Positions 1-32,873 of a stretch of DNA of 32,873 nt are shown here, piece by piece. Origin of the DNA: an uncultured Lachnospiraceae bacterium (GTDB lineage Bacteria; Bacillota; Clostridia; Lachnospirales; Lachnospiraceae). The position numbers were made by a program, and so were the translations under genes. The notes beneath the pieces were generated by a model, which was not told the DNA's origin, did not search any database, and worked only from the letters and a program-made list of their open reading frames with translations. Numbering within the stretch: position 1 is the stretch's first letter; the number at the start of each line of letters is the position of its first letter. The stretch spans positions 1-32,873 of the forward strand of contig CANQAR010000046.1 of the NCBI GenBank assembly GCA_947588845.1, written 5' to 3'.

Positions 1-43
1 TTTTTCCTGTTTTCGATACAAAGCAGAGGGGTTATGAAAAAAT

Positions 44-82
44 GGGGCTGTGAACAGCTCTATTTTTTCACAGCCCCTTTTT
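44..82. terminator. Intrinsic terminator, probably bidirectional
   Basis: An 11-bp perfect stem (GGGGCTGTGAA at 44-54 with TTCACAGCCCC at 67-77) is followed by five T on the plus strand and preceded by a run of A at 37-42, so it can stop transcription from either side. It probably ends a gene whose body lies left of the window. Nothing else in the first 330 bases looks coding; a 91-codon open frame across it has no ribosome binding site and reads through the hairpins. Confidence 0.85.
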
Positions 83-131
83 CCTCTTCAAATTCGTGCG
101 CATCTCCACTCCGTTCCGGTCGGCGCTGGGC

Positions 132-226
132 GAATGTCCACTGGACATTCAGCGTCCCCGGAGGGTTTATAGCAAACGGCAAATGTTTTTGTCGTTTGCT
201 ATACGTTCACGAAGTGAACTGTAACC
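132..226. repeat. Cluster of three short hairpins (interspersed-repeat-like)
   Basis: Three perfect inverted repeats follow each other: GAATGTCC/GGACATTC around ACT (132-150), an 11-bp stem TATAGCAAACG/CGTTTGCTATA (168-203), and GTTCAC-GAA-GTGAAC (205-219) followed by TGTAAC. The first hairpin recurs in diverged form at 11367-11385, and the string GTGAACTGTAAC recurs near 24117-24128. The element lies between the upstream terminator and the padR promoter. It looks like a non-coding interspersed repeat; no function can be read from it. Confidence 0.6.
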
Positions 227-265
227 TTGGGCAGCGCAGACAAGCAGGAGGTATTCGATTTATAC

Positions 266-319
266 TTGACATACCATGCTATATATACTATATTATGAAT
301 AGCATGTAAAACATAGCAT
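266..319 (+). promoter_or_regulatory. padR promoter with operator-like inverted repeat
   Basis: A perfect -35 TTGACA (266-271) is followed after 17 bp by TATATT (289-294). The half-sites CATGCTAT (275-282) and ATAGCATG (299-306) form a perfect inverted repeat flanking the -10, and a third ATAGCAT lies at 313-319. PadR-family repressors usually bind inverted repeats at their own promoters, so autoregulation by the next gene is likely. The ribosome binding site AGGAGG is at 326-331. Confidence 0.7.
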
Positions 320-338
320 CAGCACAGGAGGAATGATT

Positions 339-893
339 ATGGATGCACAGAGAAAGAAAGGAATCCTGGATGTGTGTGTGCTGGCAGTTCTGAAAAAGGG
401 ACCGTCATATGGATACAAGATTATCCGGGACATCAGCCGCTGCATTGACATCTCCGAGTCTACGCTTTATCCGATTCTGAAGCGTCTGGAGCAGAATGGA
501 AGTCTGCGGACCTGCCGCAAAGAGTATAACGGACGGATCAGGAAGTATTATGAACTCACAGAAACGGGACAAAACCGGATCAATGTTTTTCTCGACGAGT
601 GGGAGGAACTTCGCACGATGTATCTGTTCATTGAGGAGGAAAACCGCCAGGTAGCGGAGTCTCCCTTTTGCGGGGGAAATGCCGGAGAGCAGGAGCACGC
701 GGCAGAGGCGGGACCAGAAGCTGAGACGAGCCGGGAACCGGAAATGGAGAGGACGGAAAATGCGGAAGACGGTTCAGGATCGGACGCCGTGAAAAAGACT
801 GATCCGGAAACAGAAGAGTCTGTGGAAGATGAGGTCGGAGCAGAAGCCGCTGCAGCGGACAGAAATACTGTACAAGAGGAGGAACAGGAATGA
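339..893 (+). CDS. PadR-family transcriptional repressor with long acidic tail
   Basis: The first 105 or so residues are a PadR winged helix: an initial helix, the SYGYKIIRDIS recognition segment, the STLYPILKRLEQNG motif and a basic wing ending in YYELTETG. The ATG at 339 is chosen because it lies 7 nt after AGGAGG; the in-frame ATG at 333 is only 1 nt away. After about residue 105 the protein becomes a low-complexity Glu/Ala-rich tail of roughly 80 residues, unusual for the family, where a short dimerisation helix is normal. The stop codon overlaps the next gene's start by 4 nt (ATGA), so the two are translationally coupled. PadR proteins paired with HAAS-domain proteins are known in Firmicutes and are thought to control envelope-stress outputs. 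The inducing signal is not visible. Confidence 0.88.
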   Translation: MDAQRKKGILDVCVLAVLKKGPSYGYKIIRDISRCIDISESTLYPILKRLEQNGSLRTCRKEYNGRIRKYYELTETGQNRINVFLDEWEELRTMYLFIEEENRQVAESPFCGGNAGEQEHAAEAGPEAETSREPEMERTENAEDGSGSDAVKKTDPETEESVEDEVGAEAAAADRNTVQEEEQE

Positions 894-1870
894 AGAAGGA
901 AGAATATTTGAAGAAACTCCGGTTTTTTCTGAGTGATCTTCCGATGGAGGATCTGGAACAGATCGAGGATTTTTATCAGGAACTGATTTATGACGGTCTT
1001 GAGCAGGGATATGCGGAGGAAGAGATACTCAGGCGTTTTGATACGCCGGAGGAAGTAGCGAAGAAGATTCGCGCGGAATACGGAGGACTTGTCGTCTATA
1101 CGGCAAAAGGACAGAGCAAAGAAGAGAAGAAGGGGTATGGCCCTGTTGATATGATCCATTCGATCCGTGTGCAGACGGAGAACATCCGGATTCGAATCCG
1201 GACAGTCGAGAGCGGACCGGTACGCATTTATTTCAAGCCAAAGGAAGGACAGGATATTGTTACATGCAGTGAGGAAAACGGTGTATTTTCTTTTGAACAT
1301 AAGATGAAGGGAGCGTTTCACCTGAGCTGGCTGAATCTGTTTCTCGATTTTAATGTTCTGATTCTGGAAATGCCAGCCTCTTTCGCGGGGAATATCTGGA
1401 TCAAAACGACAAACGCCTCGATCAAAGGGAGCAAAATGATGAACCTTTCCATGGCGGAGCTGATCAGCACGAACGGACGGATCAAGATTGAAAACAGCAG
1501 GATCGACAAGCTGAATATCCGGTCAAACAACGCGCGGATTGAGCTTGCCAATATGAGCGGGAGCAGAGTGGAGGCTGTCGTGGGGAATGGATTTATCACG
1601 GCAAAGGAATGTAAATTCCCGGAGCAGATTCTGCTTGAGACGCAGAACGGTACGCTGAATGGAAAGAATCTGATCAGCGATAATTTTGTTCTTCAGACCT
1701 GCAACGGGCTGATTAACGGAACAGTCATAGGAAATGCGGAGGATTATAATATCGACTGCAGTACGATCAATGGATTCTGCAATCTTGACAGCAGTTACAT
1801 GGCGGGCCGCCAGAAGAACCTGAAAGCGAAGACCCACAACGGACGGATCCAGATTGAATTTGTGATGTAG
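890..1870 (+). CDS. HAAS/DUF1700 + DUF4097 (toastrack) protein
   Basis: Residues 1-65 are an alpha-helical HAAS/DUF1700 domain (KKEEYLKKL, then DLPMEDLEQIEDFYQELI and an EEILRRFDTPEEVAKKI segment). Residues from about 85 to the end are repetitive beta-strand sequence with recurring N-G/A-R/T-I turns (TNGRIKIEN, SNNARIELAN, QNGTLNG, CNGLING, HNGRIQIEF), typical of DUF4097 adhesin-like beta-helix domains. Family members normally carry one or more membrane helices between the two parts; I see no hydrophobic stretch long enough here, so this one looks soluble. It is coupled to the PadR gene by an ATGA overlap and probably acts as its partner in signalling. The biochemical role is unknown. Confidence 0.8.
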   Translation: MKKEEYLKKLRFFLSDLPMEDLEQIEDFYQELIYDGLEQGYAEEEILRRFDTPEEVAKKIRAEYGGLVVYTAKGQSKEEKKGYGPVDMIHSIRVQTENIRIRIRTVESGPVRIYFKPKEGQDIVTCSEENGVFSFEHKMKGAFHLSWLNLFLDFNVLILEMPASFAGNIWIKTTNASIKGSKMMNLSMAELISTNGRIKIENSRIDKLNIRSNNARIELANMSGSRVEAVVGNGFITAKECKFPEQILLETQNGTLNGKNLISDNFVLQTCNGLINGTVIGNAEDYNIDCSTINGFCNLDSSYMAGRQKNLKAKTHNGRIQIEFVM

Positions 1871-1884
1871 ATGTCGGTATTTTG

Positions 1885-1973
1885 ATCGGGCAGGAGGCGG
1901 TTTTCCCTCCTGCTCGCCCGCGCGGCCCAGGTGCTGCGCCAGCAGCTGATTTCCCTGCCTGGGCCTGCATATA
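1885..1973 (+). repeat. 89-nt structured repeat, copy 1
   Basis: Tandem with copy 2 at a period of exactly 89 nt and about 81/89 identity by hand alignment. It folds into two hairpins: an 11-bp stem 1887-1897/1906-1916, and a compound stem with outer arms GGCCCAGGT (1924-1932) and GCCTGGGCC (1957-1965) enclosing GCTGC/GCAGC (1933-1937/1942-1946). A third copy lies inverted at 12688-12775. It lies just after the DUF4097 gene, outside any gene. Confidence 0.85.
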
Positions 1974-2062
1974 ATCGAGTAGGAGTCGGCTTTTCCTCCT
2001 GCTCGCCCGCGCGGCCCAGGTGCTGCGCCAGCAGCTGATTTCCCTACCTGGGCCTGCGCATA
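1974..2062 (+). repeat. 89-nt structured repeat, copy 2
   Basis: Directly abuts copy 1. Hairpin 1 is CGAGTAGGAG/CTCCTGCTCG and hairpin 2 has outer arms GGCCCAGGT/ACCTGGGCC. Differences from copy 1 in the stems keep pairing: the T-G wobble closing the outer stem in copy 1 is T-A here, and a C-G pair in hairpin 1 is T-G here. It ends in TGCGCATA, as does the inverted copy 3. Confidence 0.85.
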
Positions 2063-2073
2063 GACGGAAACAA

Positions 2074-2102
2074 ATAAGGAGCTGCTTTAAGCAGCTCCTT
2101 AT
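2074..2102. terminator. Hairpin terminator between convergent genes
   Basis: A 13-bp perfect stem (2074-2086 with 2090-2102; core AAGGAGCTGCT/AGCAGCTCCTT) closed by a TTA loop. It lies 31 bp beyond the stop of the minus-strand metal ATPase and downstream of the plus-strand DUF4097 gene. Read on the minus strand it is followed by TTTGTTT, so it probably serves mainly the ATPase; there is no T run on the plus side. Confidence 0.7.
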
Positions 2103-2132
2103 CTGTCCAGATGATAAATCTATCTGCGAATC

Positions 2133-4568
2133 TTATTTTTTCTGAAGAATCCGTACGGAATTCAGTACGCACAGAACTGCAACTGCAGTGTCCGCGAATA
2201 CAGCGATCCACATGGATGCAATGCCGCCAAGACCAAGCAGAAGGATGAGAACCTTAACGCCAAGAGCAAGAATAATGTTCTGCCATGCGATACGGCTGGT
2301 CATCTTCGCGATCTTGAGTGCGACCGGAATAGATTCCATGTTCGAATTCATAAATACAGCGTCAGCTACTTCAATTGCCGCATCTGCGCCGTTGCCCATT
2401 GCAGCTCCTACATCAGCAGCAGCAAGGACAGGAGCGTCGTTGATACCGTCGCCTACGTACATAACGGAATCATAAGATCTGCGGATATTGATCAGCTCGG
2501 TAAGTTTATCCTGCGGCATAAGTCTTGCACGCACTTCATCGATACCTGTTTCAGCAGCAACAGCTTCCGCGCTCTCCAGAGAGTCGCCGGTCAGCATTGC
2601 CGTTGTGATTCCCATCTCCTTGAGGCTGGAGACTGAGAAACGTGCATCTGATTTAATCGTATCAGAGATCACGATATGACCAAGGAATGTTCCTCCGCAT
2701 GCAACCAGTACCTCAGTACCATAGGTGCTGTGCTCATAATCGGAGAGGTCAACTCTGTAGCGGTTCATCAGTTTTGCGTTACCAACAAGAAGCAGTCCGT
2801 CCGGAGAATCTACGCGGATACCGTAACCTGCGATCTCTTCTGCGTTTTCCGGTCTCTTCAGTTCCAGCTTCATGTTGTGTGCAGCGTTCACGATGCTTGT
2901 TGCGATCGGGTGAGTGGAAATCAGTTCACATTCAGCGGCGATGCCGAGCAGCTTCTTCGCTGTCATCTCGCCTGCCGGGATGATATCCTGTACAACAAAG
3001 TTTCCTTCTGTGACCGTACCGGTCTTGTCCATGATAACTGCCTTAACACCAGACATACGCTCCATTGCAAGGCCGCCCTTGAAGAGAATGCCGAGCTTGG
3101 AACCGGCGCCGATACCTGAATAGAAGGTAAGCGGTACGCACAGAACCAGCGCGCACGGACAGCTGATTACGAGGAAGGTCAGCGCGGTGTATACCCAGTG
3201 TCCCCAGTTGCCTGTGAACAGAGACGGAAGGATTGCAGTTAAAATTGCAAGAGCTACTACGCACGGTGTGTAGATCTTTGTAAAGCGGGTGATGAAACGG
3301 TCGATTGCCGGCTTGCTTGCAGCAGCGCTCTCGACGGAATCAAGGATTCTGGAAACCATGGACTCTTCCAGAGTCTTCTCAACACGAACCTTGAGCTGTC
3401 CGGTCGTGTTGACGCAGCCGGAAATTACCTCGTCTCCGGATTTGACGTTAACCGGAATCGGCTCGCCTGTGATCGGAGCGGTATCGATGTTGCTTTCGCC
3501 TTCGACAACAACGCCGTCAAGCGGAATTCTGTCGCCCGGCTGAACAAGGATAATCTCGCCTACCTGAGCATCTGCTGCGGCGATTACCTGCAGGCCGCCT
3601 TCCACCAGAAGATTGACAACCTCAGGACGCATATCTGCCGTATCCATAATCTGGCGGCGGCTTCTCTCAACTGCCTTGGCTTCGAAGAACTCGCCGACAC
3701 AGTAGAAGAGCATAACGACAACCGCTTCCGGATATTTGCCGATCGCGAATGCGCCGAGCGTTGCAACGCTCATCAGGAAATACTCGTCAAATACAATGCC
3801 TTTTGCAAGGTTTCTCGCAGCGGTAAGGACAACTCTGCCGCCGAGAAGAATGTAGGCAATAATGTAGATAGGAAGAGTGACAATCAGTCCCTGTCCCTGC
3901 AGAGATACAATGCCGGCCACCAGTAAGAGAAGAGCTCCTCCAATGATGGAGACAAGGCTTCTGACATCATCCGTTACAGCTTTTGTACTTGTTTTGCCTG
4001 CCTCGATCGCAAGGGTGTCGGCGCTTCTCGGCGCGGTGTCCTTCGGAACGACTTCAATCTTGTCGTCGATGGCAGAGCAGATCTCTCTGTACTGCGGAAG
4101 CAGACGGTCAGGATTCGTGCCGGTAACCTTGAGCTGTTTGGTTGCGAATGAAACTGTGGCGCTCATGACATCACCGATCGCGTTGATCTGACGCTCGATT
4201 CTGGAAGCATTCCCCGCATTGTTCAGATTCTTGAGCAGATAAGTCTTTGTTGTGGATGCCTTCCGGGGATCATCCTTCGGGACTACCCTGACTGCGGACT
4301 CGATATCGGTACAAATATCCTGAATCCTCGGAAGAAGGGCTTCCTGATTGTCCGCTACAAGATGAAGCTGTCTGGTCGTATGTGTGATTGATGCGTAGGA
4401 AACACCAGGCAGCTCCTTGATTTTTTTCTCCATCTTGGCAGCACAGTTGGCACTGTCAAGATTCTCGAGGATGTACACCTGTTTTTCTGCCTCGTGGTCC
4501 GGCAGACTACGCGTCGCAGGGACGTGCTGTTCATCCTGTGTCTGTGGGCTTAATAAAGATTCGCTCAT
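2133..4568 (-). CDS. P1B-type heavy-metal ATPase (Zn/Cd/Pb exporter type) with degenerate N-terminal metal domains
   Basis: An 811-residue P-type ATPase that probably exports divalent soft metals across the cytoplasmic membrane. The metal-path motif CPC is at residues 470-472, the phosphorylation motif DKTGT at 514-518, the SxHP motif (STHPIA) of the nucleotide domain follows, and GDGINDAP is near the C-terminus. The CPC-helix context and overall match fit the CadA/ZntA group (P1B-2). Two ferredoxin-like HMA domains precede it (about 31-97 and 108-175), but both lack the CxxC pair: the first keeps one Cys (C42 in DSANCAA) and the second none. The start ATG follows GGAGG by 8 nt. It is monocistronic with its own promoter and operator-like palindrome. 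The metal substrate is inferred, not shown. Confidence 0.9.
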   Translation of the reverse strand: MSESLLSPQTQDEQHVPATRSLPDHEAEKQVYILENLDSANCAAKMEKKIKELPGVSYASITHTTRQLHLVADNQEALLPRIQDICTDIESAVRVVPKDDPRKASTTKTYLLKNLNNAGNASRIERQINAIGDVMSATVSFATKQLKVTGTNPDRLLPQYREICSAIDDKIEVVPKDTAPRSADTLAIEAGKTSTKAVTDDVRSLVSIIGGALLLLVAGIVSLQGQGLIVTLPIYIIAYILLGGRVVLTAARNLAKGIVFDEYFLMSVATLGAFAIGKYPEAVVVMLFYCVGEFFEAKAVERSRRQIMDTADMRPEVVNLLVEGGLQVIAAADAQVGEIILVQPGDRIPLDGVVVEGESNIDTAPITGEPIPVNVKSGDEVISGCVNTTGQLKVRVEKTLEESMVSRILDSVESAAASKPAIDRFITRFTKIYTPCVVALAILTAILPSLFTGNWGHWVYTALTFLVISCPCALVLCVPLTFYSGIGAGSKLGILFKGGLAMERMSGVKAVIMDKTGTVTEGNFVVQDIIPAGEMTAKKLLGIAAECELISTHPIATSIVNAAHNMKLELKRPENAEEIAGYGIRVDSPDGLLLVGNAKLMNRYRVDLSDYEHSTYGTEVLVACGGTFLGHIVISDTIKSDARFSVSSLKEMGITTAMLTGDSLESAEAVAAETGIDEVRARLMPQDKLTELINIRRSYDSVMYVGDGINDAPVLAAADVGAAMGNGADAAIEVADAVFMNSNMESIPVALKIAKMTSRIAWQNIILALGVKVLILLLGLGGIASMWIAVFADTAVAVLCVLNSVRILQKK

Positions 4569-4603
4569 GTTTTATCCTCCTTTGTGACAAATACAGTTCC
4601 ATT

Positions 4604-4658
4604 ATATTAATGTGTATTAATATGCTTAAACTTTAGCACTACTAACAGTATTTGTCAA
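4604..4658 (-). promoter_or_regulatory. Metal ATPase promoter with palindromic operator
   Basis: On the minus strand a perfect TTGACA (4658-4653) and TAAAGT (4635-4630) are 17 bp apart. Just downstream, across the expected transcription start and early leader, lies a perfect palindrome ATATTAAT-N4-ATTAATAT (4604-4623). This position suits a repressor that is released by metal (ArsR/SmtB-like or similar). No such regulator is encoded in the window. Confidence 0.65.
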
Positions 4659-4766
4659 TGATGGGCTTGAGATTTTGTAAAAATGTACATGGAAAAAAAA
4701 TAAATTTGTGTATATTGAACACCTTTTATCCCCTGTCTGTAAAAAAACAGCATCCGTTTATGCCGT

Positions 4767-5867
4767 TCAGCGTATCCATACACGGTAGCGGTGCTGCCGG
4801 AGCACCTCAGCGGCGTGCAGGGACGGCGCTTCCTCATAGAATTCGATCCGAAGGACGCCCTCGTCAAATTCGCGGTTATGGACAATGCCTATGTTCTTGA
4901 TGCTGATGCCGTTGACGGCGAGTGTGGTCGCGATTGTCGCGATGGCTCCGGATTCATCGACGATATCGCAGAAAATGCGCCAGGTCTTCTTGATGCTGCC
5001 GAGAGGAGAAGAAGAGAAGGAATTCCGGTAAGCACGGGATTCCTCAAACATCTCATGAATCGCGTGCCCGTTTCCCCGATTCATCTCGCGGCGGGAATCC
5101 TGAAGAAGACGCAGAAAGGTTTCCATCACCTCCGATATGTTCGTATTGTTTGCGACGCAGATCTGCTCCCACATTTCCGGAGATGAAGAAGCGATCCTTG
5201 TGATATCCTTGAAGCCTCCCGCCGCGATCAGCTTCATCAGCTCATCGCTGGTGTCGAGGCAGTGGACCGTGTTGACAAGAGCGGCCGCGATCAGGTGCGG
5301 AAGATGGCTGACGGCCGCCGTGATGTAGTCATGCTTTCGGTAATCGAGGATCAGAGGGAGCGCGCCGGTTGAGGAGACAAGCTTGCGGTATGCCTCGACC
5401 TTCTGTTCGTCAGTTCCTTCCGAAGGCGTGATTACATAATAGGAATTCTCAAATAAATGGGGGTTTGCATTTGAAAATCCGGATTTCTCGGAACCGGTCA
5501 TCGGATGTCCGCCGATAAAGCGGCCGTCAAGTCCGAAGCTGTGCGCGGCCTCGTGGATTCCGGTTTTTACGCTTCCGACATCCGTCAGGATGCAGGAATC
5601 AGGGACGATCTTTCCGAGAACGGAAAGCGCGCTGATATTGTGGCCGACCGGAGCGCACAGGAAAATGATATCACAGCCGGCGAACGCGGGGTCGGCAGGC
5701 GAACTGCAGATCTGGTCGATCACGCCGTCTTCCAGCGCCTGTTCTGTGGTGGCCGCGGTCCTTGTGTATGCCATGATGCGGCAGCCAGGCTGTGATTTTT
5801 TCAGGTTCCTGGCCAGAGAACCGCCGATCAGTCCCAGGCCTATGAACCCAAACGTAGAAAAGTGCAT
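4767..5867 (-). CDS. tyrA: Prephenate dehydrogenase (tyrosine biosynthesis)
   Basis: Converts prephenate to 4-hydroxyphenylpyruvate with NAD+, the committed step to tyrosine. The N-terminus is a Rossmann fold with GLGLIGGSLA at residues 10-19, followed by LTDVGSVKT and GGHPMTGSEKSG, hallmarks of the TyrA family, and the helical HLPHLIAAAL dimerisation region. Residues from about 297 form a C-terminal ACT domain (VDESGAIATIATTLAVNGI), which in this family commonly mediates tyrosine feedback. The length of 366 residues is normal for the ACT-containing monofunctional form. The start ATG follows a purine-rich AAGGAAGGATAGG. No other aromatic biosynthesis gene is adjacent. Confidence 0.93.
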   Translation of the reverse strand: MHFSTFGFIGLGLIGGSLARNLKKSQPGCRIMAYTRTAATTEQALEDGVIDQICSSPADPAFAGCDIIFLCAPVGHNISALSVLGKIVPDSCILTDVGSVKTGIHEAAHSFGLDGRFIGGHPMTGSEKSGFSNANPHLFENSYYVITPSEGTDEQKVEAYRKLVSSTGALPLILDYRKHDYITAAVSHLPHLIAAALVNTVHCLDTSDELMKLIAAGGFKDITRIASSSPEMWEQICVANNTNISEVMETFLRLLQDSRREMNRGNGHAIHEMFEESRAYRNSFSSSPLGSIKKTWRIFCDIVDESGAIATIATTLAVNGISIKNIGIVHNREFDEGVLRIEFYEEAPSLHAAEVLRQHRYRVWIR

Positions 5868-5919
5868 GGTCCTATCCTTCCTTTACTTTCATAATTTTAA
5901 GCGGTAAAGAACATATCAG

Positions 5920-5948
5920 ATTTTACTATGTTCAGGGAAGTTAGTCAA
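5920..5948 (-). promoter_or_regulatory. tyrA promoter
   Basis: Minus-strand TTGACT (5948-5943) and TAAAAT (5925-5920) are separated by 17 bp, placing the start of transcription about 45 nt upstream of the tyrA ATG. Between this promoter and the divergent one at 6022 is an inverted repeat GCGGCAG/CTGCCGC (5949-5955/5976-5982) of unknown purpose. No T-box features were recognised in the short leader. Confidence 0.7.
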
Positions 5949-6021
5949 GCGGCAGTTCGCATCCGGATTGTTCCGCTGCCGCCGCTCCTTTTAAAAATCC
6001 TGTTAAATGTGAATAAAATAC

Positions 6022-6050
6022 TTGAATTATCGGCTGTATTTTAGTAGAAT
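6022..6050 (+). promoter_or_regulatory. fusA2-like gene promoter
   Basis: TTGAAT (6022-6027) and TAGAAT (6045-6050) with a 17-bp spacer. The leader contains a short GGGG/CCCC hairpin (6061-6075 area) before the ribosome binding site TGGAGG at 6091-6096. Confidence 0.6.
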
Positions 6051-6104
6051 GTATCCATGTGGGGTTTTTCCGCCCCTTATTAACTTATATTGGAGGACAA
6101 GACT

Positions 6105-8180
6105 ATGAATGTTTACACAACAGACAAGATTCGTAATGTCGTTATTCTGGGTCACGGCGGAGCCGGCAAGACAAGCCTTGTTGAGTCCATGGCATATCTG
6201 TCGGGCATTACGAGCAGACTTGGGAATGTGACTGACGGAAATACCATCAGCGATTTTGATAAAGAGGAAATCAAGAGAAAGTTTTCAATTTCCACCTCCA
6301 TGGTACCGATCGTCTGGGGAGATACCAAGGTGAACGTGCTGGATACTCCCGGATATTTTGATTTCCTGGGCGAGGCTGAGGAAGCGGTAGCGGCGGCTGA
6401 CGCGGCGATCATCGTTGTGAACGGCAAGAGCGGCGTGGAAGTCGGCACGGAGAAAGCATGGGATCTCTGCGACAAATACAAGCTGCCGAGGATCATCTAT
6501 GTTTCCAATATGGACGTTGACAACGCGAGCTTCCGCAATGTTGTTGAGACCCTGACGGAGCTCTACGGCAAGAAGATCGCCCCGGTTCACCTTCCGATCC
6601 GTGAGAATGAAAAATTTGTCGGATATGTGAACATCGTGAAGATGAAAGCGAGAAAGTATGTAAATAAGAACGAAAAGGTCGAGTGCGAGATTCCGGATTA
6701 CTCCAGGGAGTATCTGGATCAGTACAGAGAAAACCTGATTGAGGCGGTCGCTGAGACAAGTGAGGATATGATGGACCGCTACTTTGAGGGTGAAGAGTTC
6801 TCCGAGGCCGAGATCGTTGCGGCGCTTCACACCAACGTTGCCGATGGTTCCATCGTTCCGGTTACAATGGGTTCGAGCATCAATCTGCAGGGCACGACGA
6901 TCCTCCTGAATGATATCGTGAACTACTTCCCGAGCCCCGAGATGCGCAAGATCGCGGGCGTCAACTCAAAGACAAAGGAAGTCTTTGAGGCGAATTATGA
7001 TTTCTCCAAGCCGAAGTCAGCGTTCATCTTCAAGACAATCGTGGATCCGTTTATCGGCAAATATTCCATGTTCAAGGTTGCGTCCGGCGTGATCAAGAAT
7101 GATGACACGCTGTACAACGTGAACACGGACAATGAAGAGCGCATCAGCAAGCTTTACGTGTTCGAAGGCAGCAAGCCGATTGAGGTGAAGGAGCTTCACG
7201 CAGGCGATATCGGCGCCATCGGAAAGCTCGACGCTTCCACGGGCGATTCCCTCGCGACGAAGGCCGCTCCGATTCAGTACGGCAAGATCGATGTCTCCAC
7301 CCCGTATACATACAAGAGATACGAGGCGAAGAAGAAGGGCGAGGAAGATAAGGTAGCGCAGGCTCTTGCAAAGATCGCGCAGGAAGATCTGACGATGAAA
7401 GTGGTCAACGACGGCGAGAACCGCCAGACTCTGCTTTACGGCATGGGCGATCAGCACCTTGATATTATCGTCAGCAAGCTTCTGACAAAATATAAAGTGG
7501 AAGTCGAACTCTCCAAGCCGAAGGTGGCGTTCCGCGAGACGATCCGCAAGAACTCCGACGTGGATTCCAAGTACAAGAAGCAGTCCGGCGGACATGGACA
7601 GTACGGACATGTCAAGATGCGCTTCTCACCGTCAGACAATCTGGAAGAGCCGTACGTATTCGAGCAGGTAGTCGTGGGCGGCGCCGTTCCGAAGAACTAC
7701 TTCCCGGCTGTTGAGAAGGGCGTGCAGGAATCCTGCCAGAAAGGACCTCTGGCCGGTTATCCGGTAGTCGGCGTGAAGGCGGTTCTGTACGATGGTTCCT
7801 ACCATCCGGTAGACTCCTCGGAAATGGCGTTCAAGACAGCGACCAGCATGGCCTTCAAGAAAGGCTTCATGGAAGCGGGACCTGTGCTTCTTGAGCCGAT
7901 CGCATCCATGAAGGTTACGGTTCCGGATAAATTCACGGGCGACGTTATGGGTGATCTCAACAAGAGAAGAGGCCGCGTGCTTGGCATGAATCCGGATCAC
8001 AAGGGCAATACGATTGTCGAGGCGGATGTTCCGATGTCCGAACTTTACGGTTACTCCACGCAGCTTCGTTCCATGACCGGCGGCAGCGGTACCTATGAAT
8101 ATGAGTTCGCACGCTATGAGCAGGCTCCGAACGATGTACAGGAGAGGGAGATCGCAGCGAGAGCGAATGAAGAAGAATAA
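6105..8180 (+). CDS. Elongation factor G-like GTPase (FusA2 type)
   Basis: A 691-residue translational GTPase with the full EF-G architecture: G domain, domain II, and the C-terminal III-V block (GGHGQYGHVKMRFSP, then GDVMGDLNKRRGRVLGM, the domain V signature). The start ATG at 6105 lies 8 nt after GGAGG. The G1 motif reads GHGGAGKTS (residues 16-24) instead of the GHIDHGKTT of true EF-G, and the G4 motif NKMD is replaced by SNMD, marking a paralogue group rather than the housekeeping FusA. Such EF-G-like proteins lie apart from the str operon, as here. Whether it supports translocation, recycling or another ribosome task cannot be told. It has its own promoter and is followed by a long hairpin. 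Confidence 0.9.
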   Translation: MNVYTTDKIRNVVILGHGGAGKTSLVESMAYLSGITSRLGNVTDGNTISDFDKEEIKRKFSISTSMVPIVWGDTKVNVLDTPGYFDFLGEAEEAVAAADAAIIVVNGKSGVEVGTEKAWDLCDKYKLPRIIYVSNMDVDNASFRNVVETLTELYGKKIAPVHLPIRENEKFVGYVNIVKMKARKYVNKNEKVECEIPDYSREYLDQYRENLIEAVAETSEDMMDRYFEGEEFSEAEIVAALHTNVADGSIVPVTMGSSINLQGTTILLNDIVNYFPSPEMRKIAGVNSKTKEVFEANYDFSKPKSAFIFKTIVDPFIGKYSMFKVASGVIKNDDTLYNVNTDNEERISKLYVFEGSKPIEVKELHAGDIGAIGKLDASTGDSLATKAAPIQYGKIDVSTPYTYKRYEAKKKGEEDKVAQALAKIAQEDLTMKVVNDGENRQTLLYGMGDQHLDIIVSKLLTKYKVEVELSKPKVAFRETIRKNSDVDSKYKKQSGGHGQYGHVKMRFSPSDNLEEPYVFEQVVVGGAVPKNYFPAVEKGVQESCQKGPLAGYPVVGVKAVLYDGSYHPVDSSEMAFKTATSMAFKKGFMEAGPVLLEPIASMKVTVPDKFTGDVMGDLNKRRGRVLGMNPDHKGNTIVEADVPMSELYGYSTQLRSMTGGSGTYEYEFARYEQAPNDVQEREIAARANEEE

Positions 8181-8211
8181 AGCTTCAGTAGAATAAAGAC
8201 ATCTGGAAAAG

Positions 8212-8252
8212 ACTACCATGGGAAACGCATGTTTTGCGTTTTTCATGGTAGT
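8212..8252 (+). terminator. Long hairpin after the EF-G-like gene
   Basis: Two coaxial stems, ACTACCATG/CATGGTAGT (8212-8220/8244-8252) and AAACGCA/TGCGTTT (8223-8229/8235-8241), form a 16-bp interrupted hairpin 31 nt after the stop codon. No T run follows (GTTGTGG), so termination may be inefficient or factor-assisted. The next gene starts only 31 nt further on and I see no clear promoter between them. Confidence 0.55.
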
Positions 8253-8283
8253 TGTGGCGTAAAATAATTTGAAAGGCGGCCAT

Positions 8284-9717
8284 ATGGATTATCTGTCATT
8301 TGTTTTTTACGCATTTGTAGCTGCTTCTGTTCTTGTCTATTATATCGTACCCGTCAGATTCAGATGGGTCGTGCTTCTTGCGGGAAGCATGTACTTTTAC
8401 TGCAGGCTGGTAAAGGATGTCAGAACCCTGCTTATTTTTTTGGTTTCTGTGCTTTTGGGTTTTGCGTTTGGCCTGCTGATTGAAAAACAGAGGAACAAGG
8501 TCACGCTGTTCTTTGCAGTTTTTATATCGCTGTTTGTTCTGATCGGCCTCAGATTCACGGATTTTTTCCCGGCAGTGAGGGCCTGGAGAGATGGATTTGA
8601 CTGGCTTGTGCCGGTCGGCGTCTCTTTTTATTCCCTGCAGCTGGCAGCGTATCTGGCGGATGTGTACAGGGGAAAGATAAGCGCGCAGAGAAATCCTCTG
8701 AAGTTTGTCCTTTTTATCTCCTTCTTTCCGCAGATTATTCAGGGGCCGGTCCCCAGGTATGAGCAGCTGGGAGAACAGCTGTTTAGAGGGAACCGGTACG
8801 ACAGCAGAAATATAATAAAAGGGATTCAGCTGATCATCTGGGGTTTCTTTCTGAAACTGATGATCGCGGACAAGGCGGCGGTCATTGTCAACACCGTTTT
8901 TGACAATTATGAGCGGTATGAGGGATTTTACATACTGGTGGCGGCGGTTCTTTACAGTATTCAGCTGTATACGGATTTTTTATCCTGTGTTACCCTGTCC
9001 CAGGGGACGGCGCAGCTCTATGGTATTTCTCTGGTGAATAACTTTGATCACCCTTATTTTTCGACTTCCATCCAGGAATTCTGGAGAAAATGGCATATGT
9101 CGTTCAGCTTCTGGCTCCGCGATTACATCTATATCCCGCTGGGCGGAAACCGGAAGGGAAAATTCCGCAAGTATGTCAATCTGATCCTTACCTTCGCTGT
9201 CAGCGGAATCTGGCATGGCGGCAATCTGCGGTTTCTGTTTTGGGGAATACTGCATGCGGTCTATCAGATCGTGGGGGGACTGACGTATGGGGTCAGGAAC
9301 AGGCTGTATGAGCGTGCCGGAATAAAGGCGGATTCCTGGTTCAGAAAAGGGATAAAAATGTTCGTGACCTTTTACCTGGTGATGCTTGGCTGGATCATTT
9401 TCCGGGCAGAGCGGCTGAAGGCAGGCATCTGGATGATTCGGTCCATGTTCTGCAAATTCAATCCGTGGATCTTTTTTAATGACGCGCTGTTTAAACTTGG
9501 ACTGGACTGGAAAGAGTGTGTTGTTCTGTTTGCGTCGGTAGTGGTTCTGGCGGTCGTGAGTTTTCTGCAGTGCCGGTTTGAACTGAGAGAGAAGATTCTT
9601 GAACAGAACCTTGTGGTCCGCTGGACGATTTATCTGGCGGCTGTCTGGGTGATCTGGATTTTTGGCACCTATGGGTATGGCTTCAATGCGCAAGATTTCA
9701 TTTATGGAGGATTCTGA
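8284..9717 (+). CDS. MBOAT-family membrane O-acyltransferase (AlgI/DltB-like)
   Basis: A 477-residue polytopic protein that probably transfers acyl, most likely acetyl, groups through the membrane to a surface polymer. Hydrophobic segments fill most of the sequence. The MBOAT signature is clear: FWRKWHMSFSFWLRDYIYIPLGGNRKG, then TFAVSGIWHG with the catalytic histidine near residue 311 and the conserved upstream WH histidine near 271. The ATG at 8284 is preferred over the TTG at 8269 because AAGGCGG lies just before it. The next gene, 2 nt after the stop, encodes an SGNH/DltD-like membrane-anchored protein; such pairs are typical of O-acetylation systems. No dltA or dltC is present, so a D-alanylation role is unlikely. 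Confidence 0.9.
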   Translation: MDYLSFVFYAFVAASVLVYYIVPVRFRWVVLLAGSMYFYCRLVKDVRTLLIFLVSVLLGFAFGLLIEKQRNKVTLFFAVFISLFVLIGLRFTDFFPAVRAWRDGFDWLVPVGVSFYSLQLAAYLADVYRGKISAQRNPLKFVLFISFFPQIIQGPVPRYEQLGEQLFRGNRYDSRNIIKGIQLIIWGFFLKLMIADKAAVIVNTVFDNYERYEGFYILVAAVLYSIQLYTDFLSCVTLSQGTAQLYGISLVNNFDHPYFSTSIQEFWRKWHMSFSFWLRDYIYIPLGGNRKGKFRKYVNLILTFAVSGIWHGGNLRFLFWGILHAVYQIVGGLTYGVRNRLYERAGIKADSWFRKGIKMFVTFYLVMLGWIIFRAERLKAGIWMIRSMFCKFNPWIFFNDALFKLGLDWKECVVLFASVVVLAVVSFLQCRFELREKILEQNLVVRWTIYLAAVWVIWIFGTYGYGFNAQDFIYGGF

Positions 9718-9719
9718 TT

Positions 9720-11207
9720 ATGAAAAGCGGAGTAAAGAGATTCATGCGGAATGTTCTTTTTATAATCATTCTTGTTAGTTCTCTGGCAAAAATCAATCAG
9801 ATTCTCAGCCCGAAATATATCTACGCCAATTCTTCCTGGCCGACGACTTCCTCTTACAAACAGTTTTACAAAATGGAGAAAAATTCCATCGATGTGCTGT
9901 TTCTGGGAAGCAGTGTGTGCGTCAACGCATTCTCTCCTCAGGAAATTTATAATAGGTACGGAATCCGGAGCTACAACCTCGGAAGCGAGCAGCAGAGCCC
10001 GGTACTGAGCTATTACTGGCTGAAAGAAGCGCTGCGTTTTCAAAAGCCAAAGGTGGTGGTCATCGACACGAAATTCTGCTACCAATATAAAGAGAGTTAC
10101 GGTCTGCTCAATATGTCGGAAGGACTTGTCAGAAAATGCCTGGATCCGATGCGGTGGTCCATGGTGAAGGCGGAGGCCGTCAATGATATCTGCAGGCTGG
10201 ACAAGACGCAGAGCCGAAAGAGCTATTACTTTACCAACATCCGGTTCCATACACGGTGGAAGTCATTGACGGATTATGATTTCAAGCCTTCGTATTTTTC
10301 GGAAGCGCCTTTGAAAGGGTTCGGTCCCTTAAGTGATATGGGCCCTTCGGAATATGAGACGTTTGTTCCTTCCGATTCCGACGCGAGATCGGATATGATG
10401 CCGACCATGCAGGAATATCTGGAAAAGACAGCTCAGCTGTGCAGGGAAAATCAGGTGAAGCTTGTGATGGTGAACCTGCCCAAAAACGCGGATGACGACG
10501 GGATTCACAATACGCTGACGCAGTTTGCCGCGGAGCAGGGAGCGGATTTTTATGATCTGTGCGAAAAATCAAATTATGAGGCGATTGGCGCGGTTCTTCC
10601 CAAAGAGAGCGCTCTGCGGCATGCAAATATCTGGGGGGCTGTCAAACTGTCGGATTATATCGGAGGTCTGCTTGCCGAAACGTATGAGGTTCCGTCGGTG
10701 GAGGATGAGCAATGGGAAGAAACGAAGGATTACTACGAGTATGTGAAGGACAGATGCAATTTACAGTTTGAGACAGACTTCTCAGAATATCTGAAAATGA
10801 TAGACAATGAGAATTTTACCGTGTTCCTCTCGGTCAAAGATGAAGGAGTCAAGGCGCTGACAAAGGAGACGCGTGCGGGCCTGAGAGCGCTGGGGATTGA
10901 GACGCGATTTAAAGGAAAATACAGAGACAGCTTTTACGCGGTGATTTCCCATGGAGAAGTTGTCAGTGAAGCAGCCGGCGGGGAAAAACTGAACTACGCG
11001 GGGAGCATCGGGGATCAGGCGCTTTCGTTCTCCGTTGTGAGCGCGGGACACGACTGCGGAAATGTCAGTTCCATCGTGCTGAACGGGACGGAATACTCTC
11101 AGAACAAGAGAGGAATGAACATCGTTGTCTATGATGAACAGACACGCAAAGTAGTTGACAGTGTCAGCTTTGATACGCACGATGATCTGAAAGCCACCCG
11201 CAAGTAA
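9720..11207 (+). CDS. Membrane-anchored SGNH/DltD-like protein, partner of the MBOAT
   Basis: A 495-residue protein with one N-terminal membrane anchor (residues 10-23) and an extracytoplasmic body. DVLFLGSSVCVNAF (58-71) is the SGNH block I with the nucleophile-type serine, and HANIWGAVKLSDYIG (about 300-315) matches the distal His block of DltD/AlgX-like esterase-acyltransferases. The last 145 residues form an extra domain I do not recognise. GGAGG lies 9 nt upstream of the ATG and the gene follows the MBOAT stop by 2 nt, so they are one operon. It probably accepts acyl groups from the MBOAT protein and transfers them to a cell-wall or capsular polymer; the polymer is unknown. Confidence 0.8.
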   Translation: MKSGVKRFMRNVLFIIILVSSLAKINQILSPKYIYANSSWPTTSSYKQFYKMEKNSIDVLFLGSSVCVNAFSPQEIYNRYGIRSYNLGSEQQSPVLSYYWLKEALRFQKPKVVVIDTKFCYQYKESYGLLNMSEGLVRKCLDPMRWSMVKAEAVNDICRLDKTQSRKSYYFTNIRFHTRWKSLTDYDFKPSYFSEAPLKGFGPLSDMGPSEYETFVPSDSDARSDMMPTMQEYLEKTAQLCRENQVKLVMVNLPKNADDDGIHNTLTQFAAEQGADFYDLCEKSNYEAIGAVLPKESALRHANIWGAVKLSDYIGGLLAETYEVPSVEDEQWEETKDYYEYVKDRCNLQFETDFSEYLKMIDNENFTVFLSVKDEGVKALTKETRAGLRALGIETRFKGKYRDSFYAVISHGEVVSEAAGGEKLNYAGSIGDQALSFSVVSAGHDCGNVSSIVLNGTEYSQNKRGMNIVVYDEQTRKVVDSVSFDTHDDLKATRK

Positions 11208-11366
11208 AAGCCAGATCTTTGTAAGGAAGCAGGCAGAATTTCGAATACCTGCAGGAGTCCGGGGTCGCGAAGCGGCGGAGCAATCCGTGGACTGTGGATG
11301 CCGATACGCTTCCGTTAGCTCGCTGCGAGGCAGAAGAGAAATCCGTGGATTCAATAACGAAGTGCT

Positions 11367-11385
11367 GAACGTTCAGTGGATGTTC
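11367..11385. repeat. Second copy of the 19-nt hairpin repeat
   Basis: GAACGTTC-AGT-GGATGTTC forms an 8-bp RNA stem with two G-U pairs. Its reverse complement matches the hairpin at 132-150 in most positions, and the changed positions still pair. It lies between convergent genes in a 180-bp stretch (11208-11387) where I see no coding potential and no classical terminator. Confidence 0.55.
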
Positions 11386-11387
11386 GT

Positions 11388-12140
11388 TTAGCATCGGCGC
11401 TCATCCATGGCATGTCCGCAGTGCAGGCATGAATATTTATTGAGAATACAGTCGCAGATGATCCGGTGTCCCTGCTCCGTCAGATGGATGCCGTCTGTGG
11501 TGACGGAGGAAAAGCCATGCTCTGAGGCGTACGCATCAAGAGCGGGCTGAAGGGGAACAAGACAGATTTTCCTGAAGGAGGCAGAGAAACCCGGTGCGGG
11601 ACCTGCAGCAGAGTCAGCGGCGGGTTCTGCCATGGAAGCCGCATTACGGATCATGCTCCTTACTCTGTCAAGCGTAAGCATCCAGTTGGCGAGATAGGCG
11701 GGATAGGGAAAGAGAAACGGCTCCAGAAGCAGAATCCGCCGTACATTTTTCTGACACAGACGGCGCAGCAGCATATACAGCGCCTGTTCCGACGAGGCGA
11801 GGAGTGAGCTGACGGCATTTTCCGACAGACCGGAATCCATGATGGCGCCCACTTCGTTGACGCCGCCCAGGATGGAGACAATGTCCCAGTTCTCTGAAGA
11901 ATACTGCTGTCTCCACTTTTGATAGATGCGCGGGAAGGTAAAGCCGTCCGTTCCGCCGTTTACCACGTGAAATTCTTCGCGGCGGAGTCCGGAGATACTG
12001 TTGCCGCACCCTGGATCATAACTGCTGTGTGAATCATTTAGTTTTTGTGAGATCATCTTTACATAGCCATCTCCAAGACCGTCCTCTGAAAAACAATGTC
12101 CACAGTCGGTAATGCTGTCTCCAAGAAATAAAAGTTTCAT
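11388..12140 (-). CDS. SGNH/GDSL-family hydrolase
   Basis: A 250-residue single-domain esterase-type protein. Block I is FLGDSITD (residues 5-12) with the nucleophile serine, block III appears as LGGVNEVG, and block V as TTDGIHLTEQGH with the Asp-His pair of the catalytic triad. There is no signal peptide, so it is probably cytoplasmic. The C-terminus carries a short Cys/His-rich end (CLHCGHAMDERRC). The start follows AGGAGG closely. It is transcribed away from the SCIFF locus and has no obvious functional link to it. The substrate is unknown; deacetylase or acyl esterase activity is typical of the family. Confidence 0.87.
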   Translation of the reverse strand: MKLLFLGDSITDCGHCFSEDGLGDGYVKMISQKLNDSHSSYDPGCGNSISGLRREEFHVVNGGTDGFTFPRIYQKWRQQYSSENWDIVSILGGVNEVGAIMDSGLSENAVSSLLASSEQALYMLLRRLCQKNVRRILLLEPFLFPYPAYLANWMLTLDRVRSMIRNAASMAEPAADSAAGPAPGFSASFRKICLVPLQPALDAYASEHGFSSVTTDGIHLTEQGHRIICDCILNKYSCLHCGHAMDERRC

Positions 12141-12179
12141 GATTTGCCTCCTGTTTTACTGTCTACACTGACTGAAAAG

Positions 12180-12188
12180 ATTATAACA
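12180..12188 (-). promoter_or_regulatory. Extended -10 promoter of the SGNH hydrolase
   Basis: On the minus strand TGTTATAAT gives a perfect TATAAT (12185-12180) with an extended TG (12188-12187). No good -35 is present, as is common for extended -10 promoters. Confidence 0.5.
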
Positions 12189-12314
12189 TATCATGTCAGA
12201 TATTGCTATAAAAATATGTGTTGCCGGAAAAATTGCCCTGAAGGTATGAAGGTATCTGAAAACTATAACAGTAACGTTGTTTCAGAGTCTCGCACAAAAC
12301 CTGAAAATTAATGC

Positions 12315-12343
12315 TTTAAATTTGGAATCTTCTGTGATACAAT
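12315..12343 (+). promoter_or_regulatory. scfA promoter
   Basis: TACAAT (12338-12343) preceded by an extended TG (12335-12336) and a weak -35 TTTAAA (12315-12320) at 17 bp. It gives a leader of about 130 nt before scfA. Confidence 0.55.
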
Positions 12344-12385
12344 AAACCACAGGTCATCCGGCAGAGTTTTCTGTGTTATGGTTCA

Positions 12386-12447
12386 GCGGAACTTTGGCTG
12401 TTCTGCGCCCCGGCTGGCATCATGGGGACAAAGTACCTTTTGCCCCA
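12386..12447 (+). other. Structured 5' leader of scfA
   Basis: Two hairpins lie in the leader: GCGGAAC/GTTCTGC (12386-12392/12400-12406) and a stem joining TGGGG-A-CAAAG with CTTTTG-CCCCA (12423-12447). Together with the strong AGGAGG at 12466-12471 they may stabilise the message of a highly expressed small peptide. They match no riboswitch class that I recognise. Confidence 0.45.
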
Positions 12448-12480
12448 ACATCATCATATAAGAGAAGGAGGTCAGACGTC

Positions 12481-12627
12481 GTGAAACATATTAAGACACT
12501 GAATACAAAGTCTTTGCAGAACACATTGAAGAAGGGCGGCTGCGGCGAGTGCCAGACATCCTGCCAGTCTGCATGCAAGACATCCTGCACGGTAGGCAAT
12601 CAGACATGCGAAAGCAATAATAAATAA
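12481..12627 (+). CDS. scfA: SCIFF ranthipeptide precursor (six Cys in forty-five residues)
   Basis: A 48-residue peptide with a basic leader-like N-terminus (MKHIKTLNTKSLQNTLKK) and a core with six cysteines at positions 21, 24, 28, 32, 36 and 43. This is the SCIFF pattern described by Haft and Basu, found in nearly all Clostridia next to a radical SAM maturase. The start is GTG at 12481, 9 nt after a perfect AGGAGG; a longer upstream frame has no such site. The maturase in this family installs thioether bridges between Cys thiols and non-alpha carbons of partner residues (ranthipeptides). The candidate acceptor Thr residues lie in the core (T27, T34, T37, T42). The mature product's role is unsettled; population-level signalling has been proposed in solvent-forming clostridia. 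It is followed by a strong hairpin and then the maturase. Confidence 0.95.
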   Translation: MKHIKTLNTKSLQNTLKKGGCGECQTSCQSACKTSCTVGNQTCESNNK

Positions 12628-12644
12628 TAAGCAGGTCGGGAGAG

Positions 12645-12678
12645 AGGAAGTGCAGCGGCCTGGGCCGCTGCACTTCCT
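12645..12678 (+). other. Perfect 16-bp hairpin between scfA and scfB
   Basis: AGGAAGTGCAGCGGCC (12645-12660) pairs perfectly with GGCCGCTGCACTTCCT (12663-12678) around TG. It starts 18 nt after the scfA stop. No T run follows, so it is more likely an RNA-stability or partial-termination element that would favour scfA peptide over scfB enzyme. Confidence 0.75.
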
Positions 12679-12687
12679 GTATGTGCT

Positions 12688-12775
12688 TATGCGCAGGCCC
12701 GCATATGGAGAACAGCTGCTGACGCAGCATGCGGGCCGCGCGGCGGGCAGGAGGGGAAACTGCCTCCCGCTCGAT
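12688..12775 (-). repeat. 89-nt structured repeat, copy 3 (inverted)
   Basis: The reverse complement aligns along its whole length with copies 1 and 2 (ATCGAG at the start, GGCAGGAGG-type hairpin 1, CGCGCGGCCC, GCTGCG-CAGCAGCTG, then TGCGCATA at the end). The outer stem here is GGCCCGCAT/ATGCGGGCC instead of GGCCCAGGT/ACCTGGGCC: both arms changed together and pairing is kept. It sits between scfA and scfB on the transcribed strand in inverted orientation. Confidence 0.8.
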
Positions 12776-12785
12776 TATTTTGGTA

Positions 12786-12829
12786 TATAATAATAAATGA
12801 TAAGAAGCCCGCACAGCGTGCTTCTTATC
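12786..12829 (+). promoter_or_regulatory. Possible secondary promoter and leader hairpin of scfB
   Basis: TATAAT at 12786-12791 has no convincing -35. It is followed by a 10-bp stem GATAAGAAGC/GCTTCTTATC (12799-12808/12820-12829), ending 32 nt before the scfB start. It could give scfB-secDF-recJ transcription that does not depend on scfA, or the hairpin could act on read-through RNA. Confidence 0.4.
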
Positions 12830-12861
12830 GTTGCGTGTGGAAGAGAAAGCGGGGAATGCAC

Positions 12862-14241
12862 GTGATTCATCAGTACAGGAACAATGGCTACAGCATTGTG
12901 CTCGACGTGAACAGCGGCGCCGTTCACGTTGTAGATGACCTGGTTTATGATGTAATAGAATTGCTTGACGCGGGAGAATCCCGGGAGTCTGTAAAGGACA
13001 GACTGAAACATAAATATGACAGCGCCCAGATTGAGGAAGCGCTTGAGGAATGTGAGGAACTGGAGAAGCAGGGAGTTCTTTTCACGGAAGATATCTATGA
13101 GAAAGCGATCATGGATTTTAAGGCCAGAAAGACGGTTGTGAAGGCTCTCTGTCTGCATATCGCGCATGACTGCAATCTTGCCTGCCGTTACTGTTTTGCG
13201 GAGGAAGGGGAATATCACGGGCGCAGAGCGCTGATGAGCTTTGAAGTAGGAAAGAAAGCGCTCGATTTTCTGATTGCGAATTCCGGCGCGCGGCGGAATC
13301 TGGAGGTTGACTTCTTCGGAGGCGAGCCTCTGATGAACTGGCAGGTGGTGAAGGATCTTGTCGCCTACGGCAGAGAGCAGGAGAAGCTTCATAATAAGAA
13401 TTTCCGTTTTACGCTGACAACGAACGGCGTGCTGCTCGACGATGAGGTGATGGAATTCTGCAACCGCGAGATGGCGAATGTCGTGCTGAGTATTGACGGC
13501 AGAAAGGAAGTCCATGATTTCATGCGTCCGTTCCGAAAAGGGAAGGGCAGTTATGATCTGGTGCTGCCGAAGTTCCAGAAATTCGCCGAGAGCCGCGGCC
13601 AGAAAAATTATTACGCGCGTGGTACATTTACAAGGCATAATCTTGATTTTTCCAGAGATGTCATGCATCTTGCAGATCTTGGCTTCAAACAGATTTCGGT
13701 GGAGCCGGTTGTTGCTCCGGAATCGGAGGAATATGCGCTTCGCAGGGAAGATCTGCCGCAGATTTTCGCGGAGTATGACCGCCTTGCGGCCGAGATGGTG
13801 CGCCGGGAGGAAGAAGGGAACGGATTTACGTTTTTCCATTTCATGATGGATCTGACGGGCGGCCCCTGTGTATACAAGCGTCTGTCCGGCTGTGGTTCCG
13901 GAACAGAGTATCTGGCGGTCACGCCGTGGGGCGATTTTTATCCCTGCCATCAGTTTGTCGGACACGAGGAATATCTGATGGGAAATGTGGATGAGGGGAT
14001 CACCCGGCAGGATATCGTCGATGAATTCAAGTGCTGCAATGTCTACACGAAGGAGAAGTGCCGGAACTGTTTTGCGAAGTTCTACTGCAGCGGCGGATGC
14101 GCGGCGAATTCCTACAATTTCCACGGCACGATCCAGGATGCGTACGATATCGGCTGCGAGCTCCAGAGAAAGCGCGTGGAGTGCGCACTTATGATCAAGG
14201 CAGCGTTAGCTGAAAAAGAAGAAAAAGGAGAAGTACAATGA
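12862..14241 (+). CDS. scfB: SCIFF radical SAM maturase (SPASM domain)
   Basis: A 459-residue radical SAM peptide-modifying enzyme that acts on the ScfA peptide. The start is taken as GTG at 12862 because the family begins with the (M)IHQYxNNGYxIVLDVNSG signature and GGGGA lies 7 nt upstream; ATG 12856 sits directly against that site. Residues 1-85 form a peptide-recognition (RRE-like) domain. The CxxxCxxC cluster is C104, C108 and C111 (CNLACRYC), followed by the GGEP motif (FFGGEPLMNW). The C-terminal SPASM region holds many cysteines (GCGSGTEY, YPCHQF, CCN, CRNCFAKFYCSGGC, GCEL) for two auxiliary 4Fe-4S clusters. It overlaps secDF by ATGA, so the modification enzyme is coupled to a translocase subunit gene. 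Confidence 0.95.
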   Translation: MIHQYRNNGYSIVLDVNSGAVHVVDDLVYDVIELLDAGESRESVKDRLKHKYDSAQIEEALEECEELEKQGVLFTEDIYEKAIMDFKARKTVVKALCLHIAHDCNLACRYCFAEEGEYHGRRALMSFEVGKKALDFLIANSGARRNLEVDFFGGEPLMNWQVVKDLVAYGREQEKLHNKNFRFTLTTNGVLLDDEVMEFCNREMANVVLSIDGRKEVHDFMRPFRKGKGSYDLVLPKFQKFAESRGQKNYYARGTFTRHNLDFSRDVMHLADLGFKQISVEPVVAPESEEYALRREDLPQIFAEYDRLAAEMVRREEEGNGFTFFHFMMDLTGGPCVYKRLSGCGSGTEYLAVTPWGDFYPCHQFVGHEEYLMGNVDEGITRQDIVDEFKCCNVYTKEKCRNCFAKFYCSGGCAANSYNFHGTIQDAYDIGCELQRKRVECALMIKAALAEKEEKGEVQ

Positions 14242-16430
14242 ACAAGAAAAAGGCAAAAATCACAATTGGCGGTATGCTGATACTGCTGCTGGTTCTGATT
14301 TACACGTCCGTATTTGGAATCGGAAAGACCGGTACCGGCTCGGCCCGCAACATCATTCTGGGCCTTGACCTTTCCGGCGGTGTCAGCATCACTTACCAGA
14401 CAGTCGGAGACGACAACCCATCCTCAGAAGATATGGACGATACAATCCATAAGCTGCAGCAGCGTGTTGACGGGTACAGCACGGAGGCGCAGGTATACCA
14501 GGAAGGCAGCAACCGCATCAATATCGAGATTCCGGGCGTTACTGACGCAAACGCGATTCTTGAGGAGCTCGGCAAGCCAGGTTCTCTGCAGTTCCGTCTC
14601 TCTGACGGTACTGTTGTGCTTGAGGGCACGCAGGTGGCTTCCGCTTCCGCGGGAACACAGCAGGATCAGACGACAAAGAGAAGCGAGTATGTCGTACAGC
14701 TTGATCTGACCGCCGATGGAAAAGAAGCCTTCGCCAAGGCCACTTCCGAGAATGTGGGCAATGTGATCGAGATCGTCTATGACGACGAAGTGATCAGCTC
14801 TCCGCGAGTCAACGAGGCGATCACGGATGGTTCCGCGATCATCACGGGAATGGCAGACGCGGAGGAAGCGCAGAACCTCGCCTCCTTCATCCGTATCGGT
14901 TCCCTGTCTCTGGAACTTGAAGAGATCCGCTCCAATGTGGTCGGCGCTCAGCTCGGTGAGGATGCGATCCGTACAAGCCTTATCGCCGGCGGGATCGGCC
15001 TTGCGATCGTGATTATCTTCATGATCTTTGTCTATGCGCTGCCGGGTGTTGTCGCAGGCTTCTGTCTGCTGATCTATACGGCTCTGGTTATTGTTGCTCT
15101 GAATGCCTTTAATATGACGCTGACGCTGCCTGGTATTGCAGGTATCATCCTCGGCATTGGTATGGCGGTTGATGCAAATGTAATTATCTATGCACGTATC
15201 CGTGAGGAGATTGCGGCAGGGAAATCAGTCCGGTCTTCGATCACGACCGGTTTCAAGAAAGCGCTCTCCGCAATTCTTGACGGAAATATCACAACGCTGA
15301 TCGCGGCGTTCGTGCTGAACGCGATGGGTACCGGAAGTGTCAAGGGCTTTGCTCAGACGCTGGCTCTCGGTATTGTGATCTCCATGTTCACGGCGCTGGT
15401 TATCGCGCGTCTGGTCGTGCTTGCCCTGTATGAGCTCGGTTTCCGCGATGAAAAATACTATGGACGTGCAAAAGAACGTGCCACCATCGATTTTGTTGGA
15501 AAGAGACGTCTTACGGCTGTGATCGCTGCAGTGGCGATCCTTTCCGGCCCGGTTCTGATGGGTATCAACTCCGCGGCGGGCAAAGGCGCTCTGAACCTGA
15601 GCATGGATTTCATGGGCGGTACATCCACAAGTGTTACTTTTAATGAAGATATGAGTATTGCTGATCTTGACTCCGATGTCAAGCCGCTGTTCCAGCAGGT
15701 GACAGGCGACGCCGAGATTCAGACACAGAAGGTTGCCGGTACAAACGAGGTCTTCATCAAGACACGTGTGCTCACCGTGGATGAGCGTGAGGAAGTGGCG
15801 GCCCTGATTGCCGATCAGTTTGATATTGATGCGGATACGATCTCTTTCGAGACAATTTCCTCCACCGTCAGCAATGAGATGCGCCGTGACGCTGTGATCG
15901 CCGTGCTGATCGCAGGTCTGTGCATGCTGGTTTACATCTGGTTCCGGTTCAAGGATATCCGCTTTGCGGGAAGCGCTGTTCTGGCTCTTCTGCACGACGT
16001 GCTTGTCGTGTTTGCGTGCTACGCGATCGTGCGTATTTCCGTGGGAAATACTTTCATCGCCTGCATGCTTACGATCGTCGGTTACTCGATTAACGCTACG
16101 ATCGTCATCTTCGACCGTATCCGTGAGAACCTGAAGATCATGGCAAAGGCTCCTCTGGAAGACATCGTCAACACGAGTGTCACTGAGACACTGACACGAA
16201 GCATCTACACATCGTTCACAACGTTTGCGATGATCGCGGTGCTGTATATCCTCGGCGTCGCTACGATCAAGGAATTCTCACTGCCTCTGATGGTCGGTGT
16301 CGTGGCCGGAGGTTACTCATCTGTCTGCCTGACCGGTGTGATCTGGTATCTGATGAGGAAGAAAAAGGAAGCGGCCGCAGTCAGCCCGGCTCCTGCGAAG
16401 GGTACAAAGTCGGCAAAGAAGAAAAAATAA
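14238..16430 (+). CDS. secDF: Fused protein translocase subunit SecDF
   Basis: A 730-residue fusion of SecD (about residues 1-410) and SecF (about 425-710), which uses proton motive force to pull preproteins released by SecYEG. The SecD half has one N-terminal helix, the LGLDLSGGVSITYQ motif and a periplasmic-type domain, then five helices with GIAGIILGIGMAVDANVIIYARIREE. The SecF half repeats the plan (LSMDFMGGTSTSV, TIVGYSINATIVIFDRIREN). The lysine-rich C-terminus is normal. The ATG lies 7 nt after AGGAG and overlaps the scfB stop by 4 nt. The coupling could suggest that SCIFF export or leader handling depends on general secretion, but this is only context. Confidence 0.95.
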   Translation: MNKKKAKITIGGMLILLLVLIYTSVFGIGKTGTGSARNIILGLDLSGGVSITYQTVGDDNPSSEDMDDTIHKLQQRVDGYSTEAQVYQEGSNRINIEIPGVTDANAILEELGKPGSLQFRLSDGTVVLEGTQVASASAGTQQDQTTKRSEYVVQLDLTADGKEAFAKATSENVGNVIEIVYDDEVISSPRVNEAITDGSAIITGMADAEEAQNLASFIRIGSLSLELEEIRSNVVGAQLGEDAIRTSLIAGGIGLAIVIIFMIFVYALPGVVAGFCLLIYTALVIVALNAFNMTLTLPGIAGIILGIGMAVDANVIIYARIREEIAAGKSVRSSITTGFKKALSAILDGNITTLIAAFVLNAMGTGSVKGFAQTLALGIVISMFTALVIARLVVLALYELGFRDEKYYGRAKERATIDFVGKRRLTAVIAAVAILSGPVLMGINSAAGKGALNLSMDFMGGTSTSVTFNEDMSIADLDSDVKPLFQQVTGDAEIQTQKVAGTNEVFIKTRVLTVDEREEVAALIADQFDIDADTISFETISSTVSNEMRRDAVIAVLIAGLCMLVYIWFRFKDIRFAGSAVLALLHDVLVVFACYAIVRISVGNTFIACMLTIVGYSINATIVIFDRIRENLKIMAKAPLEDIVNTSVTETLTRSIYTSFTTFAMIAVLYILGVATIKEFSLPLMVGVVAGGYSSVCLTGVIWYLMRKKKEAAAVSPAPAKGTKSAKKKK

Positions 16431-16449
16431 TGACAGGATACAATTTAAT

Positions 16450-18405
16450 ATGAAAGAAAAATGGATGGTTGCAGCAAAGCGTGCCGATTTCAAGGCAATC
16501 GGCCAGCGGTTCGGCATCGACCAGGTCACAGCGCGGATCATACGGAACCGCGGTGTCGTGGGAGAGGAAGCGGTAGCCGTCTACCTTCAGGGCGGTCTGG
16601 AGTCGTTAAACGACCCGGCCGCCCTGAAAGGTTGTACGGAAGCAGTGCGCCTGCTGCAGGAAAAAATAAAATCAGGGAAAAAGCTCCGGATCATCGGAGA
16701 TTATGACATTGACGGCGTCAATGCCACGTATATTCTCTATCGGGCGCTGACCCGCTGCGGCGCAAATGTGGATTATGAGATACCCGACCGGATGAAAGAC
16801 GGGTTCGGACTTAATATGAAACTGATCCAGCTCGCGTATGAGGAAGGGGTCGATACAATCCTGACCTGCGACAATGGAATCGCGGCGATTGAACAGATTG
16901 CCTATGCGAAAGAGCAGGGGATGACGGTTGTCATTACGGATCATCACGAGCCTTATTTTAACGCGAAAAAAAGAGCACAGGAGTCTTTTATCGGGAATTC
17001 AGGTACGAATATACCTGGATATAAGGAGAAGAGACTGAGTCGCGCAGCCGCAGGAGTGGAAAAAGAAAAGACGGAGACGGGTCGGTGTGAAGGCGATGAG
17101 ACTGGTCTGGCGCAGGGGGATGTAAAAAGCGGTTCAGGATCCCGGGAAACAGAGGAGAATGGACGAATCTATATACTCCCTGACGCCGATGTGATCGTAA
17201 ATCCGAAACAGCCAGGCTGTACATATCCGTACAAGAAACTGTGCGGAGCTGCCGTTGCCTGGAAGCTGGTCTGCGTACTCTACCAGGCCATGGGAATTCC
17301 GGGGAGAGAGGCCCTTGAACTTCTGGAGTTTGCCGCGATCGCGACGGTCGGCGATGTGATGGATCTCGACGGGGAAAACCGCATTCTGGTAAAGGAAGGG
17401 CTGAAGCGGCTTCAGACGACATCCAATCCGGGACTGCGCGCGCTGATCGCGGCCAATGGTCTGTCAGACTCCCGGATTACTTCCTATCACATAGGATTTG
17501 TGCTTGGACCGTGTATCAATGCCAGCGGCCGGCTGGATACCGCAAAACGCTCACTGCGGCTTCTGCTTGCGAAAGATGAGGAAGAGGCGGGAAAGCTTGC
17601 CGCTGAGCTGAAGGAACTGAATGACGCGCGCAAACAGATGACGCAGGACGGAGTGGCGGAGGCGTGCAGACAGATTGACAGTACCTCACTCGCGGATGAC
17701 CGCGTGCTGGTCGTGTATCTCCCGGACTGTCATGAGAGCGTAGCCGGAATCATCGCGGGAAAATTGCGTGAACGGTATTACCGGCCGGTATTCGTCGTGA
17801 CAGATGGGGAAGAGTGCGCAAAAGGTTCCGGGCGTTCCATTGAGGCTTATTCGATGTTTGACGAGATGATGCGCTGCCAGGATCTGTTTCTGAAGTTTGG
17901 GGGACATCCGATGGCGGCGGGATTTTCCATAGAGAAAGCGCGGATTGACGAGATGCGCAGCAGGCTGAATGCAGGCTGTACATTGACGCAGGACGACCTG
18001 GTGCAGAAAGTGCTGATTGACGTTCCGATGCCGATCGATTATATCACAGAAGGGCTGATTGAAGGACTTGATGTGCTGGAACCCTTTGGAAAAGGCAATG
18101 AGAAACCGCTTTTTGCCGAGAAGGGGCTGAAACTTCTTAACGCCCGCATCCTCGGGAAGAACCGGAATGTGCTGAAGCTGCAGGTGTCGAATCACACAGG
18201 GATTATAATGGAAGCAATGTATTTCGGGGATCCAGAGACATTCCTGCAGGAAGTTGCGGACAGATACGGGGAGAATGAGCGGCAGAAACTCTGCTGGGGC
18301 AGACAGAACGCCGTGTATGCATCTTTTATCTACTATCCGTCGGTCAATGAATATCAGGGCAAAAGAACCTTGCAGATCGTGGTCAAAAATTATCAGATCG
18401 GGTAG
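16450..18405 (+). CDS. recJ: Single-stranded-DNA 5'-3' exonuclease RecJ with an unusual insert
   Basis: A 651-residue DHH-family exonuclease used in recombinational and mismatch repair. Metal-binding motifs are DYDIDG (84-89), TCDNG (140-143) and DHH (164-166); the DHHA1 motif GGHPMAAGF and a C-terminal OB domain follow. Between DHH and the conserved PDADVIVNPKQ segment (from about 244) is a stretch of roughly 75 hydrophilic residues rich in Glu, Lys, Gly and Ser, where most RecJ proteins have a few residues. The frame is open and the core motifs are intact, so it is probably active. The ribosome binding site AGGA (16435-16438) is modest and 11 nt from the ATG. It is the last gene of the scf-secDF run, 19 nt after secDF. 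Confidence 0.93.
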   Translation: MKEKWMVAAKRADFKAIGQRFGIDQVTARIIRNRGVVGEEAVAVYLQGGLESLNDPAALKGCTEAVRLLQEKIKSGKKLRIIGDYDIDGVNATYILYRALTRCGANVDYEIPDRMKDGFGLNMKLIQLAYEEGVDTILTCDNGIAAIEQIAYAKEQGMTVVITDHHEPYFNAKKRAQESFIGNSGTNIPGYKEKRLSRAAAGVEKEKTETGRCEGDETGLAQGDVKSGSGSRETEENGRIYILPDADVIVNPKQPGCTYPYKKLCGAAVAWKLVCVLYQAMGIPGREALELLEFAAIATVGDVMDLDGENRILVKEGLKRLQTTSNPGLRALIAANGLSDSRITSYHIGFVLGPCINASGRLDTAKRSLRLLLAKDEEEAGKLAAELKELNDARKQMTQDGVAEACRQIDSTSLADDRVLVVYLPDCHESVAGIIAGKLRERYYRPVFVVTDGEECAKGSGRSIEAYSMFDEMMRCQDLFLKFGGHPMAAGFSIEKARIDEMRSRLNAGCTLTQDDLVQKVLIDVPMPIDYITEGLIEGLDVLEPFGKGNEKPLFAEKGLKLLNARILGKNRNVLKLQVSNHTGIIMEAMYFGDPETFLQEVADRYGENERQKLCWGRQNAVYASFIYYPSVNEYQGKRTLQIVVKNYQIG

Positions 18406-18432
18406 ATTCTGCCGTCAAAATTATTAAGCTTT

Positions 18433-18482
18433 AAGTAAGCCGCCTGTTCTTTACCGGAGAGCAGGGCGGCTTACTTATTTTT
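18433..18482 (+). terminator. Intrinsic terminator of the scf-secDF-recJ unit
   Basis: A 12-bp stem AAGTAAGCCGCC/GGCGGCTTACTT (18433-18444/18465-18476), with a further CTG/CAG pairing inside, is followed by ATTTTT. It lies 28 nt after the recJ stop. Confidence 0.9.
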
Positions 18483-18520
18483 CAGATTTAGAATGGCACG
18501 AAAGAAAATAAAAGTTTTCA

Positions 18521-18548
18521 TTGATTTTTTTTAAAATTATGCTATACT
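18521..18548 (+). promoter_or_regulatory. tRNA-Ala promoter
   Basis: TTGATT (18521-18526) and TATACT (18543-18548) with a 16-bp, very A/T-rich spacer; the tRNA begins 9 nt after the -10. Confidence 0.75.
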
Positions 18549-18556
18549 GAGGGCAT

Positions 18557-18629
18557 GGGGCATTAGCGCAGCTGGGAGCGCGCCACACTGGCAGTGTGGA
18601 GGCCGTGGGTTCGAGTCCCATATGCTCCA
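18557..18629 (+). tRNA. tRNA-Ala (anticodon GGC)
   Basis: A 73-nt cloverleaf can be drawn by hand: acceptor GGGGCAT/ATGCTCC (one G-U), D arm GCGC/GCGC, anticodon stem CCACA/TGTGG with loop CTGGCAG, so anticodon GGC at 18590-18592 reading GCC and GCU codons, then T arm with loop TTCGAGT. The discriminator base is A; CCA is not encoded. It is a single-gene transcript with its own promoter and terminator. Confidence 0.96.
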
Positions 18630-18639
18630 TTCTCAGATT

Positions 18640-18683
18640 CTCGCAAGTCCGCTGTTTATGCGGGTTTGCGAGTTTTTCTTTTT
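18640..18683 (+). terminator. Intrinsic terminator of tRNA-Ala
   Basis: A 13-bp stem CTCGCAAGTCCGC/GCGGGTTTGCGAG (two wobble pairs) with a 7-nt loop is followed by TTTTTCTTTTT, starting 11 nt after the tRNA. Confidence 0.9.
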
Positions 18684-18686
18684 CAC

Positions 18687-18705
18687 GGTAATCAAAAAGG
18701 TAATC
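18687..18705. repeat. Direct repeat GGTAATC x2 beside the tRNA terminator
   Basis: GGTAATC occurs at 18687-18693 and 18699-18705 separated by AAAAA, a 12-bp period. Such short direct repeats just outside a tRNA 3' end can be integrase arm sites or scars of an excised element, but no integrase gene or duplicated tRNA end is present. A GCACT/AGTGC hairpin follows at 18706-18718. Confidence 0.35.
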
Positions 18706-18757
18706 GCACTTATAGTGCCTTGAAGCATGCTAATGATAAAAATTTCTGATTATCCTG

Positions 18758-18766
18758 TGTTACAAT
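18758..18766 (+). promoter_or_regulatory. Extended -10 promoter of the glycosylase gene
   Basis: TGTTACAAT gives TACAAT at 18761-18766 with the extended TG at 18758-18759; no clear -35. It lies 90 nt upstream of the ATG at 18856. Confidence 0.45.
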
Positions 18767-18855
18767 GGTCAGATGTACCGGACGCTGAATACCGGGATAG
18801 AACGGGGGACGCGTGCATGGGTGCTGCAGCAGGCGTCATGAAAGGGTAAAAACAT

Positions 18856-19671
18856 ATGATAACGAAAGAGATTGATCATTTCAGCATAGAACAGATCTGC
18901 CGGTCAGGGCAATGCTTCCGTATGACTCCGCGGGAGGACGGACGGTACAGTGTGATTGCAGGGGACCGCTGGCTGGAAGTCTGGCAGGAGGGAACAGAGA
19001 GCTGTTTTTCCTGCGGGGAAGAAGAGTTTGAAAATTTCTGGAAGTATTATTTTGATCTTGAAGCGGACTATTCCGTTTACATTTCGATGATTAACCCGCG
19101 GGACAGCTATCTGACGGGAGCTGCGGTGTTCGGGTCGGGAATCCGGATTCTGCGGCAGGATCTGTGGGAGATGATCGTCTCGTTTCTGATCTCACAGCAG
19201 AATAATATTGTTCGTATTCGGCGCTGTATCCGGAATATCTGCGAGGTTTACGGTGAGGAAAAGAGAAATGAGCGCGGCGAGATTTATCATGCGTTTCCGC
19301 GCCCCGAGGCGCTGGCTTTTCTTGATGAGGACGAGCTGAAATCGTGCAATCTTGGTTATCGCAGCAAATATGTAGTGCGTGCGGCCCGCAGTGTCGTGTC
19401 CGGTGAAACGGATCTGGACGCAGTTGAAAAAATGCCGTACAGCAGGGCGAGACAGGAATTGCTGAAATTGTACGGGGTTGGAGAGAAGGTGGCGGACTGC
19501 ATCTGTCTTTTTGCCCTGCATCATCTGCAGGCGTTTCCAGTGGATACACACATACATCAGGCAATGGAAGCGCATTATAAACGCGGTTTTCCGAACCGCA
19601 GATACCGCGGTGCGCAGGGAGTGATGCAGCAGTATATTTTTTATTACGAATTATTTGGGAAAGAAGAATGA
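18856..19671 (+). CDS. 8-oxoguanine DNA glycosylase/AP lyase (OGG1-type)
   Basis: A 271-residue base-excision repair enzyme of the HhH-GPD superfamily that removes oxidised guanine. The first 95 residues form the TBP-like OGG_N domain. The helix-hairpin-helix is KLYGVGEKVADCICL with the Schiff-base lysine K211, and the catalytic aspartate is D230 in FPVDTHI, the same K-x18-D arrangement as OGG1. LISQQNNIVRI (111-121) is the usual Q-rich helix of the family. AAAGGG lies 10 nt upstream of the ATG. The stop codon overlaps an ATG of a longer frame of the next gene, and the two genes are probably co-transcribed. Confidence 0.92.
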   Translation: MITKEIDHFSIEQICRSGQCFRMTPREDGRYSVIAGDRWLEVWQEGTESCFSCGEEEFENFWKYYFDLEADYSVYISMINPRDSYLTGAAVFGSGIRILRQDLWEMIVSFLISQQNNIVRIRRCIRNICEVYGEEKRNERGEIYHAFPRPEALAFLDEDELKSCNLGYRSKYVVRAARSVVSGETDLDAVEKMPYSRARQELLKLYGVGEKVADCICLFALHHLQAFPVDTHIHQAMEAHYKRGFPNRRYRGAQGVMQQYIFYYELFGKEE

Positions 19672-19766
19672 GGAGTGTACGAAGCAGCGGGATTCCATTC
19701 ATGGTGGTGTCGGTATATCTGGCATGGGAGTTTACTGGGAAAGATCAGAAGAAAGGAGAAATCTGT

Positions 19767-20966
19767 ATGAGTGCGATTGTCACGTTGAAAAAGGGAGAGG
19801 GAAGAACGCTCAAGGCCGGCGGAATGTGGGTCTATGACAATGAAATTGCCAGCGTTGCGGGGAGCTTCGAAGATGGAGATATTGTCATAATCCGGGACTA
19901 TGACGGATATCCGATGGGCAGAGGATTTATGAACCGGCATTCGAAGATCCGGATCCGTCTGCTGACAAGAAATGTGGAGCAGGAGATAGACGAATCGTTT
20001 ATCCGCATGCGTGTGCAGGATGCATGGGATTACCGGAAGAAGACGGTGGATACCGGATGCTGCCGCATTGTTTTTGGTGAGGCGGATTTTCTGCCGGGTA
20101 TTGTGATCGACAAATTTTCTGATGTGCTGGTGGTTGAGTCGCTGGCGCTTGGAATTGACCGCCTGAAAGGGGTCATTCTGAAAATGCTGACAGAAGTTCT
20201 TCTGGAGGATGGAATCCGGATCCGCGGTATTTATGAGCGCAGCGACGCGAAAGTGCGCGAGCAGGAGGGGATGCAGCGGTTTAAGGGGTTTATCGGGGAG
20301 CCCTTTGACATGAATGTTCTGATTGAGGAGAACGGTGTGAAGTATATGGTTGATGTGGAGAACGGCCAGAAGACGGGCTTCTTTCTTGATCAGAAATATA
20401 ACCGCCAGTCGATCCGCCGTCTGTGTGCGGGAGGGCGCGTGCTTGACTGTTTTACGCACACGGGCTCTTTTGCATTGAACGCGGCGCAGGCCGGGGCGGC
20501 TGAGGTGATCGGCGTTGACGCTTCCGAGACAGGAGTGGAGCAGGCGCGTCTCAATGCGAAACTGAACGGGCTTGAGGACAGGGTGAGTTTCATCTGCCGC
20601 GATGTGTTTGAACTGCTGCCGGAGCTGGAGGCAAAAGGAGAGAAATTTGATCTGGTGATCCTGGATCCTCCGGCGTTTACAAAATCAAGGAGTTCTGTCA
20701 AAAACGCGGCGAAGGGATACCGCGAGATCAACCGCCGCGGGATGAAGCTGGTGAAGGATGGAGGATTTCTTGCAACGTGTTCCTGCTCACATTTTATGAC
20801 GTATGAATTATTTACACAGACAGTGCAGCAAGCGGCGCGGGATGCGCACGTGAGGCTGCGCCAGGTGGAGTTCCGCACGCAGGCGCCGGATCACCCGATT
20901 TTGTGGGCGGCCGACGAATCGTACTATCTTAAGTTCTATATTTTCCAGGTGTGCAGGGAGAGATGA
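19767..20966 (+). CDS. RlmI-like class I rRNA methyltransferase (PUA + Rossmann)
   Basis: A 399-residue S-adenosylmethionine-dependent methyltransferase related to RlmI, which makes m5C in 23S rRNA. Residues 1-70 form a PUA RNA-binding domain. The central EEI-like domain precedes the Rossmann core: SAM motif LDCFTHTGSFALNAA (226-240), VDAS acidic loop (250-253), DPPAF (300-304) and the TCSCSH segment (338-342) with the catalytic Cys candidates C338 and C340. The ATG at 19767 lies 8 nt after AGGAG; the frame opens 33 codons earlier at 19668 (overlapping the glycosylase stop by ATGA), but the extra residues do not resemble the family. The exact rRNA site is inferred from family. Confidence 0.88.
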   Translation: MSAIVTLKKGEGRTLKAGGMWVYDNEIASVAGSFEDGDIVIIRDYDGYPMGRGFMNRHSKIRIRLLTRNVEQEIDESFIRMRVQDAWDYRKKTVDTGCCRIVFGEADFLPGIVIDKFSDVLVVESLALGIDRLKGVILKMLTEVLLEDGIRIRGIYERSDAKVREQEGMQRFKGFIGEPFDMNVLIEENGVKYMVDVENGQKTGFFLDQKYNRQSIRRLCAGGRVLDCFTHTGSFALNAAQAGAAEVIGVDASETGVEQARLNAKLNGLEDRVSFICRDVFELLPELEAKGEKFDLVILDPPAFTKSRSSVKNAAKGYREINRRGMKLVKDGGFLATCSCSHFMTYELFTQTVQQAARDAHVRLRQVEFRTQAPDHPILWAADESYYLKFYIFQVCRER

Positions 20967-20974
20967 TGTCTCCG

Positions 20975-21007
20975 TTACTGTAAAAGTTCAGCGCTTTACT
21001 GTGAAAG
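20975..21007. repeat. 12-bp direct repeat with 21-bp period
   Basis: TTACTGTAAAAG (20975-20986) and TTACTGTGAAAG (20996-21007) match 11 of 12 bases and are spaced two helical turns apart, as expected for tandem binding of a regulator. They lie upstream of the next gene's putative -10 and just after the methyltransferase stop. Confidence 0.35.
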
Positions 21008-21105
21008 CTCCGGACGGCGGTGATGACAGGGGGATCTGGTTTTTGTGCATGTTATCCTGCCGCGCGGGGGGAATGATTCCTGCTCCGTTTTGTGATACCT
21101 GCGTG

Positions 21106-21111
21106 TATAAT
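21106..21111 (+). promoter_or_regulatory. -10 element of the four-helix protein gene
   Basis: A perfect TATAAT at 21106-21111 followed by a T-rich start region, 52 nt upstream of the ATG. No matching -35 was found at 16-18 bp. Confidence 0.4.
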
Positions 21112-21163
21112 TTTTTCTGTTGGGGGCAGACTGTACAGAAACAACTTGACGGAGGTATTTTCA

Positions 21164-21598
21164 ATGGAAAACAATGATACAGTATGTCTGCTGAAGGAAT
21201 GTGACGCGGGAACGAAGATGGCAGTAGCTTCGATCAATGATGTGATCGACAAAGTCAGCAGCCCGGATATGAGGGAACTTCTTGCGGAGAGCAGAGACCA
21301 TCACGAAAAGCTTGGAAATGAGATTCATTCGCTGCTCCTGGAGCATAACAGTGAGGCAAAAGAACCGAATGCAGTGGCGAAAGGGATGTCCTGGATCAAG
21401 ACGAATATGAAGATGAAAATGGATGAGAGCGATTCCACAGTCGCGGACCTGCTGACGGACGGCTGCAACATGGGGACAAAGTCTCTGCGCAGATATTTGA
21501 ACCAGTACCAGACGGCGGATGACACTTCAAAGGATATCTGCCGGAAGCTGGTATCGATCGAGGAAGATCTGTGCAGGGATTTGCGGAGTTATCTGTAA
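21164..21598 (+). CDS. Ferritin-like four-helix protein (DUF2383-like)
   Basis: A 144-residue, mostly helical protein with no signal peptide. Four helices can be traced: DTVCLLKECDAGTKMAVASINDVIDKV, SPDMRELLAESRDHHEKLGNEIHSLLLEH, the Met/Lys-rich GMSWIKTNMKMKMDESDSTVADLLTDG, and GTKSLRRYLNQY continuing to the end. The pattern resembles DUF2383/PA2169-type ferritin-like bundles, but only part of the usual Glu/His metal ligands can be placed (for example HHEK, residues 46-49), so metal binding is uncertain. The ATG lies 8 nt after GGAGG; a frame opening at 21092 has no ribosome site. It is a single gene. The assignment is moderate. Confidence 0.65.
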   Translation: MENNDTVCLLKECDAGTKMAVASINDVIDKVSSPDMRELLAESRDHHEKLGNEIHSLLLEHNSEAKEPNAVAKGMSWIKTNMKMKMDESDSTVADLLTDGCNMGTKSLRRYLNQYQTADDTSKDICRKLVSIEEDLCRDLRSYL

Positions 21599-21706
21599 TC
21601 CGTATGCGAAACGCTTTTTGCGCGCGAACAGGCTGCGAAGCAGCTGTTTCCTTTCTGTGAGCTGCGCTTTTTGTGTCATGGGAAATCCGGCGGAAATTCC
21701 TGTGAC

Positions 21707-21736
21707 AGAAAAAAGAATCCCGCCTGCGGGATTCTT
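21707..21736 (-). terminator. Intrinsic terminator of the secreted Ig-like protein gene
   Basis: A perfect 11-bp stem AAGAATCCCGC/GCGGGATTCTT (21713-21723/21726-21736) with a tight loop; read on the minus strand it is followed by six T (21714-21709 side). A weaker hairpin at 21627-21648 (GCTGC-type stem, one bulge) lies closer to the plus-strand gene and may end that transcript. Confidence 0.85.
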
Positions 21737-21803
21737 CACTTGTGGCAGGGTGCATCAGCGACATCTTCCAGTCCGCCGCAGTGCGGCCCTGCCTCCCTGT
21801 TTG

Positions 21804-22520
21804 TCAGTCATCGTCCCAGTCGTCGTCATCATACCAGCTGTCGTACCAGTCATCATCGTCATCGTAATTATAAGATTTGTTTACAACTTTGACTGTATAG
21901 TTCACAGCTTCTCCGGTGGGAAGATAAGTGCATTTGACGACCGTGGTTCCGGGACGGAGGCCGATGATATCAATTTCATCATCATAAATCTCATCATAAT
22001 CGACATCATCGAAACCAACGATGGAAGTATCTTCAATACTCCATTTCAGCTGCCGGTCTTTAATCATTTTGGATGACTTTCTGATTTTCAGTTCCAGATC
22101 CTCTCCGGCAGAGATTGTGATGTTCGCGGGATTGACACGGAAAATTTTAAAAGTGGAAGATGGAATCTCCTTTACCGTTACTTTAAAGATGATTTTTTTT
22201 GAAGTTCCTTTGATCTTGCAGACAACCTTTGTGGAACCCTTTTTTAATGCGTGGAATTCCATTTCGTCGTCATTGCGGTCAAGATCTTCAAATGCGATGA
22301 TTCCTTTTTTTCCTGTGATGTTCCAGGTCAAATAATCATCTTCCCCATTTACCTTTACTTTCAGTTCAAAATCAGCTCCAACCGTGACAGTCGGGTTCTG
22401 GGGTCCGTAGGCCCTGATCATGGTTGGTTTTCTGCTGTGAGCGGCAGATACACCAAAGCCGGACAACAGACTGAGACATACTATGAGAAGTATAAAGATG
22501 GGTAACTTTCTTTTTCGCAT
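21804..22520 (-). CDS. Secreted protein with two bacterial Ig-like domains and Asp/Trp/Tyr tail
   Basis: A 238-residue exported protein. The ATG at 22520 is chosen because AAAGGAG lies upstream and because it starts a clean signal peptide (MRKRKLPIFILLIVCLSLLSG, cleavage likely near SAA, residues 25-27). Two BIG2-like Ig folds follow, about 38-125 and 130-215, each with the family pattern of a Pro-rich entry, W-x-I/S central strand and a GxTxVxC exit strand (KKGSTKVVCKI, RPGTTVVKCTY). The last 21 residues are almost only Asp, Trp and Tyr. There is no LPxTG or transmembrane anchor, so it is probably released or held by its tail. Function unknown; the acidic tail could bind calcium or cationic surfaces. 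Confidence 0.8.
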   Translation of the reverse strand: MRKRKLPIFILLIVCLSLLSGFGVSAAHSRKPTMIRAYGPQNPTVTVGADFELKVKVNGEDDYLTWNITGKKGIIAFEDLDRNDDEMEFHALKKGSTKVVCKIKGTSKKIIFKVTVKEIPSSTFKIFRVNPANITISAGEDLELKIRKSSKMIKDRQLKWSIEDTSIVGFDDVDYDEIYDDEIDIIGLRPGTTVVKCTYLPTGEAVNYTVKVVNKSYNYDDDDDWYDSWYDDDDWDDD

Positions 22521-22683
22521 ATGGTTGTTCTCCTTTCTGTTAAAATGATGTTTTACGTTATTTTCTGAAAAAATTGCCTGAATACACTTTAACACAAATA
22601 TTTCATTTTGCATAGTAAAAAATTCTGTTTCTTAACAATATTTAATAGAATGTTAACCTTATGAAGAATGGAAGGAGAATAAA

Positions 22684-23412
22684 ATGAGACTTCTGATCGT
22701 AAGACACGGGGATCCTGATTATGCGATAGATTCCCTCACAGAAAAGGGCTGGAGAGAGGCGGAGTATCTGACGGAGAGGCTTGCCGGACTTGAGATAAAG
22801 AAAGTTTATGTTTCCCCGCTTGGCAGGGCAAAGGATACGGCGTCTCTCATTTTGAAAAAGATGGGACAGACGGCGGAAGAATGCGAGTGGCTGCGGGAAT
22901 TTGCGCCGAGAATAGACCGCCCGGACCGTCAGGAAAAAATGATTGCCTGGGACTGGCTGCCGCAGGACTGGACAACAGAGGAACGTTTTTACCGAAGCGA
23001 CGCGTGGTATGAGCAGGAGGCGATGAAAAAAGGAAAAGTAGGGCAGGAATATGAATGGGTGACAGAGAATCTCGACCGGGTGCTTGCCAGACATGGCTAT
23101 GTGAGGGAAGGACATTATTATCGCGCTGAGGCACCTAATCACGATACAATCGTGATGTTCTGTCATTTCGGAGTGAGCTGTGTGCTGCTTGGGCATCTGC
23201 TCGGAATATCTCCGATGGTGCTCTGGCATGGCTTCTGTGCCGCTCCGTCTTCTGTCGCCACACTTGTGACAGAAGAAAGGCGCCGGGGGATCGCCAGTTT
23301 CCGGATGAGTGCATACGGCGATATTTCTCATCTTTATGCAAACGGGGAAACGCCTGCATTTGCGGCAAGGTTCTGCGAGACATTTGATGATGAGGATGAG
23401 AGACATGATTAA
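22684..23412 (+). CDS. Histidine phosphatase superfamily protein (phosphoglycerate-mutase-like)
   Basis: A 242-residue enzyme with the RHG signature at residues 7-9 (IVRHGDPDY), the phospho-histidine site, the YVSPLGRAKDTA arginine block near 40-52, and the second catalytic histidine in MFCHFGVSC. These features define the branch-1 histidine phosphatases; the family includes broad phosphatases as well as mutases and this one lacks the extra loop of true PGM. GGAGAA lies just upstream of the ATG. It is divergent from the Ig-like protein and convergent with the XRE gene. Substrate unknown. Confidence 0.88.
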   Translation: MRLLIVRHGDPDYAIDSLTEKGWREAEYLTERLAGLEIKKVYVSPLGRAKDTASLILKKMGQTAEECEWLREFAPRIDRPDRQEKMIAWDWLPQDWTTEERFYRSDAWYEQEAMKKGKVGQEYEWVTENLDRVLARHGYVREGHYYRAEAPNHDTIVMFCHFGVSCVLLGHLLGISPMVLWHGFCAAPSSVATLVTEERRRGIASFRMSAYGDISHLYANGETPAFAARFCETFDDEDERHD

Positions 23413-23514
23413 ATCAGCCTGTCCGGAAGAAGAGAATCCGGTGTGCCGGGAAATGACATGTAAAATCACATATCATATAATTTTACACTAACTTTTTATA
23501 CATATGGTCAACTT

Positions 23515-23538
23515 CTCCGGATTTTGAAAAATCCGGAG
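23515..23538. terminator. Hairpin between convergent genes
   Basis: CTCCGGATTTT (23515-23525) pairs perfectly with AAAATCCGGAG (23528-23538). It lies between the phosphatase stop and the XRE stop and probably terminates from both sides, though neither side has a long T run. Confidence 0.6.
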
Positions 23539-23559
23539 TCAGAAGAAAGATCTTGTGAT

Positions 23560-23805
23560 TTATTTTAATAAGTCCTGATATGTGACATTTAACACCTTTG
23601 CGATTGTCTTCAGCTCGATGTCAGTGACGAAACGTTCGCCGCTTTCGATTCTCTGAACGGCGTTTTTGTCAATATCGAGTCCCGCGACCTGAAGCATGTC
23701 GGCGAATTTTTTCTGCGACGGGCGGTCTATAAGCTTCAGGCGGTACAGCCTGACGTTTGCCCCGCATAGATTGTTCCTCCCATTTTCAGCTCTGTTTTTG
23801 TACAT
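23560..23805 (-). CDS. Small XRE-family helix-turn-helix regulator
   Basis: An 81-residue protein made of one XRE/Cro domain: NVRLYRLKLIDRPSQKKFADML (helices 1-2), DKNAVQRIESGERFVTDIELKTIAKVLNVTYQDLL (recognition helix, helix 4 and the closing helix). The ATG at 23805 has AGGAGG 5 nt upstream; a longer frame to 23955 lacks a ribosome site. It has no second domain, so the sensing function, if any, is unknown. Its targets may include the divergent lipid kinase region or itself. Confidence 0.85.
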   Translation of the reverse strand: MYKNRAENGRNNLCGANVRLYRLKLIDRPSQKKFADMLQVAGLDIDKNAVQRIESGERFVTDIELKTIAKVLNVTYQDLLK

Positions 23806-23824
23806 GTTATCCTCCTGTATCTCC

Positions 23825-23853
23825 ATTGTATTCTGCCGTGGTATTTCTGCCGA
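23825..23853 (-). promoter_or_regulatory. Possible XRE gene promoter
   Basis: Minus-strand TCGGCA (23853-23848) and TACAAT (23830-23825) 17 bp apart, leaving a very short leader that still contains the ribosome binding site. Confidence 0.4.
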
Positions 23854-23942
23854 AAAGTACTGGTTACATATTGACGTCCTGAGAGCTGTCACGGCCTGCA
23901 AAACGCGAATAATTTTACCGGGACGATGCGGACAGATTCTGT

Positions 23943-24094
23943 TATAATGACACATTTTATAAAAGTGATATTTCCCGATTGCGTTTAATCTGAGTATATG
24001 TTAAAACGAAGGATATGTTGACATTCACTAAATGTCACTAAAGCAAACAGTTTTATCAAAGACCTGCGGAATTTCCGGACAAAGTGTCCGGGAA
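23943..24094. other. Intergenic region with inverted repeats between XRE gene and lipid kinase
   Basis: This part of a 430-bp gene-free stretch holds a TATAAT (23943-23948) without a clear -35, a TGACATT/AATGTCA inverted repeat (24019-24025/24031-24037) whose left arm is inside a perfect TTGACA, overlapping a CACTAAA direct repeat, and a 10-bp hairpin (24072-24081/24085-24094). GTGAACTGTAAC at 24117-24128 matches the tail of the hairpin cluster near 219. I see no coding sequence. Confidence 0.4.
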
Positions 24095-24150
24095 TCACTT
24101 CGAGCCCGGCAGGGGAGTGAACTGTAACAAATATACAAAAAAGTACAGCA

Positions 24151-24197
24151 GAATCACCAATAATTCACTTGTGATTCAAAATATATCGTAGTAAAAT
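24151..24197 (+). promoter_or_regulatory. Lipid kinase promoter with inverted repeat
   Basis: TTGTGA (24169-24174) and TAAAAT (24192-24197) are 17 bp apart. GAATCAC (24151-24157) and GTGATTC (24171-24177) form an inverted repeat over the -35, with a nested TCAC-TT-GTGA (24165-24174): a plausible operator. Confidence 0.55.
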
Positions 24198-24236
24198 AAA
24201 CATTGAAAAATTACAGGAGGCAGGCATTGGAACGTT

Positions 24237-25133
24237 ATGAGGAAAATGCTTTTTATTTATAATCCAAAGTCGGGAAAGGGTCTGATCCGAAATTCTCTGG
24301 CAGCAATTGTGGAGGAATTTTCCAGAGAATTTGAGATAACGATTTACGCGACAGGGGCTGCGAAGGACGGGGAGCGTATCACCGGGCAGCGGGCAGAAGA
24401 TTTTGATGTGGTTGCCTGCAGCGGGGGAGACGGCACGCTTGATGAGATTATTACAGGTCTGATGCGCAGCGGTATTCACAGAACTGTCGGCTATATTCCC
24501 TCCGGAAGCACCAATGATTTTGCAAACTCGCTTGGAATACCGAAGCAGATGGAACAGGCGGCGAAAGTGATCGTGCACGGAGAGGCCTTTACCTGCGATC
24601 TGGGGAAATTTAATCAGGATTATTTTGTCTACGTCGCGGCGTTCGGGCTGTTTACGGATGTGTCGTATCAGACAAGTCAGGACATGAAAAATATGCTTGG
24701 ACATGCGGCTTATCTGTTGGAGGCCATGAAGCGCATGGGTACCTGGAAGAGCAATCATCTGTCGATTCAAAGTGAAGAGTTTTCGGAGGAAGGGGAGTTT
24801 GTGTTCGGAATGATCACGAATTCCAATTCTGTCGGAGGGATCAAAGGGGTTCCCTGGCAGAATGTGGAGCTGAATGACGGATACTTTGAAGTGATGCTGG
24901 TGCGCACGCCGCAGTCGCTCGCAGACTGGCAGGAGATTATTACAGCTGTCATTATGAAAGATACCTCTAGTGACCGCATTGTAATGTTTAAGAGCAGGAA
25001 GCTGGAGATCTGCGCGGAGAAACCTGTAGCATGGACGCTGGACGGCGAGAACGGCGGTGAACACAGGGAAGTGACGGTTGAGAATCTTCCGCATATGCTC
25101 GAGATTCTGGTGCCGGCAAGGCAGCAGTCCTGA
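24237..25133 (+). CDS. Diacylglycerol kinase / lipid kinase (DagK/YegS/BmrU family)
   Basis: A 298-residue soluble lipid kinase that probably phosphorylates diacylglycerol or a related lipid at the membrane face, recycling it to phosphatidic acid. The ATP-binding block is clear: FIYNPKSGKG (6-15), ACSGGDGTLDEI (about 60-71) and PSGSTNDFANSLG (about 88-100), followed by the beta-sandwich C-terminal domain. The start at ATG 24237 fits the family N-terminus, yet the strong AGGAGG (24215-24220) is 16 nt away, an unusually long gap; a TTG at 24227 with ideal spacing opens a different frame of only 11 codons. No partner gene is obvious. Confidence 0.88.
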   Translation: MRKMLFIYNPKSGKGLIRNSLAAIVEEFSREFEITIYATGAAKDGERITGQRAEDFDVVACSGGDGTLDEIITGLMRSGIHRTVGYIPSGSTNDFANSLGIPKQMEQAAKVIVHGEAFTCDLGKFNQDYFVYVAAFGLFTDVSYQTSQDMKNMLGHAAYLLEAMKRMGTWKSNHLSIQSEEFSEEGEFVFGMITNSNSVGGIKGVPWQNVELNDGYFEVMLVRTPQSLADWQEIITAVIMKDTSSDRIVMFKSRKLEICAEKPVAWTLDGENGGEHREVTVENLPHMLEILVPARQQS

Positions 25134-25228
25134 TCTGTGTGGGAAACTCCGGTGTTTTCAGGCGGCGCGGGAGCAAGGGGGATTTTGAAGATAACAGCGG
25201 TTTTCGAACCGACGAAAGGAGATTTGTA

Positions 25229-26698
25229 ATGTTATATGCAGGAGTGGACCTTGGAACCTCGGCAGTCAAACTGCTGCTGATGGACGGCGGGGGAAAGATT
25301 CAGAAAATTGTTTCTAAAGAGTATCCGATTTATTTCCCGAATCCGGGCTGGTCAGAGCAGAAGCCGGAGGACTGGTATGAGCAGACCATGGCCGGGCTGA
25401 AGGAGCTGCTTGCGGACTGTGATAAGAGCCAGGTTGCCGGAATCAGTTTTGGCGGACAGATGCACGGGCTTGTGATTCTGGATCAGGAAGATCGGGTGAT
25501 CCGCCCGGCGCTTCTCTGGAATGACGGCCGTACATACGAGGAGTGCGATTATCTGAACAATGTGATCGGAAAGGACAAACTTTCCGAGTATACGGCGAAT
25601 ATTTCCTTTACCGGATTTACGGCGCCGAAAATTCTGTGGGTAAAGAACAAGGAGCCTGAGAATTTTGCGCGGATCGCGAAGATCATGCTTCCAAAGGATT
25701 ATATTGCGTACCGGTTATCGGGCGTGCACTGTACGGATGTGTCGGATGCTTCCGGCATGCTGCTGTTTGACGTGAAGAACCGCTGCTGGTCGAAGGAGAT
25801 GCTGGAAATCTGCGGCGTAAAGGAAGAACAGATGGCCAGGATTTTTGAGAGCTATGAGGTGGTCGGTACGTTGAAACCGGAGATTGCGGCGGAGCTTGGC
25901 GTTCCGGAGACGGTGAAGGTGATCGCGGGCGCCGGGGACAACGCGGCGGCGGCTGTCGGTACAGGTACGGTCGGAGAGGGAATGTGCAATATTTCTCTCG
26001 GAACGAGCGGAACGATTTTTATTTCCTCTGAGAAGTTCGGGGTGGACAAGTTCAACGCGCTTCATGCGTTTGCTCATGCGGACGGACATTATCATCTGAT
26101 GGGATGTATGCTGAGCGCGGCTTCCTGCAATAAGTGGTGGATGGATGATATCATCGGCACGAAGGATTATGCGGCGGAGCAGGCGGCGATTGAGAAACTC
26201 GGCGAGAATCATGTTTATTTCCTTCCGTATCTGATGGGAGAGCGCTCCCCGCACAATAATCCGAACGCGCGCGGAACGTTCATCGGCATGACGATGGATA
26301 CGACGCGGGCGGACATGACACAGGCCGTTCTTGAGGGCGTTGCGTTTGCGCTCAGGGATTCGCTTGAGGTTGCGAAAGCGCTCGGGATTAAGATCGAGCG
26401 CACAAAGATCTGCGGCGGCGGTGCGAAGAGCCCGCTGTGGAAAAAGATCATCGCAAATGTGCTGAATCTGAAGGTTGATGTGATTGAGAGCGAGGAAGGG
26501 CCGGGACTTGGCGGAGCGATCCTCGCGGCGGTCGGATGCGGAGAGTATGCCTCTGTGAAGGAAGCCGCGGACAAGCTGGTGAAGATCATTGATACGATTG
26601 AACCGGATCCGGAGCTTGCGGCGAAATATGACGCGCGGTATGCGCAGTTTAAGGAGATTTATCCGGCGTGCAGGCCGCTGTTTGAGATAATTCGATAA
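25229..26698 (+). CDS. xylB: Xylulokinase-like FGGY carbohydrate kinase
   Basis: A 489-residue sugar kinase that most likely phosphorylates D-xylulose (or a related ketopentose) to the 5-phosphate for the pentose phosphate pathway. Motifs: VDLGTSAVKLLLMD (5-18, phosphate 1), GGQMHGLVILD (about 75, the xylulokinase-type QMH), LLWNDGR, AGAGDNAAAAVGTG (about 230) and GGGAKSPLWKKI (about 400), as in XylB. The ATG at 25229 lies 7 nt after AAAGGAG; an earlier frame start at 25139 lacks one. The gene begins a run with DUF4867, an isomerase-like gene and an epimerase. Other FGGY substrates (ribulose, fuculose) cannot be excluded from motifs alone. Confidence 0.87.
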   Translation: MLYAGVDLGTSAVKLLLMDGGGKIQKIVSKEYPIYFPNPGWSEQKPEDWYEQTMAGLKELLADCDKSQVAGISFGGQMHGLVILDQEDRVIRPALLWNDGRTYEECDYLNNVIGKDKLSEYTANISFTGFTAPKILWVKNKEPENFARIAKIMLPKDYIAYRLSGVHCTDVSDASGMLLFDVKNRCWSKEMLEICGVKEEQMARIFESYEVVGTLKPEIAAELGVPETVKVIAGAGDNAAAAVGTGTVGEGMCNISLGTSGTIFISSEKFGVDKFNALHAFAHADGHYHLMGCMLSAASCNKWWMDDIIGTKDYAAEQAAIEKLGENHVYFLPYLMGERSPHNNPNARGTFIGMTMDTTRADMTQAVLEGVAFALRDSLEVAKALGIKIERTKICGGGAKSPLWKKIIANVLNLKVDVIESEEGPGLGGAILAAVGCGEYASVKEAADKLVKIIDTIEPDPELAAKYDARYAQFKEIYPACRPLFEIIR

Positions 26699-26717
26699 AA
26701 GGAGGTTTGAGATCGTT

Positions 26718-27338
26718 ATGGAAATTAAAAAAGTGACGGACGCAGCGTTTCGGAAATACGGCCGCGTCGTTGAGGGAATTGATTTTTCGGGACTTGTTGA
26801 GAAACTTGGCGAGACGCCGCTGCCGGCGGACGTTGTGTATGAACCCTCAGTTCCGCTTCTGGAGGCGCTTCCTGTGTTTGAGGAACTGAAGACCAGGACT
26901 TACGGGGAACTTCCGATTCAGATCGGATACTGCAACGGCAATAATTACAAACTTAACGCGGTCGAGTATCACCGTTCTTCCGAGATCAATGTCGCCGGGA
27001 CGGACGCCGTTCTGCTCGTGGGCTGGCAGCCGGATGTGACGGATGACTTTACGTATGACACTTCGAAGATCGAGGCGTTCCTGGTGCCGAAGGGAATGGC
27101 GGTCGAACTGTATGCGACGACTCTGCACTATGCGCCCTGCAATGCATCCGAGGGAGGCTTCCAGGTGGCGATCGTGCTTCCGAAGGACACGAATCTTCCG
27201 CTTGAGAAGGAACATGCGGGCGGAGAGGACGCGCATCTGACCGCGCGCAACAAATGGCTGATCGGCCATCCAGAGGGGGGACTTCCCGAAGGTTCGCCGA
27301 TGGGACTGATCGGGGAAAATATTGATCTTTCGAAATAA
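26718..27338 (+). CDS. DUF4867 family protein
   Basis: A 206-residue cytoplasmic protein I recognise as DUF4867, a family of unknown biochemical function that in Lachnospiraceae is often found with xylB and a FucI-like isomerase. Its beta-strand-rich middle (EIQ-type strands, YCNGNNYKLNAVEYHRSSEINVAG, then LVPKGMAVELYATTLHYAPC, and GGFQVAIVLPKDT) reads like a cupin barrel, with H and E residues spaced as possible metal ligands (EYH, ELY, LHY). The C-terminal part is polar (ARNKWLIGHPEGG). AGGAGG is 12 nt upstream and the gene starts 19 nt after xylB. A sugar-binding or isomerase-assisting role is inferred from context only. Confidence 0.75.
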   Translation: MEIKKVTDAAFRKYGRVVEGIDFSGLVEKLGETPLPADVVYEPSVPLLEALPVFEELKTRTYGELPIQIGYCNGNNYKLNAVEYHRSSEINVAGTDAVLLVGWQPDVTDDFTYDTSKIEAFLVPKGMAVELYATTLHYAPCNASEGGFQVAIVLPKDTNLPLEKEHAGGEDAHLTARNKWLIGHPEGGLPEGSPMGLIGENIDLSK

Positions 27339-27468
27339 TCTGTTCCGTGGCAGGAATGATGGGGAAAACATGGAGATTCTGCAGTGATACGGGGCAGAAG
27401 ATAATGTTTTCAGACAGAAAAGCTGGTTACCGAAACATTTTAATATACATCATAGGAGGATTTAAGAA

Positions 27469-28956
27469 ATGATGAACAACATTCCCAATGTCAAGGTTGG
27501 TATCGTGGCGGTCAGCCGCGACTGCTTCCCGGAATCGCTTTCCGTGAACAGAAGAAAAGCGCTGGTGGAGGCGTACAAGGCAAAATATGACGCGGCGGAT
27601 ATTTACGAATGTCCGATCTGCATCGTCGAGAGTGAGATCCATATGGTGCAGGCGCTTGAGGATGTGAAGGCGGCAGGCTGCGAGGCGCTGGTTGTGTATC
27701 TTGGCAACTTTGGTCCGGAGATTTCCGAGACGCTGCTCGCGAAGCATTTTGACGGCCCGGCCATGTTTATCGCGGCGGCCGAGGAATCTGGCGATAATCT
27801 GGTGCAGGGCCGCGGCGATGCTTACTGCGGTATGCTGAACGCGAGTTACAATCTGAAGCTGCGCAATATCCGCGCATACATTCCGGAGTACCCGGTCGGC
27901 ACAGCGGAGGAGTGTGCTGATATGATTCATGAGTTCCTTCCGATCGCGCGTGCGGTTGTCGGACTTGCGAATCTCAAGATCATCAGCTTCGGACCGCGTC
28001 CGCTGAACTTCCTGGCCTGCAATGCGCCGATCAAGCAGCTTTACAACCTTGGCGTTGAGATTGAGGAAAATTCCGAGCTCGACCTGTTCGAGGCGTTCAA
28101 CAAGCACGCCGGCGACGAGCGTATCCCGGCGGTTGTGGAGGATATGACAAAAGAGCTTGGAGCTGGCAACATGAAACCGGAGATTCTTCCGAAGCTTGCG
28201 CAGTATGAGCTGACGCTGCTTGACTGGATCGAGGATCACAAGGGCTACAGAAAATATGTGGCGATTGCAGGAAAGTGCTGGCCGGCATTCCAGACGCAGT
28301 TTGGTTTCGTTCCGTGCTTCGTGAACAGCCGTCTGACAGGACGCGGCATCCCGGTGTCCTGCGAGGTTGACATCTACGGAGCTCTGAGCGAGTACATCGG
28401 AACCTGCGTGAGCAACGATATCGTGACGCTGCTCGACATCAACAACAGCGTTCCGGCCGACATGTACGAGTCCGAGATCAAGGGTAAATTCGACTACACG
28501 CACAAGGATACCTTCATGGGCTTCCACTGCGGCAATACCTGCTCAAAGAAGCTTGCGTCCCATTCGATGAAGTATCAGCTCATCATGGCGAGAAGCCTTC
28601 CGGAAGAGGTTACGCAGGGAACGCTTGAGGGCGATATCGTGCCGGGAGAGATCACGTTCTTCCGCCTGCAGAGCACGGCGGACAACAAGCTGCGCGCGTA
28701 CGTGGCAAACGGCGAGGTGCTTCCGGTTGCGACACGTTCGTTCGGCGGCATCGGCGTATTCGCGATCCACGAGATGGGAAGATTCTACCGTCACGTGCTG
28801 ATTGAGGGGAACTATCCGCACCACGGCGCTGTGGCGTTCGGCCATCACGGAAAAGCTCTGTTTGAGGTATTCAAGCTGATCGGCGTCTGCCCGGATGAGA
28901 TCGGATACAATCATCCGAAGAGCGTACCGTACAGAACGGAGAATCCGTTTGCGTAA
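27469..28956 (+). CDS. L-fucose/L-arabinose isomerase superfamily protein
   Basis: A 495-residue member of the FucI/AraA fold. It lacks the N-terminal motifs typical of AraA and of classical FucI, so it is a third branch. Candidate metal ligands in the expected order are E299 (SCEVDIYG), D323 (LLDINN) and a histidine of the HHGAVAFGHH cluster (451-460). The family converts aldoses to ketoses with Mn2+ or Co2+. AGGAGG is 9 nt upstream of the ATG (a second ATG follows directly). It lies 130 bp after DUF4867 and close to xylB and galM, so it is the best candidate for the aldose isomerase of the locus. The substrate (xylose, arabinose, lyxose, fucose or other) cannot be told from sequence. Confidence 0.85.
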   Translation: MMNNIPNVKVGIVAVSRDCFPESLSVNRRKALVEAYKAKYDAADIYECPICIVESEIHMVQALEDVKAAGCEALVVYLGNFGPEISETLLAKHFDGPAMFIAAAEESGDNLVQGRGDAYCGMLNASYNLKLRNIRAYIPEYPVGTAEECADMIHEFLPIARAVVGLANLKIISFGPRPLNFLACNAPIKQLYNLGVEIEENSELDLFEAFNKHAGDERIPAVVEDMTKELGAGNMKPEILPKLAQYELTLLDWIEDHKGYRKYVAIAGKCWPAFQTQFGFVPCFVNSRLTGRGIPVSCEVDIYGALSEYIGTCVSNDIVTLLDINNSVPADMYESEIKGKFDYTHKDTFMGFHCGNTCSKKLASHSMKYQLIMARSLPEEVTQGTLEGDIVPGEITFFRLQSTADNKLRAYVANGEVLPVATRSFGGIGVFAIHEMGRFYRHVLIEGNYPHHGAVAFGHHGKALFEVFKLIGVCPDEIGYNHPKSVPYRTENPFA

Positions 28957-29137
28957 ACAAACGGATATACGTTCTCTGCGAGAATGCGCCCGAGAATCTG
29001 ACTGGAACAGGACTGAATCCCGCGGCAGGGCTCCGGGAGAGTTTTGAGGATGAATGGCTTTCCGTTTTGGCGAAGACGGAAAGAGAAAAAGATGCCGCTG
29101 TCTGGCAGCCGCCATTTAACGGCTGTCTGGCAGCGGC
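28943..29137 (+). other. Hairpin-rich spacer between isomerase and epimerase
   Basis: Three stems: ATCCGTTTG/CAAACGGAT (28943-28951/28958-28966, with the isomerase stop codon in the loop), CTTTCCGT/ACGGAAAG (29058-29065/29076-29083), and GCCGCTG..CAGCCG/CGGCTG..CAGCGGC (29094-29111/29120-29137), whose two sides share TCTGG as an internal loop. None has a T run, so they look like processing or attenuation elements rather than a full terminator. Confidence 0.5.
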
Positions 29138-29161
29138 GTTTAGATAAAGGAGAAAACAGCT

Positions 29162-30208
29162 TTGGAAAAGACGAAATTTGGAGTTTTGAACGACGGTACG
29201 GAGATTTCTCTGTATACCATAAAAAATACGAACGGCATGACCGCGAAAATAACCGACCTTGGAGCGACAGTTGTCTCTCTGGAGGTGAAGGATGCGCAGG
29301 GAATTGTCCGCGATGTGGTGCTCGGCTATGATACGCCGCAGGAATATGTGGACAATACCTGCTATTTTGGAGCGGTGATCGGCAGAAGCGCGAACCGAAT
29401 CGACAAAGCCCGCTTTGTGATCGGCGGGAAAATGTATCAGCTTGCGGTCAACGACAACGAGAACAACCTGCACAGCGGCCCGGACGGCTATGATATCCGC
29501 AGATGGGATGTCGTGCAGCAGGAGGAAAGCAGTATCACGTTTGCGCTCGATTCTCCGGATGGAGATCAGGGTTTTCCGGGAAATTTTCATGTAGAGGTTC
29601 AGTATACGCTGACGGATGAGGATGAGCTGATCCTGCATTACACTGGAAGCAGCGACAAGGATACGGTGGTAAATCTGACGAATCATTCCTATTTTAATCT
29701 GGCAGGTCATGAGAGCGGAAAAATCCTTGATCAGACGCTGATGATCGCGGCGGATTATTATACGCCGGTCATCGACAGCCAGGCAATTCCCACCGGCGAG
29801 ATTGCCCCGGTAAAAGGCACGCCGATGGATTTCACGACGGCAAAGCCGATCGGAAAAGAGATCGAAGCCGACTTTGAGCAGCTGAAATTCGGGCAGGGCT
29901 ACGATCACAACTTTGCGCTGCGGGGAGAACCGGGTACAAAGCGGAAGATGGCGGAAGCTTACTGCGAAAAGACTGGGATCCGGATGGAAGCGTTCACCGA
30001 CTGTCCGGGCATGCAGTTCTATGCGGGGAACTGCATCACAGAGCAGAAAGGAAAAGGCGGCGTTACTTACGGGCCGCGCCATGGTTTCTGCCTGGAGGCG
30101 CATTACTATCCGAATTCTATCAACCAGGAAGGTTTTGCAAGTCCGCTGCTTGTGGCCGGGGAAAAGTACGATACGACGACCAGCTATAAATTTTCCGTGA
30201 GAGTTTAG
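29162..30208 (+). CDS. galM: Aldose 1-epimerase (mutarotase)
   Basis: A 348-residue GalM-family enzyme that interconverts alpha and beta anomers of free aldoses, feeding the isomerase or kinase. Visible landmarks: GAVIGRSANRI (76-86), NLHSGPDGYD with a conserved His, NLTNHSYFNLAGH with the catalytic-site His, and FCLEAHYYPNSIN with the catalytic Glu near the C-terminus. The start is TTG at 29162, 9 nt after AAGGAG; no earlier ATG fits. It is the last plus-strand gene of the pentose run and its stop codon overlaps the stop of the convergent lipoprotein gene. Specificity for xylose or arabinose is inferred from the neighbours. Confidence 0.92.
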   Translation: MEKTKFGVLNDGTEISLYTIKNTNGMTAKITDLGATVVSLEVKDAQGIVRDVVLGYDTPQEYVDNTCYFGAVIGRSANRIDKARFVIGGKMYQLAVNDNENNLHSGPDGYDIRRWDVVQQEESSITFALDSPDGDQGFPGNFHVEVQYTLTDEDELILHYTGSSDKDTVVNLTNHSYFNLAGHESGKILDQTLMIAADYYTPVIDSQAIPTGEIAPVKGTPMDFTTAKPIGKEIEADFEQLKFGQGYDHNFALRGEPGTKRKMAEAYCEKTGIRMEAFTDCPGMQFYAGNCITEQKGKGGVTYGPRHGFCLEAHYYPNSINQEGFASPLLVAGEKYDTTTSYKFSVRV

Positions 30209-31260
30209 CCGGGCTTGATATTGAGGTAGACATCTTCCCGGGAGTGAAATCCTCCTTCGATGATGATCTCATCAATGTTCTCTTTGGTGACTGCAATCGG
30301 GTCGATACTGTAATAAGGGATTTCATGCGTTCCGTCGTCGATGGTCTGTGTGACCGGATATTCGCCGGAAGCAGTGATATCCTCGCCGCGGGCGAGCGCG
30401 ACGGCAAGTGTGGCCGCGATGCTGGCTTCCTGCTCAACAGGTTTGTAGACGGTCATTTCCTGTGTGCCTTCGACAATTCTCTGGCAGGCAGCCAGTTCCG
30501 CGTCCTGCGCGACGACGTCCACCTTTCCGGCGAGTTTGTTTTCCGCAAGGGCTTTGACGGCCTGACTTGCCAGATCGTCGTTTCCGCACATGATGCCGAC
30601 GATGTCATCAGTGACAGCCAGTCCTTTGTTGACATGGTCAAAGGCAAGCTCCGCGAGCCAGTTGTCGCAATAGCCGGAGTAGGCGATGTTCAGATCGCTG
30701 TCCGCTATGGCTTCTGTAAAACCCTCAACGACTGCGTTCACGTTCAGATCCGTGGGGGAACCGTAGATTGCAAAAATATTTCCGCCATCCGGGCAGGCTT
30801 TGACAAGCTGTTCGCCCATCAGCGTCCCCACCTTTTGGTTGTCGAACGAGATGTAGAGATCGGTATCTGCGTCCGGGATCAGTCTGTCGTAGCAGATGAC
30901 GCGGATTCCCTGTTCCTGCGCTTTTCTGACGACATCGGTGAGCGCTTTTCCGTCGATTGCGATCAGAACGATCGCGTCCATCTTTTTCTGAATAAAGTAT
31001 TCGATCTGAGAGATCTGTTCTTCGACCACACCGTTCGCCACCTGCACGTTCACTTCGGCCCCGAGGCTCTGCGCCGTTGAGACAAACATATCACGGTCGC
31101 GCAGCCAGCGCTCAATGACGAAAGAATCAAAACTCAGGCCAATCTGTATTTTCTTTTCTTCAACACCGGCTTCGCTTTTCGGTTCCTGAATCCGGGCCTG
31201 GCACCCGTTAAGGAGGAGAAGAACAGCCGGCAGCCATATCCATTGTTTCCATCGCTTCAT
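30205..31260 (-). CDS. XylF-like sugar-binding lipoprotein (XylFII-type sensor candidate)
   Basis: A 351-residue periplasmic-binding-fold lipoprotein. The N-terminus is a lipoprotein signal with LLNGC (lipidated C20). The mature part follows D-xylose-binding protein XylF closely: ERWLRDRDMFVSTAQSLGAEV, SQIEYFIQKKMDAIVLIAIDG, CYDRLIPDADTDLYISFDN and QDAELAACQRIVEGTQEMTVYKP. It is translationally coupled (ATGA) to the YesN response regulator and has no ABC transporter genes beside it, so it looks like a sensor rather than an importer: the arrangement matches XylFII of the XylFII-LytS-YesN xylose-sensing system of Clostridium beijerinckii. The sugar is probably D-xylose. Confidence 0.85.
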   Translation of the reverse strand: MKRWKQWIWLPAVLLLLNGCQARIQEPKSEAGVEEKKIQIGLSFDSFVIERWLRDRDMFVSTAQSLGAEVNVQVANGVVEEQISQIEYFIQKKMDAIVLIAIDGKALTDVVRKAQEQGIRVICYDRLIPDADTDLYISFDNQKVGTLMGEQLVKACPDGGNIFAIYGSPTDLNVNAVVEGFTEAIADSDLNIAYSGYCDNWLAELAFDHVNKGLAVTDDIVGIMCGNDDLASQAVKALAENKLAGKVDVVAQDAELAACQRIVEGTQEMTVYKPVEQEASIAATLAVALARGEDITASGEYPVTQTIDDGTHEIPYYSIDPIAVTKENIDEIIIEGGFHSREDVYLNIKPG

Positions 31261-32852
31261 TTTCCATACCTCATTTTGTATTCGCTCGGCGTCATGTTTG
31301 TCTGTTTCTTAAAGGCCCTGCTGAAATAATTCGGATCAGAATATCCGCTCATGGCGCTGATTTCCTTGATGCTGAGCGAAGGATTTTCGAGCATCTCTTT
31401 TGCTTTTGTGATGCGTATGCGCGTCAGATATTCGATAAAGTTTTCTCCGGATTCTTCCTTGAACAGTTTGCTGAAATAATAAGGGCTGATGTTGACAACT
31501 CTCGAGACTTCGTCGAGGGAAAGGTCGCTGTCATAGTGTTCCTGAATATAGGTCTTTGCCTTCTGGACTACGGAGTCTGACTGATCTTCCTTCTGATTGC
31601 GGATAAGCTGGCAGATTCCGGTCATTTTCTCGAGAAACCATTCCCGGAGGTCTTCACAGCCTGTACAGGAAAGCGCCGTGTCAAGATAATTCCTGCGGTA
31701 ACTGAACCCGTAGTTGACGGCGCCTGCGTCGAACGCGATTTTTTCCGCCCAGATAATGTACTCAAGCACTTTCAGACGGATATTATTCAGATCGTCAGGA
31801 TAGTGTTCGATCATCCAGTCGAAAAACAGGTTTGCCTGTTCGCCGGTTCTGTCGGGGTCTCCCTTCTCTACATACTGGAAGATATGGTTTTCAATTTCTT
31901 CCGGGAAAGCCTCGTCATAAAGACCGTTCTGCTGCAGGTCGTCGATGTGAAGAACATGGCCAAGGCTGCCGTTCAGCGCCCGAACCGCTTCCCGGTAAGA
32001 GCGTTCCATCTCGGAGAACGCATGCGTTTTGCCAATGCCGACGCGAAACCGGGCGTCGAGACGTTCCTCGAGTCTTGCGGTCAGACTGCGGACACGCTCT
32101 GTAATGTTGATCCGTTCTTCGTACGGAACATTCTGCTGCGTATGCGGAACGACGACGGTGATGCGGTTCGACATGACGCTGCCGATGATACAGCCAAACG
32201 CGGATTTTACGATATCCCGGAATTCCGGATAAAAAGTCTGGGCCCGCACATTCATTCCCACAGGGCTGATCAGCCGCCCATCTTCATAGTCTGATCCGAA
32301 CTGAAATACCATCACATATCCGTACTCCTCTTCGATGTCAAGCAGCTGGCGGTAATAGTCCACATCCTGCAGTTCGTTTTTCAGGAGGATGCTGCTGACG
32401 AAACCGTTTTCCACGACAGGGATGACGGTCTCGAGCTTTTCCTGTATCCGGAGAAGGTCGCTGCGCTGCCTGCGTTTCTGATCCACTTTTTTCAGAGCTT
32501 CCTCCGTTACGGAGATCATTGTCGTGCGGCTGATCGGCTTGGTCAGATATTTCTCCACGCCGAGATCGATCGCTTCCTTGGCATAATCAAACTTATCGTA
32601 GGCGGAGATCACGTAAAACAGAACGGAAGAGTTAAACTTGCGGATCTCTTTCATCGCCTGAATGCCGTTGATGCCGGGCATGTGAATGTCCATAAACACA
32701 ATGTCGGGGTGGAAGGTTTCAGCCTTTTCAATGACGACGCGGCCGGTTTTGGCCGTCTCTACTGTGCAGTTATCCCCAAAACGGCCCAGAATCTGTTTTT
32801 TGAGGGATTCCAGCATGATTCCCTCGTCATCCGCAATCAAAATACGATACAT
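31257..32852 (-). CDS. YesN-type response regulator (receiver + AraC DNA-binding domain)
   Basis: A 531-residue regulator. The receiver occupies residues 1-120 with acidic pocket D8/D9, phosphorylation site D55 (FMDIHMPG), the ISAYD threonine/serine position and the LTKPI lysine. A long middle region (about 130-420) is typical of YesN-like proteins. The AraC domain with two helix-turn-helix motifs is at the C-terminus (LSLDEVSRVVNISPYYFSKLFKEESG; LSIKEISAMSGYSDPNYFSRAFKK). AAAGGAG lies about 13 nt upstream of the ATG near the window edge. It overlaps the lipoprotein gene by 4 nt. The cognate sensor kinase is not in the window and may lie just beyond the right end. Confidence 0.93.
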   Translation of the reverse strand: MYRILIADDEGIMLESLKKQILGRFGDNCTVETAKTGRVVIEKAETFHPDIVFMDIHMPGINGIQAMKEIRKFNSSVLFYVISAYDKFDYAKEAIDLGVEKYLTKPISRTTMISVTEEALKKVDQKRRQRSDLLRIQEKLETVIPVVENGFVSSILLKNELQDVDYYRQLLDIEEEYGYVMVFQFGSDYEDGRLISPVGMNVRAQTFYPEFRDIVKSAFGCIIGSVMSNRITVVVPHTQQNVPYEERINITERVRSLTARLEERLDARFRVGIGKTHAFSEMERSYREAVRALNGSLGHVLHIDDLQQNGLYDEAFPEEIENHIFQYVEKGDPDRTGEQANLFFDWMIEHYPDDLNNIRLKVLEYIIWAEKIAFDAGAVNYGFSYRRNYLDTALSCTGCEDLREWFLEKMTGICQLIRNQKEDQSDSVVQKAKTYIQEHYDSDLSLDEVSRVVNISPYYFSKLFKEESGENFIEYLTRIRITKAKEMLENPSLSIKEISAMSGYSDPNYFSRAFKKQTNMTPSEYKMRYGK

Positions 32853-32873
32853 AAATAACAGGACTCCTTTCTT

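Follow-up and report, generated by a model that had tools for sequence, protein, structure and literature searches.

A Two-Hairpin, REP-Like Repeat of Lachnospiraceae Usually Lies in a Fixed Orientation beside Terminator-Like Hairpins

Main Finding

The 3' end of the folded strand of an 89-nt, two-hairpin repeat abuts an unrelated, locus-specific terminator-like hairpin. This neighbour, which is new here and was absent from an earlier reading of the DNA made from its letters (the sequence-only reading), is the most informative feature of the repeat. Docking at terminators in a fixed direction suggests a small mobile element that uses them as landing sites, and we consider it fairly probable that we are dealing with a REP-like, non-coding, non-autonomous mobile repeat of Lachnospiraceae chromosomes that targets terminators. 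For mobile DNA, a terminator offers a safe place to lodge; the known example is the group IIC introns. With a tiny non-coding repeat that has a terminator address, a clear folded strand and natural presence and absence, target choice by small bacterial repeats would become directly testable.

Three Units in the Window

The window, that is, the whole stretch of 32,873 nucleotides analysed (contig CANQAR010000046.1 of an uncultured Lachnospiraceae bacterium), holds three units of the repeat (Table 1). The sequence-only reading had placed two adjacent 89-nt units and an inverted one there, sharing two hairpins whose arms change together, and both the positions and the co-changing arms were confirmed. 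The letters it quoted for the outer stem of hairpin 2, including GGCCCAGGT/ACCTGGGCC and GGCCCGCAT/ATGCGGGCC, are correct; unit 1 has one T-G wobble in this stem. Units 1 and 2 are 91% identical, at a spacing of 89 and on the same strand. Since the palindrome next to unit 3 follows the SCIFF gene, unit 3 lies beyond the SCIFF hairpin and is antisense to the SCIFF gene.

Table 1: Features of the window around the three repeat units.
Feature	Position	Strand	Remarks
Gene left of the tandem pair	890-1870	+	convergent with the gene at 2133-4568; the two enclose the palindrome 2076-2100
Repeat unit 1	1885-1973	+	5' member of the tandem pair; hairpin 1 about 1887-1916, hairpin 2 about 1920-1970
Repeat unit 2	1974-2062	+	terminator-proximal; hairpin 1 1976-2005, hairpin 2 2009-2059, tail GCGCATA
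Terminator-like palindrome	2076-2100	.	locus-specific, abuts the 3' end of the array; read from the sequence
Gene right of the tandem pair	2133-4568	-	
SCIFF six-cysteine peptide gene	12481-12627	+	identity confirmed; flanks unit 3
Terminator-like palindrome	12645-12678	.	locus-specific, adjoins the 3' end of unit 3; read from the sequence
Repeat unit 3	12688-12775	-	inverted copy, 88 nt
Radical SAM maturase of the SCIFF peptide	12856-14241		on the other flank of unit 3

Folded as single-stranded DNA, units 1, 2 and 3 gave z values of -3.3, -5.5 and -4.4, respectively (200 shuffles each, one of which equalled the fold of unit 1), and the tandem pair folded as RNA gave -5.8. The three copies in the window by themselves could owe their shared pairing to common descent.

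Copy Number and Distribution

A covariance model built from 44 units (R1, alignment A1) found at least 151 matches in the genome that contains the window, a lower bound because 150 of 4842 first-look candidates were scored. BLAST found at least 45 places in the same genome (40 of 257 candidates scored). R1 matched 24 of the 36 genomes of the genus and one of 24 genomes from other families. The cross-species model R2, made from alignment A4 (42 units, mainly from other species) and applied to 25 of the 36 genomes of the genus, added one, so that the two models detect the repeat in 25 of 36. In a sample of the order, 13 of 343 other genomes matched R2 at 1e-6 (14 of 344 counting our own); one of them had at least 12 copies and the remainder 1-5, with 12 candidates scored per genome. 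In most of the 22 units inspected, the arrangement of two hairpins is retained and the stem sequences are new. The further copies that the sequence-only reading had proposed to look for in this genome and its relatives therefore exist, and its likening of the units to a dispersed, structured family of the REP kind holds.

Its failure to recognise a named family also stands, since Rfam gave no match at gathering score in five repeat loci; at E up to 10, the best sub-threshold score in positions 1800-2120 of the window was 15.6 bits. No BLAST match to positions 1885-2062 was obtained in plasmids and phages, and one degenerate hairpin-1 pattern had no match in viral contigs. No description of such a repeat was found in the literature searched. 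In 400 kb of a genome without the repeat (G023), a de novo repeat search found no dispersed family, only CRISPR and local hairpin arrays. These comprise a CRISPR-like array on contig C31 near 80297-81117 (L200) and tandem arrays of small hairpins near 308 kb and 343 kb on that contig.

One Strand Folds

Two alignments, both collected with a model that scores pairing and hence biased towards structure, were compared with shuffled and slid versions. In A3 (130 matches, 115 of them distinct, fitted to R1), 95.9% of the cells pair versus 91.2% in the shuffles, 11 of 19 pairs have changed on both sides versus 5.2, and all five pairing measures lie above 500 of 500 shuffles. In A4, whose units were aligned by sequence alone yet drawn from R1 matches, 97.1% pair versus 87.0% in the shuffles and at most 45.6% in the slid versions, and both-side changes occur at 16 of 28 pairs versus 8.3 and at most 6; four of the five measures lie above 500 of 500 shuffles, the fifth ("further pair types") being reached by 2 of 500. 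Both alignments beat every slid control in pairing. Mispairs are G-U in 53 cases (18 of them at one closing pair) versus 13 A-C and 21 others, and this excess of G-U over A-C identifies 5'-ATCGAG...GCGCATA-3' as the folded strand. The covariation in A3 and A4 thus bears out the earlier proposal of selection on a folded nucleic acid, in the form of one folded single strand. Conspicuous as well are the GCGCATA tail and a conserved unpaired A/T-rich segment with TTCC, and the folded strand has a conserved internal loop, approximately AAATTTCC.

Position Next to Terminator-Like Hairpins

To the right of the tail there is usually an A-run, followed by a stem-loop that differs between loci. Hairpins were counted if they passed a score threshold (five were tried) and started within 15 nt of the repeat, in arrays pooled from our genome and G006, another genome of the genus; 8 of 101 arrays with a unit below 30 bits had been dropped beforehand. 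The position is orientation-specific. At a score of at least 22, a hairpin was found on the right flank in 61 of 93 cases and on the left in 2 of 92, with backgrounds of 3.1% for random and 5.0% for non-coding-like places (2000 of each kind). At 16 or more, the counts were 76 of 93 and 27 of 92 (random 28.9%, non-coding-like 27.6%). The result at 22 was replicated in other genera (right 15/20, left 1/19) and in other genomes of the genus (right 21/33, left 5/33), the edge or misplaced loci L300 and L308 being excluded. In many cases the flanking hairpin marks the end of a gene on its far side whose transcription runs towards the repeat. The left flank, 5' of the folded strand, showed no conserved target tetranucleotide; its one regularity was a purine at position -1, in 83 of 93 cases.

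Two arrangements of neighbouring palindromes were seen besides. At L188:3185-3210 the terminator-like hairpin beside a full copy is a solo palindrome resembling hairpin 1. At L292 and L296, from another family, the palindrome after the unit repeats the unit's own hairpin-1 sequence (ATAGTAAACGAC), which is possibly a fuller form of the element.

Gene Context

Gene calls scored by codon usage, which missed the small SCIFF gene, gave 62 arrays with callable neighbours. The neighbours are convergent in 24; in 23 the right gene is directed towards the repeat and the left one away from it; both are forward in 12 and divergent in 3, the last class counting unit 3, whose true class is right gene towards and left gene away, because its SCIFF neighbour was uncalled. 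Three of the 62 arrays overlap a called gene and three further arrays lie at stretch edges. By itself, the excess of 23 over 12 among the co-directional arrays does not reach significance (p 0.09). A strand bias relative to GC skew (44/62) was set aside as confounded by gene orientation.

Transcription of the left gene is directed into the repeat in 36 of the 62 arrays, in 22 of which the repeat lies within 20 nt of that gene's stop. This is what would be expected of a cis-acting 3' UTR RNA, such as an mRNA stabiliser, a processing site or a termination aid, selected between stop codon and terminator, and the single folded strand tolerant of G-U and the terminator-like hairpin that comes after the repeat agree with it. 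However, the left gene is transcribed away from the repeat in 26 of the 62, which places the folded strand outside the 3' UTR of that gene; as judged from gene orientations, not promoters, the folded strand is not consistently within a neighbour's transcript. The right-hand hairpin, at a score of at least 18, accompanies 19 of the 24 convergent arrays, 21 of the 23 with the right gene towards and the left away, 6 of the 12 with both forward and 1 of the 3 divergent ones (left-hand hairpin 3/24, 3/23, 3/12 and 1/3), and its presence in 21 of 23 arrays of the left-away class means that placement in a 3' UTR is by itself insufficient to explain the link. A cis-acting RNA is also hard to reconcile with the patchy occurrence of the repeat (25 of 36 genus genomes), with loci whose occupancy differs between related species and with the mixture of stem types in some arrays, and we regard it as unlikely.

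Turnover and a Model of Movement

Copies are present at some loci and absent from others between species. Of 16 orthologous loci compared between our genome and G006, 4 are shared, 7 occupied only in ours and 5 only in the other, absence meaning that the profile gave no match. Of the 12 sites without a repeat, 5 clearly conserve the hairpin and the other 7 showed no matching terminator; in base-level alignments intergenic divergence hid the exact junctions, and the empty sites were mostly too diverged to read. Given this divergence and the 7 sites without a terminator, loss may be the cause of the differences between the two genomes. No target-site duplication was detected in 56 arrays, the highest z of 168 comparisons being 2.5. 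Outer stems are perfect in 15 of 18 terminator-proximal units, 12 of 22 inner units (difference not significant, p 0.09) and 61 of 75 single units, and some arrays mix stem types, a pattern that fits later arrivals at the terminator side but also recombination.

The repeat family is most likely mobile. We infer that copies move and are not simply lost, and the terminator would be their insertion target. In this model, one strand, 5'-ATCGAG...GCGCATA-3', folds into two hairpins, the folded form being kept by selection, and each new copy would insert at an intrinsic terminator's T-tract, always facing the same way, so that the 3' end of its folded strand would meet first an A-run (a T-run on the opposite strand) and beyond it the hairpin of the host. 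Several insertions at one terminator, together with local duplication, would produce the tandem arrays, and movement may involve a single-stranded, hairpin-recognised intermediate and an enzyme acting in trans. Against this model, no enzyme that mobilises the repeat was found, tandem arrays can form by slippage or recombination instead, the position could be retained by selection and not chosen at insertion, and the right-hand hairpin is present in only 6 of 12 both-forward arrays.

Similar elements have been described in Haloquadratum. According to PMC3119063, the PATEs/SMR-A elements are likewise about 100 bp long and without target duplication, and SMR-A elements insert into palindromes. 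SMRs as presented there have inverted termini, none of which were seen in our repeat, and target the palindromes of other mobile elements, whereas our repeat adjoins host terminators.

Reverse Transcriptases and Introns

A reverse transcriptase (RT; PF00078, E<=1e-10) was found in 19 of the 25 genus genomes that carry the repeat and in 3 of the 11 that do not (Fisher p 0.010, uncorrected for kinship, genome size and completeness). Such an enzyme could serve a SINE-like retroelement, the RNA of the folded strand beside an A-run being reverse-transcribed with the T-tract of the terminator as primer. The fixed orientation with the A-run against the T-tract and the lack of a detected target duplication would follow, and places with hairpin 2 only outnumber those with hairpin 1 only by 23 to 10 (p 0.035), although this truncation count is biased by the greater length and easier detection of hairpin 2 and by some one-hairpin places being internal deletions or pieces of arrays. 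The RT was retained only as a rival mover because six repeat-bearing genomes have no match, of which G009, G011 and G012 are 97-100% complete and G006, G020 and G029 only 71-85%. Moreover, the only RT of our own genome (L236, G000:C92), with an Avd-like gene below the cut-off upstream and, by eye, a holin-like ORF downstream, looks like that of a diversity-generating retroelement in a prophage. We judge a retroelement unlikely.

Group IIC introns land directly after intrinsic terminators, as reported in PMC8919778, and in this they resemble the repeat. The repeat differs in being 89 nt long, in having no RT of its own and no Rfam match, none to a group II ribozyme core included, and probably in folding on the strand opposite to that expected of a sense intron; with 100 bits, the RT of our genome falls short of the group II cut-off, which is 300. 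That the repeat is a degenerate group IIC intron is thus highly improbable, as is a MITE of an ordinary DDE transposon, for which neither terminal inverted repeats (by eye) nor target-site duplications (56 arrays) were found.

The RAYT Question

Like the REP/BIME elements that go with RAYT (TnpAREP), the repeat is short, high-copy, intergenic, structured and mostly at gene ends. It differs by its two unrelated hairpins per unit, its head-to-tail arrays and its fixed orientation against terminator-like hairpins. RAYT-associated REPs are defined by GT[AG]G (or CGTC) at the foot of the hairpin, as stated in PMC6006769 and PMC3733652, and no conserved GT[AG]G foot was found in the alignments inspected; GTAG sits inside the paired hairpin-1 stem of T-variants, where C-variants have GCAG.

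A cognate, catalytically intact RAYT with HUH and tyrosine was not found in our genome (96.9% complete), and 35 of the 36 genus genomes have no RAYT-family match at E<=1e-10, the one match in the remaining genome falling below the family cut-off. The genome does encode a single-copy protein of the RAYT fold without HUH (L040:1456-1998; G000:C23:15778-16317), and this RAYT relative occurs in 34 of the 36 genomes of the genus. The HUH motif is absent in all 30 aligned orthologues and HxH in 51 of the 54 rows scored (4 of 58 were excluded, the motif being unaligned), the three exceptions being two Salipaludibacillus records and one Halomonas record. The relative is under purifying selection (dN/dS 0.066-0.201, seven pairs). 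All 11 genus genomes in which no repeat was detected have it, as do 23 of the 25 in which one was, and it therefore does not track the repeat. The sequence-only reading had pointed to REP/RAYT systems and to a co-occurring transposase; these results support neither suggestion, and a true REP/RAYT system, in which an HUH/tyrosine RAYT mobilises the hairpins, is quite improbable. We also think it unlikely, as a combined proposition, that the repeats use the intrinsic terminator (DNA hairpin plus T-tract) as landing site and have the enzyme-dead, selected RAYT as their putative hairpin-binding partner. With this selected, HUH-less relative comes the question of which function a domesticated transposase has once catalysis is gone. 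The genome also has one intact IS200/IS605 element with TnpA/TnpB and decayed copies; the end hairpins of the intact element, compared by eye only, appear unlike the repeat.

A Second Palindromic Repeat

A second palindromic repeat, TGTCACAGGACGAAATTTCCTGTGA, mostly follows T-runs (L216, L219, L220, L225, L229, L231, L233). It was found at 9 places in 408 kb of our genome and at none in 386 kb of G006, and 3 of the 9 places lead directly into the two-hairpin element.
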